From Candidatus Omnitrophota bacterium (GTDB taxonomy: Bacteria; Omnitrophota; Omnitrophia; Omnitrophales; JACROU01): a stretch of DNA of 64,000 nucleotides. Shown here piece by piece: positions 1 to 64,000 of this stretch (positions are counted from its first letter, which is position 1; each line of letters opens with the position of its first letter). Under the pieces are notes generated by a model. The model did not search any database, was not told the DNA's origin, and was given only the letters and a program-made list of their open reading frames with translations. The stretch covers positions 372,001 through 436,000 of the forward strand of contig JAJDCD010000008.1 in the NCBI GenBank assembly GCA_029261035.1, written 5' to 3'. A program made the position numbers and the translations under genes.

Positions 1-1815
1 ATTCTGAACCTCCTCTAATGTAGTCATTGCTTCATCATCATTGTCAAGAATTGGTGTTTTTCTAAATTGTTTTCGTGGGTTTTTTGGAACCGCTCTCTTT
101 TGTTTTCTTTCAGACGAATCTTTTTTATTAAAAGGTTGGGTGTAACTTACATGACCAAAGAAATCTAGCTTTACATGGTCTGTATGAAACTCAGGCGTCT
201 TCCAAATCACGGCTGCTTCACCACGTTTAAGTCCGCGAATAAGGTCCGGTTCAATTCTAAATGTTTGTCCTTCTCGCACTGATCCCTGCCCTGTAAATCC
301 TTTCCCAAGCATATCCTCTTTTGTTTGATATGTATTGATCATTGTCTTGCGTGTTCCTGCTATTTTCACAAAACGTTCAATAGAGAACGGATCGTCCTGT
401 CTTAAAATAATTTTTGTATTTGTATTTTCAAGACACTGCTGCTGAAATCCAGGGGCATTACGAAACTGAAGATCCCCAAGTGACTGTAAATACATTGCAA
501 TCGCAAATCGACTTGCCCGTCCCTTGCTCAAAAGTGTGACGAAATTGCTATCAAGAAAGTCAGTTGCATCGTCAATGTGAATTCCAAAGAAGTGACGTTT
601 ACGTGCTGGCAATTCAGCTTGAATATAACTTGATACAGACCTGATACTTTGAATGATCATTCGCCCCAAACGCCTACTTGAGTCAGTGTATTTTTGAAGA
701 TCAAGGCTGAAGTAAGCAATCGAGTTCCGCTCGTACAGAGTTTGTATATCAATATCGGGCACATCAACATCCATAAGATCTGAAAACTCACTTCGTGACA
801 TAAGATGAAGGTCTGCAATAAGCCCGCTCAAAAACCTGCGCGACTCCTTAAAATGATCCGCCATTTTCTCAAGATCATTTTTTATAACATAGTCTTTCGT
901 TTCAGATTGAAGTCGTTGCAGTGCATTAAGATCAGTTAAATAACCATGAATTTCTCGGAACTTTGGAGCTCTGCCCGTCGACACAATCGCATTAAAAATC
1001 GTAAGAGCTGCTTGTTCACACATCTTTTTGTAAAACTCTTCGGTCCAAATCTGTGAGTTAATCAGCATCGAAGTAAGTTCAGTTGCATTTGCGCCTTCCG
1101 CTCTAAAAAACGGATTAAAGGTATTGGACTCTTTTACGTGATTTAGTGAGAAGTAGTAAAAATCATCCACGCGGCCCGTTTCTTCGACAATCCAGCGAAG
1201 CTTATCATAGAGTTCAAGATCACCTTTACCGTCAATGATAATCATGCCCTTCCCATGAGCAATGTCGTGAGCTACGGCTGGAAGCATGACTGACTCGCTT
1301 TTCCCACTTCCCGTGCTACCGACCACAAGCGTATGCATTTCCCTTTGATCATTCGTAAGATGAAGTGGCTTTCCAGTTTTTAAACTTTGTCCCAAATATG
1401 ACTTGAAGTAATTTGACTCAAGTCGTGGATACCTCATTTTGTTTAAGCTGGGCTCTCTTTTCTGCCGCTCTTTTTTAAGATTCTCTGAGTCAGGATTAAG
1501 ATGCACAACTGCAAAAAAGAAGGGTAAGCTAACAGCTAAATAAACTCCGTAATACACACTCAATTTAATCCAAATAGCTGTTTGGCCTTCAATTCTCATT
1601 GCCTCATCTAGCCAATCAAAAATCTGATGCATGCTCAAAAAAAACGCAGCCGCAACAAACACTGAAACCGCAATTAATAAATACTTAAGTGCGGGGCTCC
1701 CAGATCGATCTGCTAGATTTATTAACGCTCGCGAGAAGCTAAGTGGTATCCTCACGAATGTTCCACCCAATACTTTTAGAAAGAACGATTCCCGTGATTG
1801 TGAAGGCTTATTCAT
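1..1815 (-). CDS. VirD4/TraD/TraG-type coupling ATPase, partial (C-terminus off the window)
   Basis: About 605 residues are readable and the frame is open to base 1, so the C-terminus is missing. Two hydrophobic segments near residues 35-60 and 85-110 anchor it in the inner membrane. A Walker A motif (GSTGSGKS, residues 166-173) is followed by a Walker B-like IIIDGKGD near residue 190. The later segment with IDDATDFLDS and LLSKGRAS matches the TraD/TraG TraM-recognition region. Such hexameric ATPases feed relaxosome DNA into a type IV secretion channel. The start ATG overlaps the upstream stop as ATGA, indicating translational coupling with the replication-relaxation gene. No relaxase is visible and may lie beyond the edge. 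Confidence 0.85.
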   Translation of the reverse strand, partial: MNKPSQSRESFFLKVLGGTFVRIPLSFSRALINLADRSGSPALKYLLIAVSVFVAAAFFLSMHQIFDWLDEAMRIEGQTAIWIKLSVYYGVYLAVSLPFFFAVVHLNPDSENLKKERQKREPSLNKMRYPRLESNYFKSYLGQSLKTGKPLHLTNDQREMHTLVVGSTGSGKSESVMLPAVAHDIAHGKGMIIIDGKGDLELYDKLRWIVEETGRVDDFYYFSLNHVKESNTFNPFFRAEGANATELTSMLINSQIWTEEFYKKMCEQAALTIFNAIVSTGRAPKFREIHGYLTDLNALQRLQSETKDYVIKNDLEKMADHFKESRRFLSGLIADLHLMSRSEFSDLMDVDVPDIDIQTLYERNSIAYFSLDLQKYTDSSRRLGRMIIQSIRSVSSYIQAELPARKRHFFGIHIDDATDFLDSNFVTLLSKGRASRFAIAMYLQSLGDLQFRNAPGFQQQCLENTNTKIILRQDDPFSIERFVKIAGTRKTMINTYQTKEDMLGKGFTGQGSVREGQTFRIEPDLIRGLKRGEAAVIWKTPEFHTDHVKLDFFGHVSYTQPFNKKDSSERKQKRAVPKNPRKQFRKTPILDNDDEAMTTLEEVQN

Positions 1816-2618
1816 AAAATTTTCTTGAGTTTAAAGCTTGCCGCTTTATTCTCAAAGATTGCCCCCTCTCGCTCATTCATCAATTCCTTGTAAGTCGTCA
1901 TCCAAACCTGCTTGATATCGTAATCAAGCGCGGTTACTAGCCAATCTTTAATCTCTCCTTTGATGATCACAAAAAGCAGTGGATAAAGCTGATGGGACCA
2001 ATAGTAATTCATCATCCCCTGATACCGCTTTTTACTCTTTGAGAGATTATGATTTTCAAATTCAATCGCAGCTCGCTTATCTCCTCCAAAATGAATGATC
2101 CCATCCGGTCGCGGACCACTCCGGTGATTGCCGTATCTCAAAACCCGCTCACTCTCCCAATCATCAAGTCCAAGATCCCTAAAAAGAATCCTGAGATTGG
2201 TTACGTGCAAATCATGATCAATATGCCGATCAAAAGATTCTGTTGGCTCATAAAGGTCAAGCTTTGAATCTGTTCCTCTCTCTTTGAGAATCTCATATGA
2301 TTTCTGTGTCACAAAATAGACATCAAGGCAAAGTCGCCCTGAATAGCCTTTTTCTAAATATCCAGCATTCACTAGTTTTTCTACTCGTTTGTAACAGGCT
2401 TTAGCATCCAGTGAGTTTTCTTTCCAAAAAGCTTCTCTGATCTGGCTGTATGCCAAGTAACGATGTTCATGTGCATACCGAAATAACTCAATATCTCGGT
2501 TTGTTAAAACAAGAGGACTCGCGTCCTCATCAAGCGATTTCGTTTCACTAATTTTTACTATTTCATCAACCACAAATAAACCTCCAAAAAGATTGATCGC
2601 AGACTTTTTGGGAGGCAT
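1812..2618 (-). CDS. replication-relaxation family wHTH protein
   Basis: 268 aa. An N-terminal winged-helix segment (about residues 35-110: LTNRDIELFRYAHEHRYL, then KRVEKLVNAGYL) precedes a mixed alpha/beta region with H-D-H residues and a GGDKRAAIEFEN stretch. This is the layout of the replication-relaxation family, which is found on plasmids and integrative elements and thought to act in initiation of element replication or transfer. It is translationally coupled (ATGA) to the downstream coupling ATPase, which supports one mobile-element operon. Family assignment is by recognition of the pattern; biochemical function is inferred. Confidence 0.7.
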   Translation of the reverse strand: MPPKKSAINLFGGLFVVDEIVKISETKSLDEDASPLVLTNRDIELFRYAHEHRYLAYSQIREAFWKENSLDAKACYKRVEKLVNAGYLEKGYSGRLCLDVYFVTQKSYEILKERGTDSKLDLYEPTESFDRHIDHDLHVTNLRILFRDLGLDDWESERVLRYGNHRSGPRPDGIIHFGGDKRAAIEFENHNLSKSKKRYQGMMNYYWSHQLYPLLFVIIKGEIKDWLVTALDYDIKQVWMTTYKELMNEREGAIFENKAASFKLKKIL

Positions 2619-2636
2619 TTCTCACAGCTAACCTTT

Positions 2637-2664
2637 GAGAGGAGAGCTTACGTGCTCTCCTCTC
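2637..2664 (-). other. intercistronic hairpin, 11-bp perfect stem
   Basis: Arms 2637-2647 and 2654-2664 are perfectly complementary around a 6-nt loop. The stem is GC-rich but has no clear U-tract, so it may be an attenuator or mRNA-stabilising hairpin between the 155-aa gene and the replication-relaxation gene rather than a full terminator. Confidence 0.5.
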
Positions 2665-2681
2665 TCTGCCAGCTTCACCAT

Positions 2682-3149
2682 CTAGCGACGGATTTGGCTT
2701 GCGAATCGGTTCGCACTGCTTAAAACAGTTTGAAGCGTTCGATTACTTTCACGGGCCATATCCACCTGATACCGTCTTTCTTCACGCATGGTATCAACCG
2801 TTTTCACAGGTCTCCCAACCACTTGAACGGGCCTAGTTTCTGTGATTTGGGTTTCTCGCCAGGGAATCGTAATTGGTCCATCACTTGCACTTTGGCTATC
2901 TTTCAAATTCTCATAAGCTAAAGCTGCACCTTGAACAATCACTCCCGCCGTAACAATTGCAACCGTTAAGACAAGTCCCCCGTAAATCCCTCGTTTAAGC
3001 AATCCTCCGAATTTACTTAAAATGCTTCTCACCAATATTCGCAATTGCTCACTTTTGCTGTAATGCTCTATCACTTTCACTTCCGTTACTGCTCGTAGAC
3101 CTGAAAATTTGTTAATTCTCATAGGCATCTCTATTTCACTTGCTCTCAT
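2682..3149 (-). CDS. single-pass membrane protein of unknown function (mobile element)
   Basis: 155 aa, not recognised. The start is supported by AAGGAG about 9 nt upstream. The first 50 residues are basic, then one hydrophobic segment (about residues 58-78, rich in V, A, G and I) spans the membrane. The remaining approximately 75 residues are polar with several Arg and Gln and are predicted periplasmic. It is the first gene of the operon leading to the replication-relaxation protein and coupling ATPase, so a role in conjugation or element maintenance is plausible but unproven. Confidence 0.55.
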   Translation of the reverse strand: MRASEIEMPMRINKFSGLRAVTEVKVIEHYSKSEQLRILVRSILSKFGGLLKRGIYGGLVLTVAIVTAGVIVQGAALAYENLKDSQSASDGPITIPWRETQITETRPVQVVGRPVKTVDTMREERRYQVDMARESNRTLQTVLSSANRFASQIRR

Positions 3150-3369
3150 CGCTTTAATCTCCTTTTCACAAAGTTGGCTTTAGCGCCAGTTTTACCTCCC
3201 GAATTTAGGATCGGGTATTTGATTTTTTGATAGTTCTCTTCATATAGGGGCACGAAACCCCATTTTTTGAATGATTTTTTAAGGGTATTTCTCTATAGGA
3301 TATTTTTTTAACCCTCTGTTCTTTTTAATCAATCTTACTCATCATTTATGACCCAACCTTTTTGCAATA

Positions 3370-3474
3370 GCACCTGGATACGCCATATTTAACCGTTCGA
3401 CTACGGTCTCTTAAATAAAATAATGTCGAGAGAGCGTAGTCGAACGGTGGGTAGAGGCAGATTTTCCCAGGTGC
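3370..3474. repeat. nested inverted repeat (REP-like palindrome inside a second inverted repeat)
   Basis: An inner 14-bp inverted repeat (3392-3405 and 3435-3448, core CCGTTCGACTACG) lies inside an outer 8-bp inverted repeat GCACCTGG/CCAGGTGC (3370-3377 and 3467-3474). It sits in the 430-bp gene-free stretch 3150-3578, which otherwise shows only a weak GGGG/CCCC hairpin followed by T residues (3247-3267). The inner palindrome resembles short dispersed repeats seen in many genomes. Confidence 0.6.
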
Positions 3475-3578
3475 GGGCAATCGCCAGATGAAATAATGGA
3501 ATTAAGACAGAAAGTAAGATTTAGAAAGAAGGGATACGATTTGAGGAACTTAAAACTTCGTAAAATTCAAGTCCCTCA

Positions 3579-3953
3579 TCAAGCGGCTGTTTTGTTTTGT
3601 GTGAGTATTTCTGGTGGGTGGGATTTTCCCCAGATGAATGCATTCTGGTACTTCCTACATCCACGGCACTTTTCTCTTGTCCCCTGAAAATCCTTCTCAT
3701 AACGATCTCCGCAATTTTTACACTCGTAGACGAAGGTAAAAAGATGGGACTCCCCTTCAGCCTGGAAAGCTTTGTGCGGAAGGAGTTTCTGCTCACACCG
3801 TTGACACATGACCCACAGACCATCTGGGTCCACCGTATCTCCTGCTGCTTCAAAAAGCACCCGGTCACAACCTTTTGGACAGCGTACCTCTTTGTAGTTG
3901 CCCCGAAGGTCTTCACGCCTCAAGACCGGGACGCCTTTTTCATTCTTGCTCAT
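3579..3953 (-). CDS. zinc-ribbon protein of unknown function
   Basis: 124 aa from the ATG at 3953, which has an excellent AAGGAGG 10 nt upstream; a longer reading from 3980 would place that Shine-Dalgarno inside the gene. It has three Cys clusters: CPKGC near the N-terminus, CQRC in the middle, and CKNC...CRGC in a C-terminal ribbon. Spacing suggests one or two structural Zn sites, as in small nucleic-acid-binding ribbons. No catalytic domain is visible. It stands alone between the mobile-element end and the LacI gene. Overlapping ORFs in other frames lack such a pattern. Confidence 0.6.
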   Translation of the reverse strand: MSKNEKGVPVLRREDLRGNYKEVRCPKGCDRVLFEAAGDTVDPDGLWVMCQRCEQKLLPHKAFQAEGESHLFTFVYECKNCGDRYEKDFQGTREKCRGCRKYQNAFIWGKSHPPEILTQNKTAA

Positions 3954-4294
3954 TTTTTCGATCCTCCTTTTTCTTGGCATTTGTTTTGCAACTGCTCATA
4001 ACAGACTTTATAAAGCTATATATATAAATAGATAAAAAAAAGCCCTGAAAACAAATCAATAAACGCTAAAACACCCTTGTTTAAAAGGTCGGTGCATTAG
4101 TAGCGGTAGTTAATTCATCACAGGGTTTTCTACTGGGAACGTGCATCGGCCCCAAAAAGCAAGGCCATACAGAACTAGTCCCAAAATTCTAATTTTTCCA
4201 ATTTAAAGATCGCGCTTTGCTACTAAAATGTCTCCTGGCCTATGGGCCCGTTGTGCACAACTTTGGCTTTTTGCCTATATTTTTGTGCAATTAA
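3954..4294. other. gene-free stretch, nothing clear
   Basis: About 340 bp without a credible ORF on either strand. It is AT-rich near 4010-4050, which would suit the promoter of the zinc-ribbon gene on the minus strand. No convincing tRNA, repeat or terminator was seen. Confidence 0.4.
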
Positions 4295-5353
4295 TTAAGC
4301 TGATTTACGTATTACTAATTCAGGATTAAACTTATGTCTAGCTACTCCTGAATGGCTAAATTTCCCCTCAGATATCTCAATTAAAAATTCACCTGCCTTA
4401 TGGCCCATTTCCTTCAAGGGCTGCCTGATGGTAGTCAAAGGCGGATCGGTAAATTGACTTTCCGAATATCCATCAAAACCAATTACTGAGACTTCCTTGG
4501 GACATTTAATACCCTTTTCACTGAGGTACTCTAGGACTCCTTTGGCAAGTGTATCGTTAGAACAAATCACCGCATCTGGATTGTCGTTACCATTAAAAAG
4601 TTCAGAAGCTTTTTTATAGCCTTCTTCCACAACATAGCAAGCACTGTCCTTAATCCAGTTTTTCCTTATCTGAAAACCGCTTAATGCCATCGCTTTTTCA
4701 AAGCCTCTAAATTTGTCCCGCGAGTCGATTGATTCAATACTCGTTTGAAACTCGTCCCTTCCAATCCTGTTATGCATTGGTCCTTTCAAAAAGGCAATTT
4801 TCCGCTTACCTTTGTCAGATAAATAACCAACTGCCTTTGCCATACCTTCACCAACATCACAATAAGCAAAATGAGTACAGACCGACTTCTCAAAGTCATT
4901 GATTAAAATTATCGGAAAAGGTTTAGATACCGATTCTACAAGCTTGATTAAATTAGGGTGACTCCGCCACGTCAAAACAATAAGTCCGTCAATCAAATAC
5001 TTTTGAAGAAACCGTCTGATATTTTGATACCCATCATCGCGAACTGGAATCAACCGAATCTCATAGTCTGAGTTCTCCATCGCTCCCATAATTCCAGAAA
5101 GCACGCCTCTGTGATACGGTGACTCGAATAAATCCGCTGAGTACGGCACAAGAACACCAAAGACACCTGTCTGATATTTACGCTTTTTTGCATTTCTTTT
5201 CTCAGGCGTAAATTCATGTCCCTCAACAACAGGGCGTATTTTTTCGCGAGTCTCAGTTCGTAGCCTGTCGCGCTCAACAGGATTAAAATAACGTGAAACA
5301 GAGGCCTTTGAAACACCTGCTTCTCTGGCAATGGATTCTTCGGTAATTTTCAT
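4295..5353 (-). CDS. LacI-family transcriptional regulator
   Basis: 352 aa from the ATG at 5353, which gives the canonical LacI N-terminus and has GGGGAT upstream; an in-frame ATG lies at 5371. The HTH (IAREAGVSKASVSRYFN, about residues 6-22) is followed by a periplasmic-binding-protein-like effector domain from about residue 62: VFGVLVPYSADLF, then ICSNDTLAKGVLEYL and VIGFDGYSES, and a C-terminal LTTIRQPLKEMG. Ligand is probably a sugar or nucleoside, but no transport or catabolic genes adjoin it, so the target regulon is unknown. Palindromes just upstream suggest autoregulation. Confidence 0.9.
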   Translation of the reverse strand: MKITEESIAREAGVSKASVSRYFNPVERDRLRTETREKIRPVVEGHEFTPEKRNAKKRKYQTGVFGVLVPYSADLFESPYHRGVLSGIMGAMENSDYEIRLIPVRDDGYQNIRRFLQKYLIDGLIVLTWRSHPNLIKLVESVSKPFPIILINDFEKSVCTHFAYCDVGEGMAKAVGYLSDKGKRKIAFLKGPMHNRIGRDEFQTSIESIDSRDKFRGFEKAMALSGFQIRKNWIKDSACYVVEEGYKKASELFNGNDNPDAVICSNDTLAKGVLEYLSEKGIKCPKEVSVIGFDGYSESQFTDPPLTTIRQPLKEMGHKAGEFLIEISEGKFSHSGVARHKFNPELVIRKSA

Positions 5354-5383
5354 TTCGTATAACATCCCCATTTTCCAAATTTG

Positions 5384-5417
5384 GAGTTTCTGAAACTCTG
5401 TGGAATTTCTGAAACTC
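5384..5417 (-). promoter_or_regulatory. tandem operator-like palindromes upstream of the LacI gene
   Basis: A perfect 15-bp palindrome GAGTTTCTGAAACTC (5384-5398) is followed by an imperfect copy (5403-5417), with centres 19 bp apart. They begin about 30 bp upstream of the LacI-type start codon, the usual place for autoregulatory operators. The rest of the upstream stretch to 5658 is AT-rich with no other signal seen. Confidence 0.6.
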
Positions 5418-5658
5418 TAAGTTTAACGTAACATATCCACACAAGAAATCAAGGGACGTCCGATAACTTTTTCGGGAATTTTCTATCAAGAAATAGTCTT
5501 ATTAAAATCGGAGTTTATCACCTAAATTTGAACTACCTATTAAGAAGAAAGATAAACAAACGCAAAAGAAAGGCTATTTGGGAAGGGTGTTTTTTTTGTA
5601 AAAAAGTGGCTATTTTGGGTGAGAATTACGACATTTTTATGCTATGTTTATGAACTTT

Positions 5659-6402
5659 TTACTCGCTCTCCTCTTTAACTGGATCAAAAGAAACGGGTTC
5701 TTTGAAGCTTTCAAGCTCTTTATCTTCTTTCTTTTTTTCGATCTCAAACTCTTCAGGAAGAAGGTGTTTCCGGTTAGCGAATCCTCCGTGCCCTTTATAG
5801 TAATCGATCATTCCGTAATTGTCGGGGTCTCTATCGAGAAACCGAGAAGCAACTTGCCCCTTACAGAAATCATTAAGCACACGGTTCTGTAGATTTGTGT
5901 GAGTCATCCATATTTGGTTTGATCCTTCCATTCCGAAAAAACCAAGATTCTTCTTTCTAAGCTCTCTTAATGCTTCATAATGATCTTTACTCACTGGTTT
6001 CTCCCTCACAATTTGAACATCCCCACCGACCTCACTTCTAATCCGCATAATTTGGGGTGTGATTTGTTGAATAATATTAAAAAGAACATCGCAATCATAG
6101 GGCTTCTCAAGAAAGGCATCCGCGCCCACCTTAAGCCCCTCTCTCTCATTCGCTGTTGCCGACAAAGAAAGTATTGGTAAATACGCGGGTAGCTTCATCC
6201 GTCGTATTTGGGATATCGCTTCATGGCCTGTCATAACTGGCATACGCGTATCCATTAGAACAAGGTCATACTCCACTTCTTGGACCCGATCAACGGCTTC
6301 TTTTCCGTTTGAGACAACGTCCAAATCGTGTCCCCATATATCCATGAGCATATCCATGCTTTCAATGGTTGGACGCTCATCTTCTGCCAAAAGAACCTTC
6401 AT
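5659..6402 (-). CDS. response-regulator receiver protein with unusual C-terminal extension
   Basis: 247 aa from the ATG at 6402, chosen because GGAGG lies 5-9 nt upstream; a 30-aa longer reading would start inside the promoter. Residues 1-120 form a receiver domain with the acidic pair E7/D8, phospho-acceptor D51 (LVLMDTRMP), T83 region and K100 (FLEKP). The C-terminal ~110 residues are not a known DNA-binding output domain: a charged region with WMTHTNLQNRVLNDF is followed by an acidic Lys/Glu-rich tail. No histidine kinase adjoins it. It is divergent from a small XRE regulator and may act as a single-domain-type switch with a private output. Confidence 0.75.
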   Translation of the reverse strand: MKVLLAEDERPTIESMDMLMDIWGHDLDVVSNGKEAVDRVQEVEYDLVLMDTRMPVMTGHEAISQIRRMKLPAYLPILSLSATANEREGLKVGADAFLEKPYDCDVLFNIIQQITPQIMRIRSEVGGDVQIVREKPVSKDHYEALRELRKKNLGFFGMEGSNQIWMTHTNLQNRVLNDFCKGQVASRFLDRDPDNYGMIDYYKGHGGFANRKHLLPEEFEIEKKKEDKELESFKEPVSFDPVKEESE

Positions 6403-6420
6403 TCGTCCCTCCAATTTATA

Positions 6421-6450
6421 AGCATACACCCCTACCTGTAGGGGTGTCAA
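6421..6450 (-). promoter_or_regulatory. promoter of the receiver gene with palindromic operator in the spacer
   Basis: TTGACA (6450-6445), an 18-bp spacer and TATGCT (6426-6421). A perfect palindrome ACCCCTAC-CT-GTAGGGGT (6428-6445) fills the spacer, ideal for repression. The -35, -10 and spacing are identical to those of the CsoR-gene promoter at 19111-19140, and the G/C-tract palindrome is CsoR-like. Confidence 0.65.
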
Positions 6451-6479
6451 CCTTGAGGAGTTTAAATGATAATTTTCGA

Positions 6480-6701
6480 ATGGCGAGCACATCGATGAAG
6501 AAATTAGCTAGAAGAATAAAAGAACTTCGTATAAAACGCGGCATGACTCAAGAAGAGGTTGCGGAAAAAGCGGGGATGAAATACAAGCATTATCAAGAGC
6601 TTGAAGAGCAAAAACCACCTCGCGATACGAAGTATTCAACCATCGAAAAAGTCGCCAGAAAAGGGCTGAACATATCGCTTAAGCAACTCTTCAATTTTTA
6701 G
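6480..6701 (+). CDS. small XRE/HTH regulator
   Basis: 73 aa from ATG 6480 (68 aa if the ATG at 6495 is used). GAGGAG lies at 6455-6460. The HTH covers most of the protein: IKELRIKRGMTQEEVAEKAG, then MKYKHYQELE, and a short C-terminal helix. It is a minimal Cro/CI-type DNA-binding protein. It is the only gene in the first 61 kb on the plus strand with good support, divergent from the receiver gene with the shared palindrome between them, so cross- or autoregulation is likely. Confidence 0.75.
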   Translation: MASTSMKKLARRIKELRIKRGMTQEEVAEKAGMKYKHYQELEEQKPPRDTKYSTIEKVARKGLNISLKQLFNF

Positions 6702-6788
6702 CACTTTTGGCGTCCTCTTCTTACTTTACGGTTCCACACACCTAATCCATTGCGCGTTTTGCTTACCGGTAAACCCATTGATTGAAAA

Positions 6789-9008
6789 TTAGATCTTTAT
6801 TCTCTTTAACCTAAGTGAATTTAAAATAACAGAAACAGAACTAAAGCTCATCGCGGCTCCGGCAATCATTGGATTGAGTAAGAGGCCGATAAAAGGGTAC
6901 AAAATTCCCGCAGCAATTGGTACCCCAAGTGCGTTATAAATGAATGCAAAAAATAGGTTTTGGCGAATGTTCGACATCACCGCCCGGCTTAATTTTAGAG
7001 CCTTGACGATTCCATTTAAATCACCTTTTACCAAAGTAATCCCGGCACTCTCGATGGCAACATCCGTCCCTGTTCCCATGGCTACCCCGACTTCCGCCTG
7101 AGCTAAAGCAGGCGCATCATTAATTCCGTCACCGGCCATCAACACCAGCGCTCCTTCTTTTTTCAGCTCTTTCACAATTTGCTGTTTATCTTTCGGCTCC
7201 AGTCCTGCACGCACATCATCAATGTTAAGTTCCTTAGCAATCGCACGCGCCGTGTTTTCGTTATCACCGGTCAACATAATTACTTTCAACCCGAGATCAT
7301 GGAGTTCCTGAATGGCGGTCGGTGTACTTTTCTTGATGGGATCTGAAATCCCCAGAATGCCCACCACTTTATTTTCTCTCGCAACCCAGACCACGGTCCG
7401 CGCTTCTTTCTGCATCGTCTCTGCTTTCTTTTTTAAATCCTCGGACAGATCTGTAAATCCCGCAATGAATTTTTGCTTCCCCAAAGAAATCTTTTTACCA
7501 TCGAGTTCTCCCTTAACCCCTCCGCCGGTCACCGACTCAAATTGATCAACCTCCTTTAAATCAACTTTTTTTTCTTCGGCATAGTTCAACACGGCACGAG
7601 CCAAAGGATGTTCGCTTGATTTTTCAAGAGAACCCGCACTGACCAGTAATTCTTTTTCATCAACGCCCTCGGCCGTTTCAACGGATGTCACACTCGGTTT
7701 ACCCTCAGTGAGAGTTCCCGTTTTATCCGTTAGTACGTGCGTAATCTTTTCGCACTTCTCAAGCGCCTCGGCGTTTTTAATCAATATCCCTGACCTAGCG
7801 CCGCGTCCCACACCGACCATAATAGACATTGGAGTTGCCAATCCTAAAGCGCAAGGACAGGCGATAATTAACACCGCAATAGCGTTCACGAAGGCATATG
7901 CAAGAGCAGGCTGTGGGCCCCAAAGAGCCCATATCCCAAAAGTTAATGCCGCGATCAAAATCACAACCGGCACAAAGATTCCTGCGACTTTATCGGCCAG
8001 GCCTTGAATCGGTGCCCGGCTTCGCTGCGCTTCTGAGACCATGTGTACAATCTGCGAGAGTAATGTTTCCGAACCCACCTTCTCCGTCTTCATCACAAAA
8101 GAACCCGTTTGATTGACGGTTGCCCCAATAACCTTGTCGCCTTCACCTTTCTCAACAGGCACAGGCTCTCCGGAAATCATAGATTCATCAATCGTGCTTT
8201 TTCCCTCGGTAATGGTCCCGTCCAGGGGAATCTTCTCTCCCGGGCGAACACGCAACAGGTCCCCCTTTTGCACCTCATCCACAGCAACTTCCTCTTCCTC
8301 GCCATCACGCAAACGATGAGCATTTTTGGCCGCAAGGCCGAGCAATACTTTGATCGCTTCCCCTGTCCGTGCGCGAGCTTTCGCTTCCAGATACTGCCCA
8401 AGAATCACCAGCACGGTGATCACAACTGCCGCTTCAAAGTAGAGCCCCAACATGCCATTCATTTTTAGTGAGTTAGGAAATATTTGAGGAAAAATAACAG
8501 CCGCAGCGCTATAAAAATATGCGGCTCCAACACCCATGGCAATCAAGGTGAACATATTCAAACTGCGATTCACGACCGACTGCCATGCGCGTTTAAAGAA
8601 AAATCCGCCCGCCCAGAAAATAACCGGTGCGCTTAAAAAGAGCTGTATCCATCCTGAAGCGTGATGAGAAATGAATTCAAATTTTAATGCAGGAATCATC
8701 TCTTCAGCAGCTAAAAAGACAACAGGAAGACCAAAAATCACACCTCCCCAAAACTTGCGTTTTAATTTCTTAGTTTCATTTTGTTCATGCTTGTCTTCTG
8801 CCTGGGCATTTTTAGCTTCCAAAGCCATGCCGCATTTCGGACAACTACCGGGATGGTCCTGCTCTACTTCCGAATGCATCGGGCAGGTGTAAACCGTTTT
8901 CTCCTTAGATGCCTCGGATTGCATGGGTTCTAATGCCATACCGCATTTAGGGCAATCGCCGGGCTTTTCTTCAGCAATTTCTGGATGCATCGGACATGTG
9001 TATTTCAT
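6789..9008 (-). CDS. copB: copper/silver-translocating P1B-type ATPase with two heavy-metal-binding repeats
   Basis: 739 aa. Two N-terminal heavy-metal-binding repeats (YTCPMHPE...CPKCGM near residues 3-29 and YTCPMHSE...CPKCGM near 39-66) replace the usual HMA domain. Eight membrane segments are expected. The TM metal motif CPC is at residues 384-386, the phosphorylation motif DKTGT at 428-432, with SSEHPLA in the nucleotide-binding domain and [10 protein letters not shown] near the end. These define an inner-membrane Cu+/Ag+ exporting ATPase. It is last in the CsoR-led copper operon, 3 bp downstream of the channel gene. The symbol copB rather than copA is tentative because the N-terminus is not HMA-type. 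Confidence 0.93.
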
Positions 9009-9011
9009 TAC

Positions 9012-9602
9012 CTATACTTCCTGATTATTTTTTTTGTGTATGCAAACAGAGAAGTAGTGGCCAAGCACCACACCTAAAAACCCAACGCCGATTAAACCCT
9101 CTACAGCCACAAGACCTTTGCCACTTATTGTCAACGGTGCTATATCCCCAAATCCAACTGTTGTGATGGTCATAACACTTAAGTAGAGACTATCCAAGAA
9201 TATCGAATGAAGATGTTCAATATGTTGAGCCACGCCATAGCTTTGGCCCCACATTAACTTCATTCCAGTAAAAGATGGGGTGCTACTTTGCACTTGAAGG
9301 AGAGAAAACCAACTCGCAAAGATAGCAATCAAGGAAGCATACGCTTCTAAAATTCCTTTAAGCTGAAAATGTTGCTTGTGAAATAAAAGGTTACGCAGAA
9401 TAACAAATACACCGACACCAGGGACGGCGCCGCCCAAGATTGCAAGACACAGCAACGTAAAGGGTTCAGGCCCTGAGTGCATTTGCCCTTCCACTTCATG
9501 CAGACCTACCGTCAGGTAAACCAACATCCCTATATAGGGCACTGCACATAGCAGTAAAGAGCTTCTTAATATTCCACTCATTTTTGGTAACGTTGATTTC
9601 AT
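9012..9602 (-). CDS. two-TM-pore potassium-channel-like membrane protein
   Basis: 196 aa with about four to five hydrophobic segments. The last two flank a pore loop containing TVGFGD, the K+-channel selectivity-filter signature, in the context SVMTITTVGFGDIAP. This fits the ion_trans_2 (KcsA-like) pore fold, with an extra N-terminal membrane region. No cytoplasmic RCK domain is present. It lies 3 bp upstream of the copper ATPase gene in the same operon, an unusual place for a channel; charge compensation during metal export is one guess. Confidence 0.75.
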   Translation of the reverse strand: MKSTLPKMSGILRSSLLLCAVPYIGMLVYLTVGLHEVEGQMHSGPEPFTLLCLAILGGAVPGVGVFVILRNLLFHKQHFQLKGILEAYASLIAIFASWFSLLQVQSSTPSFTGMKLMWGQSYGVAQHIEHLHSIFLDSLYLSVMTITTVGFGDIAPLTISGKGLVAVEGLIGVGFLGVVLGHYFSVCIHKKNNQEV

Positions 9603-9639
9603 TAAATCCTTTCAAACAAGCATTATTTTCGGAACTCAA

Positions 9640-10062
9640 TTACTCAATGCCAACGCCGTACTCATAAACCATTTGACCACCCAAATGACCCGTATAAGCA
9701 ACTAAACCGACTGTAGCCAAAAGAACAATGAGAAACACAGCTCTAAAGTACTTAGCAAATTCGTTTTTGAGAAACCATAGAACTGGTAATGACATCAACG
9801 AAACCCACATTGTTCTTTGAGCCATCAAACTGTGCTTTGTCAATAAGGGATGATTCAAGTGAAGCCGCTCTGCCTCCCAAATACCGGTACGAACAACTAG
9901 CGGAGTTAACAATGCCGCAAACACATAAAGATAAATTGCCGATTGATGCAACGCCTTCTTTCGAAAGACAAGACTAAGCACATCAAATACTAAAGCCGTA
10001 AAAAAAAGCGCTATGGGAAAATGAACCATCTTTGGATGAATCGGTATCAAAAAATCAAACAT
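9640..10062 (-). CDS. DUF2231 membrane protein
   Basis: 140 aa with four hydrophobic segments. The N-terminal IHPKMVHFPIALFF and C-terminal GHLGGQMVYEYGVG are the conserved ends of DUF2231, a family of four-helix inner-membrane proteins with conserved His residues often found beside metal-efflux genes. Function is not established; haem or metal handling is speculative. It lies within the copper operon between a His-rich micro-protein and the channel gene. Confidence 0.75.
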   Translation of the reverse strand: MFDFLIPIHPKMVHFPIALFFTALVFDVLSLVFRKKALHQSAIYLYVFAALLTPLVVRTGIWEAERLHLNHPLLTKHSLMAQRTMWVSLMSLPVLWFLKNEFAKYFRAVFLIVLLATVGLVAYTGHLGGQMVYEYGVGIE

Positions 10063-10080
10063 CAGGCGACCTCCTTTCTT

Positions 10081-10269
10081 TTAATGATCTGAGTCGCCAT
10101 GATCGTGATCACCATGGCCATCAACATCCGCGCTCACAGCGGCGACTTCCCCATGATCTGTTTTGCCTTTATGGGCTGAGTGATCATGACCAGCTGTAGA
10201 TAGAAAATAACCATAGAGAAATAGACCCACAGCCATCACGAACGCAATACCTAACGATTTAAAATTCAT
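10081..10269 (-). CDS. small His/Asp-rich membrane-anchored protein
   Basis: 62 aa. One N-terminal hydrophobic helix (about residues 5-25) is followed by a periplasmic tail dominated by His, Asp and Gly, including HDHSAH and GHGDHDHGDSDH. This composition is typical of low-affinity metal-buffering peptides. It lies 14 bp downstream of the TRASH/YHS-like protein gene, which has a very similar tail. I know no family name for it. Confidence 0.6.
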   Translation of the reverse strand: MNFKSLGIAFVMAVGLFLYGYFLSTAGHDHSAHKGKTDHGEVAAVSADVDGHGDHDHGDSDH

Positions 10270-10283
10270 TTGTGGCCTCCGAA

Positions 10284-10652
10284 TTAATGATGATCGTGGT
10301 CCCCATGATCCCCACTCTTCTCAGCGCTTTCTTTTTTCTCAGACATATGGCCCATATCGTGACCTTCGTGAGCCGATTTAGCTGAAGCTTCCGCTTCTAC
10401 GATCTTGATGTACTTCTCTGGGTTCTTCTCAAAGTCCTTCACACACATTTTGCAACATAAGTTGTATTCTTTTCCGTCATGTTGCACTTTGAAAGCGTCA
10501 CCCATAGATCCAATTGATTCTCCACTTACAGGACAAACTTTATTGCCCACATTAACAACGCCTGCATCTGGATTTGCAAAAGCATGCTGAGACAGTCCTA
10601 CACAAACAAAGCTCATCATAAGAATCGTCGATAGTATTATTCTTTTTTTCAT
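10284..10652 (-). CDS. secreted YHS/TRASH-like metal-binding protein with His-rich tail
   Basis: 122 aa. A signal peptide (about residues 1-26, ending HAFA) precedes a TRASH/YHS-like core: CPVSGESIGSMGDAF, YNLCCKMCVKDFEKNP and KYI. The C-terminal third is His/Asp/Glu-rich (HEGHDMGHM, GDHGDHDHH). YHS and TRASH domains bind metals through Cys, so periplasmic copper or silver capture is likely. It is co-transcribed with the CusCBA genes upstream and the copper ATPase downstream. Confidence 0.8.
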   Translation of the reverse strand: MKKRIILSTILMMSFVCVGLSQHAFANPDAGVVNVGNKVCPVSGESIGSMGDAFKVQHDGKEYNLCCKMCVKDFEKNPEKYIKIVEAEASAKSAHEGHDMGHMSEKKESAEKSGDHGDHDHH

Positions 10653-10690
10653 TTTAATTCTCCTTAAAGTTTATTTTGTTACACCATTAA

Positions 10691-11011
10691 CTAATGACAT
10701 TTACAAGGCTCCCCACTGCACTTGCAGTTCTCAGGGCATTCTTGCTCAAGAGCCACTTTAGCTTGCTCCGCAGCTTCAATACTCGCCTTTAGAGTGCCTG
10801 CTAGAGCACTCAGCCCAACAACCTCACCGCCTAACTCACCGGCTGACGACTGAATTCTCTCAATCAATGCTACTTTGGCGCACTGATCGCACTTTGGTAG
10901 ATCATTTAGCGTCGCTTCGAAACTTTCTGAAAGTCTCTCTACTTTCTTCAACGATCCACGAAGTTGTTCAAGCCCTAATCGCTTCCAAAGGTTTTCTCCG
11001 TCTTCATTCAT
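10691..11011 (-). CDS. small Cys-rich helical protein, probable metal binder
   Basis: 106 aa with a strong AAAGGAGG upstream. No signal peptide is visible, so it is probably cytoplasmic. The body is predicted helical, with a CDQC pair in the middle and a Cys-rich C-terminus (CPENCKCSGEPCKCH) resembling a short metallothionein-like tail. It lies 11 bp after cusA and before the TRASH protein gene. Cytoplasmic copper buffering or delivery to the ATPase is inferred from composition and position only. Confidence 0.6.
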   Translation of the reverse strand: MNEDGENLWKRLGLEQLRGSLKKVERLSESFEATLNDLPKCDQCAKVALIERIQSSAGELGGEVVGLSALAGTLKASIEAAEQAKVALEQECPENCKCSGEPCKCH

Positions 11012-11022
11012 AATTACCTCCT

Positions 11023-14000
11023 TTACGCCAAGCTACTTTGATCATCATGCGCTGCAAAACGCTCGTCTTTAATACCATGTTTGATCTTCCACTCCATCAC
11101 CGCACAATAAAGAACGGGCACCACAAAAACAGTGACAAGCACAACAGACATTCCTCCAAAAGAAGGGATGGCCATAGGAACCATCACATCAGAACCTCTA
11201 CCAGTAGAAGTCAGAACAGGAATGAGTGCAAGAATGGTCGTCGCCGTTGTCATTAAACATGGGCGAATTCTTCTTTCTGCTGCAACAAGCGTTGCTTCCC
11301 GAGCTTCTTGAATCGATGTAATTTCACGCTTGCTAAAAGTTTGATCAAGATACGTTCCTAAAATCACACCGTTGTCTGTAGCAATGCCAAAGAGTGCAAG
11401 AAAACCGACCCACACGGCAACACTAAGGTTGATAGGATGAATTTGAAAAAGATCACGCATGTAGGTACCAAACAGATAGAAATCAAAGAACCAAGGTTGC
11501 CCGTAAAGCCAAAGCATAAGGAAACCCCCAGCCCATGCGACGAGCACACCAGAGAAGACAAGAAGAGTTGTCATCACTGATTTAAATTGAAAGTAGAGAA
11601 CCAGAAATATCGCAAACAAGGCTAGAGGCAGCACAATTACCATTCTCTTAGAACTTCTTACCTGGTTCTCGTAACTTCCGGCAAATGTGTAGCTCACCCC
11701 GGCAGGCAAATCAAATTCGCCACTCTCAATTTTTGATTTAAGGTAGGCTTGAGACTCTTCTACAACGTCTACTTCTGCTTTTCCCGGCTTCATGTCAAAA
11801 AGAACATAACTCGTTAAAAAGGTATCCTCACTTTTGATCACTTGAGGACCACGCAAATAATCAATCGTTGCAAGCTGTTTGATGGGAATCTGCGCCCCAC
11901 TCGGAGATGCTACAAGAATATCTTCAAGGGACTCAATCGTATCTCTGAGTTCCCGCATGTACCGGACCCTGACAGGATAACGTTCTCGTCCTTCAACCGT
12001 TGTCGTAATTCTTTTGCCGCCAATCGCAATTTCAATCACATCTTGAACATCGCGAATGCGAATGCCATACCGTGCAATCGCTTCTCTATCAATATCAATC
12101 TCAAGATACGGTTTTCCGACAACGCGGTCCGCAAATACGGCGGCGGGTTCTACCGACGGAACTTCTTTTAAAAATTTTTCAATTTGAAGTCCAACCTTTT
12201 CGATCACCTCAAGCGTCGGGCCTTTAACCTTAACACCCATTGGTGCACGCATGCCACTTTGAAGCATGACAATACGAGCGGCAATTGGCTGTAGTTTTGG
12301 TGCCGATGTTGTTCCCAGAATCTCTGTCGCTTTCACAATCTCTTGCCAGATATCATCCGCACTCCGGATGTGATCTCGCCATTGCCGGTAGGGTCGGCCT
12401 CGTTTGGCTTCAATCAGATCGCCCATTTCAGTCCGTACAAATTCTTTTTTACGGCGGTCATATTTAAACCGTTTACGGTGTCCTTTTTCGTCAAGAATAT
12501 ACTCAGGTTTGTAATTAATCGTTGTTTCAATCATCGATATTGGTGCAGGATCGAGCGGACTCTCCACGCGACCTAGCTTCCCTACGACAGAATCAATTTC
12601 AGGAATTCCTCGAATCGACATATCCTGTTTCTGAAGCACATCAAGTGATTCCCCAATCGAAGCATGCGGCATGGTCGTAGGCATGAATAAAAATGACCCT
12701 TCATCAAGCGCAGGCATAAACTCTTTACCAAGACCGGGAAAGGTTTTTCCAACCCAGGAGACGGGAGGATTACTCCTTATAAAATTCGGAATGAGTCCAA
12801 AAACCTTGTCAAAGCCCAACCATATCGTGACACCCAAAACAATAACAACGAGCGGTGTGATTAAAAACTTTCTTTTGTTCCGAAGGCACCATCTGAGCAT
12901 TGGCGTGTAATAGCTCTGAAAGAGATGAAAGAACCAAAGAAGACCACCGATCAGTAAAGCGACAAATGAAAAGTTCAGAATCATTCCTTTGTCTGGACCT
13001 AAAGGCAACCACTGTCGAGTCAGCGCCAAAGACACCGCAAGAACCGCTAACCAATTGAGCACCGTAGGAACTTTAGGCTTCCACTTTTCAGGTAAACGGT
13101 GTTCAAATGCACGAAGTGATCCAAAAACTATGATGACAAAGCCAACCCAAGCAGAAAACTTGAGCAGTAAAAAGAGACCTAAAGCAATGACGACAAAACC
13201 CATAAGCTGCTTCATTTTCACATTCGTTTTTCGCTTCTTAAACAACCAGTGAGCAGCAGGTGGAATAATCGTAAGCGCAACGATCACCGAGGCAATCAAT
13301 GCAAAGCTCTTCGTGAAAGCTAGGGGTCTAAACAGCTTTCCTTCTGCGGCTTGCATCGTAAAGACAGGAAGAAAACTAATCACAGTAGTAGCGACTGCCG
13401 TAATCACAGCGCTCCCGACTTCGGTGGACGCACGAAAGATAACCTCCATCCGGTCTTCCTCAGGCTTCGCTTTTTCTAGATGCTTGAGAATGTTTTCTGT
13501 GATTACAATACCCATATCAACCATCGTGCCAATCGCAATTGCAATTCCCGATAGCGCAACAATGTTGGCATCTATACCGAAAAGCTTCATACCAATAAAG
13601 CACATCAAAACAGCGAGGGGCAGAAGCCCTGAAATTAAAAGCGAACTCGCAAGATGCATCACTGAAACAATCACCACAATAATCGTCACAAGGATTTCTT
13701 GTTCTAAAGCATCATTAAGCGTTCCTAAGGTTTCATGGATAAGACCGCTCCTGTCATAAAAAGGAACGACTGTAACTTGACTGAGAGTCCCATCTTCAAG
13801 CGTTTTCTTGGGAAGGCCGTCTTTAATTTCTTCGATTTTGGCTTTTACGTTCTTAATGGTTTCCAGTGGATTCTCACCATATCTGACGACAGCAACACCC
13901 CCGACCACTTCGCTTCCTTCTTTGTCGAGCGCTCCTCGACGAAGCGCCGGCCCCAAACTGACATTTGCCACGTCTTTGATAAAAATAGGCGTGTTGTTGT

Positions 14001-14838
14001 AGGTTTTAATCACGCTCATTTCGAGATCTTCTAATTTCTCAATAAATCCAAGACCGCGGATCATATACTCAACACGATTGACTTCTATCGTTCGTGCGCC
14101 AACATCAATGTTAGCCATCTTCACCGCATGAAAGACTTCTTGAAGTGAAACCCCATAAGCACGCATGGAATCCGGGTCAACATCGACTTGATACTCTTGA
14201 ACAAATCCACCAATCGAAGCAACTTCACTCACACCTTTTGCTGAAAGAAGGGCATAACGGACATACCAATCCTGAATGGTTCTGAGTTCATGAGGGTCCC
14301 AACCCCCTGTCGGATTACCCTTTTTGTCCCGGCCTTCAAGCGTATACCAGAATATCTGTCCAAGAGCGGTCGCATCAGGGCCTAAGGCTGGTGAGACTCC
14401 TTCAGGGAGAGTTCCGGACGGAAGACTACTTAATTTTTCTAAAACGCGAGACCTTGACCAATAAAAATCAACCCCCTCTTCAAAAATAATATAGATGGAT
14501 GAAAACCCAAAAAAACTATAACTACGAACCGTTCTTACACCGGGAACACCCAAAAGCGAAACTGTTAACGGATAAGAAATTTGATCTTCAACATCCTGGG
14601 GCGACCGCCCCATCCACTCGGTAAAGACAATCTGCTGGTTCTCACCAATGTCAGGAATAGCATCAGTCGGTACGGGATCACGCGGAAGCCCTCCCATGTT
14701 CCAATCAAAAGGCGCAACCAAAGCACCCCAAGTAATCATAAAAACAACAAAAAGAGCTACAACCAATTTGTTTTGTAAACAAAACCGAATGGTTGCAGCA
14801 ATAGGACCTCGGGATTCTTTATCTGACTTAGTGGACAT
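11023..14838 (-). CDS. cusA: CusA/CzcA-type heavy-metal RND efflux permease (long form)
   Basis: 1271 aa from ATG 14838, which has GGAGG 8 nt upstream; a GTG at 14853 would put that site inside the gene. N-terminal TM1, two large periplasmic loops and a 12-TM RND core are recognisable (VTEWMGRSPQDVEDQISYPL, VDMGIVITEN in TM4, ATDNGVILGTYLDQ). It is about 230 residues longer than typical CusA. The extra part is a hydrophobic insert near residues 520-660 plus a charged stretch (KGHRKRFKYDRRKKEF). It pumps Cu+/Ag+ or divalent metal from periplasm and cytoplasm. It overlaps the adaptor gene by 11 bp. Confidence 0.93.
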   Translation of the reverse strand: MSTKSDKESRGPIAATIRFCLQNKLVVALFVVFMITWGALVAPFDWNMGGLPRDPVPTDAIPDIGENQQIVFTEWMGRSPQDVEDQISYPLTVSLLGVPGVRTVRSYSFFGFSSIYIIFEEGVDFYWSRSRVLEKLSSLPSGTLPEGVSPALGPDATALGQIFWYTLEGRDKKGNPTGGWDPHELRTIQDWYVRYALLSAKGVSEVASIGGFVQEYQVDVDPDSMRAYGVSLQEVFHAVKMANIDVGARTIEVNRVEYMIRGLGFIEKLEDLEMSVIKTYNNTPIFIKDVANVSLGPALRRGALDKEGSEVVGGVAVVRYGENPLETIKNVKAKIEEIKDGLPKKTLEDGTLSQVTVVPFYDRSGLIHETLGTLNDALEQEILVTIIVVIVSVMHLASSLLISGLLPLAVLMCFIGMKLFGIDANIVALSGIAIAIGTMVDMGIVITENILKHLEKAKPEEDRMEVIFRASTEVGSAVITAVATTVISFLPVFTMQAAEGKLFRPLAFTKSFALIASVIVALTIIPPAAHWLFKKRKTNVKMKQLMGFVVIALGLFLLLKFSAWVGFVIIVFGSLRAFEHRLPEKWKPKVPTVLNWLAVLAVSLALTRQWLPLGPDKGMILNFSFVALLIGGLLWFFHLFQSYYTPMLRWCLRNKRKFLITPLVVIVLGVTIWLGFDKVFGLIPNFIRSNPPVSWVGKTFPGLGKEFMPALDEGSFLFMPTTMPHASIGESLDVLQKQDMSIRGIPEIDSVVGKLGRVESPLDPAPISMIETTINYKPEYILDEKGHRKRFKYDRRKKEFVRTEMGDLIEAKRGRPYRQWRDHIRSADDIWQEIVKATEILGTTSAPKLQPIAARIVMLQSGMRAPMGVKVKGPTLEVIEKVGLQIEKFLKEVPSVEPAAVFADRVVGKPYLEIDIDREAIARYGIRIRDVQDVIEIAIGGKRITTTVEGRERYPVRVRYMRELRDTIESLEDILVASPSGAQIPIKQLATIDYLRGPQVIKSEDTFLTSYVLFDMKPGKAEVDVVEESQAYLKSKIESGEFDLPAGVSYTFAGSYENQVRSSKRMVIVLPLALFAIFLVLYFQFKSVMTTLLVFSGVLVAWAGGFLMLWLYGQPWFFDFYLFGTYMRDLFQIHPINLSVAVWVGFLALFGIATDNGVILGTYLDQTFSKREITSIQEAREATLVAAERRIRPCLMTTATTILALIPVLTSTGRGSDVMVPMAIPSFGGMSVVLVTVFVVPVLYCAVMEWKIKHGIKDERFAAHDDQSSLA

Positions 14839-16963
14839 GTTCAGCGCCTCCACTTATTTCTTCTTTCATACTGGCATCACTCGTCATGCCATCTTGTGAC
14901 AAAAATTTATCCTGGATGGTTCCACAATCCTGCATACGTTTTCCAAAGAAAGGATTCATAATACCTTCCACAGATTGAAGCCATACTGCCCCTTTACCAT
15001 CCAATGCCATTGGGCAGAATGCTTTGTAATATTCTCCTGCACCCGCATGCCCATATGTCTTTTCTAAAAGAATAAATTCATTGCTTAAATCCTCTAAAAC
15101 ACCTTTTCTGAAATCCTCAATCGTTTTCGAGTCAAGGCCCAGAACAGTGCTGTTCTCAATTCTCCCGGCAAGATCCATCCAAGTCCCGTGCAGCTTATCT
15201 TTAAGCAAATCCATGTTCACACTGCCCAACGCTTGCTTAATCAGCAGAATGGATGCTTTAGCTTTCTCAAAATCATCTGTTGCAAGCGCATCTTGAAGTG
15301 CGAAGTGAGCGTCATAAAGAGGACTCAATTGCGCAAGAAATTCCTTCGGTGTCATCACATGTGTCATGGGAACTTCTTTTTCCTTACTTTTCTTTGAGTC
15401 GCCCCCACCCATTTTTGACATATCATGTCCACCGCCACCGACTCCACCGTCGGGGTTCATCATGCTCGGCTTCGCTTGTATTTGAAGAGCACTGTCAATT
15501 TTGAAATTACCATTCACGACAACTCGCTCGCCCACTGCCAAACCTGATTTCACAAGATAATGATCTCCAGCTCGTGGCCCCAAGACAATTTCTCGCCCTT
15601 CAAAAGTCGGTTTGGACGCATTCGGTTTGTGAACGTATACGACAGCCCGCTTTCCAGTTTTAAGAACTGCTGATGTTGGTACAACAAGAGGGGCTTCACT
15701 TTCATCTATGGTGACATATCCCATTTTTTCCGCGGTCACAAGTGGCATGCCACAAATTGGACAAGGGCCTGGCTCGTCACGAACAATTTCAGGATGCATC
15801 GGTCCAATCCATTTTCCTGCCAAATCTGGAGCCATCACACGTCCCATTCCAGCAACTTGAGCTCGAACAATTCCACGGACAAACATACCGGGTTTAAGCC
15901 GACCGTCTTTATTCTTAACATTAACACGCACTTTTACAGTACGCGTTGTTTGATCAAGAATAGGATCAATGAATGAAATTCTTCCGTGAAACTTTTCTCC
16001 GGCGTAAGCCTCTGCTTCAAACTCCACGTCTTGCCCGTACCTGAGCCATTCCAAATCTTTTTCGTATGCATCTAGTTTGATCCAAACTTCACTTAAATCG
16101 ACAATAGAGTAAATTTTGGTTCCTGTTTGAACATAAGTACCTTCTTGAACTTCGCGACTAACGACAATTCCAGTCGCCGAGGCATAAATCGTCATGTGAT
16201 CCTTGGCAACCTTTGTCTCTTCAAGTTCTTTAATCTGTTCATCCGTAACTCCGAGAAGTTTTAACTTCTCCCTTGCATTAATGATCGTATCCTCAGAAGT
16301 TGATTTAATAATATCAAGGTGGCTTTCCTTGACATTTTTGGCCCCTTGAATGGACTGCAAGTATTCTTCTTGTGCCGCTAAAAGTTCAGGGCTGTAGAGA
16401 TACGCTAAATGGTCGCCCTTATTCACAGGCACACCTGTTTGATCAATATAGAGCCTGTCTATTCGTCCACCTGTCCACGCCGTGATATAAGCAATTTTTG
16501 TCTCGTCATATTCAACTTTTCCTACCATTCGGATATCCGTTGAAACCAACTTCCTCTCAACTTCAGCTGTTTCAATCTCTGCTAACTTCGCAGCTTCAGG
16601 CGAAATCACTAAACGCCTTGCGGACGGCATACCTTCACCGGCATCAGTCTTTAGCGGAATCAAATCCATGCCACAAATAGGACACTGACCTGGCGTTGGT
16701 AATTGAATTTGTGGATGCATTGCACAAGACCATACGGATGACTCCTCACCTGCTCCATGAAGATGCTCGGATGATCCATTCGAGGCAACTCTTGGTCCAC
16801 GGATCATACTTGAAATCGTCCATCCCACCGCAAGAGCCACCACGATCAGAATAATAACCGCACGCCGATGGTTCTTAGAGCCAACCAATTCCTTGACCTG
16901 ACCCTTGGTCTGCTTAAATCCTTTCGATAAAGTTTCCATTTTGTTTTCTCGTTTATTATCCAT
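14828..16963 (-). CDS. cusB: CusB-type RND periplasmic adaptor with two heavy-metal-binding domains and DUF3347
   Basis: 711 aa from ATG 16963, selected by GAGGAG about 7 nt upstream. After an N-terminal membrane anchor come a heavy-metal-binding motif (CAMHPQ...CPICGMDLIPL), hairpin and barrel-sandwich regions, a second such motif inserted in the barrel (MHPEIV...CPICGMPLV), and a C-terminal DUF3347-like domain from about residue 560 with Cys (AFCPMAL, MQDCG). The adaptor links the inner-membrane permease to the TolC-type channel and hands metal to CusA. Its start overlaps the cusC stop in ATGGATAA. Confidence 0.92.
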   Translation of the reverse strand: MDNKRENKMETLSKGFKQTKGQVKELVGSKNHRRAVIILIVVALAVGWTISSMIRGPRVASNGSSEHLHGAGEESSVWSCAMHPQIQLPTPGQCPICGMDLIPLKTDAGEGMPSARRLVISPEAAKLAEIETAEVERKLVSTDIRMVGKVEYDETKIAYITAWTGGRIDRLYIDQTGVPVNKGDHLAYLYSPELLAAQEEYLQSIQGAKNVKESHLDIIKSTSEDTIINAREKLKLLGVTDEQIKELEETKVAKDHMTIYASATGIVVSREVQEGTYVQTGTKIYSIVDLSEVWIKLDAYEKDLEWLRYGQDVEFEAEAYAGEKFHGRISFIDPILDQTTRTVKVRVNVKNKDGRLKPGMFVRGIVRAQVAGMGRVMAPDLAGKWIGPMHPEIVRDEPGPCPICGMPLVTAEKMGYVTIDESEAPLVVPTSAVLKTGKRAVVYVHKPNASKPTFEGREIVLGPRAGDHYLVKSGLAVGERVVVNGNFKIDSALQIQAKPSMMNPDGGVGGGGHDMSKMGGGDSKKSKEKEVPMTHVMTPKEFLAQLSPLYDAHFALQDALATDDFEKAKASILLIKQALGSVNMDLLKDKLHGTWMDLAGRIENSTVLGLDSKTIEDFRKGVLEDLSNEFILLEKTYGHAGAGEYYKAFCPMALDGKGAVWLQSVEGIMNPFFGKRMQDCGTIQDKFLSQDGMTSDASMKEEISGGAEHVH

Positions 16964-18320
16964 CGTTTTCTCCTCGCAGTGATTCACCGACCATCATTTC
17001 AAGCTCTGCTAAGCGTTGTTCGTAGTCACGAATAGCCTTGTAATAGGACAGTTGAAAATTAAGCAGCGTCCTTTCACTATCAATTAGATTTAAGAAATCA
17101 ACTTTTCCACCTGAGTAAGCTTTTTCAGAAGCTTTCAAGGATTGTTCGGCTTTTGGAACAAGGGCATCGCGGTAAAGTTTAATCTGCCTCTCTGCATCTT
17201 GAATCTTGAAATAAATCATTTTTATCTTGGCAGATAAATCGTTCTCAAGTTGGTCATGCTGAGCCACGGCTGATTCTCTTAAAGCCTTGGCCTCATCAAC
17301 TTGACTCTTTTGCTTGCCATACCAAAGCGGAACATTCACTTTAAACATTAAGGCGCTGGCATCTTGCCCATTATCGCTAACATTAAGCGGCCCTTTATCC
17401 ACATTGATATAATCAAAGGCAACGGTGGTGTCTGGAAGATAGTCAAGACGAGCTAGCCACACTTTCTTTTTGGTTTCTTCAATACGTTGAGTCGCCTTTT
17501 CTAGATCTGGATTATTTTCGTAAAACTTTTCAAAAACAGATTCTTCTACCAGAGCTTTCACTTCATGATCAATTTCCTCAGGCCAGCCAATCGACATGTT
17601 GACATCACGATTTAAAACAGCGTTCAAACGAGCCATGATGGGTCTTCGATAATCATTGAGCGTTAAAAGATCATTCTCAAGTTTTCCAAGTTCAACCTGC
17701 GCCTTTAAAAGGTCTTGGTTACTCGCCATGCTCGATTTAAACTTTGATTGGGCAACGCCTTCAAAATGCTCCAATAGCTCCATATTCTTTTCTGTCACAA
17801 GGATGTTTTTATATAAAAACCAAAATTCAAAATAGGCGTCTTTTAACTCATAAAAATACTGAAGCTTCGCTTTTTGATAGCTCGCATACTTTTGTCTAGA
17901 AACAGCGGTGGAAGCCTTGCCTTGTGTATACAATTTCCCCGGGAAAGGAACTTTCTGACTAATCGAGAACATTTCTTTCTGAGGCCCAACGCGAGTTTCA
18001 ACCTCATCAATAAAGAATTTAAATGAAAACTGTGGATCATCCCAGCTTGTGGACTGCTTAATATCGTGAACAGACGCTTTCCAATGATAAAAAGCACCTC
18101 TTAACGCTGCGTTCTGAAGGGCTCCATAGCGAAGAGCCTCGTTTAAGCTGATAGCCTCGCTAAGCTCATCAGTAATCGTTTCTTTGTAGGCCCTGTGCGT
18201 CGCCTTGAGCTCTTTTTTTTCTTCTCTAGAAACACCGGCTGTTACTGGTGAACTTGAAAAGAGTATCATCGCCATGCTAAGCAACCCTAAAATTGTTCCT
18301 GCTTGATATTTGTTTGTCAC
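16956..18320 (-). CDS. cusC: TolC/CusC-type outer-membrane efflux channel
   Basis: 454 aa from GTG 18320, because GGAGGAG lies directly upstream; the longer TTG reading would translate the Shine-Dalgarno. A signal peptide (to about residue 28, SPVTAG) precedes two OEP repeats of long alpha-helical hairpins and short beta segments, with the typical LNAVLNRD and SGGKVDFLNLIDSERTLL stretches. It forms the outer-membrane duct of the CusCBA pump. It is first in the run cusC-cusB-cusA and follows the small Cys protein gene by about 80 bp. Confidence 0.9.
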   Translation of the reverse strand: MTNKYQAGTILGLLSMAMILFSSSPVTAGVSREEKKELKATHRAYKETITDELSEAISLNEALRYGALQNAALRGAFYHWKASVHDIKQSTSWDDPQFSFKFFIDEVETRVGPQKEMFSISQKVPFPGKLYTQGKASTAVSRQKYASYQKAKLQYFYELKDAYFEFWFLYKNILVTEKNMELLEHFEGVAQSKFKSSMASNQDLLKAQVELGKLENDLLTLNDYRRPIMARLNAVLNRDVNMSIGWPEEIDHEVKALVEESVFEKFYENNPDLEKATQRIEETKKKVWLARLDYLPDTTVAFDYINVDKGPLNVSDNGQDASALMFKVNVPLWYGKQKSQVDEAKALRESAVAQHDQLENDLSAKIKMIYFKIQDAERQIKLYRDALVPKAEQSLKASEKAYSGGKVDFLNLIDSERTLLNFQLSYYKAIRDYEQRLAELEMMVGESLRGENDG

Positions 18321-18400
18321 ATTCTCCTCCAATAAAATTAATGCAAATCCAAATAGACCCGTTTTGTGTGGGACTATTCATTTCATTTAAGTTTAATTTT

Positions 18401-18826
18401 CTAGATTAAAAAGGACTGAACGGCGAGATAAATCGGTGTACCGTAAATGGACACACTCTGGGCGTGAACGTCTTGAAAACTCGAACTTACTACTGAAGAT
18501 TTGGTAATTGAAACAACTCCGGTAGCGCCTGATGTAAAAACATCAAGACCTAAATCTGAGAGTTTATTTTGGGAAGGACCCGTCAGCATAACACTGGGTG
18601 GGATAGGTGCTTTACTTTCTAATTCGCACCCGGTACAACAAACATCATCTGCTTTTTTACTTTGGGATTCTTCCGAGCCATGGCAATCCATACCTTCAGA
18701 AGTATTGGTAGCTTTATGAACTGTGGTTTCTATCTGGCTTGCAAACGCACACCCACAGTCAAGGGCACCTACCGCTACCCAAGCGAACATAAAGATTAGA
18801 ATTGAGCTAAGAATTTTATTTTTCAT
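18401..18826 (-). CDS. small secreted Cys-rich protein of a metal-efflux operon
   Basis: 141 aa. A signal peptide (LDCGCAFA end, about residues 1-30) precedes a Cys-containing segment (DCHG, then VCCTGC) and a Ser/Thr-rich tail ending YLAVQSFLI. It starts inside the CsoR stop codon (ATGA overlap), so it belongs to the csoR-cusCBA operon. Two analogues stand in the same relative position ahead of other efflux genes (29749-30033 and 36184-36495). The location is like that of CzcI-type periplasmic proteins, but no homology is proved. Confidence 0.6.
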   Translation of the reverse strand: MKNKILSSILIFMFAWVAVGALDCGCAFASQIETTVHKATNTSEGMDCHGSEESQSKKADDVCCTGCELESKAPIPPSVMLTGPSQNKLSDLGLDVFTSGATGVVSITKSSVVSSSFQDVHAQSVSIYGTPIYLAVQSFLI

Positions 18827-19104
18827 CGTCGGAATTTGTCCAATAAATCAAAAAGCTCGTTTAACTTCTCTTCCTTTTGCTTCTTAGATTTTCCCTCAAA
18901 CGCTGTCTGTGCGCAAGTATTTAAATGATCTTTAAGAATATTCGCTTCAACTCTCTTAAGGGCGCCTATAATTGCACTTGTAGCATTTAGAATATCGACA
19001 CAATAGCGTTCAGCCTCAATCATCTTCTGAACGCCTCGGACTTGGCCCTCGATACGCCTAAGAGACGTTAACTTATTCTTATGACATGTCCCTTTTTTCT
19101 TCAT
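18823..19104 (-). CDS. csoR: CsoR/RcnR-family copper-sensing repressor
   Basis: 93 aa from ATG 19104; an upstream in-frame start would sit inside the operator. All-helical DUF156 fold: LRRIEGQVRGVQKMIE, RYCVDIL, then HLNTC. The Cys and the His-x3-Cys pair match the C-H-C Cu(I)-binding triad of CsoR. Copper binding releases the repressor from DNA. It is the first gene of the operon leading to the small Cys protein, cusCBA and the copper ATPase, with a matching operator immediately upstream. Confidence 0.9.
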   Translation of the reverse strand: MKKKGTCHKNKLTSLRRIEGQVRGVQKMIEAERYCVDILNATSAIIGALKRVEANILKDHLNTCAQTAFEGKSKKQKEEKLNELFDLLDKFRR

Positions 19105-19110
19105 GCTAGA

Positions 19111-19140
19111 AGCATACCATACCCCCAATGGGTATGTCAA
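19111..19140 (-). promoter_or_regulatory. csoR promoter with CsoR operator
   Basis: TTGACA (19140-19135), an 18-bp spacer and TATGCT (19116-19111). The spacer is filled by ATACCCCCAATGGGTAT (19119-19135), the pseudo-palindromic G/C-tract operator bound by CsoR proteins; it resembles the Bacillus copZA operator. The layout predicts autorepression relieved by Cu(I). Confidence 0.82.
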
Positions 19141-19177
19141 ATCCATTCAAAAACAGAGGGATTGAAGCCAATCCTGC

Positions 19178-19597
19178 CTAATCTATTCCTTTTTTGCCTG
19201 CCGCCTTGAATTTGGTGTGAATCATATCACGGACTTTGCGAAACTCATTGATAACGTTCTCTGTAATTTCTTGGTCATGAGGTGGGTCAGGGAAACTCCA
19301 GTGGAGCTTTTTAGCTACCTTTAAGTAAACAGGGCATGATTCCTTAGCATTGTCACAAACGGTGATGACATAATCAAAAGCAATATCCTTAAACTCATCC
19401 AGATGTTGTGACTCATGACCAGAAATATCAATCCCAATTTCAGCCATAACTTTTATGGCGGTATCATTTACTTTTGAGGGCTTAGTCCCAGCACTGTAAA
19501 CTTCGTATTTATCCGCCCCATAATGACGCAAGACTCCCTCAGCCATCTGAGAGCGGCAAGAGTTACCCGTGCATAAAATTAAGACTTTTTCTTTCAC
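19178..19597 (-). CDS. arsC: arsenate reductase, thioredoxin-coupled LMW-PTP type
   Basis: 139 aa with a GTG start and GGAAGG upstream. The N-terminal anion loop CTGNSCRS contains the nucleophilic Cys, and the redox pair is supplied by CDNAKESC near residues 80-88. YSAGTKPS and FPDPPH complete the family pattern. It reduces As(V) to As(III), which the nearby ACR3 exports. It is the last gene of the ACR3 operon, and about 75 bp separate it from the csoR start. Confidence 0.93.
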   Translation of the reverse strand: MKEKVLILCTGNSCRSQMAEGVLRHYGADKYEVYSAGTKPSKVNDTAIKVMAEIGIDISGHESQHLDEFKDIAFDYVITVCDNAKESCPVYLKVAKKLHWSFPDPPHDQEITENVINEFRKVRDMIHTKFKAAGKKGID

Positions 19598-19609
19598 AAC
19601 ACACCTTCC

Positions 19610-19819
19610 TCACATTAACTTATTGACTAAAAGCAGGACTGCTCCCCAAATCGCCAGGTTTACTAAAAATATAATAATCCTTGCTCTTCTAATTGACTCT
19701 TTATCTGATGAAATTCCATTTTTAATAAAATAGGCATCTTTATTAAAACACGCTATTAGGGTGCCAAGCCCAAGAAAAGCAAAGCACATTGTTTGAATAA
19801 TTACCTTAAAAGATTCCAT
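19610..19819 (-). CDS. small two-TM membrane protein
   Basis: 69 aa. Two hydrophobic helices (about residues 5-24 and 47-67) are joined by a polar loop (NKDAYFIKNGISSDKES). It lies between the ACR3 gene (6 bp) and arsC (12 bp), so it is very likely part of the ars operon, but I do not recognise a family. An accessory role in arsenite export is only positional inference. Confidence 0.5.
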   Translation of the reverse strand: MESFKVIIQTMCFAFLGLGTLIACFNKDAYFIKNGISSDKESIRRARIIIFLVNLAIWGAVLLLVNKLM

Positions 19820-19825
19820 ACCTTA

Positions 19826-20992
19826 TCAATCAAACCAATTTCTTGTTTTTTGACAAATTCTAACCAGCATAAGCATGACTGGAACTTCAATTAGCACTCC
19901 CACCACCGTAGCTAATGCTGCCCCAGACGACAACCCAAAAAGCATTGTTGCTGTCGCAATGGCTACCTCAAAATGGTTACTTGCTCCTATCATCGCTGAG
20001 GGTGCTGCATCTTCGTATTTAAGCCGCATTTTCTTTGCCACCCAGTAGGTAATCGCAAAGATAAGACAAGTTTGCACAAAAAGGGGTATGGCAATCCATA
20101 AAATCATGAGGGGCTGAGAGAGAATCACTTCCCCTTTAAAAGAAAAGAGAAGCACTAAGGTTAAAAGCAATGCCGTGATGGAAACTGGCGTAAGCACATG
20201 GAGAAATTTCTCATTAAACCAATCAAGCCCCTTATGACCCAGAATCCACATTCTTGAAAAGTATCCTGCCACAAGAGGCAATGCGACATAAATAGCAATC
20301 GACAATAAAAGGGCTTCCCATGGGACAGGCATCTGCCCTACACCAAGCAAGAAGCCACCTAAGACACCATATAAAAGCAACATAGTTAAGGAATTAATAG
20401 CAACCATGACCAAAGTATGGCCATCATTCCCCTTCGCAAGAAAACCCCACACAAGCACCATTGCTGTGCAGGGTGCAATACCCAACAAAATACAGCCCGC
20501 AAAAAAGCTCCTCCATAGCGGCACCTGCAACATCTTGACACCTTCGTTCATAACAACTGTACCTGCACCATGTATTGAGCCAATAGCCCAGTCTGCCCCA
20601 GGCGGTAGTTTGACAAAATCCACGGCTTCACTGCCGATAAACCCTTTGAATAAAACCCCTAAACATAGAAAAGCTATGCCATACATCGTAAACGGCTTGA
20701 TTGCCCAATTCACAAATAGCGTTAACCCAACTGGCTTTGGAGATTTACCGGCTTTAACAACAGAAGCAAAATCGATTTTTACCATAATGGGATACATCAT
20801 AAAGAATAAGCAAATTGCAATAGGGATGGAAACCACGGGAGCATCATTGACGTAAATGGAAAACCCATCCAGCGTCTTGGCTAAACCAGGTGCGAGCTTA
20901 CCTATAAAAATACCTGCTGCGATGCAAACCAATACCCATAGAGTTAAATACTTCTCAAAAACCGACATGCTTCTATCTATCGTTTCACTCAT
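19826..20992 (-). CDS. acr3: ACR3-family arsenite efflux permease
   Basis: 388 aa from ATG 20992, which has better Shine-Dalgarno spacing to AAAGGA than the ATG two codons earlier. Ten hydrophobic segments follow the BASS/ACR3 fold. The functional Cys in TM4 is present in [13 protein letters not shown], and [11 protein letters not shown] near the C-terminus is the second conserved region. It expels arsenite or antimonite using the proton gradient. It is downstream of a MerR regulator gene by 16 bp and upstream of arsC. Confidence 0.93.
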
Positions 20993-21008
20993 TGACATAT
21001 CCTTTTAA

Positions 21009-21380
21009 TTACTGTTTTGTTGACCACTCTGAAACCAAGCATTTAAGACGCCTTCTCATGTGCTGCATCTCTTTAATCTTAGATTCGAATTCCGTTATCT
21101 TTTTAGTGAATACCTCCATAATGAGGTCGCAGCAAGGGTTCAATCCCTGCTTGCTACAGCCCATGATTGTCTTAATCTCTTCAAGAGTAAGGCCAAATGA
21201 CTGGGCTTTTTTAATGAAAGTAATTTTTTCGACATCTTGCGGAGGATATAGCCTAAAGCCGCCTGTACTTCGACTGGGCTTTTGAATTAAACCGAGCTTT
21301 TCGTAGTAGCGAAGAGTATGAGAAGAGACGCCCGTTTTGTCTGCAATTTCACCAATTTGAAGAGATTTATTTTTTATCAT
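21009..21380 (-). CDS. MerR-family metal-responsive activator
   Basis: 123 aa. The N-terminal wHTH is canonical (IGEIADKTGVSSHTLRYYEKLGLI), followed by a wing (SRSTGGFRLYP) and a dimerisation helix. Cys residues in MGCSKQG and PCCDLIME are placed like those of CadR/PbrR/MerR metal sites, so a thiophilic metal or metalloid is the likely inducer. It heads the operon with ACR3, the 69-aa protein and arsC. It is close in sequence style to the second MerR at 44165-44632. Confidence 0.88.
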   Translation of the reverse strand: MIKNKSLQIGEIADKTGVSSHTLRYYEKLGLIQKPSRSTGGFRLYPPQDVEKITFIKKAQSFGLTLEEIKTIMGCSKQGLNPCCDLIMEVFTKKITEFESKIKEMQHMRRRLKCLVSEWSTKQ

Positions 21381-21386
21381 GGCCTC

Positions 21387-21418
21387 ATTTTACACCTTAG
21401 AGCTAACTCTAAGGTCAA
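21387..21418 (-). promoter_or_regulatory. MerR-type promoter (20-bp spacer with dyad)
   Basis: TTGACC (21418-21413), a 20-bp spacer and TAAAAT (21392-21387). The dyad ACCTTAGAG-CTAA-CTCTAAGGT (21394-21415) fills the over-long spacer, the hallmark of promoters untwisted by MerR activators. The promoter drives the MerR-ACR3-arsC operon. Confidence 0.8.
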
Positions 21419-21425
21419 ATTAAAA

Positions 21426-21456
21426 AAGAAACCGCTCTATAAAGGAGCGGTTTCTT
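21426..21456 (-). terminator. rho-independent terminator between the arsR unit and the MerR promoter
   Basis: A perfect 12-bp stem (21426-21437 and 21445-21456, GAAACCGCTC core) with a 7-nt loop, followed on the minus strand by TTTTTT. It ends the arsR/27-aa peptide transcript just before the MerR-type promoter. Confidence 0.85.
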
Positions 21457-21489
21457 GCTTCGCTTAAATACAATCTATTTCTTAACTGC

Positions 21490-21573
21490 TTATGGGCAGC
21501 AAGCAAATACTTGAACCGCAGAAACAGTAACAAGCACTGCAACCATCATTAACCCAACGAAATATCTTTTCAT
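21490..21573 (-). CDS. 27-aa signal-peptide-like micro-protein ending in Cys-Cys-Pro
   Basis: ATG 21573 is preceded by GGAGGGG at ideal spacing and the frame ends at TAA 21490. The product is a short basic start (MKRYF), a hydrophobic stretch, a signal-peptidase-like VFA and a final CCP. If cleaved it would leave almost nothing, so it may stay as an uncleaved membrane peptide exposing a vicinal thiol pair. It lies 14 bp downstream of arsR and before the terminator. No known family; a coding role is supported by the Shine-Dalgarno and context only. Confidence 0.55.
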   Translation of the reverse strand: MKRYFVGLMMVAVLVTVSAVQVFACCP

Positions 21574-21587
21574 AAGCCCCTCCTTTT

Positions 21588-21983
21588 TTAACAACACTTT
21601 GTTTTTTTATTCATCAGTTTGCTATTTTGAATGCCAAGCAAGCACTTACCATTCTCTCGAATAAGCAAACGCTTGTTAAAGCGCTTCATATCTTCCTTAA
21701 AAATCTTATCTTTTGACTTCGCAACAATCTTGCATAGGTCTTTACAAATTTGGTTTAAGCTATGCCAAGCGGAGTAGTAAACCCAACGACCTTCTTTTCT
21801 AGATTGCACTAACTTAGCCTCTTTAAGTATTTCGATATGCTTTGTTATGCTGTATTGTGGCATTTCCAAAGAATCAACAAACTCACAGCCACAGATTTCC
21901 TGCTTCGACACCACCAAGAGCCTAAGTATCCTGAATCGAACTGGCTCACTAATAATTCTGATATAGTCTAAATCGCTTTTCAT
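21588..21983 (-). CDS. arsR: ArsR/SmtB-family metalloregulatory repressor
   Basis: 131 aa from ATG 21983; a longer reading would cover the operator. The winged HTH is clear: ISEPVRFRILRLL, then EICGCEFVDSL carrying the CxC metal-binding motif of ArsR helix alpha-3, then MPQYSITKHIEILKEAKLV and GRWVYYS. The C-terminus ends KKTKCC, a vicinal Cys pair that may give extra arsenite ligands. It represses its own transcript and probably the neighbouring arsenic genes. Confidence 0.9.
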   Translation of the reverse strand: MKSDLDYIRIISEPVRFRILRLLVVSKQEICGCEFVDSLEMPQYSITKHIEILKEAKLVQSRKEGRWVYYSAWHSLNQICKDLCKIVAKSKDKIFKEDMKRFNKRLLIRENGKCLLGIQNSKLMNKKTKCC

Positions 21984-22005
21984 ACTTGCCTCTAAATGCA
22001 AGTAT
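21982..22005 (-). promoter_or_regulatory. probable ArsR operator
   Basis: Inverted repeat ATACTTGC-N8-GCAAGTAT (21982-21989 and 21998-22005) directly overlaps the arsR start region. Its position fits autorepression. Confidence 0.6.
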
Positions 22006-22173
22006 AGGCCATGATGCAACCCATGTCAAGCTGTGCACTACCTCAACGAAATTTATTACGTTAAGGTGATAACTATTATATTCCAGCATTGGCACAGATT
22101 AACAGCGTTGTCTTAATTGGAGTATGCGGAAGTAAAACCAGATAAAATAGATCTTATTTTACTCCAACTGCTC

Positions 22174-22446
22174 TTAATATCCCATCGCGCAACAATGAGT
22201 GTTATTCACAGGCCTCATATGTGGGCAATAACCATCGTGGTTCCACTTATCACGGTAATACTTGCTATCATCTTGGATTGCCGTGACTAGACTTGGATCA
22301 TCAGAGGTCATCGTAACCTGCACACCGCTTTCGATCTTCTTGACCTCGGTTTTGACATCGCCTTTATCATAGTGCGCATAGACATTGTTCCAGGAGAAAA
22401 CAGCCGCCAAGAACAACAGCGTTAACACAAAAATTGACTTTTTCAT
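22174..22446 (-). CDS. small secreted His/Cys-containing protein
   Basis: 90 aa. A signal peptide (residues 1-24, ending VYA) precedes a short beta-type region (EVKKIESGVQVTMTSDDP) and a C-terminal tail rich in possible metal ligands (HDGYCPHM, THCCAMGY). Its ATG overlaps the stop of the upstream small membrane-protein frame as TAATG. It is not a family I recognise. Periplasmic metal or metalloid binding is suggested by the tail and by the ars/RND surroundings. Confidence 0.6.
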   Translation of the reverse strand: MKKSIFVLTLLFLAAVFSWNNVYAHYDKGDVKTEVKKIESGVQVTMTSDDPSLVTAIQDDSKYYRDKWNHDGYCPHMRPVNNTHCCAMGY

Positions 22447-22610
22447 TACACACCCCTTTTTCTAGAGATTCTTGTTTTATTGCTTGTTAAGCTCTTGATG
22501 ATGGCAACTATCGCCCAAACAACCAATACCCATATCGCTACTTGAAACAACATTCCCAATATGCCACCACAGTAGTAAGAATGCCCCAAAACCCATTCCA
22601 ATTTCCACAA
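22446..22610 (-). CDS. 54-aa small membrane protein, possibly frameshifted at the 5' end
   Basis: The frame reads from a TTG at 22610 through GHSYYCGGILGMLFQ and a strong TM helix (VAIWVLVVWAIVAII) to a basic tail. The pattern is typical of short single-TM proteins in metal clusters. The best Shine-Dalgarno (GGAGG, 22631-22635) is too far from the TTG and instead serves a GTG/ATG in another frame that encodes FCGNWNGFWG, a plausible beginning of the same protein. A one-base slip in the TTTTGGGG run near 22590 would join them. The stop overlaps the next gene. Confidence 0.4.
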   Translation of the reverse strand: MWKLEWVLGHSYYCGGILGMLFQVAIWVLVVWAIVAIIKSLTSNKTRISRKRGV

Positions 22611-22700
22611 AACATCGCATTCACTTCACACCTCCATGTTTTTACCTTTCACTTATAAGGACGCAGGAAGCGCGAGAAAGTTACGCTAAAATTTGAGGGA

Positions 22701-23507
22701 TTATTTCCAGCCGCAACAAGATGATTCATCCCAGGGCCAATACTTCTCCTGCTTCATCATCTTCTGCATCCATGCACCGCGAGATGAGCAGACTTCTATG
22801 GCTCTGTCAATATACGTCTTTTGCGCACCTGAAACCTGCGGCTGGATGGATTGGAGAGTGTCTTTCTGGAAGTCATTAAAGTGGACTACCTTAGAATAAA
22901 AGAGCGGTTGCTTTTCTTTGGGTAAATCCGAAATCCCATCCAAGGCCAACTTTGCTTCATCAAGCATATCCTTAATTAGGTTTTTATCAATCACTCCATT
23001 TTCCCTATAATTCGCCAAGAGTTCCTGCATTCTTCTTTCGGAAAAGGTCAGTCGAAGCTCTGTTTTTCCTTCAGAGTTAGCAGTCAGAATTAACGTAACC
23101 TTTTCTGTCATCAGTTTAAAGGGATATAAAATATCACCTGGCAATGCACTCGCAGAGGCAGTGCCGGTCGTCCAGGTTACCAACCCCACAATTAAAATCA
23201 CCGCCATAACTCTCGCAAAAGCAAATCTTGGAATGATAAACCAGTCCAGATTAAATCTAGGTTTGAATACCTTTTGTTCAGATAAATGCTTCCCTATCTT
23301 AACCAAAGCATTGTAAGCAGCATTCGTGCTTGGCTCAGCCTTTGGCGCAGATTCAAGCTTAGAGACAATGGTCAAGAGGGACTTTAGTTCTTCGGCGTGT
23401 GCAGGGTATTTTGCAAGAACTTCATCAAAAGACACACCCCTCTTTAGGTCCTCAACACAAATATCGAGTATGGTTTCTAAATTTTCATCATTCATAAAAT
23501 TACTCAC
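22701..23507 (-). CDS. DUF5667-type membrane protein, probable anti-sigma factor
   Basis: 268 aa (GTG 23507; ATG 23495 is an alternative). The N-terminal region has an anti-sigma-like pattern (LETILDICVEDLKRGVS, YPAHAEELKSLL), then a TM segment (VMAVILIVGLVTWTTG) and the DUF5667 signature (ALPGDILYPFKLMTEKV). The periplasmic C-terminus ends in ESSCCGWK. It overlaps the ECF sigma gene by 8 bp, the classical sigma/anti-sigma pairing. The terminal Cys pair may sense metal or redox state; that is inference. Confidence 0.75.
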   Translation of the reverse strand: MSNFMNDENLETILDICVEDLKRGVSFDEVLAKYPAHAEELKSLLTIVSKLESAPKAEPSTNAAYNALVKIGKHLSEQKVFKPRFNLDWFIIPRFAFARVMAVILIVGLVTWTTGTASASALPGDILYPFKLMTEKVTLILTANSEGKTELRLTFSERRMQELLANYRENGVIDKNLIKDMLDEAKLALDGISDLPKEKQPLFYSKVVHFNDFQKDTLQSIQPQVSGAQKTYIDRAIEVCSSRGAWMQKMMKQEKYWPWDESSCCGWK

Positions 23508-24111
23508 TTTTTACAATTCCTCTTAAGGCAACGAGCGCCCTAAACTGCAAGGCCTTCACCGCCCCAATGCTTTTGCCCATAATCGAAGCGATTTTTTCAT
23601 TGTCATAGCCTTCAATGAACTTAAATAGGATTACCTGCTGTTGTTCCTCACCCAATTCTCCAATGAAAGATTTTAACTCCTCTTGCGTGAAGGAATCGCC
23701 AGGCGCTTCCTTCTCCTGCGGTAGAGCTTCTAATATTTGCGTATCTACCGCATCCTCTTTTCTCACCGCCTTTCTCCTGTAATAATCGGTCAAGGCGTTC
23801 TTTGCTATCCTATAAAGCCACGCTTCAAAGTTGCCATGCTGACGTTTTATGGACTTTACCACCTTTTCAAACACCTCGCTTGACAGGTCTTCTGCATCTG
23901 CATTGGTCCGTGCGCGATAACAAAAAAAGCGATACATTTTCGGATAATAATATTCGAAGACTTCTGTTATCGCCTTCTGATCTAACTTCTTCGCCTTATC
24001 AACGATATCTTGCGAGAGCCCTTGCGATTTCAAATCATTCTCCACTTTACAAGACGCACCGGAAGAAGAATCGTTACGGTGATATTTTCTTCCAGAAACT
24101 GTATTAGACAT
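23500..24111 (-). CDS. ECF-type sigma-70 family RNA polymerase sigma factor
   Basis: 203 aa. Region 2 is recognisable (ITEVFEYYYPKMYRFFCYR, DAEDLSSEVFEKV, WLYRIAKNALTDYYRR), followed by a linker and region 4 (EEQQQVILFKFIEGYDNEKIASIMG, then SIGAVKALQFRALVAL). It overlaps lgt upstream (8 bp) and the DUF5667 anti-sigma downstream. It probably controls an envelope or metal-stress regulon, but no target promoter could be matched by eye. Confidence 0.9.
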   Translation of the reverse strand: MSNTVSGRKYHRNDSSSGASCKVENDLKSQGLSQDIVDKAKKLDQKAITEVFEYYYPKMYRFFCYRARTNADAEDLSSEVFEKVVKSIKRQHGNFEAWLYRIAKNALTDYYRRKAVRKEDAVDTQILEALPQEKEAPGDSFTQEELKSFIGELGEEQQQVILFKFIEGYDNEKIASIMGKSIGAVKALQFRALVALRGIVKSE

Positions 24112-24859
24112 GCTCTGTTTTTAAACGCCCTAGGAACAATCCACATACGCCAACAGTAATGACTGCAATACTCATAAACTGGGCCATGGTTAGACCTAAA
24201 GCAACGACGGGGTTAATCCGCCAGAATTCAATTATAAGTCTTTCGGTGCCTGCCAGAACGAGATATGTCCAGAAAACCGTTCCTGCGGGTAAATTTCTTC
24301 TTCCAACCTTAATCAAAATAAGACAAACTACAGACATAATGAACGTTTCATAAATTGGTGTTGGATGAACGGGTACTAGCGTAGGAACAGTTCCATTTGG
24401 AAATGCCATGGCCCAAGGCAAATCTGATGGTTTTCCATAATCACCATCACCTGAAAGAAGACAGCCGATACGCCCAATCGCGTAGCCTAAAGCCAGTGCG
24501 GGAGCTACAGCATCCGCTAATTGAAGCCACCGTAGCTTCTTTTTATTTACTATATAGGTGAATACAAAAATAGCCCCAATGAACCCTCCGTACCAGACTA
24601 ACCCTCCGCCAGAAAATATTGAACTCCAGGGATCGTCTAAAAAATATTTGAAATTTAGGAGAATGTAGTAAACTTTAGCGCCCAATAAACCACCTAGCAG
24701 TATTCCGGTCGTTAAAGCGTCAGCCCTGATTTTCTTCTCTAGTCCTAACCTCTTCAATTCCAGCGCAATGAGCCAATTCCCACAGAAAAACGCTACAACA
24801 ACCATCACTCCAAAACTATAAATGGTTAAAGGTCCAATACTAAAGAGTTCAGGATACAT
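24104..24859 (-). CDS. lgt: prolipoprotein diacylglyceryl transferase-like protein
   Basis: 251 aa with about seven hydrophobic segments. Family landmarks: an N-terminal IGPLTIYSFGVMVVV, GLVWYGGFIGAI, the signature region GRIGCLLSGDGDYG and HPTPIYE. Lgt transfers diacylglycerol from phosphatidylglycerol to the lipobox Cys of prelipoproteins in the inner membrane. The signature differs from the usual GRxGNFxNGE form, so this may be an island-borne divergent copy. It lies 4 bp after the P-type ATPase gene and overlaps the sigma gene. Confidence 0.85.
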   Translation of the reverse strand: MYPELFSIGPLTIYSFGVMVVVAFFCGNWLIALELKRLGLEKKIRADALTTGILLGGLLGAKVYYILLNFKYFLDDPWSSIFSGGGLVWYGGFIGAIFVFTYIVNKKKLRWLQLADAVAPALALGYAIGRIGCLLSGDGDYGKPSDLPWAMAFPNGTVPTLVPVHPTPIYETFIMSVVCLILIKVGRRNLPAGTVFWTYLVLAGTERLIIEFWRINPVVALGLTMAQFMSIAVITVGVCGLFLGRLKTEHV

Positions 24860-24863
24860 AAAT

Positions 24864-26759
24864 TTACTTTCGTGTTAATCGCAGGCCATTGGCAACGGCT
24901 AGAAGTTCTGATGCTTCATGAATTAAAACAGCGATGGCAACCGTCATCAATCCTAAAAGGGCTGAGGGAATAAGAATCGCGAGAAGCGTTAATGAAAATA
25001 CGATGTTTTGATGACTGACTCTTCTAGCTTTTTTGCCAAGTTCAATCGCATAAAGAACTTTTGTTAGATCATCCGCCATAAGAGCTGCGTCGGCCGCTTC
25101 AATCGCTGCATCCGTTCCTCCGGTCCCCATAGCAATTCCCACAGTCGCACTCGCTAAAGCAGGCGCATCATTGATTCCATCTCCCACCATTGCCACATAC
25201 TTAAATTCTTTCTTCAATTCTTCAATCGCTTTGATCTTATCTTCTGGCTTCAGACCTGCTTTTATCTTTTCAATTCCAAGATTCTCTCCGATCACTTTGG
25301 CGGTAGCTTCATTGTCACCCGTGAGCATTACGATTTTAATTCCGTCTTTTTTAAGCTCTTTAATGACATTCTGAGATTCTTTCCTTACTTCATCTCGAAT
25401 GGCGATAAGCCCTGCAATCGATTTTTTAGTTCCAACCATAATAACTGTATTGCCTTGCATTCTTAATTCATCAATCTGAGTAATCGATTCAATTTCGTGC
25501 CCTAATTCTCTGAAATACTCAGCTTTAGCAACATAAGTAGTCTCTCCATTAATATCTGCTTGGGCACCCGCACCAACCAGGGCATTAAAATTCGATGGCT
25601 CAGAAAGGTGGATCTCCATCTTTTCTGCTTTTCGCACAATTGCCTCAGCCAGCGGATGCTCTGAGTATTTCTCAACAGCATACGCAAGCTCTAGAACACG
25701 TTCCTTCTTTTCATTAATAGGAACAACAGACGTTACCTCAGGCTTTCCTTTTGTGAGCGTTCCCGTCTTATCAAAAGCAATCGCTTTAATTTTTCCAAGA
25801 TTCTCAAGATGCATACCGCCTTTAATCAGGACACCCGCCTTTCCCGCACGTCCAATTCCTGCGGCAACAGCCACAGGCGTTGACATAATCAGAGCGCATG
25901 GAGCTGCGGCAACCAAAAGCACTACGGCTTTCGCCGCCCAGACAGAAATTGAAAGACCAAATAAAAGTGGAACGATAAAAAGTAAGAGTGCGCTAATTAG
26001 TACAATTGGCGAGTAGATCTTGCCGAATCGTTCGATAAATAGCTGTGTTTTGCCTTTCTGATCCTGAGCCTCTTCAACGAGATGAACAATCTTAGAAAGC
26101 GTGTTATCTTCAAATGTCGCCGTCACCCGAACCTCTAGCACACCTGTTTGGTTCATGGTGGCTGCAAAGACTTTCATCCCCTCTTTCTTTTCAACAGGAA
26201 CTGACTCACCCGTCACGGGTGCTTCATTAACACTCGAACCCCCTTTTAAGATCTCTCCATCAGTGGGAATCGATTCACCCGGTCTCACAATAAATACGTC
26301 ACCCACCTTCAACTCTCGAGAGGGTATCTTCACCTCTTCGTCATTTCTCAAAACAGTGGCTGTTTCCGGAGCAAGATCAAGCAACTTACGAATGGAGGCT
26401 CGAGTTTTAGCAAATGTATACTCTTCCAGTCCTTCAGCAGCTCCATAGAGGAATACCAAAAAAGCGGCCTCGTCCCACATTCCAAGAATGGCAGAACCAA
26501 TGGCTGCCGCACTCATCAGCATTTCAATCCCAATCTCTCTTCTTTGAAATAAATCCTCGATACCTTCAAGAAACCAATGTTTACCTCCAATAATGATTGC
26601 AACAACATAGAACCCAATTTCAATCGATTCGGCAATCAATCCCGTATGTCTCAGAAGATAAGCCCCTATCGCAATACCACCCGCAATTAGGGCATTACGC
26701 ATCACCGGATGTTGATACCAAGATCCTTCAAATTCCTTTTTACAGCATGAATCACTCAT
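24864..26759 (-). CDS. P1B-type heavy-metal ATPase with APC instead of CPC
   Basis: 631 aa from ATG 26759 (AGAGGA 7 nt upstream). An N-terminal DSCCKKEF replaces a metal-binding domain. The actuator TGES, phosphorylation DKTGT, SEHPLAEA and [10 protein letters not shown] motifs are all present. The TM6 metal motif is A286-P-C (AAAPCALIMSTP) rather than CPC, and the last helices carry LIHEASELLAVANGLRL. This puts it closer to the Zn/Co/Cd-type branches than to copper ATPases; the ion cannot be fixed from sequence alone. It is in one operon with a TPR protein and Lgt. Confidence 0.88.
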   Translation of the reverse strand: MSDSCCKKEFEGSWYQHPVMRNALIAGGIAIGAYLLRHTGLIAESIEIGFYVVAIIIGGKHWFLEGIEDLFQRREIGIEMLMSAAAIGSAILGMWDEAAFLVFLYGAAEGLEEYTFAKTRASIRKLLDLAPETATVLRNDEEVKIPSRELKVGDVFIVRPGESIPTDGEILKGGSSVNEAPVTGESVPVEKKEGMKVFAATMNQTGVLEVRVTATFEDNTLSKIVHLVEEAQDQKGKTQLFIERFGKIYSPIVLISALLLFIVPLLFGLSISVWAAKAVVLLVAAAPCALIMSTPVAVAAGIGRAGKAGVLIKGGMHLENLGKIKAIAFDKTGTLTKGKPEVTSVVPINEKKERVLELAYAVEKYSEHPLAEAIVRKAEKMEIHLSEPSNFNALVGAGAQADINGETTYVAKAEYFRELGHEIESITQIDELRMQGNTVIMVGTKKSIAGLIAIRDEVRKESQNVIKELKKDGIKIVMLTGDNEATAKVIGENLGIEKIKAGLKPEDKIKAIEELKKEFKYVAMVGDGINDAPALASATVGIAMGTGGTDAAIEAADAALMADDLTKVLYAIELGKKARRVSHQNIVFSLTLLAILIPSALLGLMTVAIAVLIHEASELLAVANGLRLTRK

Positions 26760-26771
26760 AAACATCCTCTT

Positions 26772-27938
26772 TTAAACGTTTTCATAATTCTTCGATATTC
26801 TCTCTTCCCACTTAAGCAATCTTTCATTCCCAGGCATGTGCCTAAGAGCACCCTTAAGGACTTTAAGAGCTTCCACACTTGAACCTTTTTCAACAAAAGT
26901 AACTGCAAGCCCAATATAGCCATCTACATAATCGGGCTTTGCGACAATAATCATCCTATATAATTGAATAGCTTTATTAAAGTGCTTAAGGTTGCGATGA
27001 GCTTCCGCCAAGAGAAAGTCTAAATTATTTTTTTCAGGAAAAAGGAATTTTAATACATCGAGTATTTTAAGTGCTTTATCATAATCTTCATTATCCATAT
27101 AGGCTATGGATAGCTGAGACATAAAGTCAAGATCCCTCACACCCTTAAGAAACATATCTTCAAGAATCTTAATTGCAGCTTTTTTTTCATTATTTCTCAA
27201 CTTCATGATGGCAAGGTTAAACCGCGCCACCCTATTTTCCATATCTTCTGAAGAAAGCGCCTCAAAGATTTCATAGGCTTCATCAGCATCTCCTTTTTTT
27301 GCATATAATTGCCCCAGCAACATCCGCGCTTCTTGATTCTCAGGCATGAGCTTAAGCGCAACCTCAAAATCGTTAATAGCCGATTCAAACTTCCCTATTC
27401 TTGCATAAGCCCTCCCACGGGCAAGCCAGGCGTGGACATCCACAGGGTCTACTTCAAGAGATGTATTAAGTTCGTTAATAGCTTCATTGTATTCTCCCAC
27501 CTGATACAACATAAGCGCTGAAAAACAATGCAAGTGGGGCTCGTTTGATTCTATGGCAACGGCTCTCTGATAAAAATAATTCGCTTCCGAAGGCTGTTTA
27601 AGTATCCGGTATAAATGTCCTAAGGTAACTAGAGAATCCACATCCTCTGGGTTCTCCACAATCTTTTGGTTTAAACTAATAATCATCTTGTTCAAGCCAC
27701 CTTCCTCATCATATCGAGGGATCATGAAAGCAATTTCGAATAGATCATCTAGCGTCTGGTGATATTGTTCAAAGCTAGCATAACTCGCGCCCGGATTATT
27801 CAATGCCACTTGTGCGCTTTTAGGCTCTGTGATTTGTTCATATCCAAACGCTAAACTGGCATTGCCACTAACTAAAACAAATAGGGTGAGGAACCCAGCA
27901 AAGCAGTGACTACTATTAGAAGATCTTGTTCTTTTCAT
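26772..27938 (-). CDS. secreted TPR-repeat protein
   Basis: 388 aa from ATG 27938 (a TTG 12 nt upstream is an alternative). A signal peptide (ending NASLAFG) is followed by about eight TPR units, for example DVDSLVTLGHLYRIL, YNEAINELNTSLEVDP, DVHAWLARGRAYARIG, and further ones to the C-terminus. TPR arrays mediate protein-protein contacts; here it is likely a periplasmic assembly or scaffolding factor. It lies between the DUF2490 barrel gene and the APC-type ATPase gene. No catalytic motif was seen. Confidence 0.8.
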   Translation of the reverse strand: MKRTRSSNSSHCFAGFLTLFVLVSGNASLAFGYEQITEPKSAQVALNNPGASYASFEQYHQTLDDLFEIAFMIPRYDEEGGLNKMIISLNQKIVENPEDVDSLVTLGHLYRILKQPSEANYFYQRAVAIESNEPHLHCFSALMLYQVGEYNEAINELNTSLEVDPVDVHAWLARGRAYARIGKFESAINDFEVALKLMPENQEARMLLGQLYAKKGDADEAYEIFEALSSEDMENRVARFNLAIMKLRNNEKKAAIKILEDMFLKGVRDLDFMSQLSIAYMDNEDYDKALKILDVLKFLFPEKNNLDFLLAEAHRNLKHFNKAIQLYRMIIVAKPDYVDGYIGLAVTFVEKGSSVEALKVLKGALRHMPGNERLLKWEERISKNYENV

Positions 27939-27989
27939 TGTTAGAACCAAAGTCCTTTCATAACATAGTTATTTTTTCTAAATCCCGAT

Positions 27990-28655
27990 TTAAAAAGATA
28001 ACCCTAGAGAAGTTCCTACAACCTGCGCGTCATCCCAATCCGCCCCTCTTCGGTTACTTTTAATCATGTAATAGAGGCTAAAAGATACGTGTTTGTTTAA
28101 TTTCGCTGCGACGCCCAACTGAACACGGTTTTGATTAAACGAGCCCTCATTCCACTGCCAAAATATTTCTTCTGAAACAAACGGGGACAACGTAATGCTT
28201 TTAACAGGAATCGGATAAGCTAATTTAATGCGATTACGATAACGCCATTCATCTGTACTACTACGGTCACGGTAGGCAATACGGTTACGGTCTGATATTT
28301 TTAAAGGACCAAGGCTGCCTTTTAGTGTTCCTTCCAATAACCACCGTCTTTCGTTCACATGATCCCCATTCCCGGCTTTTGATCGCTCGTATTTGAAAAA
28401 GGGGCCGATTTCAAAGTGCTCCGATGGATGCCATAAAAAACCTGGGCTTACATTCGCAACAGTTGATTTGGAAAAGTCATCCGTAATACGTTGCTCACCT
28501 GTCACTTTGAAACTAAAGTCTTCTGCGAGTTTTGCCTTTAACGAGTAGCTATGCCAGAACTGTCCGTCATCTGCGCCATAAGCTTCAGTATATAAACAGG
28601 TAGTAAACAGTAGCGCGCCTAATAGCATCAAACAAAACTTATTCATCATAATCAC
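27990..28655 (-). CDS. DUF2490-type outer-membrane beta-barrel protein
   Basis: 221 aa. A signal peptide (ending EAYG) precedes alternating amphipathic strands with WHSYSLKAKLAEDFSF, WRYRNRIKLAYP, NRVQLGVAAKLNKHVSFSLYYM and a terminal LGLSF ending in Phe, typical of outer-membrane barrels. This matches the DUF2490 family of unknown function. It sits directly downstream of a second RND adaptor gene that lacks its own permease. Confidence 0.75.
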   Translation of the reverse strand: MIMMNKFCLMLLGALLFTTCLYTEAYGADDGQFWHSYSLKAKLAEDFSFKVTGEQRITDDFSKSTVANVSPGFLWHPSEHFEIGPFFKYERSKAGNGDHVNERRWLLEGTLKGSLGPLKISDRNRIAYRDRSSTDEWRYRNRIKLAYPIPVKSITLSPFVSEEIFWQWNEGSFNQNRVQLGVAAKLNKHVSFSLYYMIKSNRRGADWDDAQVVGTSLGLSF

Positions 28656-28682
28656 GTCACTCCGTAGTTATAGTTTTTAGCG

Positions 28683-29630
28683 TTAATCGTCATCATCGGC
28701 AAAAGATTCTTTTTCAAGCTCAGACTTAAGATAAAAGCTCCCTTGCGTTACGACGCTTTCGCTTTCATTAAGACCCATTATCACTTCAACTTCATCATGA
28801 TGAGAATGTCCTAGACGGACTTCCCTCACTTCAATTCCATCCTCATTTATGGGAACAAAAACAATATTTTTTCCACTCACCATCTGGACAGCTGCTTTGG
28901 GGACGATAAGACCTTCACGCTCCGTCTGATGAATAAGTTCACCTGAAATGGACATGCCGAGTTTTAACAGGTAATCTGAGTTATCCACATCCACCCGAAC
29001 TTTAATAGATTTGGATTCCTCGTCAATCTCAGGAGAGATAAAAACAACTTCTCCATGGAAAACATTGTTCGGATAAGCTATAGACGTCATCTCAATTGCC
29101 TGCCCGACACTAACGAAACTTAAATCTTTTTCATAAATATCAAACGTGGACCGAAGGGTGCTTACGTCGATCAGACTCACAAGAGCTTTAAGCCGATCCA
29201 CTTTATCGCTTTCATCAACATGGATAGAGACAACCGTTCCTTGTGCAGGAGCAACAACCTCTCTCAGAACTCCATCTGATTGTTTTATCCCTAGCAAAGG
29301 AGTTCCTTCATCCACAATATCACCCAACTTAACATGGACCTTTGCAACAACGCCCTCATCCTCAACTGTCACGTGCAAATATCTATCTGTATCTTTTGCA
29401 ATTTTTCCATATACTTTTAATCGTTCATCAAGTATTTTCTTTTGAGCTAGGACTACCTCTAACGCAATCATCCCGCGTGCTTCTGCATCGACTTCCAGCA
29501 CTCCCCCAATCGCAGGCTCATTTTCTTCAGATGATTCTCTCTCTTCGGCAAAGCTCTGCATTGGCACACATAACATTCCAAAAATTATTAAAAACAAAAC
29601 TATCGGGCTCTTTTTCATTATCCATCCCAT
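28683..29630 (-). CDS. RND periplasmic adaptor (CzcB/CusB-like), orphan second copy
   Basis: 315 aa (start at 29630 or ATG 29618). A signal peptide (ending SFAEE) precedes the barrel-sandwich and beta-barrel domains. It is strongly similar in sequence order to the 33862-34851 adaptor: EARGMIAL, DRYLHVTVEDEGVV, IDEESKSIKVRVDVDNSDYLLKLGMSISGELI. Unlike that protein it lacks the His-rich N-terminal stretch. No permease follows it, so it probably pairs with the CzcA-type pump upstream or is a duplicated spare. Confidence 0.85.
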   Translation of the reverse strand: MGWIMKKSPIVLFLIIFGMLCVPMQSFAEERESSEENEPAIGGVLEVDAEARGMIALEVVLAQKKILDERLKVYGKIAKDTDRYLHVTVEDEGVVAKVHVKLGDIVDEGTPLLGIKQSDGVLREVVAPAQGTVVSIHVDESDKVDRLKALVSLIDVSTLRSTFDIYEKDLSFVSVGQAIEMTSIAYPNNVFHGEVVFISPEIDEESKSIKVRVDVDNSDYLLKLGMSISGELIHQTEREGLIVPKAAVQMVSGKNIVFVPINEDGIEVREVRLGHSHHDEVEVIMGLNESESVVTQGSFYLKSELEKESFADDDD

Positions 29631-29748
29631 GAATTTCTTTGAATGATTGATATTTATATTTATTTAGCATTAGAGTTTGATGTAAAAAGGCACAGATCGC
29701 CAACAAATACCCGTCTTTTAAATCAAGACATACGGGTAGTGTTGAAAA

Positions 29749-30033
29749 TTAGACTAATGTAGGTGGATGGAAAATAGAGCGGACAAGGATAACAGCGTAA
29801 AACTCTTCTCTTACCGAAATAAATGACTCAGACTGCAAATGCATACTCGGTTGAATGGAACCGACCTCTGGTATCCAATTGCAACAGTTGACGTTACAAA
29901 CTGAGTGACATGAGATCGGTTGAGAATCAAGTGCAATGTCATTACGCTCAACCGCATAGGCAAGAGTTGAACACGTCACTATTGCAATAAACGCCAAAAA
30001 TGTGAGTATGTAATGAATCGTATTTTTTTTCAT
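29749..30033 (-). CDS. small secreted Cys-rich protein preceding the orphan adaptor
   Basis: 94 aa from ATG 30033. A signal peptide (ending TLAYA) is followed by a Cys cluster (SCHSVCNVNCCNW) and a C-terminal segment RSIFHPPTLV. The 36184-36495 protein has the same plan and a similar ending (GSIFRPPLLLA), so these two are paralogues; the copy at 18401-18826 shares only the plan. Each stands just upstream of efflux adaptor or channel genes. A periplasmic metal-binding role is inferred. Confidence 0.6.
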   Translation of the reverse strand: MKKNTIHYILTFLAFIAIVTCSTLAYAVERNDIALDSQPISCHSVCNVNCCNWIPEVGSIQPSMHLQSESFISVREEFYAVILVRSIFHPPTLV

Positions 30034-30127
30034 AAGTTCAGTCAAGAATAACATCTTTTAATTTTTTGTTCAATCGCAGAAGTTGCTATTACTCTGCATG
30101 ATCTTGAAACAAACACAAATATAATCG

Positions 30128-30370
30128 TCAGGAGCTCCGTCGCCGAATTTTCATCCAATAATCGCCTTCTGCGTGCTTGATAGTAATATGCGCCTCACGG
30201 GCAAGCCAGCCTGCAGCCATAAGAATCAGATCCCTTGAACAATGGGTAACATCTATTAGTTCTGCAATCGGAAGCTCATCTTTATCATCCAATGCGCGCC
30301 AAATTTCCCCAGCAACAATGCCTATCTCGGTTATCATGGATATTTGATCTTCCGTTTTATATGGCTTCAT
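30128..30370 (-). CDS. winged-helix protein, DUF2582-like
   Basis: 80 aa. A compact wHTH fold: ITEIGIVAGEIWRALDD, LPIAELIDVTHCSRDLILMAAGWLAREAHI, then a wing. This matches the DUF2582 family of small winged-helix proteins. It overlaps the PII gene by 14 bp and lies downstream of the CzcA-type pump. It may be the local DNA-binding partner or a regulator responding to the PII protein; that link is inference. Confidence 0.65.
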   Translation of the reverse strand: MKPYKTEDQISMITEIGIVAGEIWRALDDKDELPIAELIDVTHCSRDLILMAAGWLAREAHITIKHAEGDYWMKIRRRSS

Positions 30371-30695
30371 TTCCTTGGCTCCCGGTCCTAATACTCATGG
30401 CAGTCTCAATTTTCGTAACAAATATTTTTCCGTCACCTCTTCTACCTGTATGCGCATGCTCTTTGATCGTTTTTACGATCTCATCGACCTCGTCATCTTC
30501 ACATGCAATTTCTAACTTCACCTTCGGTGTAAATTCCACACAGTCCGCTTTTGCATCATGCGCGTACCCCTCATCTTTTTCTTTTCCAAATCCTTTGATT
30601 TCATTCACACTCATCCCTCGAATATGAATAGCGTGAAGTGCGTCTGTTACTTTTTGAAGCATAAAGGGCTGTATATAAGCTTTAATTTCTTTCAT
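30357..30695 (-). CDS. PII-family (GlnB-like) signal protein in a metal-efflux operon
   Basis: 112 aa with AAAAAGGAG upstream. The PII fold is clear: MKEIKAYIQPFMLQKV, VNEIKGFGKEK, a T-loop (DEGYAHDAKADCVEF), PKVKLEIACEDD and the C-terminal signature GDGKIFVTKIE with SIRTG. PII trimers bind ATP/ADP and 2-oxoglutarate and regulate partners through the T-loop. Here it lies 25 bp after a CzcA-type permease gene rather than beside amtB or glnA, so it may gate metal efflux. The T-loop carries both a Tyr and a Cys. Confidence 0.85.
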   Translation of the reverse strand: MKEIKAYIQPFMLQKVTDALHAIHIRGMSVNEIKGFGKEKDEGYAHDAKADCVEFTPKVKLEIACEDDEVDEIVKTIKEHAHTGRRGDGKIFVTKIETAMSIRTGSQGNEAI

Positions 30696-30719
30696 TTCAA
30701 ATCTCCTTTTTAAAAATTG

Positions 30720-33700
30720 TTAAAATTCAATTCTTTCCTCTTTCACAAACCATCCGTAAAACGCGGGTATCGCAAAAAGCGTTAAAAATGTTGACGAGAC
30801 AAGTCCACCAATCACAACTATAGCTAAAGGTCTTTGAACCTCAGAGCCCGTCCCCGTTGAAAAGACAAGCGGAAGAAGCCCCAAACCTGTCGTAATGGCG
30901 GTCATTAAAACAGGCCGTAACCTATCTTGTGCGGCTTGCGTGCAAGCCTTAATCATTTCCATACCTTCTAGCCGCAATTGTGTAATGCGTGAGACTAAGA
31001 CGAGTCCATTCCCCACAGCAATTCCAAACAACGCAATAAAGCCAACCGAGGAAGGCACAGACAGGTTGAGTCCCGTGATAAACAATCCGATAAGGCCACC
31101 CACTAAGGCGAGGGGAATATTCAGCACAATTAAAAATGCTTTCGGGAGAGAATTAAATGTTGAGTATAAAAGCAATATAACGAGACCAATCGTTATCGGG
31201 ACAACAACCGAGAGTCTTTTGTTTGCTTTCTGCTGCAACTCAAAATCTCCGCCCCACTCCATGAGATATCCCGTAGGGAAAGTGACATTTTTCTTGATGA
31301 CTTTTTGGCCTTCTTCAACAAAACCACCAATGTCACGACCTCTCACGTTGACTTGAACCACGATAAATCGTTGGTTGTTCTCTCGCGTAATCTGACGAGG
31401 GCCAACAACCTCTGTGATATTAGCAACCTGGCCTAGAGGTACATGCGCACCGCTAGGTGTTGCTAACAAAAGGCCTTCTATGGCCTCCCTTGAAGATCTT
31501 GCTTCTTCTCGGTATCTCACGTAAATATCAAAGCGCTTAACGCCTTCAAACACCTGCCCGGCTTCTTCACCACCAACTGCTGCGCGAATGGTTTCTTGGA
31601 CTTCCTGCATCGTTAATCCGTACTGTGCAATTCTGTTTGGATCAGGTGTAATCACAAGTTGAGGTGTTCCTGTAACTTGATCTGCCTGCACGTCTTGCGC
31701 CCCACGAATTTCTTTAACAGCTGTCACAACTTCATCTGCAAGTCGCTTCAACTCAGAGATATTATCCCCATAAATTTTTATTGCTAAATCAGCTCGAATT
31801 CCTTCAAGCATTTCATCAATCGTCATAGCAATAGGTTGCGTGAAACTCAAATTTACGCCAGGAAACTTCGACAACTTTTCACTCATGACCTGAAAAAGAT
31901 CTTCTTGGTTCTTAGCGGTCTTCCACTCTTTTTTAGGTTTTAAGTTCACATACATTTCGGCACTATTAATAGGATCAGCATGAGCGCCAACTTCGCCTCT
32001 TCCAACACGGCTCACGACTCGCGTGACTTCAGGGAACTTAAGGAGTTGCTTCTCAAGTAAGAAAGCTGTTTCTTTTGATTCATTAAGAGAGATGGAAGGT
32101 GCCATCGTAGCTCTCACAACAAGTGTCCCTTCTTGCAATTCAGGTGTGAACTCTTTACCCAAAAAGGGAAAGACCACGACTCCTAAAGCTGCAATGATCA
32201 GCGTGATGCAAAGCGTCATTTTCCGGTGTCCGACAAAATGCTTTAGAGGGGCTGCATAAACACCCTGCAATTTGTCAATCATCTTCTCGCCGAATGATTT
32301 TTTTTGATGACCCTTCTGAGGTTGTTTCAAAATCATAGCGCTCAATGCCGGAACAAATGCAAGTGCATAGAGTAATGAACCAAACATCGCCATCATGATG
32401 GTGATCGCGAGTGGCCGAAACGTCTTCCCTTCAACTCCTTGCAATGAAAGAAGCGGAAGAAACACAATTACGACGATTAACACTGCAAACATAACCGGAC
32501 GCCCCATCTCACGACAAGCGTCTGCGACTATTTTTATCTTTGAGTGTTTCTCAGCGCCCTCAGCGCTAAAATGACGATCACAATTTTCAATCATAACAAT
32601 GGACGCATCAACCATCATGCCAATTGCAATGGCAAGTCCACCAAGTGACATTAAGTTGGCCGATATGTTGTAATATTTCATTAATATAAAAGTGAGAAGG
32701 ACACTAAAAGCAATCGAACCCGCAACAATAAGCGAGCCTCTAACACCTCCGAGAAATAAGAACAAGACAAGAGCAACAAGAAATACGCCTTGAATAAGTG
32801 CGTTTGTTACCGTTTTGACACAGGCTTCAACCAAAGTTTTTTGGTCATAATAAGGAATGATTTTGACTCCCTCTGGCAAAGCCTCATTGATCTTCGCAAG
32901 TTTCTCTTCTACGCTCTTGATCACTGTAGAGGTATTGGTCCCAAATAATTTAATCACCATTCCAGCAACAACTTCCTCAGTTCCATTCAAAGTTTGAAGC
33001 CCACGCCGAATGGCTCCACCGATTTTGACATCAGCTACTTGCTTAAGGTAAATGCGGTTGTTGTCATTTAAGGCTTTGACGACTATGTTTTCGAGATACT
33101 CCGCGTTTTTAATGAGCCCGATGGAACGAATAACATATTCTTCTTCTCCCTTTTCAATAAACTGAGCACCTACATTCAGGTTGTTCGCTTTAATCGCCTC
33201 AATGATTTCATGAAGCGTTAAGTCGTAGGCTAGTAGCTTCTCAGGATGAATAATCACTTGATACTGCCGCTCGTCCCCACCAATCCCCAACACTTCGGTG
33301 ACACCCGTGACGGTCTGCAAATTAAATTTAATCAGCCAGTCCTGGATCGTCCTCATTTCCTCGGGTGTTCGTGTTCCCGTTTCATCCTGGAGGTAATAAA
33401 ACAAAATCAATCCTAAGCCTGTGGAGATAGGGCCAAGCTCAGGTTCTCCCATACCCTCGGGGATACTGTCGCGCGCCTCACCAATTCTTTCTGATACAAG
33501 CTGCCTTGCCCAATAGATATCCGTACCGTCTTTAAAGTAAATATTGACTACCGAAAGACCAAAATTTGAGACAGAGCGAATCTTCTCAACCGCTGGTAAT
33601 CCGTTCATGGCGGTTTCAATCGGATAGGTCACCAACTGTTCAACTTCTTCCGGAGCAAGTCCTTCAGTTGTTGTGAACACTTGAACAAGCGAAGGTGTCA

Positions 33701-33824
33701 CGTCTGGAAAAGCATCAATGGGAAGTTTGTCGTAGGAATATTTTCCAAAAACACATATCACAATAAATGCAATAACGATAAGAAGCCTATTTTTTAAAGA
33801 AAAATCTATAATTCGATCCGTCAT
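30720..33824 (-). CDS. czcA: CzcA-type heavy-metal RND efflux permease
   Basis: 1034 aa, normal family length, with AAAAAGGAG upstream. Family landmarks: KLPIDAFPDVTPSLVQV, GLAPEEVEQLVTYPIE, TM4 VDASIVMIEN, LQEGTLVVRATMAP and a C-terminal IALFGIAVGNGLVLVSRI. It is a proton-driven trimer that exports divalent cations such as Zn, Co, Cd or possibly Ni across both membranes with its adaptor and channel. The ion is not certain. Gene order 36127 to 30720 is channel-adaptor-permease, a standard czcCBA arrangement. Confidence 0.93.
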   Translation of the reverse strand: MTDRIIDFSLKNRLLIVIAFIVICVFGKYSYDKLPIDAFPDVTPSLVQVFTTTEGLAPEEVEQLVTYPIETAMNGLPAVEKIRSVSNFGLSVVNIYFKDGTDIYWARQLVSERIGEARDSIPEGMGEPELGPISTGLGLILFYYLQDETGTRTPEEMRTIQDWLIKFNLQTVTGVTEVLGIGGDERQYQVIIHPEKLLAYDLTLHEIIEAIKANNLNVGAQFIEKGEEEYVIRSIGLIKNAEYLENIVVKALNDNNRIYLKQVADVKIGGAIRRGLQTLNGTEEVVAGMVIKLFGTNTSTVIKSVEEKLAKINEALPEGVKIIPYYDQKTLVEACVKTVTNALIQGVFLVALVLFLFLGGVRGSLIVAGSIAFSVLLTFILMKYYNISANLMSLGGLAIAIGMMVDASIVMIENCDRHFSAEGAEKHSKIKIVADACREMGRPVMFAVLIVVIVFLPLLSLQGVEGKTFRPLAITIMMAMFGSLLYALAFVPALSAMILKQPQKGHQKKSFGEKMIDKLQGVYAAPLKHFVGHRKMTLCITLIIAALGVVVFPFLGKEFTPELQEGTLVVRATMAPSISLNESKETAFLLEKQLLKFPEVTRVVSRVGRGEVGAHADPINSAEMYVNLKPKKEWKTAKNQEDLFQVMSEKLSKFPGVNLSFTQPIAMTIDEMLEGIRADLAIKIYGDNISELKRLADEVVTAVKEIRGAQDVQADQVTGTPQLVITPDPNRIAQYGLTMQEVQETIRAAVGGEEAGQVFEGVKRFDIYVRYREEARSSREAIEGLLLATPSGAHVPLGQVANITEVVGPRQITRENNQRFIVVQVNVRGRDIGGFVEEGQKVIKKNVTFPTGYLMEWGGDFELQQKANKRLSVVVPITIGLVILLLYSTFNSLPKAFLIVLNIPLALVGGLIGLFITGLNLSVPSSVGFIALFGIAVGNGLVLVSRITQLRLEGMEMIKACTQAAQDRLRPVLMTAITTGLGLLPLVFSTGTGSEVQRPLAIVVIGGLVSSTFLTLFAIPAFYGWFVKEERIEF

Positions 33825-33861
33825 ACGTTATCTCCTTTTTCTCAAGTCTTTATGAATAAAT

Positions 33862-34851
33862 TTAATGACCGTGGCCATCGCCAAACGATGCCTTCTCTCG
33901 CTCTGACTTGAGATTAAAACTCCCATGCACAACAACGTGTTCTCCTTCACTCAGGCCCGATTTGACTTCAACTGCGTCACCAACGGCATGCCCGAGCACA
34001 ACCTCTCTGATTTCGATTTCATCCTTTTCTTGAGGAACAAAAACAACATTTTCGTTATTAACTAATTGGATCGCTGATTTCGGCACAATAAGACTTTCCC
34101 GATCTGTGTGATAAATCAGTGCCCCAGAAATCGACATCCCGAGTTTTAAGAGATGCTCCGAGTTATCCACATCCACGCGAACCTTAATGGATTTTGATTC
34201 GTCATCAATTTCAGGTGAAATGAAAACAACTTTTCCATGAAATAGAGTCTCGGGATAAGCAATAGACATCACTTCGACTTGCTGACCAATTTTTACAAAT
34301 CTCAAGTCTCTCTCATAGATATCAATAGTGGCTCGCAAAGTATCCAGATTTACAATGCTCACCAGGGATTTTAAGCGGTCAACTTTATCGCCTTTCTTAA
34401 CATAGATTGAAATGATTGTGCCATGCTCAGCTGACTTAATACTTTCAGTAACTCCATCTGGTTGCCTAATGGTTAAAAGATCAGACCCCTCGTCAACGAT
34501 ATCTCCCAGGGCAATATGAACGGTTTCAACAACTCCTCCATTTGCATAAGTAATATGTGAATACTGCTCCGTGTCCTTCGCAACTTTTCCATAGACTTTC
34601 AAACGGTCCCCGAAGGTTTTCTTTTGCACTTTGATTGTCTGAAGGCCAATCATCTCGCGTGCTTCTGCATCAAGCTCCATACTATTTTCTTCATGATGTT
34701 CACCTTCTTCTCCGTGATCATCATGCTTTTGCTCACTGACCTCCTCACGCTTCGAGTGATCGTGATCATGTTCCTCTTCTGCGAATCCAAGACCAGAAGC
34801 TGACAACATCACTAAAACTGAAAACAATAAAACCAAATAACGCTTATCCAT
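33862..34851 (-). CDS. czcB: CzcB-type RND periplasmic adaptor with His-rich N-terminus
   Basis: 329 aa from ATG 34851 with AAGGAG just upstream. A signal peptide is followed by a His/Asp/Glu-rich stretch (EEEHDHDHSK, KHDDHGEEGEHHEEN) that probably collects divalent metal, then the barrel-sandwich and beta-barrel adaptor domains. It overlaps the channel gene stop in ATGGATAA, exactly as cusB overlaps cusC. It bridges the CzcA permease and the outer-membrane channel. Confidence 0.9.
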   Translation of the reverse strand: MDKRYLVLLFSVLVMLSASGLGFAEEEHDHDHSKREEVSEQKHDDHGEEGEHHEENSMELDAEAREMIGLQTIKVQKKTFGDRLKVYGKVAKDTEQYSHITYANGGVVETVHIALGDIVDEGSDLLTIRQPDGVTESIKSAEHGTIISIYVKKGDKVDRLKSLVSIVNLDTLRATIDIYERDLRFVKIGQQVEVMSIAYPETLFHGKVVFISPEIDDESKSIKVRVDVDNSEHLLKLGMSISGALIYHTDRESLIVPKSAIQLVNNENVVFVPQEKDEIEIREVVLGHAVGDAVEVKSGLSEGEHVVVHGSFNLKSEREKASFGDGHGH

Positions 34852-36127
34852 TTTTTTCTCCTTCGCCTTGTCCCTCGTGAGGAATAGGGGTAGATTGAAT
34901 AGCTCTTTCAAGCGCAGCCACTCTTGTCATGTAATTTCTTAAAGCCTCGAGGTAAGCAACTCTTGTTTGCTTAATCGTTTTCATACTGTCTAAGTAGGAG
35001 ATGAATGTCATCTGACCCTCTTGATACTGCGTTGTAATTTGTCTTAATAGCTCGTTGGATTCCTCAAGCGTTTTTTGTTGAATCTGGACTTGCTTATCAC
35101 CGAGCTCTGCTTCGAGAAACGCTGTATAGACATCAAGACCGACTTCATTTTTAAAAGCTTCCAACTTTATCTCTTGAATTTTCTTTTCAGCTTTCGCCTC
35201 TTTCACTTCACCGAGATTAAAACCCCAAAGCGGATAAGACGCCTCGATCAGGAGAGCTGTATCATTTTCGTATTCCACTGTTGTTCGCTCAACGCCAACC
35301 GCCATCTCAGGCAAAAACACTTTTAAAAGTGCTCGCCACAATCCTTTCTTCTTGGTACGAAGTTTAATCTCTTCCTGCTTCAAATCTGCACGTTGTAGGA
35401 GAGCATCTGCTTTAATCAATGCGTATTTATAATTCAACGCTTCATAACTTAACTCATCAGAAAGAACAAACGCCTCTTCAGCAACACGACCCAATGCTAG
35501 GTTGAATTCTCCTTGTGATACTTTCAGGTCTTTCTCTGCGATCAATAAGTTATTTTCAGCACTCGAGAGCTCGATACGCGCTCTTATAACATCGCTTTTA
35601 AGCCCCTTACCCGATTGATATCTTGTTTCAACTTTGGTAAAGAAATTCCTCGTCACATTCAAATTATCTTCAGCGACCTCCAAGGCCTGTTCTTGCGCAA
35701 GAATCGTAGAATAGAGCTCAATAATGTTTTCACGCACTTCAGCCCATGCAAGTTCAATATCTTTTTTAGCAATTCGAACTCCATCTTTCGCCATGCTTGC
35801 GCCTAAGAATCTGGTTCCCAAAGCATCAAGCGGCTGTTTAATTGAGAAAGAATCGACGGAGCCCTTCCTTGAGCCTTCTGATTTTTTAAGCCCACCAACC
35901 TCAAACCCAACTTCAGGATTTGGTAGAGCTTCGCTTTGAATCCATCTTCCTTTGGAAGCCTTCACTTCTTCACGGGCCACAATCATTCGGGGGTTATTCT
36001 GGTAAGCTAACCTTAAGGCTCCCTCCAATGAGACAGAGGACGCCCCAGCACTTTCAGCTCTTGCAATGAAAGCATTTGAACAAATACAGATAAATAGAAA
36101 CAAATATATATTTAATTTTCTTGCCAT
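34844..36127 (-). CDS. czcC: CzcC/TolC-type outer-membrane efflux channel
   Basis: 427 aa. A signal peptide (ending ARAE) and two OEP helical-hairpin repeats (LAYQNNPRMIVAREEVKASKG, KSDVIRARIELSSAENNLLIAEKDL, QYQEGQMTFISYLDSMKTIKQ) identify a TolC-fold trimeric duct. It leads the czcCBA-PII operon and follows the small Cys protein gene by about 56 bp. Confidence 0.9.
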   Translation of the reverse strand: MARKLNIYLFLFICICSNAFIARAESAGASSVSLEGALRLAYQNNPRMIVAREEVKASKGRWIQSEALPNPEVGFEVGGLKKSEGSRKGSVDSFSIKQPLDALGTRFLGASMAKDGVRIAKKDIELAWAEVRENIIELYSTILAQEQALEVAEDNLNVTRNFFTKVETRYQSGKGLKSDVIRARIELSSAENNLLIAEKDLKVSQGEFNLALGRVAEEAFVLSDELSYEALNYKYALIKADALLQRADLKQEEIKLRTKKKGLWRALLKVFLPEMAVGVERTTVEYENDTALLIEASYPLWGFNLGEVKEAKAEKKIQEIKLEAFKNEVGLDVYTAFLEAELGDKQVQIQQKTLEESNELLRQITTQYQEGQMTFISYLDSMKTIKQTRVAYLEALRNYMTRVAALERAIQSTPIPHEGQGEGEKNG

Positions 36128-36183
36128 GATAAATATCCAATAGTTTAAGAGGTTAAGGTTTTGGACAGACTACGAGCGTGAGC

Positions 36184-36495
36184 TCAGGCAAGAAGGAGAG
36201 GTGGGCGGAAAATCGATCCAAGAGGTGGATCGGGACTCTCTGAGAGAGAGTGGATAACAGATCCTAAAGATGGAAGCGATTGACCTACGTCCATTGACGT
36301 GGAACCGACATTCCAAAGATGATGAGAAGAACAGCAAATGAAATCACAGTGGGCACCACCCTCTTTAGCTACATCAGAAGAGTTGCAGCCATCCATCTGA
36401 GCTAAAGCAGGTTCAATAGCAACGCAATTGACAATCCCAAAAAGGGCGACCAAAGCAATAAGAGTGATGGGTAGTCGTTTCATTTTAATCATCAT
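36184..36495 (-). CDS. small secreted Cys-rich protein preceding czcC
   Basis: 103 aa. A signal peptide (ending PALA) is followed by GCNSSD, then HCDFICCSSHH and a Pro-rich end (GSIFRPPLLLA). It is a paralogue of the 29749-30033 protein by the shared Cys cluster and IFxPP ending. It probably binds metal in the periplasm or modulates the pump. No recognisable family name; CzcI-like by position only. Confidence 0.6.
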   Translation of the reverse strand: MMIKMKRLPITLIALVALFGIVNCVAIEPALAQMDGCNSSDVAKEGGAHCDFICCSSHHLWNVGSTSMDVGQSLPSLGSVIHSLSESPDPPLGSIFRPPLLLA

Positions 36496-36542
36496 TCAGA
36501 AGTTTATCATTCAGATACAAGAGTGTCAATTAATTACCCTTG

Positions 36543-36663
36543 TCAATTACCCTGTTTCAAAGGGCATTTAACTGTGCCATAAGAGCAAAAGACACAACAC
36601 TCACCTGGCGCCGTTTTTAAACATCACCCTATATTGCGTACAAGTATAAAAATACCGATTCAT
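36543..36663 (-). pseudogene. frameshifted remnant of a GDCCxxCSYG-domain gene
   Basis: Reading from 36663, one frame gives YFYTC and then TQYRVMF before a stop, and the next frame gives KTAPGECCVFCSYGTVKCPLKQ to TGA 36543. Joined by a one-base shift, these align with the intact protein at 43329-43529 (YFYTCFNC, LKPKKGDCC, CSYGTVKCP). The 5' part of the gene is missing, and the fragment overlaps an inverted repeat CTGGCGCC/GGCGCCAG (36605-36612 and 36669-36676), suggesting a rearrangement. Confidence 0.6.
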
Positions 36664-36708
36664 TGAGAGGCGCCAGCACCCTTTTATGCAACTTTGTTCA
36701 CCATTCAA

Positions 36709-37164
36709 TTAAGATTCAAAGGGTGAAAGGTCTCCGGGCTTTCTGAGCATTTTATTGACTTCATCTTGATGAAGCTCTTCAGCATAAATCATTTCGCGCG
36801 CATATTCTTCAAGCGTAATGGACTTTCCTTGAACCAATTCAAGAAGCTTATAGTAACTCTCTACGGATAACTTCTCATGCTCAAGGCTTTCCCTCAAAAT
36901 ATCTCCGATATCATGTTTTTCCGTTTCGAGGAGCTTCCCGATTTTAAGCGAGGGGTGTCCTCCCATCATCGTCGCTAATTCGCCCGCCTTATGCGCGTGC
37001 GCCAGTCCTTCACTTGCAACCCCTTTGAGCCAACTCACGATAGGAATGCGGTTGTATCCGTACACCATCAAAGAATAATGCGTGTATCGAACCACGCCCG
37101 CTAATTCAAGTTCCATGATTTCATTCAGGATTTCAATCGCTTTTTTCTTCTCTTCATTGTTCAT
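36709..37164 (-). CDS. bacterioferritin/ferritin-like iron-storage protein
   Basis: 151 aa, all-helical. The ferritin-like diiron residues fit E and H positions in ELELAGVVRYTHYS, ASEGLAHAHKAGE, ESLEHEKLSVESYYKL and EMIYAEELHQDEVNKM (E-x2-H type repeats). It most likely stores or detoxifies iron in the cytoplasm. It is 50 bp downstream of the FTR1-like permease gene, making it the last gene of the iron operon. Bacterioferritin versus a Dps-like branch cannot be settled by eye. Confidence 0.75.
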   Translation of the reverse strand: MNNEEKKKAIEILNEIMELELAGVVRYTHYSLMVYGYNRIPIVSWLKGVASEGLAHAHKAGELATMMGGHPSLKIGKLLETEKHDIGDILRESLEHEKLSVESYYKLLELVQGKSITLEEYAREMIYAEELHQDEVNKMLRKPGDLSPFES

Positions 37165-37214
37165 ATATTATCTGTCTCCCCTAGCTTATCGATAACAATC
37201 TTTTCAATATGGCA

Positions 37215-38054
37215 TCAGGCAGCTTGAACCTTTAACTCGACAGCGTTACTTCTCTTTCGGAGAAAAAACGGCATAGCTGCAAGATACCCAAAATAAAAAA
37301 GCACCTCCGTTAACGAAGGGTTCCCATTATAACCGAAAAGAGCTTTAAGAAAAGAACCTAGGCCCTCCTTCTCATTAAGAATGTGGTTGATATTCCAGAC
37401 AGGGTAAACAACCTGCGGGATAATCCCCACTTCCTCAAGTTCGTGAATCCCGTAAGCTAGCAACCCTGCTGAAACCAAAAGAAGGAAAAATCCTGTTGAG
37501 CTGAACAGTGCCCGCAAAGGAATTTTTTTTCCAAGAGAAAACAAAGCTACGGTCACGACTGCGGCCGCTGTGAATCCCGAAGCACCTCCCCAAAAAGAGA
37601 CGGCGCCCGAACCTTGATTTGCAATCGCACTCAAAAACAAAACCGTTTCGGCTCCTTCCCGAAAAATAGCAAGAAATGGCAGTGCCATTAACGTCAATAA
37701 TTCACCTTGCGTAACCGCCGCTTCTACTTTCATTTCAATTTCAGGGCGAATTCGCTTCGCCTGACGATCCATCCAAAAAATCATATAGGTTAAGACTCCG
37801 CAAGCCGCAAGAGAAATCACGCCTTCAATGATTTTTTCCACGGCGCCCTGAGCGGAACTGAGAATATTAAGAATAAGGAGGCCCGCAGCAATACTTGTAA
37901 GAACTCCTGCCAAACTACTCATGAGTATATGCGGGATATAACGCTTCTGTCCCAATCTAAAGAGGACTGTCAAAATAATTCCGAGAATCAAACCAGCTTC
38001 CAGAGATTCACGAAAAACAACTAAAAACGTAGCTAATATCGATCCTTCATTCAT
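37215..38054 (-). CDS. FTR1/EfeU-type iron permease
   Basis: 279 aa with seven hydrophobic segments. Two copies of the REXXE-type iron motif are present: FRESLEAGLILG in TM1 and FREGAETVLFL in TM4, as in FTR1 and EfeU. It moves iron across the inner membrane. No EfeO or EfeB partner is adjacent; instead the gene lies between tonB and a ferritin-like gene, so it may take up iron delivered to the periplasm by the TonB-dependent receptor. Confidence 0.9.
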   Translation of the reverse strand: MNEGSILATFLVVFRESLEAGLILGIILTVLFRLGQKRYIPHILMSSLAGVLTSIAAGLLILNILSSAQGAVEKIIEGVISLAACGVLTYMIFWMDRQAKRIRPEIEMKVEAAVTQGELLTLMALPFLAIFREGAETVLFLSAIANQGSGAVSFWGGASGFTAAAVVTVALFSLGKKIPLRALFSSTGFFLLLVSAGLLAYGIHELEEVGIIPQVVYPVWNINHILNEKEGLGSFLKALFGYNGNPSLTEVLFYFGYLAAMPFFLRKRSNAVELKVQAA

Positions 38055-38080
38055 AATAATAATTATCCTTTTTCTATGGT

Positions 38081-38725
38081 TTATTGACGGCTTTCATTTT
38101 CGAGAACAAATCGAACCGGAATCTCAATCGTGCTCTTGACCGGCATTCCAGCAACATGAGCCGGCTTAAAATGCCAGTTTCTCACGGCACGCACCGCCGC
38201 TTGATCTAATATTTTTTGTCCGGAACTTATGCTAATTTTGACACTTTCAGCGCGACCTTCTGGAGACACGCGAACATTTAAGTGAACGGTGCCCTCCCAT
38301 CCGCGAAGTCTGGCAAGATGCGGATATTGCGGAGCTTTATTTTTCTGGCCGTCAGGCACGGCTTTTGTCAAAGCCCCTTGAATAGGAGAACTTAACACCT
38401 GGGGCATAGGCTCTTCTTTTAGAGGTTTAGCTTCTTCAGTTTTCGGCTTCGGCTGGTCCTCGACAGATTCAATAACCTCCGGAGTCAAAACCGGGTTCTC
38501 CTTTTTAATATTCAAAACAGCTTCCTCTTTGACTTTTTCAGTCTTCGGAGGTGCCAGTTTTTCCTGAACCATAACGATCTCAACACTGTTAGGGGCACTC
38601 TTGACATTGTATTGCGGCGAAAGACTCCCCCAACCGTTTAAACCAAAAGTCAAGCCATGAAGGAGTAATGAACCCCCTAAAACTGGAATCAAAAAATTCT
38701 TTTCGTATGAAAATCGTACTTTCAC
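38081..38725 (-). CDS. tonB: TonB energy-transducing protein
   Basis: 214 aa. One N-terminal TM segment, a Pro/Lys/Glu-rich periplasmic spacer (KPKTEEAKPLKEEPMPQV) and a C-terminal TonB domain (AQYPHLARLRGWEGTVHLNVRV is the consensus region here; visible blocks are YPHLARLRGWEGTV and AAVRAVRNWHFKPAH). It couples the inner-membrane proton gradient to the outer-membrane receptor encoded upstream. It lies 16 bp after exbD. Confidence 0.92.
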   Translation of the reverse strand: MKVRFSYEKNFLIPVLGGSLLLHGLTFGLNGWGSLSPQYNVKSAPNSVEIVMVQEKLAPPKTEKVKEEAVLNIKKENPVLTPEVIESVEDQPKPKTEEAKPLKEEPMPQVLSSPIQGALTKAVPDGQKNKAPQYPHLARLRGWEGTVHLNVRVSPEGRAESVKISISSGQKILDQAAVRAVRNWHFKPAHVAGMPVKSTIEIPVRFVLENESRQ

Positions 38726-38740
38726 TCCCAGACTCCTGAG

Positions 38741-39148
38741 TTATTCATCAGCCGCCTCATGCACGATATGAATCCGTGATGCCCCTGCAAGGCGAAGTTG
38801 ATTCATCACACTGACAAAAACACTATAGGGCATGTCTTTATCCCCCTTCACATGAACAGCAGGTTCATCCGGCGTTTTCTGCATAAGATTTTTTAAACTT
38901 GATTGCAAATTATCAAGATTAACCTGATTTCCATTTAAGGACAATTCGCCATCTTTTGCAGCGCTAACCACGATAGCTTCAGGAATCGTTTTATCGATGG
39001 TTGCCATAGCTTGCGGTAATTTAAGCTCCATACTCGGTTTTAAAAACGACGAACTTAACATAAAGAAAATAAGCAAAAGAAAAATGACATCAATCAAGGG
39101 TGCCATATCAAGTCCGATGGCTGATTTCCTGGGGCGCATAAATTCCAT
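38741..39148 (-). CDS. exbD: ExbD biopolymer transport protein
   Basis: 135 aa. One N-terminal TM with the functional Asp in MAPLIDVIFLLLIFFML, then a periplasmic domain (DEPAVHVKGDKDMPYSVF). It forms the proton-driven ExbB-ExbD motor that energises TonB. The start overlaps the exbB stop by one base. Confidence 0.93.
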   Translation of the reverse strand: MEFMRPRKSAIGLDMAPLIDVIFLLLIFFMLSSSFLKPSMELKLPQAMATIDKTIPEAIVVSAAKDGELSLNGNQVNLDNLQSSLKNLMQKTPDEPAVHVKGDKDMPYSVFVSVMNQLRLAGASRIHIVHEAADE

Positions 39149-39834
39149 CAGTGAACACCCTCTAGAACTTCTTCTTCAGGTTTGGCTGTTGGAGCGAGTT
39201 CTTCACCGCTTGTCCTTTTCTTGAAGAACTCATCAAGATCTGTGATAAACGTTTTCATCCGAAGACAAATATCATCAGCGAAGCTCTCAAAGACATGATG
39301 AAAGGCCATGCAGGGAATAGCTATCATCAAGCCGAAGACGGTCGTTAAAAGTGCTTCCCAAATACCACCGGCTAAATCCGATGGCTGGACACTTCCGCCT
39401 AAAAGCTCAATTTGATGAAAAGCACTGACCAGCCCCGTGACGGTACCGAGCAAACCGAGCAAAGGAGCAATATGGGTAATCGCAGAGAGTATTCTGAAAT
39501 TCTTTTCAACTTTTTTAAGGGCCAGGGAACCGTCTCTTTTAATGAGATCCGCCCTCAATTCATCGCATGAGATATTTTTGAGATAACTGGCAACTAAACG
39601 CGGCACAGGATGGGCAATTTTACGGCAATGCTTTTGCGCTTCGGTTACCTCTCCCCGTCTCAGCATTCCAAAGAGCTTTTCCCTAAACCGTTTTTCTGAA
39701 AACCGGATCCTGAAAAAATAAAGCGATCTTTCAAAAATAACGGCCGCCCCGACCACCGAACAAAACAACAAAGGCCACATCACAAAACTACCGCGATTAA
39801 ATATTTCGGTTAATGTTTGATCCCAAAGCATCAT
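39148..39834 (-). CDS. exbB: ExbB/TolQ/MotA-family proton channel
   Basis: 228 aa with three TM segments: FVMWPLLFCSVVGAAVIFER near the start, AITHIAPLLGLLGTVTGLV, and LTTVFGLMIAIPCMAFHH. This is the ExbB pattern. It forms the pentameric channel around ExbD. It follows the TonB-dependent receptor gene by about 90 bp and overlaps exbD. Confidence 0.93.
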   Translation of the reverse strand: MMLWDQTLTEIFNRGSFVMWPLLFCSVVGAAVIFERSLYFFRIRFSEKRFREKLFGMLRRGEVTEAQKHCRKIAHPVPRLVASYLKNISCDELRADLIKRDGSLALKKVEKNFRILSAITHIAPLLGLLGTVTGLVSAFHQIELLGGSVQPSDLAGGIWEALLTTVFGLMIAIPCMAFHHVFESFADDICLRMKTFITDLDEFFKKRTSGEELAPTAKPEEEVLEGVH

Positions 39835-39925
39835 GATTGAACCACCTCACAGGCCAAGAAACGGAAACCTTGCGATTTTTCGATCCTTGGCATTATTATT
39901 TTAATAAATACATAACCAGCGTTCA

Positions 39926-42220
39926 TTATCCCCAATTAACCTTCACACCCCACGTTGCCGTGAGAGGTCGTCCGGGACGAGGACCATGCGGATGCCGCGA
40001 GACAATGTATTCTTGGTCGGTAATATTATAAACATTCATTGTCAGTGTTGCCCAATCCGTGAGAGCGTACTCCGCCGCAAAATCAAAAACCAAATAGCTG
40101 TCTGTTTGTCCAAAACGTGCATCCCGCACTCCTGTGGTAGGATTGATTTGATCCGTCGTATTGCTGGCTGAAGTAAACGTTTGAGGGACAAAATTCCCAT
40201 TTACGTAGACTCCGAATTTGCCGTATTCAAACCCTGTTCCGAAAGAAAGCAGATACTCTGGCACATAAGGGACTTCATTGCCTTCTCTTGCCCCTGAGAA
40301 AATGGATTCCTGATCTGCCGATGCGGATGAAGAATCAAACTTCGCATTCGTATAAGTAAACGAAAGATAACTCGGAAGATTAAAAGGTTTATCCATATGC
40401 TTTGCCGGATCATATTCGAGTAAAAACTCAATACCTTGAGAATTCACCTCACCGGCATTGACACTCATTCCGCTCCCGGCGCCGCCTATGCTGTCATCAA
40501 CCAGCAAATCATCAAAATCCGTGTAAAACCAGACGATTTCAGAATGGAGTGCGCGTTCAGCATCATTCAGCCTTAATCCGACTTCGTAGGCATCGCTTGT
40601 CTCTTCCCGCAAGTTAGAAGCTCCTGTCGCAGCACTCGGACTCGGTACAGAAAAACCCCTATGCCAGCCAGCAAAACCAGAAACTTTATCTGTCAGACGG
40701 TAGTTGGCTGAAACTCCCGGAGCTAAGATGTCATAATTAACTTTTCCGGTGGCTCCCGTGGCTTTATTTTTGAACTCGGGCTGAATCCATTCCCAACGCA
40801 GGCCTCCAGCAAGGGTCAGCCGATCCCACGTCATTTGATCATTAATATAGAAAGCATGAGCTTCGGTGTGTTGCCGGTTAAAGCCACCGGACCCGGGTGC
40901 TCCAAGGGCTTCATCTATGATTCGGCCCTCTCCATCCTGCGTGTAAGTAATATCCCGCTGGTAACGCTCTACGCGGTCTTGATGATAGCGGTATCCAAAA
41001 TCCATGCTGTGTTCTGTATCCATAATATCAAACTTAAAATTCAGAACATTATCAAGACCGGCACCGTAGTAGTAGCGCCGATTCTCACGAAAACGAAAAC
41101 TCCCGGCTGCATCTCCTTTTAAAACCGCTAGGTGTGTTGGCGACTCTAACGCTTCGGAAATACTTAGTCGGTCTCCGGTCCCAGGAATTGAAGCGGCATC
41201 AATGCGGTCATTGACCTTCCTCCAATTACGATAAAAATAGTTGAAGTAACCGGTTGAAGTAATGTTCAATCTATCGGGAATCAACTCCGCATAGTAGCGC
41301 AGGTAGGAACGAACCTGATTGGATTCAATGCCATCAAAACGGGAAGCGGCATAGCGGCGGTAAGGATTGTTCCGGAAATCCTCCGTATTAAGCCCAATAT
41401 ATGTTTCATTAGCATCTCTGTAAGAGTTTCCTACTTTTAATTCAAGGCGCTGGTACATGTCCGTATCAGGCTCAAAAAAGAATTTCAACATAGTATCGTA
41501 AAGTTCATATCCTGTTGCATCCGGGTCTTTGATACCGGGTTTTTCATCGATGAACTTGAATCCATCCTGAAAACGCTGGTAGGATTCAGCAAGCCAGCCA
41601 AATTTTCCGATACCTGTTTCAACAGTATCTCCCACATAAATATGGGACCGCACTTCCGCGTCTTCACGAAAATCTGTACCGCTCGTAAGATTGACATACG
41701 CTTTCAAATCATCAGGGATGGGTGTCGAGAGATAATTAATGACCCCTCCCGTTGTATGCGGGCCATATTTGATCTGGCTCGACCCTTTCAGCACCTCGAT
41801 ACCACTCATACGTCCCGTGGTAGGAGAATAATAAGCCGAAGGATCAGAATAAGGTGCCGGAGCCGTCAGTACCCCATCTTCCATAATTGTGACCTTACCG
41901 CTACGTCCGGGATCAACACCTCTCAAACTGATGTTAGGAAATAAACCGTATCCATCCTCTTCCCGCACATAAACTCCGGGAACTTTGCGCACAACCCGAT
42001 TGATATCATCGTAATTAAATTGATGGATATCTTCGGAATCCAGGTAAGCACCCGATCCACCCAAATTCACCACATTTTCCTTGGCACCAATCACCGTGAC
42101 TCCTTGGTAACTTTTTTTTGATGTGTCTTTTTCATCTACTGCTGTTTCCTCGGCCCGAAGACCGGGCACGCAAAGAATCATCAACGACATCATCCCTACC
42201 CATACGCGAATCATTTTCAT
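39926..42220 (-). CDS. TonB-dependent outer-membrane receptor (iron/siderophore type)
   Basis: 764 aa from ATG 42220, supported by AAGGAG; upstream in-frame codons are probably untranslated. A signal peptide (ending GLRAEE) precedes a plug domain (GVTVIGAKENVVNLGGSG, VPGVYVREEDGYGLFPNISLRG, VLKGSSQIKYGP) and a 22-stranded barrel, ending NITDQEYIVSRHPHGPRPG...WGVKVNW. It resembles the FecA-type group. It imports a ferric chelate using TonB/ExbBD encoded directly downstream. Confidence 0.92.
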   Translation of the reverse strand: MKMIRVWVGMMSLMILCVPGLRAEETAVDEKDTSKKSYQGVTVIGAKENVVNLGGSGAYLDSEDIHQFNYDDINRVVRKVPGVYVREEDGYGLFPNISLRGVDPGRSGKVTIMEDGVLTAPAPYSDPSAYYSPTTGRMSGIEVLKGSSQIKYGPHTTGGVINYLSTPIPDDLKAYVNLTSGTDFREDAEVRSHIYVGDTVETGIGKFGWLAESYQRFQDGFKFIDEKPGIKDPDATGYELYDTMLKFFFEPDTDMYQRLELKVGNSYRDANETYIGLNTEDFRNNPYRRYAASRFDGIESNQVRSYLRYYAELIPDRLNITSTGYFNYFYRNWRKVNDRIDAASIPGTGDRLSISEALESPTHLAVLKGDAAGSFRFRENRRYYYGAGLDNVLNFKFDIMDTEHSMDFGYRYHQDRVERYQRDITYTQDGEGRIIDEALGAPGSGGFNRQHTEAHAFYINDQMTWDRLTLAGGLRWEWIQPEFKNKATGATGKVNYDILAPGVSANYRLTDKVSGFAGWHRGFSVPSPSAATGASNLREETSDAYEVGLRLNDAERALHSEIVWFYTDFDDLLVDDSIGGAGSGMSVNAGEVNSQGIEFLLEYDPAKHMDKPFNLPSYLSFTYTNAKFDSSSASADQESIFSGAREGNEVPYVPEYLLSFGTGFEYGKFGVYVNGNFVPQTFTSASNTTDQINPTTGVRDARFGQTDSYLVFDFAAEYALTDWATLTMNVYNITDQEYIVSRHPHGPRPGRPLTATWGVKVNWG

Positions 42221-42344
42221 TTTTCTGCTCCTTCGTGTCATCATTTGAAGAATCCGGCCGCCCAAGGGAGGAAGGACGACCGGATTCATTCATAATATTC
42301 GCTGGGTACGAGATGAAGGATTTCATCTTTGCCTGGCTACAGTC

Positions 42345-42542
42345 TTATTTATTTAAAATCAATTTGCCTGCTTTTGTAATTTGCAAACGATAGTGTCGAT
42401 CACTATGCCGGATATAAATTTCTCTTTCATCACCAAATAGATCATTTGAACAAAACACCCGGCAATTCTTGCTACCAGCATTTTGTTCAGAACGACATTC
42501 AATCATGTTTTCAACTGAGAGGAGACCTTTGTCTTTTTTCAT
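42345..42542 (-). CDS. hemP: HemP-like small protein
   Basis: 65 aa (ATG 42542; ATG 42506 also possible). The C-terminus (EIYIRHSDRHYRLQITKAGK, then LILNK) matches the conserved HemP end seen before haem- or iron-uptake operons. The N-terminal part has two Cys residues not usual in HemP. It lies between fur and the TonB-dependent receptor gene. HemP has been linked to activation of receptor expression in some bacteria; that role here is inferred. Confidence 0.65.
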   Translation of the reverse strand: MKKDKGLLSVENMIECRSEQNAGSKNCRVFCSNDLFGDEREIYIRHSDRHYRLQITKAGKLILNK

Positions 42543-42715
42543 ATCAAATCCATGTGAGGACGAGCTTCCGGTCACTACGTGAACTCTTCCTTTAATTAAA
42601 CTGTTTTTCTGCCGACATCAACCGGCGCATCGTCATAACCTGAAGACGTTGATGAAACCATCAAAAGGCAATCACCCTCCCAAATGAATTTTCTTCGGCG
42701 TCCGTCCATCACTCT

Positions 42716-43156
42716 TTAGGCTCCTTTTTGCCCACACTTGGGGCATTGCCCATAAAGGCGAAGCTCATGAAAACTGGATTTAAAACGATACTGCTCGTAA
42801 ATTTTGTCTTGCAGGACTTCTATTTCTTGGTTTTTGAATTCAATTATTTTTCCGCAGTCGAGACAGATCAGATGATCGTGATGCCCTTTAGCACTCAGTT
42901 TTTCAAAGTATTCCCTCTTCCCCGGTCCCACGGACTTCTGCACAACTCCGGCCTCAAGCAAAAGCGGGAGTGTTCGGTATACCGTATCACGGGAAATACG
43001 TTCACCCCGCTTTTTGAATTTTTCATGGAGCTGGTCTGCATCAAAGTGACTTTCCGTACGCTGAACTTCCTCGTAAATCTTCCGGCGTTCATAGGTATAT
43101 TTGAACCCTTTCTGGTCCAAATGCTTTTGAAACTCAATCATCGTGTTTGTGCTCAC
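42716..43156 (-). CDS. fur: Fur-family ferric uptake regulator
   Basis: 146 aa from GTG 43156 (GAGGTGG upstream). DNA-binding wHTH: KHLDQKGFKYTYERRKIYEEV, then ISRDTVYRTLPLLLEAGVV. The metal sites are visible in SHFDAD, GHHDHLICLDCGKIIEF and a C-terminal CPKCG zinc site. It probably represses the adjacent TonB receptor/FTR1 operon when iron is replete. A Fur-box-like palindrome lies about 85-105 bp upstream. Confidence 0.9.
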   Translation of the reverse strand: MSTNTMIEFQKHLDQKGFKYTYERRKIYEEVQRTESHFDADQLHEKFKKRGERISRDTVYRTLPLLLEAGVVQKSVGPGKREYFEKLSAKGHHDHLICLDCGKIIEFKNQEIEVLQDKIYEQYRFKSSFHELRLYGQCPKCGQKGA

Positions 43157-43240
43157 TTGGTACCACCTCATCAAATTCAGCTAGGCTTTGATTATCGGAT
43201 AACGTCTTACTCAGATCTATAATGACTTAGATTGTATCCA

Positions 43241-43259
43241 ATTAAGACATAATCTTAAT
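43241..43259. promoter_or_regulatory. Fur-box-like palindrome
   Basis: ATTAAGA-CATAA-TCTTAAT, a 19-bp dyad with perfect 7-bp arms upstream of fur. The length and AT-rich dyad fit Fur or related regulators, but the match to the classical GATAAT repeat is weak. Confidence 0.45.
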
Positions 43260-43328
43260 ACATTTAACTCTCCTGTCAAGCACTTTTTTACGCTGAATAT
43301 ACTAATAGAGTGAAAGAGGAAGGACTAT

Positions 43329-43529
43329 CTACAAGTCTGAGGTTTGTTTTGACGGACATTTAACCGTTCCATAAGAGCAAAACGCACAGCAATCACCCTT
43401 CTTGGGCTTTAATTGAACTTGGCAATTGAAGCAGGTGTAAAAATACTGGCAGGCATTCGTTGGCATCGTTTCTTCTTTTTCAAAACAACACTCCGGACAT
43501 TTGATTATCGACTTTAATATTATGGGCAT
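43329..43529 (-). CDS. GDCCxxC-domain small protein (mer/heavy-metal associated)
   Basis: 66 aa. Contains CPEC near the N-terminus, YFYTCFNC, and the hallmark GDCCAFCSYGTVKCP. This is the GDCCVxC-type family commonly found in mercury and other metal clusters. The Cys pattern suggests a Zn ribbon plus a separate thiol pair for soft metals. It overlaps the MerC-like gene by 10 bp. A broken paralogue lies at 36543-36663. Confidence 0.8.
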   Translation of the reverse strand: MPIILKSIIKCPECCFEKEETMPTNACQYFYTCFNCQVQLKPKKGDCCAFCSYGTVKCPSKQTSDL

Positions 43530-43888
43530 CGTTTACAATTCGCTTTAAGCCTCAAATTAATGACAGATGTTCCGATTAATACAACTGCCCCGCTCATCAT
43601 GAGAATTTGGTTCAACCAGATGTATCGTCCGACGTATATCGAAGCAGCACCTAAAATACCGGCTATCAAAATCCACCACTTCTTGTGCTTCGTCGCAGAC
43701 CAACCTAGACTGATAACGGCCAAGAGCAAAAGTAAAACAAGTACCGACTGAAGAAATTTAACGTTCAAGGCAAATCCGAGACCTACTGAAGCAAGAAACG
43801 CCCCTAGTGCAGGAATGCATAAGGGACAAATAATCGCAAGTACCGAAGAAAATACTGAGGCGAACGGAGCCGTCCATTTAGTTTTCAT
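43520..43888 (-). CDS. MerC/MerT-like inner-membrane metal transporter
   Basis: 122 aa from ATG 43888 with GAGGAG upstream. Four hydrophobic segments; the first contains ICPLCIPALGAFLASVGLGF, a Cys-x2-Cys-Pro membrane motif as in MerC/MerT mercury importers. A C-terminal ANCKRCP adds another Cys pair. No mercuric reductase gene (merA) is visible in the window, so the substrate may not be mercury. It is co-transcribed with a MerR regulator and a thioredoxin-fold protein. Confidence 0.7.
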   Translation of the reverse strand: MKTKWTAPFASVFSSVLAIICPLCIPALGAFLASVGLGFALNVKFLQSVLVLLLLLAVISLGWSATKHKKWWILIAGILGAASIYVGRYIWLNQILMMSGAVVLIGTSVINLRLKANCKRCP

Positions 43889-43908
43889 AATTTCTCCTCT
43901 AATCGGCA

Positions 43909-44184
43909 CTAAGCCGCTTCTCCTATACCAGCTTTCACCAAGGATTCTCGGTCCAATTTTCCTCGTTTGCAGCATTCAGCGATCTTCCCATCTACCACGA
44001 CCACCGGGACAGAAGTAATCCCATATGCTTTTGTCTTTTCGATGCACTCTTTCGACTCGCAAGGCTCGGAGATATCGTAAACCGTAACCTCACAGTTCGA
44101 ACACGCAAGCTCCTTAACCAAGCTCACCGTTTCTTTGCAGAGATAACATCCACTTGTAAACACCTCAACTTTTCTTTTTCCCAT
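43909..44184 (-). CDS. thioredoxin/glutaredoxin-fold protein
   Basis: 91 aa with AAGGAG upstream. The first strand leads into GCYLCKETV, a C-x2-C active site; ITSVPVVVVDGKIAECC supplies the cis-Pro loop and a second Cys pair. It resembles small thioredoxin-like proteins of mer and ars clusters, and may pass metal or electrons to the membrane transporter encoded downstream. Its start overlaps the MerR gene 3' end by 20 bp. Confidence 0.75.
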   Translation of the reverse strand: MGKRKVEVFTSGCYLCKETVSLVKELACSNCEVTVYDISEPCESKECIEKTKAYGITSVPVVVVDGKIAECCKRGKLDRESLVKAGIGEAA

Positions 44185-44632
44185 GACGCTTTTCTCCTTT
44201 TTTTAACTTTGCATTTCTTTCAATTTGAGGACACACCGTAAAACGTTGCTTTTTAGCAACCTCCATCGGAATCCAGGATTTCATGAGTGCCCGCAGACTT
44301 TTCTTCATAGCTTGAAGCTCTTTAATTTTTCCTTCCAGCTCATCAAGCTTTTTCGTTAGCACCTTGTTTACGTGCCCGCAACACTTCTCAAGTCCTCTTT
44401 CACTTTCTTGCATGATCCGCTTGATCTCGGCAAGAGACAGGCCAAAAGACTGAGCTTTCCGGATAAAGAGAATACAATCAATGGATTCCTGCGGATATTT
44501 ACGAAATCCACCCTCTGAACGCAAAGGCCGCTTTAACAGACCCTCCTTTTCGTAATATCGAATTGTATCAATTGAAGCGCCTGCTTTTCTGGACACTTCC
44601 CCGATCTGTTTAAGCTCCATACTTTGAATCAT
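44165..44632 (-). CDS. merR: MerR-family metal-responsive activator of the mer-like cluster
   Basis: 155 aa from ATG 44632, chosen by GGAGG 7 nt upstream. The wHTH (IGEVSRKAGASIDTIRYYEKEGLL) and wing (RSEGGFRKYP) are canonical. ERGLEKCCGHVNKVL carries the Cys pair expected in the metal loop. Its C-terminus is Lys-rich. The promoter upstream closely resembles those bound by ZntR/CadR/PbrR. It activates its own operon: thioredoxin-fold, MerC-like and GDCCxxC genes. Confidence 0.88.
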   Translation of the reverse strand: MIQSMELKQIGEVSRKAGASIDTIRYYEKEGLLKRPLRSEGGFRKYPQESIDCILFIRKAQSFGLSLAEIKRIMQESERGLEKCCGHVNKVLTKKLDELEGKIKELQAMKKSLRALMKSWIPMEVAKKQRFTVCPQIERNAKLKKGEKRHGKKKS

Positions 44633-44648
44633 TTTTACCTCCAATGAC

Positions 44649-44680
44649 ATAATACACTCTAGAGTATACTCCAGAGTCAA
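44649..44680 (-). promoter_or_regulatory. MerR-type promoter with 20-bp spacer
   Basis: TTGACT (44680-44675), 20-bp spacer, TATTAT (44654-44649). The spacer holds the dyad ACTCTAGAGTATACTCCAGA (44656-44677 overall), nearly the ZntR-type operator. This is the best-preserved metal-activator promoter in the window. Confidence 0.85.
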
Positions 44681-45040
44681 GCCCGATTTCTCCTTCTAAG
44701 TGCTGAAATAGATAAGATCTTTCTATCTTTTTTATCGAGGGAGTCTCATTATCATCATTTTGTTATTGGGCGTAAGAGCAGCCTCCAGGTAAGAGCAATA
44801 GGCTTGAAGAGCTGAGGAATCTACGGACAAATATACAAAAAATTATTTTAGAGGTTCTCTATAGTGATATTTATTATTCGGCGTGAAGGTTGGCAGATGG
44901 TAAGAGCTTTAGTGAAAATCATTCGCCTTAATAAGGCAACGGTGCATAGTAGCCATTCATTGAAAATTATTATTAACAATCCTTTTGACGTTTTAATTGG
45001 CAACTTTGAGATCAGTAAACGCCACCCGTTCTTCAACACC
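44681..45040. other. gene-free stretch between the mer-like cluster and the qat operon
   Basis: About 360 bp. Two short overlapping ORFs on opposite strands (near 44848-45049) lack start-site support and recognisable sequence. A possible hairpin lies near 44708-44740 (AGATAAGA region). Nothing else was seen. Confidence 0.4.
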
Positions 45041-45832
45041 CTAATTTGAAGCGATCTTGTTCAAGTCTATACCTGCGAACAGCAACACACACTGTGAGTT
45101 ATTCGTAAGACGCGTCATGGTTTGAGTCGCAGATTCGCCATATAACTCAGCTAGTTCTGTTATTGTATGAACAACATCTCTCGGTTCTGAATTTCGAGAG
45201 CCTATTTTAGCAAATGGAGCATCTGTTTCTGTCAGTATTCGGTCTTTTGGAATACTCTGAACCAGAGCACGCCCGCGATCATGTTTGAGCATCGCGGAGT
45301 TTACTGAAAAAAAGCAACCTGCATCAGCTGCGCGTCTTGCTTCTGAGAGCGATCCCGAAAACCAGTGCAGTATGCATAACACTTTAGCGGGATCGCTACG
45401 CTCCTCTATCATAGCAATCACGTCACGTGCTGCGCGTCGACTATGAATAGTCAAAACTCGTCCGCCGTTCCTTTGCGAAGCTTCAAGTACACGGGAAAAC
45501 GCTTTTTTCTGCATTTCATAACTAGCGCTGTGCTGAGGACTACCGTCTAACCCGACTTCGCCAACAAGACGGCAATCGCCAATTAACTGCTCAAGCATCA
45601 CTATCTCCGCATGCCTTTTACCGACAAGCTCCGGGTGTAAACCAACCGCTGCATGTACATATGGACTAGCTTTCATCCATGAATGATTCTGAGCCCAAGC
45701 TTTTGGCGTAGTCGTCACAGCAACAACAGCTATACGATCTCTTTCACATTGCTCTATAACAGCAACGGGATCGGCGTGCAAATCAACGTGACAATGAAAG
45801 TCAAAACCTACTATCCCCTTATTTGTGCTCAC
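45041..45832 (-). CDS. qatD: QatD, TatD-family metal-dependent hydrolase of a Qat defence system
   Basis: 263 aa with a GTG start overlapping the qatC stop (GTGA). TatD-like TIM-barrel markers: FDFHCHVDLHADP at the N-terminus (HxH), GEVGLDGSP, LTIHSRRA, LHWFSGS and a final TETDAPF. TatD enzymes are metal-dependent 3'-5' nucleases or amidohydrolase-type enzymes. Here it is the last of four genes in the order known for the Qat anti-phage system, so a defence effector or processing role is likely. Confidence 0.88.
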   Translation of the reverse strand: MSTNKGIVGFDFHCHVDLHADPVAVIEQCERDRIAVVAVTTTPKAWAQNHSWMKASPYVHAAVGLHPELVGKRHAEIVMLEQLIGDCRLVGEVGLDGSPQHSASYEMQKKAFSRVLEASQRNGGRVLTIHSRRAARDVIAMIEERSDPAKVLCILHWFSGSLSEARRAADAGCFFSVNSAMLKHDRGRALVQSIPKDRILTETDAPFAKIGSRNSEPRDVVHTITELAELYGESATQTMTRLTNNSQCVLLFAGIDLNKIASN

Positions 45833-47193
45833 GGTATTTGTATCACCACGTCATCAACAATTTTTGCAACCTCAGCAATACCTCTTCTAAAAACGGCAGA
45901 GTATTCCAATATCTCCTCCGGCGAATAATCATCAAATGAGCCAGTTTTATGAATCAAAATGTCTGACAGTGCAGGCTTCCGCGAAAGTCGATGGCTCATC
46001 ATTTGAAATGCTCTCACGTCTGTTGCTTCTTTCTGTTTCGCATTAAGCGCTCGAACAGTCAAATCAGGTATGGAATAATTTGTAGAATCCACCCCAAACG
46101 CTGCATGAATTGAAGCTCGACGAATCAAGCATGGCGTGCAGTAGCCGCAGTGCCCTGGCGGACGCCCTTTCCACCGACCTTTGGAAAAGGAGGAACAAGA
46201 TATAGTGATGTCTGCATACTTTTTTAGAAAGGCCACATTTGTACACGCAGAAAGCATTTCACCTTTGGTTTTGAAGCGATAGGGATTCAAAAGTTTCGCT
46301 CCTAGCCCCAAGTTATCCAAAAGTTTTTGCCAGAGAGCCATATAAAAAGGATGCGTTGTACGCGTGCTCCATGCACCAAGTCTCAGTGGATCAAGTGGTA
46401 CGTTTAAAGAGATTAGACCATTCTCTGGGACATAAAGTGGTGTGATGCCGCCGTCCATCGAACTCGCAGCTAAAACCGCCAGCGCAAAGAATATGAAAGA
46501 TCGTCCTCTCGTTGTTGTCTCCGTACCTAGGCCAGTCATGTCATTTTTATCAAAGCTCACATTGGCTCGGACATGGTGAGAGTAAAAATCCCCATATTCT
46601 TCCTCTAATTTGTCGGCACAAATAACCTGACTCTTAGTACTTACATCACGGTAATGGCTAACGAAAACGGTTTTCTTACTAGCTGCAAGCAGGTCAATTG
46701 CTCCGACAAAGCTGTCGAGTCCCCCCGAAAAAAGACAGACGCTATCAAATGTAGTTTTCACAAGTTCTGGGGTTCTCTTGATCAGCGATTCCAGACCCTT
46801 CTGCCTGGGTCTAAAAAAAATCCGCCAGTGATCACCGGTCAGGAATTTCAACGTCCTCTCTATTAGTTTAACATTTGAGTCCCAGTCATCGGGTTTTGCA
46901 ACTGGAATATACAGATCAATCTCGCGTGTCCAACTATCCTGAGAATCAGATACTCGTGAGATTTTGGTATCAGCAGCTGCGACTGTTGCTGCGAGAATAG
47001 CCAAATCAATCGCACTCTCCGGCGGGTACATCCCGCGCTGTGTGAGTTGGTCGAGCATCTGGCCAATGCCATGATTCAAGCGACGGTCATCATCGACAAA
47101 GTGAAGCACTGTAGTCAGTGAAGTTCTATCCTTCACTTTCACTTTTGTTTTGTCGGATGCATTAAGCCGCACCACGATGCTATGACGTTTCAT
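45829..47193 (-). CDS. qatC: QatC, QueC-like ATP-pyrophosphatase of a Qat defence system
   Basis: 454 aa from ATG 47193, which overlaps the qatB stop as ATGA. The PP-loop SGGLDS starts at residue 156 (VCLFSGGLDSFVGAIDLL), and a C-terminal zinc motif CGYCTPCLIRR follows. This is the 7-cyano-7-deazaguanine synthase fold with an extra 150-residue N-terminal domain absent from QueC. Qat systems use it for an unknown nucleotide- or protein-modifying reaction. No queC-D-E-F neighbours occur, supporting a defence role rather than queuosine synthesis. Confidence 0.9.
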   Translation of the reverse strand: MKRHSIVVRLNASDKTKVKVKDRTSLTTVLHFVDDDRRLNHGIGQMLDQLTQRGMYPPESAIDLAILAATVAAADTKISRVSDSQDSWTREIDLYIPVAKPDDWDSNVKLIERTLKFLTGDHWRIFFRPRQKGLESLIKRTPELVKTTFDSVCLFSGGLDSFVGAIDLLAASKKTVFVSHYRDVSTKSQVICADKLEEEYGDFYSHHVRANVSFDKNDMTGLGTETTTRGRSFIFFALAVLAASSMDGGITPLYVPENGLISLNVPLDPLRLGAWSTRTTHPFYMALWQKLLDNLGLGAKLLNPYRFKTKGEMLSACTNVAFLKKYADITISCSSFSKGRWKGRPPGHCGYCTPCLIRRASIHAAFGVDSTNYSIPDLTVRALNAKQKEATDVRAFQMMSHRLSRKPALSDILIHKTGSFDDYSPEEILEYSAVFRRGIAEVAKIVDDVVIQIP

Positions 47194-48080
47194 CCTTCTC
47201 GATCTCCCAATTGCTGCAAAAGATCCCACGCTTCAAGGTAGGTCTTGTCAACGATCTCCCTGATGTCCTCATCGGACATATTGGATAGTTTTTCAAAATC
47301 ACTCGTAAAAGAGTCACGCACAGTTCTTTGGATATAATCCCTAAACTGCCTATCGAATCCATCGATATCATCTAGTCCTTCGGAAAACCGGAATCCGTTT
47401 ATACCGATTTCTTGATATAATCGTGACTCAATCGTATGCCCAAGAAAGCTAAGGAAAATCTCCTGGGTTGCTTCATGTGATAATGCATCAAAATCATCAA
47501 TGCCAAACTGATCCAACTCGGCAATCGTTTCCAGCCATGCGTCTCGTGCGATAGCTTCGTCGACTGATCCACCATCACGACAAATAACCTCGGTAAAACC
47601 AATGAATACGTCTTGGATTTTTCGACCTGATAACTTTTGAAGGTTAAGACGTTGTAATGTCGCCTGTATGCCATCGCGTTGAATGCCTCGGAACACACCA
47701 AGTGCGTTACTCGCCGCTGAACGTGATGCACCCATGCGTCGTACTGCATTCCGGCTGCCGCCTGTCCCAGAACGAACATAATCACGTACAGCTCTTCTAA
47801 GTGATCGCACATTACTGCCGCCAGAACCAACGAACCGTGAAAAATTAGTCCGCGCACCTCTAAAACGTTCTGCCTGGGGAGGAGGTATTGCGGGAAACTC
47901 TTTTCCATTATCTTCAGAGTCTGGTTGCGCGGCGGGGTTACCATTGCCTCCAATGTCATCTTGCTGCTGCATCACAAGGGCGTCACTACACGGCAACAAA
48001 CCAAGAGGTTCATTCTCTAGCCATGTTGGTACGAGAGGCGTCCCTGAACTAGAACCTGATGAAGTTCCTGATGTACCCAT
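47190..48080 (-). CDS. qatB: QatB component of a Qat defence system
   Basis: 296 aa. The N-terminus is Gly/Ser/Thr-rich (GTSGTSSGSSSGTP) and likely disordered, with a motif VPTWL. The middle contains RFRGARTNFSRFVGSGGS, and the C-terminal half is helical (FIGFTEVICRDGGSVDEAIA, WDLLQQLGDREG). No enzymatic motif is visible. It is identified by its place between the KAP ATPase and QueC-like genes, as in qatABCD. It lies 3 bp after qatA. Confidence 0.82.
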   Translation of the reverse strand: MGTSGTSSGSSSGTPLVPTWLENEPLGLLPCSDALVMQQQDDIGGNGNPAAQPDSEDNGKEFPAIPPPQAERFRGARTNFSRFVGSGGSNVRSLRRAVRDYVRSGTGGSRNAVRRMGASRSAASNALGVFRGIQRDGIQATLQRLNLQKLSGRKIQDVFIGFTEVICRDGGSVDEAIARDAWLETIAELDQFGIDDFDALSHEATQEIFLSFLGHTIESRLYQEIGINGFRFSEGLDDIDGFDRQFRDYIQRTVRDSFTSDFEKLSNMSDEDIREIVDKTYLEAWDLLQQLGDREG

Positions 48081-48083
48081 ATA

Positions 48084-50021
48084 TTAATAAGCCCCTTGAT
48101 CCAGTGCTTTAAGCGCTGCTGGTGCACCTTGTTTTAACAAGGAGTTATCCTCTTGAGTTTCCCATCCTCGTATCACCGACTTCAATTCATCACGAGCCTT
48201 CGACTCCGTAATAGCCTCGTTCCAACCTTTCAATATCCAAAGCCCTACTTTTTTAGGATCAAGGCTGCCCAATAATTTCACAACTTCGCTTTGAAATTGA
48301 TGGTGATGTTTAGCCACTATGGTGAGACCGTTTATACCGGGCGGTGGGTTGTTAAGACTACTCACACTAAGAACTCGCTCTCGCAATACACTAAAAATGG
48401 TATTCGCATCACCTTCAATCAATGCTTTAACCTCCGATTCCGCCGTTCTAACTTCTAACTGCGACCCACAAAGTCTTTTAATTAATGCCTCCAAAGCTCC
48501 CGACCCGCTCTCTCCACTAAGCATACGCTTGTCGCGCACTACGAATACATATGGTCGCAAATCTTCATTTCCGAGCTCGGGCTTAATTTGGAGCCAACGT
48601 TTTAGCCAATCACGTTCAAGCCATTTATCAGCACCCGCTTGTTGAATTTCTTTCTCTGATGTCATCACTTTCTTATCTCTACTTTTCTTCTTTTCATCCG
48701 ATTGAGCCCCCTTACCATAACCTTCTAAGTAGACGACATCTCTAGCCTTCCCGCTATCAGAAGTCATAGCTTGTGCGGCAACGCGCTCATAAAAATCAGG
48801 TTGGAAACGTTCAGCGAGCATAAGCTTAGCTAACACAGGCTGATTAATTAGCCCCTCAAACCCTCTCGCTTTCGCAATCATTTGACGTACAATCAATGCG
48901 TTAAGAAAACGCTTTACCTGCCGCGGGTTTCCTTTCGTGCCCTCCGCAAGCATTGGGGCAATTTGTTGCGCCAAAACAAATGCTAAATCCAAGCCTTCCT
49001 TCTTCGCATTATCCACCTCTTGAACATCAGTTTGCGATAGGCTGGCTCCAAGCCAGGGTTTCTTCAAGCCCTCTTTCGCTTTCATCAGAAGCCTATTAAA
49101 ACCATCATGATCTTCCCCAACTAGACTCTGTACCAACAAAAGAGTCACATAAGTGCGAGTTTCCTGAGCACCAAGCATCGGTATCGTGAACGGAATCTGG
49201 ACAAGCTTTTCCAAATAATTTCGTGCATATGGTAAAGGCCCAGACGCAACTGGCAAATCTGGAAAATGCTGTCGTACTGCATATTCGATCATTGCCTCAT
49301 CAGCAGCAATAATAAATGCTGTTTTGGGCACAAATAAAAATAACCGAATAGCTTCCAGTGTCTCAATTGCTGTTGTGGGAAGGCATCGATCGAGATCATC
49401 AATCAACACAACAAGTTGATCAACCTTTGCCTCCTGAAGCAACTCTTGAAAGTCTTTTCGAAACTCATGGATGGTATCCGGCAAATTCTCACCATCCTCA
49501 GACGGCTTTAGAAAGCCCGCTACTTCTTCGACACGCGCTGGGATCTCACTAGGATTGATACTTGCAGCATTTTGAGCCAGATCCTTCAGCGTACTGAGAG
49601 CAGTTCCAATTTGATCTGGAGAGGGTAAACCCGTGATAATATTAAAAGCCACGCCACTACCACGTTTGGCGACTTTCAGCCAATTCACGCGCTTAATCAG
49701 TTTATTGGCAAACTCTTTAACCTTACCTACCGTTGAACGCTGTCGACACAGCTCAGTAATCGTCGCTTCAATCAAAACAGTCTTCGCATCATCAAACCCT
49801 TCAAATGTCCAACCATTAAACCACAGCACGGCAACGTTTTTATCCGAGGACAAATCCTTCTCAATCATTTTGAGAATACTAGATTTGCCAGCTCCCCAAT
49901 CACCATGGATACCAATCGTCAATGGACGACTACGATTATGTTTTAATGTTTCGATAATCGTTTGCGAAATAGCCTCACAATTAAGAAAATCAACTTCTGT
50001 CTCGTTGTCTGGAATTAGCAT
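48084..50021 (-). CDS. qatA: QatA, KAP-family P-loop NTPase of a Qat defence system
   Basis: 645 aa. Walker A GDWGAGKS is at residues 40-47, and Walker B (VVLIDDLDRCLP) near residues 205-216, followed by ETLEAIRLFLF and a KAP-type sensor region (GNPRQVKRFLNAL). KAP NTPases are often membrane-associated scaffolds; no clear TM insert is visible here. It is the first gene of a four-gene operon with a TATAAT-like -10 (50086-50081) upstream. It probably senses infection or assembles the QatBCD complex. Confidence 0.9.
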   Translation of the reverse strand: MLIPDNETEVDFLNCEAISQTIIETLKHNRSRPLTIGIHGDWGAGKSSILKMIEKDLSSDKNVAVLWFNGWTFEGFDDAKTVLIEATITELCRQRSTVGKVKEFANKLIKRVNWLKVAKRGSGVAFNIITGLPSPDQIGTALSTLKDLAQNAASINPSEIPARVEEVAGFLKPSEDGENLPDTIHEFRKDFQELLQEAKVDQLVVLIDDLDRCLPTTAIETLEAIRLFLFVPKTAFIIAADEAMIEYAVRQHFPDLPVASGPLPYARNYLEKLVQIPFTIPMLGAQETRTYVTLLLVQSLVGEDHDGFNRLLMKAKEGLKKPWLGASLSQTDVQEVDNAKKEGLDLAFVLAQQIAPMLAEGTKGNPRQVKRFLNALIVRQMIAKARGFEGLINQPVLAKLMLAERFQPDFYERVAAQAMTSDSGKARDVVYLEGYGKGAQSDEKKKSRDKKVMTSEKEIQQAGADKWLERDWLKRWLQIKPELGNEDLRPYVFVVRDKRMLSGESGSGALEALIKRLCGSQLEVRTAESEVKALIEGDANTIFSVLRERVLSVSSLNNPPPGINGLTIVAKHHHQFQSEVVKLLGSLDPKKVGLWILKGWNEAITESKARDELKSVIRGWETQEDNSLLKQGAPAALKALDQGAY

Positions 50022-50158
50022 AGTGATCTCACTGCAAAAATAGTTCGTGTCATTAATTATTAGCCCAATTTATTTTCCTCATTATATACCACCCTCTAGT
50101 GTTCGGAAAATGATCATTTAAACAGGTTAGATTTATCGAGGTAAGAATCGTCCATCTT

Positions 50159-50707
50159 TTAGGGGCTATTTGGCATTTCAAGCTTGTCCAATATTTCACG
50201 AAATCTAGCTAGCTGTAACCTCTCATCACCCAGTTTTACAATTTCAAGTAATCGACGGAGATGAAAATGTTTGACAATTTGAGGAAAGGGATTTTTTGTG
50301 AGAACTTCACGTATCCCCTGAGGAAGATTTAGGATTCGCAGAAGCTTAGCGATATAGGACCAATCCTCCCCTGTCATCTCAGCTAATTGGCGGATACTTG
50401 AAGCACCTGTTGACTCCATCAATCGCTTGAAATATTCAGCTTTTTTTATGGGATTATTCTCAAGGCGCTTTTGAAAAATTCTGTGTTTTTGAAGATCTTT
50501 TTGGGTGGGAATCAAGCCGGTTTTAAGGCTATTTGGTCGGTCCTCAAGAACAAAAACTCTTTTACCTGACTTGTAAATGCTATAGAATGATTCAAAATAA
50601 TCAAACGAACGGGAAATCGCTACTTGGGAAATTAGTTCGTCGAGCGTCCGAGTGGGGACCCCATATAAAAAAAGCCATCCAAAACGGATGGCTTTTTTTA
50701 TGCCCAT
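50159..50707 (-). CDS. ParB/KorB-like HTH protein; start uncertain
   Basis: 182 aa as read, but the first ~17 residues are translated from the terminator hairpin region, so the true start is unclear. The middle holds a ParB-like HTH: STGASSIRQLAEMTGEDWSYI, then KLLRILNLPQGIREVLTK. The N-terminal part includes LDEL, also encoded in the 48-nt repeats elsewhere. It has no ParA or parS neighbour. It may be a DNA-binding protein of a mobile cassette. The upstream 110-bp stretch to qatA is ordinary. Confidence 0.55.
   Translation of the reverse strand: MGIKKAIRFGWLFLYGVPTRTLDELISQVAISRSFDYFESFYSIYKSGKRVFVLEDRPNSLKTGLIPTQKDLQKHRIFQKRLENNPIKKAEYFKRLMESTGASSIRQLAEMTGEDWSYIAKLLRILNLPQGIREVLTKNPFPQIVKHFHLRRLLEIVKLGDERLQLARFREILDKLEMPNSP
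50615..50662 (-). repeat. degenerate copy of the 48-nt 5' repeat
   Basis: Aligns with 54565-54613, 59071-59118 and 61065-61112 (shared features: GCTAC, TTGRGGAAAT, TTCG/TTCT, GACCC). This copy is the most diverged and lies inside the ParB-like reading frame. In one frame it encodes LDEL by synonymous codons. Confidence 0.5.
50667..50699 (-). terminator. strong bidirectional terminator downstream of the 1115-aa gene
   Basis: 14-bp perfect stem (50667-50680 and 50686-50699, GCCATCC core) with loop AAAAC, flanked by A- and T-runs. A near-identical copy lies at 54619-54651. Confidence 0.85.
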
Positions 50708-50727
50708 GGTGAGCGACGGGACTTGAA
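50707..50727 (-). other. tRNA 3'-end-like sequence (possible attachment site)
   Basis: On the minus strand it reads TTCAAGTCCCGTCGCTCACC, a T-loop, T-stem 3' strand and acceptor 3' strand of a tRNA. The 5' part of the tRNA is absent, so it is a fragment as left at integration sites. A second copy is at 54659-54679. Confidence 0.5.
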
Positions 50728-50766
50728 AAGAGGCCCGACCAGTTTATATAAGATGAAATAAAAATA

Positions 50767-50927
50767 GAGCTGACTCAATGTCAGGTCTCTTTTCATTGAA
50801 TTCCTTAGGAGGGCCGAATGGCCGACCTGGAGTAAGTACTTACGACCAGTAAGTAACGAACGTAAGGCGCCAAGTCCCTCGACTGAGAAACCTTAGCAAT
50901 TCCAAACCAATTCAACATTCAACAACT
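50767..50927 (-). repeat. conserved 3'-UTR element, copy 1 (covarying hairpin)
   Basis: Downstream of the 1115-aa gene. Contains hairpin ACTTAC-GACCA-GTAAGT (50838-50854), a second hairpin CTGAC-TCAAT-GTCAG (50770-50784) and the block GGCGCCAAGTCC. Copies occur at 54718-54852 and, partially, 61204-61290. The paired change A-T to G-C in copy 2 supports RNA structure. Confidence 0.6.
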
Positions 50928-50992
50928 GACCCCCAAAATGCAAACTCAAATGTTGGATTGTGTTCATATCGTGTTGATGAACACTTAAGGAA

Positions 50993-53900
50993 TTATGCTG
51001 CTCGTGCTATGGCTAAATCCGCTTCATGGGATTGAACTAGGGCTAATAAAGCTTCCCCTACCGCAGAGAAGAATCCATCTACTTTCCTTAATCCGTATTT
51101 CGTCAGGAAGGCTAATGGGTTCTCTGATTGAGTGTAGAGTAAAGCTACTCCTAAAAGCCCATTCTCTTCGTTTGGATATCTAAACTTATTGTCTCCGACT
51201 AATGTGAAGTCTTCTGCTGGATCAATGGTTCGAGATAAATGAAGATTATGTTGGGCTTTACGTATTCCCTTTGCAGCCTCTCTCGCATTTTGTGGAGTGA
51301 AGTGTATGTTTGGTAGATTAAGCAATGGTTGTTTATCATACGAACCTGCATTAGTAACCACCACTTGTAACTGCTTTGGATTCCTCGCTGCTAGTTTGAA
51401 GATTTCATCCAGTTGAGCACGAGAGAAGTTGTCTATGTCACGTCCGATGAAAACATTTATGGATTCTTTTAGGTTGTCTAGGACAGAAACATTTACAGAA
51501 CCCAAACTCTTCGCATCGGCTTCATCTTCTGTTCCCAATGATGCCCCACTCACTCTCTCTGGAAACACTTCATTAGGGAATAAACCTTGTTCGTATTCTG
51601 TGAAAGCAGGATCAATGTTGGCGTACAAGACGCGAACGGTTCCGTCGTTGCCTACAGTCACAAACTTTTTTTGATCAGGAGTTATAACAACATCTTGAAT
51701 TCCTCCACTATGTCCTTCTAGTCGTTGGCGCTCTTCTCCTGTCTGGATATCCCACATCCGTAGAGTTCCATCTCGATACCCTGTTACAATCTGTTGCCCA
51801 TCAGGAGTGATGGTTAGAACATCATCAACAAATCCACCATCCTCTTCAATATCACGATGCCCTCTAAACATCAGAAGCCGTTCCCCTGTATTTATATCCC
51901 AAACTCGAACAATTCCATCTTCACTGCTGGTTACAACCTTCTTGCTATCCGGGGTAATCGTAATGACCGTTACACTATCTGCTTCTTGCATAGGATTTAG
52001 ATCAAAACCAGGAATTCGTTGTTGGGTTTCTGTATCCCACACTTCTAAACGTCGGCCTTCATCCATAAAATTAAGGCTCGTCAAAGCCATTCGTTTGTTA
52101 TCAGGGCTTAAAGCAACAAAGGCTGCAGACGGGATTGCTTCTGATTCAATCATATAAAGACTCTCTTGGGTTTTCCAATCCAAAACTTGCACTCTTGTTA
52201 CCCATTCTCCTACGAGATCATTAGGAGCTGGTTCACTAATGACAAGATAACGTATAAACAAGCTCCCATCCCGACTAAAAGGTGTACTTCGATAAAATAT
52301 CTCATGCGGTGTAGATGGTGATACTGTTAATGATTCAAAAGGTGTCCAAAACAAAGTGTTAATTCCTTGATTCTGGGATATTAAAACTTTATTTCCATCA
52401 GGAGTAAAATAAGCAGCATCAGCATCAGAAGCGGATGCTGTTCTTTTTCCCGTTAACATGTCCCAAATAGTAACCCTTTGATCTAACCCTATAGTCACAA
52501 TTTGACTTCCATCTGGATGAATTGAAACTCTGTCTAGTGGACTTCCATAATTTGCTACTACCCGACTCCTTAACCTTTCTCCATCCCAACTGTAAAGACT
52601 ATCTATCACCCTATTTAAGCTCGGCAAATCCTCTCTTTCGAGAACTGCTTTCACACCACCCGCTCTTCCCACTGCTGCTAATAATGCCTTTAAATCTTCC
52701 TCATCTTCATGCGCTCCATATTGCTTCAGTGCTGCTTTAACTTTGTCTCTATCTGTCCCCAAACTCTTTGCATCGACTTCATCTTCTTCTGTCACAACTC
52801 CACCTTGAGCTGTTGTCTCCCATCCTTCTTTCAACCGATCCAGCTGTGTCAAAACTCGTTCTAGGCCAATAGCATCAATGCTCTCTAAAACCTCTAAAAC
52901 CTCTGGGGTGTGTTTGTGGGGAACGTAATATTCTTCTGTTGTACCATTAGTTAATTTAAATACTTTATCAAGTTTTCGATAAAACTCCTCTTTTGCATCC
53001 TCACTTAGCTCTTCATATTTTCTAAAAACATCATCAATCCTATCTAGCTGCTCTTTTACTCCTTGCTTAGAATCAATCCCTAAAGAAAGTATTATCGGAA
53101 CAAAAAGAGATGCTTCTGCTTCTTCAAAAAATCTCATGCTCCAATTTCTTACAAACCTCTGATAGTCTTCATCATTATTTTCGGCTACCATCTCCAATGT
53201 AAGATCTAATTTCTCCCAAAAAGCTATAAAATGCCCTCCCCAATCCTCACCACCACCCCCCTCTAGAACAAGGTTTTCAATAAAGGCTATAAAAAAATTA
53301 AGATTAAAAGTAGAAGGAGCTAACACTCCAAATCTCACAGCCCTAGTTAAAGAAATAAGAGGATCGTAATGACTACCGCCAACCTGATTTACTCGACTAG
53401 CGTAATAAAAAAACATTGTTTCCATCATCTCTCCATCTATCACTCCTGCTTGAACAGCTTTCCCTAAACTTAGAAGAGGATCGAAATAAATATAAAATTC
53501 ATGGTTAGCATCAGCATTTACAATACTACGGTCTAATAACTTACCTAACACTGAAGGGTCTGCTTCTCTATCTCTAACTGCTTCTATTAACCTTCTCAGA
53601 GATTCAAAATCTTCATCGCTCCCCCCCGTCGTGAAACCATGCGTAATTTTTAAAAAGCGCTCGACATCAAGTAAACTTTTGTCAGCACCACCCTCTTTAA
53701 CTGCCTGGGCAACAATCACTAAAAAACCAGAGATCTTCTCTAAATATCTACCCTCCTCCCTCCACTTTACATAACTAGTATTCGTTTCTGATACAGCTTT
53801 TAACAACGCAACAACGTCTTCTGTGGTCTGACCCGTCACATCCTTCAATTCCATTAATAATTCAAATGCTTCAAAAGCATTTGCTGTTTCACTTAAAATC

Positions 53901-54340
53901 TGAAGTACTTCTTTCTGGCTAATATTATACGACTCGCTAATAAATTTCCTCATTTCACCTGCCACTGCATCCTTAAAGAAATCACCCAATTCTTCATTAC
54001 GAAGTAATAGAGTTAATGATTGTATTATTTGCGCATTAGTACGGCCTGCCCTTATAAGTTTTTGTATATATTCAAAAATCAACGCAGTGTCTTTCCCAGA
54101 CTTCATTTGTTTTTCCAAATCTACCAAATCCCTGTCTGTCCCCAAACTCTTAGCATCTGCGTAATCTGGCTGCTCAGCATCCCTACCTTCTAATAATGCT
54201 TCTTCGTAAATAGATTGTGGTCTTGCTGCATACAAAGGAGTGGCATATTCAAAGATATTAAAAAGTGTGAAGAAAATGGACAGTAAAATAGTAGTGTTTT
54301 TGTGGAATATAGGTAATCCTGGTTTAGACTGACACTTCAT
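50993..54340 (-). CDS. secreted modular WD40 protein with A(K/Q)SLG junctions (paralogue 1)
   Basis: 1115 aa. A signal peptide (residues 1-38, FEYATPLYA) is followed by ARPQSIYEEA and the first junction DAKSLG (62-67). Residues 70-520 are helical repeats. A second DAKSLG (523-528) opens the module TDRDKVKAALKQYGAHED, which leads into WD40 repeats (about 600-905, for example GTVRVLYAN). The third junction ASLGTEDEADAKSLG ends at residue 947, and a 168-aa C-terminal domain follows (LDEIFKLAARNPKQLQVVV, LARAA-type end). It is the tandem paralogue of 54894-58847. Probably a surface or periplasmic interaction protein; function unknown. Confidence 0.75.
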   Translation of the reverse strand: MKCQSKPGLPIFHKNTTILLSIFFTLFNIFEYATPLYAARPQSIYEEALLEGRDAEQPDYADAKSLGTDRDLVDLEKQMKSGKDTALIFEYIQKLIRAGRTNAQIIQSLTLLLRNEELGDFFKDAVAGEMRKFISESYNISQKEVLQILSETANAFEAFELLMELKDVTGQTTEDVVALLKAVSETNTSYVKWREEGRYLEKISGFLVIVAQAVKEGGADKSLLDVERFLKITHGFTTGGSDEDFESLRRLIEAVRDREADPSVLGKLLDRSIVNADANHEFYIYFDPLLSLGKAVQAGVIDGEMMETMFFYYASRVNQVGGSHYDPLISLTRAVRFGVLAPSTFNLNFFIAFIENLVLEGGGGEDWGGHFIAFWEKLDLTLEMVAENNDEDYQRFVRNWSMRFFEEAEASLFVPIILSLGIDSKQGVKEQLDRIDDVFRKYEELSEDAKEEFYRKLDKVFKLTNGTTEEYYVPHKHTPEVLEVLESIDAIGLERVLTQLDRLKEGWETTAQGGVVTEEDEVDAKSLGTDRDKVKAALKQYGAHEDEEDLKALLAAVGRAGGVKAVLEREDLPSLNRVIDSLYSWDGERLRSRVVANYGSPLDRVSIHPDGSQIVTIGLDQRVTIWDMLTGKRTASASDADAAYFTPDGNKVLISQNQGINTLFWTPFESLTVSPSTPHEIFYRSTPFSRDGSLFIRYLVISEPAPNDLVGEWVTRVQVLDWKTQESLYMIESEAIPSAAFVALSPDNKRMALTSLNFMDEGRRLEVWDTETQQRIPGFDLNPMQEADSVTVITITPDSKKVVTSSEDGIVRVWDINTGERLLMFRGHRDIEEDGGFVDDVLTITPDGQQIVTGYRDGTLRMWDIQTGEERQRLEGHSGGIQDVVITPDQKKFVTVGNDGTVRVLYANIDPAFTEYEQGLFPNEVFPERVSGASLGTEDEADAKSLGSVNVSVLDNLKESINVFIGRDIDNFSRAQLDEIFKLAARNPKQLQVVVTNAGSYDKQPLLNLPNIHFTPQNAREAAKGIRKAQHNLHLSRTIDPAEDFTLVGDNKFRYPNEENGLLGVALLYTQSENPLAFLTKYGLRKVDGFFSAVGEALLALVQSHEADLAIARAA

Positions 54341-54564
54341 TTAGACAAAGTCCCCTTTGGGTAAAGGATACCATATTAAATTATATTGTAGAAATACCCA
54401 AAAATTACCCGCCGCGTGAGAGTCTGCCTAGTATACCCACTACCCCCGGGGTACCCCCGAAAGCAAGTTTGATAAGAATTGTAAGGTCTGAAATAAAAGG
54501 GCTTATTAGGTCTATTAGGAGGCTAAAACGGGTATGTTCATAGGGATACTTAAGGAAAATTGTT
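54341..54564 (-). promoter_or_regulatory. conserved leader of paralogue 1
   Basis: Nearly identical to 58848-59070. Features: AAAGGGGA Shine-Dalgarno-like site before the start, an AT-rich TATAATT-type region, and a palindrome GGGGTACCCC (54448-54457) in a C/G-tract about 110 nt upstream. No good -35 was found. Confidence 0.55.
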
Positions 54565-54613
54565 TTAAGCTACGTTGAGGAAATAGGTTCTAAGTTCATC
54601 TAGACAGTGACCC
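54565..54613 (-). repeat. 48-nt 5' repeat, copy 2
   Basis: Minus-strand reading GTCTAGATGAACTTAGAACC then TATTTCCTCAACGTAGCTTA. One frame gives CLDELRTYFLNVA-stop. Copies at 59071-59118 and 61065-61112 keep that frame, mostly with synonymous changes. Confidence 0.65.
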
Positions 54614-54618
54614 CATAT

Positions 54619-54651
54619 AAAAAAAGCCATCCAAAACGGATGGCTATTTTT
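54619..54651 (-). terminator. terminator downstream of paralogue 2, second copy
   Basis: Same GCCATCC-AAAAC-GGATGGC hairpin as at 50667-50699 with one change in the T-run. It ends the long 3' UTR of the 1317-aa gene. Confidence 0.82.
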
Positions 54652-54658
54652 ATGCCCA

Positions 54659-54679
54659 TGGTAAGCGACGGGACTTGAA
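54659..54679 (-). other. tRNA 3'-end-like sequence, second copy
   Basis: Minus strand reads TTCAAGTCCCGTCGCTTACC, one base different from 50707-50727. No 5' tRNA half adjoins it. Confidence 0.5.
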
Positions 54680-54717
54680 AAGAACGACGCCAAGTTTATC
54701 ACGCTGAAATAAATAAG

Positions 54718-54852
54718 GAGCTGACTCAATGTCAGGTCTTTATTTATTGAAGTCATTACAAGGAGTGAATGGCCGACCTGGAGTAAGTACTTGCGACCAG
54801 CAAGTAACGAACGTAAGGCGCCAAGTCCTCGACTAGAGAAGCTTTAGCACTC
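54718..54852 (-). repeat. conserved 3'-UTR element, copy 2 (compensatory stem change)
   Basis: Hairpin ACTTGC-GACCA-GCAAGT (54789-54805): both stem arms differ from copy 1 by a matching pair. The CTGAC-TCAAT-GTCAG hairpin (54721-54735) and GGCGCCAAGTCC are conserved. Confidence 0.6.
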
Positions 54853-54893
54853 TTAAATTACACCCAGCAAACTATTAAACTTCTAATTAAAAA

Positions 54894-57800
54894 CTACGCC
54901 GCTCGTGCTATAGCTAAATCTGCTTCGTGGGATTGAACTAAGGCTAACAAAGCCTCCCCTACTGCTGAGAAGAATCCATCTACTTTTCTTAATCCATACT
55001 TCGTTAGGAAGGCAATCTGATTATCTGATTGAGTGTAGAGCAAAGCTACTCCTAAGAGGCCATTCTCTTCGTCTGGATATCTAAACTTGTTGTCTCCAAC
55101 TAATGTGAAGTCATCTGAGGGATTTATTGTCTTGGACAGATGAAGGTTATGCTGAGCTTTCCGTATTCCTTTTGCTGCTTCTTTCGCACTCCGTGGGGTG
55201 AAGTGTATATTTGGCAGATTCAGTAATGGATGTTTATCATAGGATGGCGCATTAGTAACCACCACTTGTAACTGCTTTGGATTCCTTGCTGCTAGTTTGA
55301 AGATTTCATCTAGTTGAGCTTGTGAGAAATTATTGATGTCACCACCATGAACAAATATATTTGTGGATTGTTTTAATCTATCTAAGACAGAAACATCTAC
55401 AGCTCCCAAACTCTGTGCATCTACTTCTTCTATTGGAACCTCTGATGCCCCTAAACTTGCCGCCACAATTACTTGGCCATCTGTCACACTTCCTTGCCAA
55501 CGAGCAGTTCCATCATCAAAAACAACCTCTAAGTCTTTCCTTACCCCATCCCGAAGTTTTCCTGCATTATTTGGATCTTGAAATAACTCTTTTATTTCTT
55601 CTTCAGTTACAGACGTTCTTCTTAGAATTAAGCTTCTTAATTCCTTCAACTCTGACAATTCCACTAATTCACGAATATCCTCATTTCCTGTTAAATCAAG
55701 TACTTTTAATCCCTTTATCTGAACTAGTTGTGGAATAGCTAAATAACTTTCTAATTCTGCATCTTTAGCGATTAGCTCTTCTAATTTTGGAAGACGGGAT
55801 AATCTACCATACTCTGTCATGTATTTATTTCCACTCAAATTAAGTTTCCTCAAACTTTTAATTTCTATAAGTTCATCCAGATTATCATTAGTGGCATCAA
55901 ATGTAAGTGATATATTTAACTCTTCTAATTTTGAAAGTTTCGATAAACCTATAAAGGAGGGGCTATAAAAACCGAGATCTTCATCCATGTCCATGTCCAC
56001 ATCATCAATATAAAGATTCTCTGTCTGCATATAAAGCACTTCTTCTAAAGAGAGTTTTTTCAAACTTTTAATGTTCCCAATATCATCGATAGACGGCTTT
56101 CCAAGTGTAGAATTGTTTAAGTCTAAAGTTTCTAAACCTGGAATAGTAGATAGAGCTCCTAATTCAGTAAAGCTACTCAATTCTAAAGTGAGTTTTTTCA
56201 AGCCCTTATTTTCTGCTATTTGAGCAACAACTGTAGGATCACTTATATTTTCTCCTATCAACTCCTCCAATTGAATTGGTGCTAAAGAACCAATGTCAAA
56301 TGTTGGGTTTCCCACATATAAAGTACCCTTTACACCAAATGTCTTTCCCTCTATTTCTATCTTATACATTGCTCCGGAAGTAAGTTCATCTACTTGATTC
56401 ACCACCCTTTTTTCATGTTCTTCAAAAAAAGAAGTCGCAAAAGGAGAAATATCTTCGTTGCTCACAAATCTAATGAAAGCATCCTCAGCTTCAGCTCTAT
56501 TATCATCAACACCAAAATATTTTGGATTTAAAAATGAGAGGACAGCTCCAACATTTTCTACAGTTAATCCCCTAGACTTAATGAATGCGAATCCATACAT
56601 TAGCATATGACCAGTATCCCCAAAAGTTGCTTTGCTCTTCAACTCATATAGACTCGTGTCCATATTACCTAAACTCTGCGCATCTACACTTGCTCGAAGC
56701 CACTCTTCTTCATTCTGCGTTGGAGGCTCATCTTGAGACTCTCTTTCCCACTCTTCTTGCAATTGCTCCAGTTGTTTCAAAGCTTGATCCACACCTATAT
56801 CGTCTGCTCTCCTTACTATTTCTAATACTTCCTCTTTTCTAAATTCCTTGTTTATTCCCGTAAAAAAGACTCCAACATCTTCTTTCATAATCTCTACTAG
56901 CTCCTTTAAGAACTCCACATCTAATACTTCCTCTTTCACTTCTCCTTCTTTTACCCTCATTCCCAAACCTCTTAAAGAGTGAAATACCAGTGGTGAAAAC
57001 GGTCCAGTTTTTTCTGCTATTGCTATCAAAAGTTCAGCGTCCAGCACGTCTGACTTTGCTTCTCCTTCTCTCACTGCTTCACTCAATCTTCTTAAAGCTG
57101 AAAAGGTAGTTTCCGGATAAACGTCTTCGTCAATCTCGGTAATCACACCTAAGAGCTTTTCAGCTTCCACTAACAAAATTTCTTTTTCACTATTGCCAAT
57201 ATATTTCATCAACGTTTCTGTTGCAGTTTCCTCTTCTTTCAAAATCTTTACTAATGTTGGATAATCTCTTTCCAACTCTTCCCAACTTAGCTTTAATTGT
57301 TGAGGTAATTCTGATGCTTCATACTGTTCCTTTGCTCCCAAACTCTGAGCTTGTACTTCACCTTCTGTTTCCAACGATGCTTCACTCACTCTCTCTGGAA
57401 ATACGGTATTAGGAAAAAGACCTTCTTCAAACTCTTCAAATTCCGGCTTAATATTGGCATACCAAATATGAGCTGTGGTTTTCCAAATACGTTCGTTCGA
57501 AGGACGACCTGGTTCAGAAGTATTTATATAACTCGTTGCAACAGCAATTCTTCCATCTTGACTAACTTCTAAAGAAGACTGATTATTTTCAATCTCCCAA
57601 ATATGTCCTCTAATCATCCATTCAACACTTTCTCCTGTATTCAAAACAGCCTGTTCTTCTCCTGTTTCCACATCCCAAATCTGCACAGAATCAATATCAG
57701 CCCCATCAGCCCCATCATCCCCCATCATCAACACTTCTCTGCTATTCAAACTAGTAAACACCATATAATAACGATGCTCTTGGTTTCCAAAAGATATCTT

Positions 57801-58847
57801 CTCCCCCGTTTTCAAATCCAAAATCCAATGAGGACCATCTTCACTTACTCCGATTAATTGTTTACTATCCGCTGTTATAGCTACTGCACGAAGATTATCA
57901 AATGGCCCTAACATTCTAGATTCAGCTTTTTTTTCAACATCCCATATTCGCACCAATATTGGGTACCCATACTCTTGACCTTCTGGTCTATGGAGTGTCA
58001 CAATCTTGCTTCCATCTGGACTAATTACAACTGTCGGATCAATAGTATTTTTAAGCCCTCTCACAACAACCTCTTCTTGCCCCGTGTTTATATTCCATAC
58101 CCGCAGTGCATCATCTCCACTCAGAGTTACAAACTTGGTCCCATCTGGAGTAATGGCAACTGCCAATATGCCATTCTCATTATCTTTCACCACCAATTTT
58201 TCTATTCCAGTTTTCACATCCCATACCCGTGCTGTTCCATCCGAACTTGCCGTAACAATATCATTTCCATCCGAACTAATTGCGACCCCATTAACACGGC
58301 CTTCATGCCCTCTCAAAATCAGTTTCACATCTCCAGTTTCTATATCCCAAATATGCACATTATAATCACCTCCCGATGTTGCTACACGCATCCCATCTGG
58401 GGTTATTGCAAATCTATACAAAGAATCCGTTCTCGTTGGAATTGACAATTTTTTAGCTCTTAAATTCCCTCCAGACCATGTATAAAGTTCACTCACCACC
58501 TTTCTTAATGCAGGTAAGTTCTCTCTTTCCATTACTGCCTCAACACCGCCCGCTCTTCCCACTGCTGCTAATAATGCTTTTAAATCTTCTATGTCTTCAT
58601 GAGCTCCATATTGCTTCAGTGCCGCTTTAACTTTGTCTCTGTCTGTCCCTAAACTCTTCGCGTCTGCGTAGTCTGGCTGCTGAGCATCACTAGCTTTTAA
58701 TACTGCTTCTTCGTAAATAGATTGCGGTCTTGCTGCATAAAGAGGTGTGGCATATTCAAAGATATTAAAAAGCATGAAGGAAATGAACACAAAAATAGCG
58801 ATGGTTTTGTGCAATATAGGTAATCCTGGCTTAGACTGACATCTCAT
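54894..58847 (-). CDS. secreted modular WD40/LRR protein with A(K/Q)SLG junctions (paralogue 2)
   Basis: 1317 aa. The N-terminus is nearly identical to paralogue 1 (signal peptide, ARPQSIYEEA, DAKSLG at 62-67). The TDRDKVKAALKQYGAHED module and WD40 region follow at once (about 68-480), ending ERVSEASLE. AQSLG (500-504) opens a helical region, DAQSLG (722-727) a further region, then leucine-rich repeats (about 870-1115: LKKLSLEEV, LEELNIS, LRKLNLSGNKY, LKVLDLTGNED). AASLG and DAQSLG (1143-1148) precede a 169-aa C-terminal domain, near-identical to that of paralogue 1. Likely surface or periplasmic binding; function unknown. Confidence 0.75.
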   Translation of the reverse strand: MRCQSKPGLPILHKTIAIFVFISFMLFNIFEYATPLYAARPQSIYEEAVLKASDAQQPDYADAKSLGTDRDKVKAALKQYGAHEDIEDLKALLAAVGRAGGVEAVMERENLPALRKVVSELYTWSGGNLRAKKLSIPTRTDSLYRFAITPDGMRVATSGGDYNVHIWDIETGDVKLILRGHEGRVNGVAISSDGNDIVTASSDGTARVWDVKTGIEKLVVKDNENGILAVAITPDGTKFVTLSGDDALRVWNINTGQEEVVVRGLKNTIDPTVVISPDGSKIVTLHRPEGQEYGYPILVRIWDVEKKAESRMLGPFDNLRAVAITADSKQLIGVSEDGPHWILDLKTGEKISFGNQEHRYYMVFTSLNSREVLMMGDDGADGADIDSVQIWDVETGEEQAVLNTGESVEWMIRGHIWEIENNQSSLEVSQDGRIAVATSYINTSEPGRPSNERIWKTTAHIWYANIKPEFEEFEEGLFPNTVFPERVSEASLETEGEVQAQSLGAKEQYEASELPQQLKLSWEELERDYPTLVKILKEEETATETLMKYIGNSEKEILLVEAEKLLGVITEIDEDVYPETTFSALRRLSEAVREGEAKSDVLDAELLIAIAEKTGPFSPLVFHSLRGLGMRVKEGEVKEEVLDVEFLKELVEIMKEDVGVFFTGINKEFRKEEVLEIVRRADDIGVDQALKQLEQLQEEWERESQDEPPTQNEEEWLRASVDAQSLGNMDTSLYELKSKATFGDTGHMLMYGFAFIKSRGLTVENVGAVLSFLNPKYFGVDDNRAEAEDAFIRFVSNEDISPFATSFFEEHEKRVVNQVDELTSGAMYKIEIEGKTFGVKGTLYVGNPTFDIGSLAPIQLEELIGENISDPTVVAQIAENKGLKKLTLELSSFTELGALSTIPGLETLDLNNSTLGKPSIDDIGNIKSLKKLSLEEVLYMQTENLYIDDVDMDMDEDLGFYSPSFIGLSKLSKLEELNISLTFDATNDNLDELIEIKSLRKLNLSGNKYMTEYGRLSRLPKLEELIAKDAELESYLAIPQLVQIKGLKVLDLTGNEDIRELVELSELKELRSLILRRTSVTEEEIKELFQDPNNAGKLRDGVRKDLEVVFDDGTARWQGSVTDGQVIVAASLGASEVPIEEVDAQSLGAVDVSVLDRLKQSTNIFVHGGDINNFSQAQLDEIFKLAARNPKQLQVVVTNAPSYDKHPLLNLPNIHFTPRSAKEAAKGIRKAQHNLHLSKTINPSDDFTLVGDNKFRYPDEENGLLGVALLYTQSDNQIAFLTKYGLRKVDGFFSAVGEALLALVQSHEADLAIARAA

Positions 58848-59070
58848 ATAGACAAAGTCCCCTTTGGGTAAAGGATACCATATTGAATTATATTATAGAA
58901 ATGCCCAAAAATTCCCCGACACGTGAGAGTCTGCCTAGTATACCCACTACCCCGGGGTACCCCCGAAAGTAAGTTTGATAAGAATTGTAAGGTCTGAAAT
59001 AAGAGTGCTTATTAGGCCTATTAGGAGGCTAAAACGGGTATGTTCAGAGGGATTTCTAAGGGATGTTATT
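58848..59070 (-). promoter_or_regulatory. conserved leader of paralogue 2
   Basis: Matches 54341-54564 almost base for base. It contains TATAAT (58897-58892) and GGGGTACCCC (58954-58963). The strong conservation between paralogues suggests recent duplication or a functional control region. Confidence 0.55.
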
Positions 59071-59118
59071 TTAAGCTACGTTGAGGAAATAGGTTCGAAG
59101 TTCATCTAGACAGCGACC
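59071..59118 (-). repeat. 48-nt 5' repeat, copy 3
   Basis: Same unit as 54565-54613. It overlaps the last codons and stop of the glycosylase gene (TAG 59108-59106), so the cassette boundary lies exactly at that gene's 3' end. Confidence 0.65.
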
Positions 59119-59540
59119 TTTTCCCAAGAAGATATTTTTCCTGCGATGAGCTTAAAATAGGGATGAGCCTTTGTGGCTCGCTTTATATCGAGAGTTTTCA
59201 AATAAGCTGGGTCTCGCACTTTTAATTTGTTCTTTAACCACTCTAATTCGTATTTTAATTGTCCTCTTGTAACTGTAATTTTTTGAGTCGTGCGTTTCTT
59301 ACCCAATTTACCTTCATCAAAAGAATAGCCTCTTGATTTCGCTTCTAAATAAACACCGTACAAATAAGTCGCAATGGCTGCTTTGGGATTACAATGCTCC
59401 TTGAAACGTTCCAGCTGAGGATGGTTCTTATACCCTTTTGTTTTTCCTTGAAGTACCTTTTGAGCAAGCAATCCTTCTCGCCACAAAGCAACAAGCCCTT
59501 TTGCATCAAGGTAACTCGGGTGTAAGCTCCAAAGCCTCAT
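59106..59540 (-). CDS. pyrimidine-dimer DNA glycosylase/endonuclease V-like protein
   Basis: 144 aa. MRLWSLHPSYLDAKGLVALW, REGLLAQKVLQGKTKGYKNH and HPQLERF follow the Pyr_excise family pattern, and YLYGVYLEAKSRGYSFDEGK completes it. T4 endonuclease V-type enzymes cut thymine dimers using the N-terminal amino group. The start overlaps the SDR gene stop (ATGA). The last codons are embedded in a dispersed 48-nt repeat, so the C-terminus may have been reshaped. Confidence 0.75.
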   Translation of the reverse strand: MRLWSLHPSYLDAKGLVALWREGLLAQKVLQGKTKGYKNHPQLERFKEHCNPKAAIATYLYGVYLEAKSRGYSFDEGKLGKKRTTQKITVTRGQLKYELEWLKNKLKVRDPAYLKTLDIKRATKAHPYFKLIAGKISSWEKVAV

Positions 59541-61024
59541 GTTTGATTCTGTCTTTCAGAACGCTCAGCAATTTTCTTTAACATTCCGTTAAAAACATAA
59601 CCGTGAAATGGAAGGACAAGATACCAATACAGAATGCCAAACAAACCAAGGGGATTAAAGCGAGCTATTTGCTGAATACGACATTCACCACCACTATTAT
59701 CAACCCGAAACTCTAACATTGCTGTGCCAGGCAATTTCATTTCAGCAAACAGCAGTAACTTCTTATTCTTTTCTACCGCAACGACTCTCCAAAAATCCAA
59801 TGCATCACCAGGAATTAAATTATCATCATCACGCCTACCTCGTCTTAAACCAACACCACCCACCATGCGGTCCAAGAAACCTCGAATAATCCATAATCCA
59901 TTAGCATGATACCAACCGTGCTTACCACCAATCCCCTCTATCACCTTCCACGCTTTTTCTACATCTGAATGAGGCACGATTTCTCGCTTATCTTCAAAAA
60001 CGGTTCCACCTGCCCAATCAGGGTCACCCTCATAAATTGATTCCATTGGTGGCATAGTCCCTGCATCTGTCCAATGACTTTTGATTTCATTGTCATCCAG
60101 CTTATTCAACGCACGGCGAATTGACTCACTCGGACTTAACACTTCTTGTTTAATTATTTTCTTAATATCATCATTTTGACAGACAACAGGATTCTTCAAA
60201 CCTTCTGCAAGGGGTCGAGCAATCGAAGCAGGAACGGGTGTCACTAAATGAATCCAATAAGAACTAAGTCTCGGAGTTAATACAGGAACTGGGATAACTA
60301 AGCGTTTGGGAAGATTCGCTTCCACAGCGTAAAGTTCCATAAGACGTCGATAGGTTAAAACTTCTGAGCCGCCAATATCATAAGTTTTTCCATCCGTCTC
60401 ACTATGTTTAAGACAGCAAACGAGATACTCTATGACATTGCGTATCGCAATCGGCTGACTTGGAGTTTCAAGCCATTTAGGCGTCACCATCAGCGGCAAT
60501 CTATCAACAAGGTATCTTAGAATTTCAAATGAGGCACTGCCTGACCCGATAATCATGGCTGCACGAAAAATGGTGACAGGAACTTCACCCGAAGAAAGTA
60601 TCTTTGCAACCTCGGCTCGGGATTTAAGATGCTTACTCAAATCAGGATTATCCTCACCTAGCCCGCCAAGATATACCATCCGCCCAACACCCTGCGACTG
60701 GGCAGCTTGCTTCATATTCTCAGCGGCATCTCTATCAGCTTGCTCAAAATCTTTCTGCCCAGGTAACATTGAGTGAACCAAATAATAAACGATTGAACAC
60801 CCTACACAAGCTCGTTTCAAAGATTCAACATCAAAAACATCCCCCACATACAATTCCACATTCGGATGGTTAGCCCAGACACGACTCCGAAGCTTTTTCT
60901 CTGAACGGGTAAAAGCACGAACTTTATAGCCCTCTTCAAGAAGTTTAGGCACAAGCCTGCCGCCAATATAACCTGTCGCACCTGTAACCAAAATGAGCTT
61001 ATCTGAATTGTTTTGTTGAGGCAT
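59537..61024 (-). CDS. SDR-family NAD(P)-binding protein with DUF2867
   Basis: 495 aa. Rossmann motif GATGYIGGRLVPKLL at about residue 15, then YYLVHSM, and SDR-type YDIGGSEVLTYRRLM. The C-terminal half (DFWRVVAVEKNKKLLLFAEM, then GLFGILYWYLVLPFH) is a DUF2867-type region. The fusion is known among YbjT-like proteins; the substrate is unknown. A TATAAT-type -10 (61037-61032) lies close upstream. It is operonic with the pyrimidine-dimer glycosylase gene. Confidence 0.85.
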   Translation of the reverse strand: MPQQNNSDKLILVTGATGYIGGRLVPKLLEEGYKVRAFTRSEKKLRSRVWANHPNVELYVGDVFDVESLKRACVGCSIVYYLVHSMLPGQKDFEQADRDAAENMKQAAQSQGVGRMVYLGGLGEDNPDLSKHLKSRAEVAKILSSGEVPVTIFRAAMIIGSGSASFEILRYLVDRLPLMVTPKWLETPSQPIAIRNVIEYLVCCLKHSETDGKTYDIGGSEVLTYRRLMELYAVEANLPKRLVIPVPVLTPRLSSYWIHLVTPVPASIARPLAEGLKNPVVCQNDDIKKIIKQEVLSPSESIRRALNKLDDNEIKSHWTDAGTMPPMESIYEGDPDWAGGTVFEDKREIVPHSDVEKAWKVIEGIGGKHGWYHANGLWIIRGFLDRMVGGVGLRRGRRDDDNLIPGDALDFWRVVAVEKNKKLLLFAEMKLPGTAMLEFRVDNSGGECRIQQIARFNPLGLFGILYWYLVLPFHGYVFNGMLKKIAERSERQNQT

Positions 61025-61064
61025 AGGTAGGATTATAACAGGGAAAGAAGAATCTAGTTAGTTC

Positions 61065-61112
61065 TACGCAACTTTGAGGAAATAGGTTCGGAGTCTATCT
61101 AGACAGCGACCC
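61065..61112 (-). repeat. 48-nt 5' repeat, copy 4
   Basis: Aligns with the other copies and keeps the frame CLDRLRTYFLKVA-stop with synonymous changes and a TAA to TAG stop. It stands upstream of the SDR/glycosylase operon, as the others stand upstream of the modular genes. Confidence 0.6.
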
Positions 61113-61203
61113 AGCGAGGAATCGGCCACCCCATGAGATACATCCACAAAAGTAAAAACCCCGCCCCCCAACTAACCAAGTTTTAATTTCACACACCCTT
61201 CAG

Positions 61204-61290
61204 AGTACTTACGACTAGTAAGTAACGAACGCAAGGCGCCAAGTCCCTGATTAGAGAAACCTTAGCAATTCCAAACCAATTCAACAACTA
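61204..61290 (-). repeat. conserved 3' element, partial copy 3
   Basis: Hairpin ACTTAC-GACTA-GTAAGT (61207-61223) and GGCGCCAAGTCC are retained, immediately downstream of the 36-aa zinc-ribbon gene. The terminator and tRNA-like pieces between it and the 48-nt repeat are missing. Confidence 0.55.
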
Positions 61291-61295
61291 TCCCC

Positions 61296-61406
61296 TCACC
61301 CCTCCATAACCTCACAAACACAACAATCATGACAAGAATTACAAGTCACACACAAACTTTCTTCTTCAACTTTTTCCCCACATTTAGGGCAAGTTCCGAG
61401 TAACAT
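61296..61406 (-). CDS. 36-aa zinc-ribbon micro-protein
   Basis: ATG 61406 has a near-ideal AAGGAGG upstream. The product has CPKC near the N-terminus, then CVTCNSCHDCCVC: seven further Cys and a His. This is a zinc-ribbon or metallothionein-like peptide. It is divergent from the 61505 gene and lies directly before a cassette 3' element. Too short for standard gene calling; coding is supported by Shine-Dalgarno and Cys pattern. Confidence 0.65.
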   Translation of the reverse strand: MLLGTCPKCGEKVEEESLCVTCNSCHDCCVCEVMEG

Positions 61407-61448
61407 AACCCACCTCCTTATTTAATTAAAGTATACCCCCTTCTTTAA

Positions 61449-61478
61449 TTGTCAACAAATGACCCTAAATGCTAGAAT
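61449..61478. promoter_or_regulatory. divergent promoter region
   Basis: Plus strand: TTGTCA (61449-61454), 18 bp, TAGAAT (61473-61478) for the membrane protein gene. Minus strand: TTGACA (61455-61450) with an AT-rich -10 for the zinc-ribbon gene. The two -35 boxes overlap. Confidence 0.55.
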
Positions 61479-61504
61479 AGTCTCCATAAACAAGGAGGCA
61501 GTAA

Positions 61505-62011
61505 ATGAATAAAATTATTACGGGTGTGGTCGCAGGAATTATTGTGTTTGCATGGGGAATGGTTTCCTGGATGGTTCTTCCGTTACATAAGGATTCTATC
61601 GAAAAATTGAACGTACCCATCGCTTTAGAAGCGGTGAAACAGGCAGCTCCTGAAAGCGGTATGTATGCGTATCCTCACATGGATGCGTCCAAAGAAGAAA
61701 TGAAAAACAAACCGCATGTCTTAGTCGTTACCAACTATGCGGAAAAGAGTTTACCGGTCTGTATGGGAATCGGCTTTTTGATTCAACTCTTAGGGGGGAT
61801 CTTCTTAGCCTGCTTGGTCTCTAAATCGGGTCTCGAAAAATTTGGAGATCGAATGAAGTTGATATTGAAGGTCGTGATTTTTACAGGTATTGTGGGTTCA
61901 CTGCCGAATTGGCATTATTGGGGATTTACGCCGATGTACACGGCACTGGAATTTGCTGATTTAATTATTGGCTGGGGTCTTGCTGGACTTTGGATTGCTA
62001 AGCGAGCTTAA
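61505..62011 (+). CDS. four-TM membrane protein of unknown function
   Basis: 168 aa with AAGGAGG upstream. Hydrophobic segments near residues 4-26, 84-103, 117-135 and 145-164; the first loop (about residues 27-83) is probably periplasmic. Landmarks: MVSWMVLPLHKDSIEKL, PNWHYWGFTPMYTALEFADL. I recognise no named family. It is transcribed toward a REP-like terminator repeat at 62021-62090. Confidence 0.75.
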   Translation: MNKIITGVVAGIIVFAWGMVSWMVLPLHKDSIEKLNVPIALEAVKQAAPESGMYAYPHMDASKEEMKNKPHVLVVTNYAEKSLPVCMGIGFLIQLLGGIFLACLVSKSGLEKFGDRMKLILKVVIFTGIVGSLPNWHYWGFTPMYTALEFADLIIGWGLAGLWIAKRA

Positions 62012-62020
62012 GAGAAAGTA

Positions 62021-62090
62021 AAAGACACTGGATCCCCGCCTTCGCGGGGATGACAAACATTGGGACAGTCCCGTGGGACTGTCCCAAAAT
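62021..62090. repeat. REP-like repeat, copy 1
   Basis: Contains GATCCCCGCC-TTCG-GCGGGGAT-like stem and GGGACAGTCCC-GT-GGGACTGTCCC (11-bp perfect). It lies between convergent genes and can act as a bidirectional terminator. A related copy is at 62867-62970. Confidence 0.75.
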
Positions 62091-62095
62091 ACCAC

Positions 62096-62407
62096 CTAAG
62101 CGGCTTTCTTCTTTGGCTTATTCAACTCAATTCGAAAGTGAATACCTAAAGCTTTTAACAACATCATCACACTTCCCCACTCAGGATTTCCTTTTTTTGA
62201 CAACATCTTGTATAGACTGACTCTATTTAATTTTGTCTTTCGAGAGAACTTGCTTAAACCACCTTGCGCTTCGATCACATTACGCAAAGCAAGAAGAAAC
62301 AACTTTTCATCCCCTTCCTCTAAAGCTTCGTTTAAATAGGCTTTAGCCTCATGAAGGTCTTTCAGGTCTTGAATTAAATCTTCATGATAATCTTTAAATG
62401 GTTTCAT
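62096..62407 (-). CDS. HigA2-type antitoxin
   Basis: 103 aa. N-terminal helical part (FKDYHEDLIQDLKDLHEAKAYL) and a C-terminal HTH (GGLSKFSRKTKLNRVSLYKML, then GNPEWGSVMMLLKALGIHF). This matches the putative addiction-module antidote family paired with Gp49-like killers. It starts 1 bp after the toxin gene stop. It binds and neutralises the toxin and probably represses the operon. Confidence 0.85.
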   Translation of the reverse strand: MKPFKDYHEDLIQDLKDLHEAKAYLNEALEEGDEKLFLLALRNVIEAQGGLSKFSRKTKLNRVSLYKMLSKKGNPEWGSVMMLLKALGIHFRIELNKPKKKAA

Positions 62408-62408
62408 T

Positions 62409-62735
62409 TTATACTCTCCTCTTAAAATCTTTCCAATACTCTTTAGCCTTTTCTATGTCTTTATTTTGTTGCTTTTTATCTCCTCCACATAAGAGGACAA
62501 CAATCGTTTTTTTGTATTGAGCATAATAAATTCTATACCCTGCACCAAAAAACAACCTTAATTCACAAACCCCACTTCCAATAGATTTTACATCTCCAAA
62601 ATGACCTAACTCTAAACGGTCAATTCGCGTTCGAATCCTGGACCTTATTCGAACGTCTTTAATGGATTTAAACCATTTTCTAAAAGGCACATCCCCATCT
62701 ACTGCTTGGTATTGGAGTATTTGTACTTCATTCAT
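62409..62735 (-). CDS. RelE/HigB-superfamily toxin (addiction-module killer)
   Basis: 108 aa. FRKWFKSIKDVRIRSRIRTR, then GDVKSIGSGVCELRLFFGAGYRI and VVLLCGGDKKQQNKDIEKAK match the Gp49-like (TIGR02683-type) killers. It probably cleaves mRNA at the ribosome. The toxin-first gene order is typical of hig-like modules. It appears intact. Confidence 0.87.
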   Translation of the reverse strand: MNEVQILQYQAVDGDVPFRKWFKSIKDVRIRSRIRTRIDRLELGHFGDVKSIGSGVCELRLFFGAGYRIYYAQYKKTIVVLLCGGDKKQQNKDIEKAKEYWKDFKRRV

Positions 62736-62866
62736 ATTGTAGCCTATAGTTTACAGTAGTGCAAATTCTTTAATATTATATTATTAATAATTTTTCAAAT
62801 TAAATCTATAGACTGATGAATTAGAATTGAGGATTATTTGATGAATACAACAAATTGCTTCAAAAC

Positions 62867-62970
62867 CAAAGACACTGGATCCCTCCGCCCAACAAACTGA
62901 CGGGCAGTCGCAAATGCGTTCCGCGGGGATGACAAACATTGGGACAGTCCCATGGAACTGTCCCTTTTTT
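62867..62970. repeat. REP-like repeat, copy 2 with insertion
   Basis: Same ends as copy 1 (GACACTGGATCC and GGGGATGACAAACATTGGGA) with about 35 extra nt between, including AACAAACTGACGGGCAGTCG. The terminal hairpin carries two mismatched loop bases. Confidence 0.7.
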
Positions 62971-62973
62971 TAC

Positions 62974-63234
62974 TTAAGCTGCTTTATTTTGGTTCAAAGA
63001 CCATTCTGGAAATACAAGAACTGCTGGATGACATTGTAACGCACAAGCCAAAACCTTTGCTCTTTCTACACCCAGATTAATCCTATCGGTCTCGATACCA
63101 GAAATCGTTGACTGAGGAATCCCTGTAAGATGCGCAAGCTCATTTTAACTTAATTCTTGAAGTTCACGAATAATTCTCACAGATTCTCCAACAGATACTT
63201 TTACTCGTTTTTTAGCTAATTTGAAATCTTTCAT
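62974..63234 (-). pseudogene. XRE-family regulator with an in-frame stop
   Basis: Reading from ATG 63234, the frame gives KRVKVSVGESVRIIRELQEL and then S, a TAA at 63147-63145 where Gln is expected (CAA to TAA), then NELAHLTGIPQSTISGIETD and on to AA-stop at 62974. The HTH is otherwise complete in 87 codons. The nonsense codon sits at the start of the recognition region, so the protein is probably lost. Confidence 0.75.
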
Positions 63235-63263
63235 TACTTTCTCCTATAGTCATGTAACTAAAC

Positions 63264-63545
63264 TTATGCAACCAGTTTAATCTCCACTTCAACATTTAAA
63301 GCGGCTGCAATTTTATCTAACATAGCTACGGTAAAATTATAATTCCCTTCCTCAAGACGAGAAATATTTGATTGTTTAGTGCTAATTCTTTTAGCTAACT
63401 CTGATTGAGTTAAACCTGCTTTTTCACGGGCTCTAAAAATTTGGAAACCTAAATTAAGTTTCTGCTTTTCTTCTTCATATCCTTTTTTAAATTGAGGGTC
63501 TTTGATTTCTTTACTTAGATATTTTTTAAGACTGTGTTTATTCAT
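63264..63545 (-). CDS. XRE-type antitoxin (HigA-like)
   Basis: 93 aa. An N-terminal helical region is followed by the HTH: FRAREKAGLTQSELAKRIST, KQSNISRLEEGNYNFTVAML and a C-terminal VEVEIKLVA. It lies directly after a frameshifted toxin gene, in the toxin-antitoxin order of HigBA. It seems intact and may still act as a repressor. Confidence 0.85.
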   Translation of the reverse strand: MNKHSLKKYLSKEIKDPQFKKGYEEEKQKLNLGFQIFRAREKAGLTQSELAKRISTKQSNISRLEEGNYNFTVAMLDKIAAALNVEVEIKLVA

Positions 63546-63560
63546 TATGTTTACCCTATT

Positions 63561-63907
63561 TTATTTTTTGAAACGCTTAACAAAATCAGCCATTCGACTC
63601 AATGCTAAATTGATATCTGATTTCTTTAATTTCCAATCTTTTTTTCTAAAAGCATGAAGAAGTACTATTTTCTTTCAAAAGTAAAAAAATATAGGATTCT
63701 AATATTATTACTTGCCATACGAATCCTTAATTCATATAACTTACCTTCTACTTTATCAGCATAAGGTCTTTTAAAAGAAGCCCCTTTATCTTCTAATAAC
63801 CCTACCCAAGCTAATACTTTTTGCCTAACTTTAATAGGTGTAGCCTCTATAAATTGTTCAACAGGAGCATTTCCCTTTTTATCATAATAAAATAAAACCT
63901 CATACAT
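63561..63907 (-). pseudogene. HigB/RelE-type toxin gene broken by a one-base deletion
   Basis: The intact part (from ATG 63907) gives VLFYYDKKGNAPVEQFIEAT and NIRILYFFTFERK before TAG. In the -1 frame the protein continues KIVLLHAFRKKDWKLKKSDI, then NLALSRMADFVKRFKK to TAA 63563-63561, the normal HigB C-terminus. One A is missing in the AAAA run near 63668. The toxin is probably inactive unless frameshifting occurs. Confidence 0.75.
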
Positions 63908-63926
63908 TGACCTTTTCCCCTTAATT

Positions 63927-63946
63927 ATATATCATATATGATATAT
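63927..63946. promoter_or_regulatory. 20-bp perfect palindrome upstream of the toxin gene
   Basis: ATATATCATATATGATATAT, upstream of the toxin start and downstream of a TTGACC (-35-like, 63956-63951). A natural operator for the HTH antitoxin encoded downstream. Confidence 0.65.
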
Positions 63947-64000
63947 TTGCAGGTCAACCTTAATATTTGGTCATATTATACTATGTTTTTTACTTATATT

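What the first reader, a model, noticed from the sequence alone, without database searches (positions are those of the whole stretch)
50993..58847. Modular secreted proteins reshuffled at A(K/Q)SLG junctions
Two paralogues share signal peptide, a TDRDKVKAALKQYGAHED-WD40 module and a ~168-aa C-terminal domain. The WD40 module follows the second DAKSLG (residue 523) in one and the first (residue 62) in the other; helical and LRR modules fill other slots. Every module boundary carries DAKSLG, DAQSLG, AQSLG or ASLG. This looks like domain shuffling at a short conserved coding motif, which could also be a proteolytic or sorting site for a multi-part surface protein.
Basis: partly seen in the sequence, partly recalled or inferred. 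Interest (0 to 1): 0.85.

Follow-up and report, generated by a model that had tools for sequence, protein, structure and literature searches.

The report
Peptide punctuation in giant modular proteins
An uncultured Omnitrophota bacterium strings unrelated protein modules into very long secreted chains separated by one five-residue peptide (A-x-S-L-G), and related bacteria use a different peptide in the same places, which suggests an uncharacterised, lineage-specific recognition (probably cutting) system in bacteria.

Summary
The two window proteins have swapped WD40/helical module order, and their DNA homology blocks end at the motif. At least 27 ORFs of this genome (600 to over 5,700 aa, most with an N-terminal hydrophobic segment) carry two or more [AG]xSLG motifs: 148 in 69.7 kaa, against 9 in 75 kaa of neighbouring ORFs. 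Segments between motifs are domain-sized (median 349 aa). None of 59 motifs lies inside a Pfam domain (7 expected). Module relatives are Candidatus Omnitrophota, whose giant ORFs are known but unexplained. The new point is that the delimiter is lineage-specific: [AG]xSLG in families f1, f4 and probably f6, [SAT]GFGA in f2, and R[SA]ExR throughout one 100/99-supported RpoB clade (f3, f5, f7, f8). It usually recurs at the same junction after a conserved EreA/ChaN-like N-terminal module. Giants sampled outside the order lack all three motifs. Flanks are unconserved and serine codons come from both boxes, so the peptide is under selection, although codon bias shows that junctions also spread as DNA. 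Best reading: a recognition, most likely cleavage, site for a co-evolving trans-acting enzyme, making these secreted polyproteins. No enzyme was identified and no cleavage was shown.

The parts
54155..54340 (-). W1 residues 1-62: signal peptide and ARPQSIYEEA leader
   Evidence: translation; shared with W2
54140..54154 (-). W1 delimiter 1, AKSLG (63-67)
52772..54139 (-). W1 helical module (type A, 36 copies in the genome)
52757..52771 (-). W1 delimiter 2, AKSLG (524-528)
51548..52756 (-). W1 TDRDKVKAALKQYGAHED + WD40 module (type D)
   Evidence: Pfam WD40 595-904
51533..51547 (-). W1 delimiter 3, GASLG (932-936)
51500..51514 (-). W1 delimiter 4, AKSLG (943-947)
50996..51499 (-). W1 C-terminal domain (type C, 7 copies in the genome) ending in -AA
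   Evidence: no Pfam, PDB or NCBIfam match
58662..58847 (-). W2 residues 1-62: signal peptide and leader
58647..58661 (-). W2 delimiter 1, AKSLG (63-67)
57351..58646 (-). W2 WD40 module (type D)
57336..57350 (-). W2 delimiter 2, AQSLG (500-504)
56682..57335 (-). W2 helical module (type A)
56667..56681 (-). W2 delimiter 3, AQSLG (723-727)
55464..56666 (-). W2 leucine-rich-repeat module
   Evidence: Pfam LRR_4
55449..55463 (-). W2 delimiter 4, AASLG (1129-1133)
55404..55418 (-). W2 delimiter 5, AQSLG (1144-1148)
54897..55403 (-). W2 C-terminal domain (type C) ending in -AA

Best explanation
Shown: [AG]xSLG is a genome-wide delimiter between interchangeable modules of dozens of giant, N-terminally hydrophobic (apparently secreted) proteins of an Omnitrophota bacterium, and relatives of the same order use another delimiter peptide (R[SA]ExR or [SAT]GFGA) in the same kind of protein at corresponding junctions. 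Inferred: the delimiter is read by a trans-acting factor whose specificity changed together with the sites. The likeliest factor is an endopeptidase acting after export, which cuts each chain into separate effectors or enzymes (kinases, WD40, LRR, HEAT-like, DnaJ, methyltransferase, phosphatase and sugar-enzyme modules). The giant genes would then be bacterial secreted polyprotein genes. New combinations arise by recombination at junctions, because any module between two delimiters stays processable.
For: Density: 148 [AG]xSLG in 69.7 kaa of 27 ORFs, 0.12 per kaa in neighbouring ORFs; 8.3 expected by shuffling. Position: segments have a median of 349 aa and form shuffled module strings; 0 of 59 motifs inside Pfam envelopes, 7.0 expected, P about 4e-4; protein-kinase domains in L102 begin just after the motif. 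Lineage switch: unbiased k-mer searches return RSELR, RSEMR, RSETR, RAEVR or GFGA as the top or among the top enriched words in relatives. The first delimiter lies about 75-260 aa after the GGFH of the N-terminal module in most in-order giants whatever its sequence. The RSExR lineages form one clade with 100/99 support on RpoB. Peptide-level selection: flanks have ~0.07 pairwise identity and both AGY and TCN serine codons occur (97 and 51). A delimiter also separates the ~25-aa post-signal leader from the first module in six of the seven CTD proteins. The flanks are richer in polar/disorder-prone residues than random positions (z about 10.8).
Against: No processing enzyme was found. Peptidase families S41 and S26 are 0-2 copies per genome with no relation to motif type, and subtilases are absent from all three f1 genomes. 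There is no proteomic evidence of cleavage. Some junctions in relatives lack a recognisable delimiter (three Pfam domains between delimiters 1160 and 3312 of L112; some first delimiters over 300 aa from GGFH). Serine codon bias at the motif (AGY 66% against 36% in other S-L pairs, P=3e-10; CGC-TCN in f5) shows that part of the similarity is inherited DNA. Reversed DNA patterns differ in base context, so the excesses are rough.
Confidence: 0.5

Rival explanations
1. The delimiter is a recognition site for a trans-acting factor that does not cut: a glycosyltransferase, a cross-linking or sorting enzyme, an export chaperone, or a scaffold that docks each module boundary.
For: Same genomic evidence as for cleavage: lineage-specific, peptide-level, at junctions. 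The S in SLG and in RSExR could carry a modification.
Against: Serine is not invariant (RAEVR in f3 and f8, AGFGA and TGFGA in f2), which weakens Ser modification. No candidate factor known.
Confidence: 0.2
2. The delimiter is only a linker or cap and recombination scar: each lineage inherited one junction sequence that spreads by DNA copying during module shuffling, with mild structural constraint and no reader.
For: DNA homology blocks end at the motif in W1/W2; codon bias at motifs indicates partly shared DNA ancestry; RSExR is one clade, so one event could suffice.
Against: Only five residues are kept while flanks are random and synonymous sites vary (51 distinct 9-mers for SLG); DNA copying alone would keep flanks and codons together. 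Replacement by chemically different peptides at corresponding junctions is odd for a structural cap.
Confidence: 0.27
3. Artefact: ORFs joined by sequencing or assembly error, or a composition effect.
For: Draft, probably metagenome-derived, assembly.
Against: Uninterrupted frames in many independent genomes, hundreds of sites, strong contrast with shuffled sequence and with out-of-order giants.
Confidence: 0.02

Closest known systems
Giant ORFs of Omnitrophota, including the 39,678-aa protein of Ca. Velamenicoccus archaeovorus (Seymour et al. 2023, PMC10066038)
   Same: Same phylum and same type of very long ORF with few annotated domains and a proposed role in predation or attachment.
   Different: No delimiter peptide, module punctuation or lineage-specific motif turned up in the passages read there or in the library searches made here.
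Motif-directed processing of Mycoplasma hyopneumoniae P97/P102 adhesins at S/T-X-F|X-D/E (PMC4772806)
   Same: Large surface proteins cut at a short degenerate motif in acidic disordered linkers, efficiently enough that pre-proteins are hard to detect.
   Different: Different phylum and motif; there it is proven by proteomics; the modules are not a shuffled set of enzyme domains and no lineage switch of motif is described in the passages read.
Porphyromonas gingivalis RgpA/Kgp/HagA polyproteins (from memory; related papers listed were not read)
   Same: Secreted multidomain chains cut between domains by an Arg/Lys-specific protease, comparable with the R-rich RSExR delimiter.
   Different: A few proteins in one species, a known protease, and a T9SS C-terminal domain that was not found here.
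EreA/ChaN/TIKI-like domains (EreC, HopBA1, ChaN)
   Same: The conserved N-terminal module B of many giants is predicted to resemble this fold.
   Different: B has a long helical insertion and no Pfam assignment; enzymatic activity unknown.

Membership tests
Omnitrophota giant secreted ORFs | Genome belongs to Omnitrophota | tested here: met
   77 of 80 genome-contig loci encoding the N-terminal module are labelled Omnitrophota/Omnitrophica/Omnitrophus; sister genome G001 = JACROU01. The window's own record is unnamed.
Omnitrophota giant secreted ORFs | Very long ORFs | tested here: met
   Own ORFs up to 5,732 aa in a cut stretch and 6,470 aa by open frame; relatives up to 35,113 aa
Omnitrophota giant secreted ORFs | N-terminal hydrophobic export segment | tested here: met
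   19 of 21 own ORFs with an intact start (hydropathy only, no signal-peptide predictor; 96 of 221 other ORFs also pass)
Motif-cleaved secreted polyprotein | Conserved short site between modules, outside folded domains | tested here: met
Motif-cleaved secreted polyprotein | Cleavage at the site shown | not testable with these tools
   needs proteomics
Motif-cleaved secreted polyprotein | Processing protease identified | tested here: inconclusive
   S41, S26 and S8 distributions do not follow motif type; other families not searched
EreA/ChaN/TIKI superfamily (module B) | Fold | tested here: inconclusive
   AF2 pLDDT 88.8; EreC Z 8.8, HopBA1 8.7, BcR135 8.7, ChaN 8.4 over 148-173 aligned residues; unrelated 1va0 also 8.4
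EreA/ChaN/TIKI superfamily (module B) | Conserved H...E...GxxH residues | tested here: met
   Invariant QDAH, E and GGxH in A3 and A5; superposition of these residues on known members not checked
T9SS C-terminal sorting domain | Match to a known C-terminal sorting model | tested here: inconclusive
   No Pfam or NCBIfam match of the 168-aa C-terminal domain; its model failed (pLDDT 37)

The most novel reading that the evidence does not exclude
An order of Omnitrophota runs a polyprotein economy: dozens of secreted effectors and enzymes per genome are encoded as giant concatenated chains, punctuated by one peptide 'comma' read by a dedicated processing enzyme, and the comma and its reader have been rewritten together more than once in evolution (SLG, GFGA, RSExR).
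Probability: 0.4. Interest if true: 0.93.

Novelty: new variant of a known kind. Interest (0 to 1): 0.78.

Why it matters
The giant ORFs of Omnitrophota are among the longest known genes and their function and fate are an open question. A delimiter peptide gives an operational way to cut them into modules for structure prediction and annotation. It turns 'one giant protein or many?' into a direct proteomic test, and it points to an unknown trans-acting enzyme with an evolvable specificity. If cleavage is right, it would be a genome-scale bacterial polyprotein system.

Tried and rejected
A genome-contig scan with the CTD found nothing. All-against-all alignment endpoints gave only a weak excess near motifs (12.9% within 15 aa against 7.1% null) because WD40, HEAT-like and LRR repeats create internal ends; replaced by module strings and Pfam envelopes. 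Signal-peptidase-like reading ([VIAST]-x-[AG] before the cut, -3/-1 rule) fits the SLG lineage but not RSExR, and S26 shows no expansion, so it is not adopted. S41 (suggested by the -AA C-termini) and S8 were tested and do not correlate. Pure DNA recombination hot spot considered; rejected as the sole cause because flanks and codons vary, but kept as a contributor. Pfam on B modules gave only chance-level hits; PDB sequence search gave none that are convincing.

Full report
What is there. The window holds two ORFs on the - strand, W1 (54340-50993, 1115 aa) and W2 (58847-54894, 1317 aa). They share a leader, a WD40 module and a C-terminal domain. The leader is a signal peptide plus ARPQSIYEEA, and both W1 and W2 have the first delimiter at residue 63. 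W1 reads leader - helical - WD40 - CTD; W2 reads leader - WD40 - helical - LRR - CTD. Each boundary has [AG]xSLG. BLASTN between the two genes gives homology blocks that start and stop at these motifs.

How general it is. The CTD occurs 7 times in the genome, always in ORFs with a related hydrophobic N-terminus. A DNA search for A[KQ]SLG gave 116 matches against 21 for the reversed pattern, many in clusters. Fetching those regions gave 27 ORFs with two or more motifs, 69.7 kaa in all, carrying 148 motifs; 230 neighbouring ORFs (75 kaa) carry 9. Shuffling gives 8.3 expected. The motif logo is [VIAS]-[ESDQ]-[A>G]-[QKSAN]-S-L-G with little information outside.

Modules. Cutting at the motifs gives segments with a median of 349 aa; clustering them gives recurrent types A (helical, 36 copies), B (N-terminal, 20 proteins), C (CTD, 7), D (WD40, 4), E (protein kinases) and others in varied order. 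Pfam finds WD40, LRR, inositol monophosphatase, methyltransferase, metallophosphatase, DnaJ and five protein-kinase stretches in own giants, and HD, ribulose-phosphate epimerase, HAD, ROK, NAD-dependent epimerase and TPR in relatives. None of 59 delimiters in ten proteins with Pfam domains lies inside a domain; 7.0 were expected (P about 4e-4). In L102 kinase glycine loops follow about 10-20 residues after the motif.

Lineage specificity. In relatives the CTD lies in ORFs of up to 14 kaa but is preceded by RSExR. Unbiased k-mer counts in relatives' giants return RSELR (G021, G032), RSEMR (G036, G019), RSETR (G037), [SA]GFGA (G003), RAEVR (G004, G009) and ASLG (G001, G014). Observed/expected counts for each motif are nearly exclusive: for example G021 27/1.5 RxExR and 2/1.9 SLG-type; G003 10/0.1 GFGA; G014 9/0.5 SLG-type. 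f6 rests on two motifs only, and f7 shows 6 RxExR with 3 SLG-type. Genome-wide DNA patterns agree in direction. Giants of families f10, f14, f16 and f23 outside the order show none of the motifs above chance, with one caveat: few giants were sampled there. An RpoB tree places all RSExR genomes in one clade (100/99); SLG and GFGA families branch at the unresolved base of the order, so SLG may be ancestral but this is not shown.

Conserved junction. Module B (alignments A2, A3, A5) occurs in 85 of 145 genomes of the phylum, 10-19 copies in many genomes of the order and often as one ~530-aa protein elsewhere. In most in-order giants the first delimiter lies about 75-260 aa after B's GGFH motif, whatever its sequence; exceptions exist. 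B folds with confidence (pLDDT 88.8) and its best structural neighbours are EreC, HopBA1, a Bacillus Ere-like protein and ChaN at Z 8.4-8.8. That is only modestly above unrelated folds, so the EreA/ChaN-like assignment rests also on the invariant H...E...GxxH residues.

Selection on peptide or DNA. Between non-homologous junctions flank identity is about 0.07 per position, both serine codon boxes are used, and 51 different 9-mers encode SLG. However AGY serine codons are over-represented (97 of 148, against 191 of 529 in other S-L pairs, P=3e-10), and f5 motifs favour CGC-TCN. So junction DNA is also copied, which agrees with shuffling at junctions, while selection keeps the peptide.

Interpretation. 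A short peptide kept between unrelated flanks, at module edges, in dozens of proteins, and replaced across a clade by another peptide at corresponding junctions, is best explained by a trans-acting reader whose specificity co-evolved. Cleavage is the most economical reading, because a delimiter also separates the ~25-aa post-signal leader from the first module and because motif-directed processing of large surface proteins is known in Mycoplasma hyopneumoniae (PMC4772806). This last step is inference. Three peptidase families were checked as readers without success.

C-termini. 21 of 23 own giants end in -AA, against 5 of 214 other ORFs; giants of the order end mostly in AA or SA, and three complete ones outside it do not. 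This suggests a shared terminal signal of unknown function.

Identity and literature. Loci that encode module B are labelled Candidatus Omnitrophota in 77 of 80 cases. Omnitrophota giant ORFs are described as poorly conserved and of obscure function (PMC10066038); no paper in the library combines Omnitrophota with polyprotein. Preprints and most subscription journals were not searchable, so prior description cannot be excluded.

Noticed in passing
window 45041-50021 (-): A Qat anti-phage defence operon: QatA (48084-50021, E 1e-253), QatB (47190-48080), QatC (45829-47229) by PADLOC models, followed by a TatD-like ORF (45041-45832) that fits QatD by its place and sequence.
   Followed up: partly
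window 62096-62735 (-): Adjacent small ORFs that look like a HigB/RelE-type toxin and an HTH antitoxin (by eye).
   Followed up: no
L102 (G000 C16:19771-29967): A predicted secreted 3,398-aa protein with five Pfam protein-kinase stretches between delimiters.
   Followed up: partly
G018 C37 near 183561 and G025 C88 near 88718: Open frames of 35,113 and 23,964 aa that contain the EreA/ChaN-like module B.
   Followed up: partly
C-termini of giants in the own order: Nearly all end in -AA or -SA after a short amphipathic-looking segment, regardless of C-terminal domain family; possible shared secretion or stability signal.
   Followed up: partly
G014 C33: Contig length 20,693 equals ASOC01000033.1 of Ca. 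Omnitrophus fodinae SCGC AAA011-A17, so G014 is probably that genome.
   Followed up: no
G019 C13:211024-212690: RpoB appears in two overlapping pieces with an internal TAA and TGA; assembly error or real interruption.
   Followed up: no
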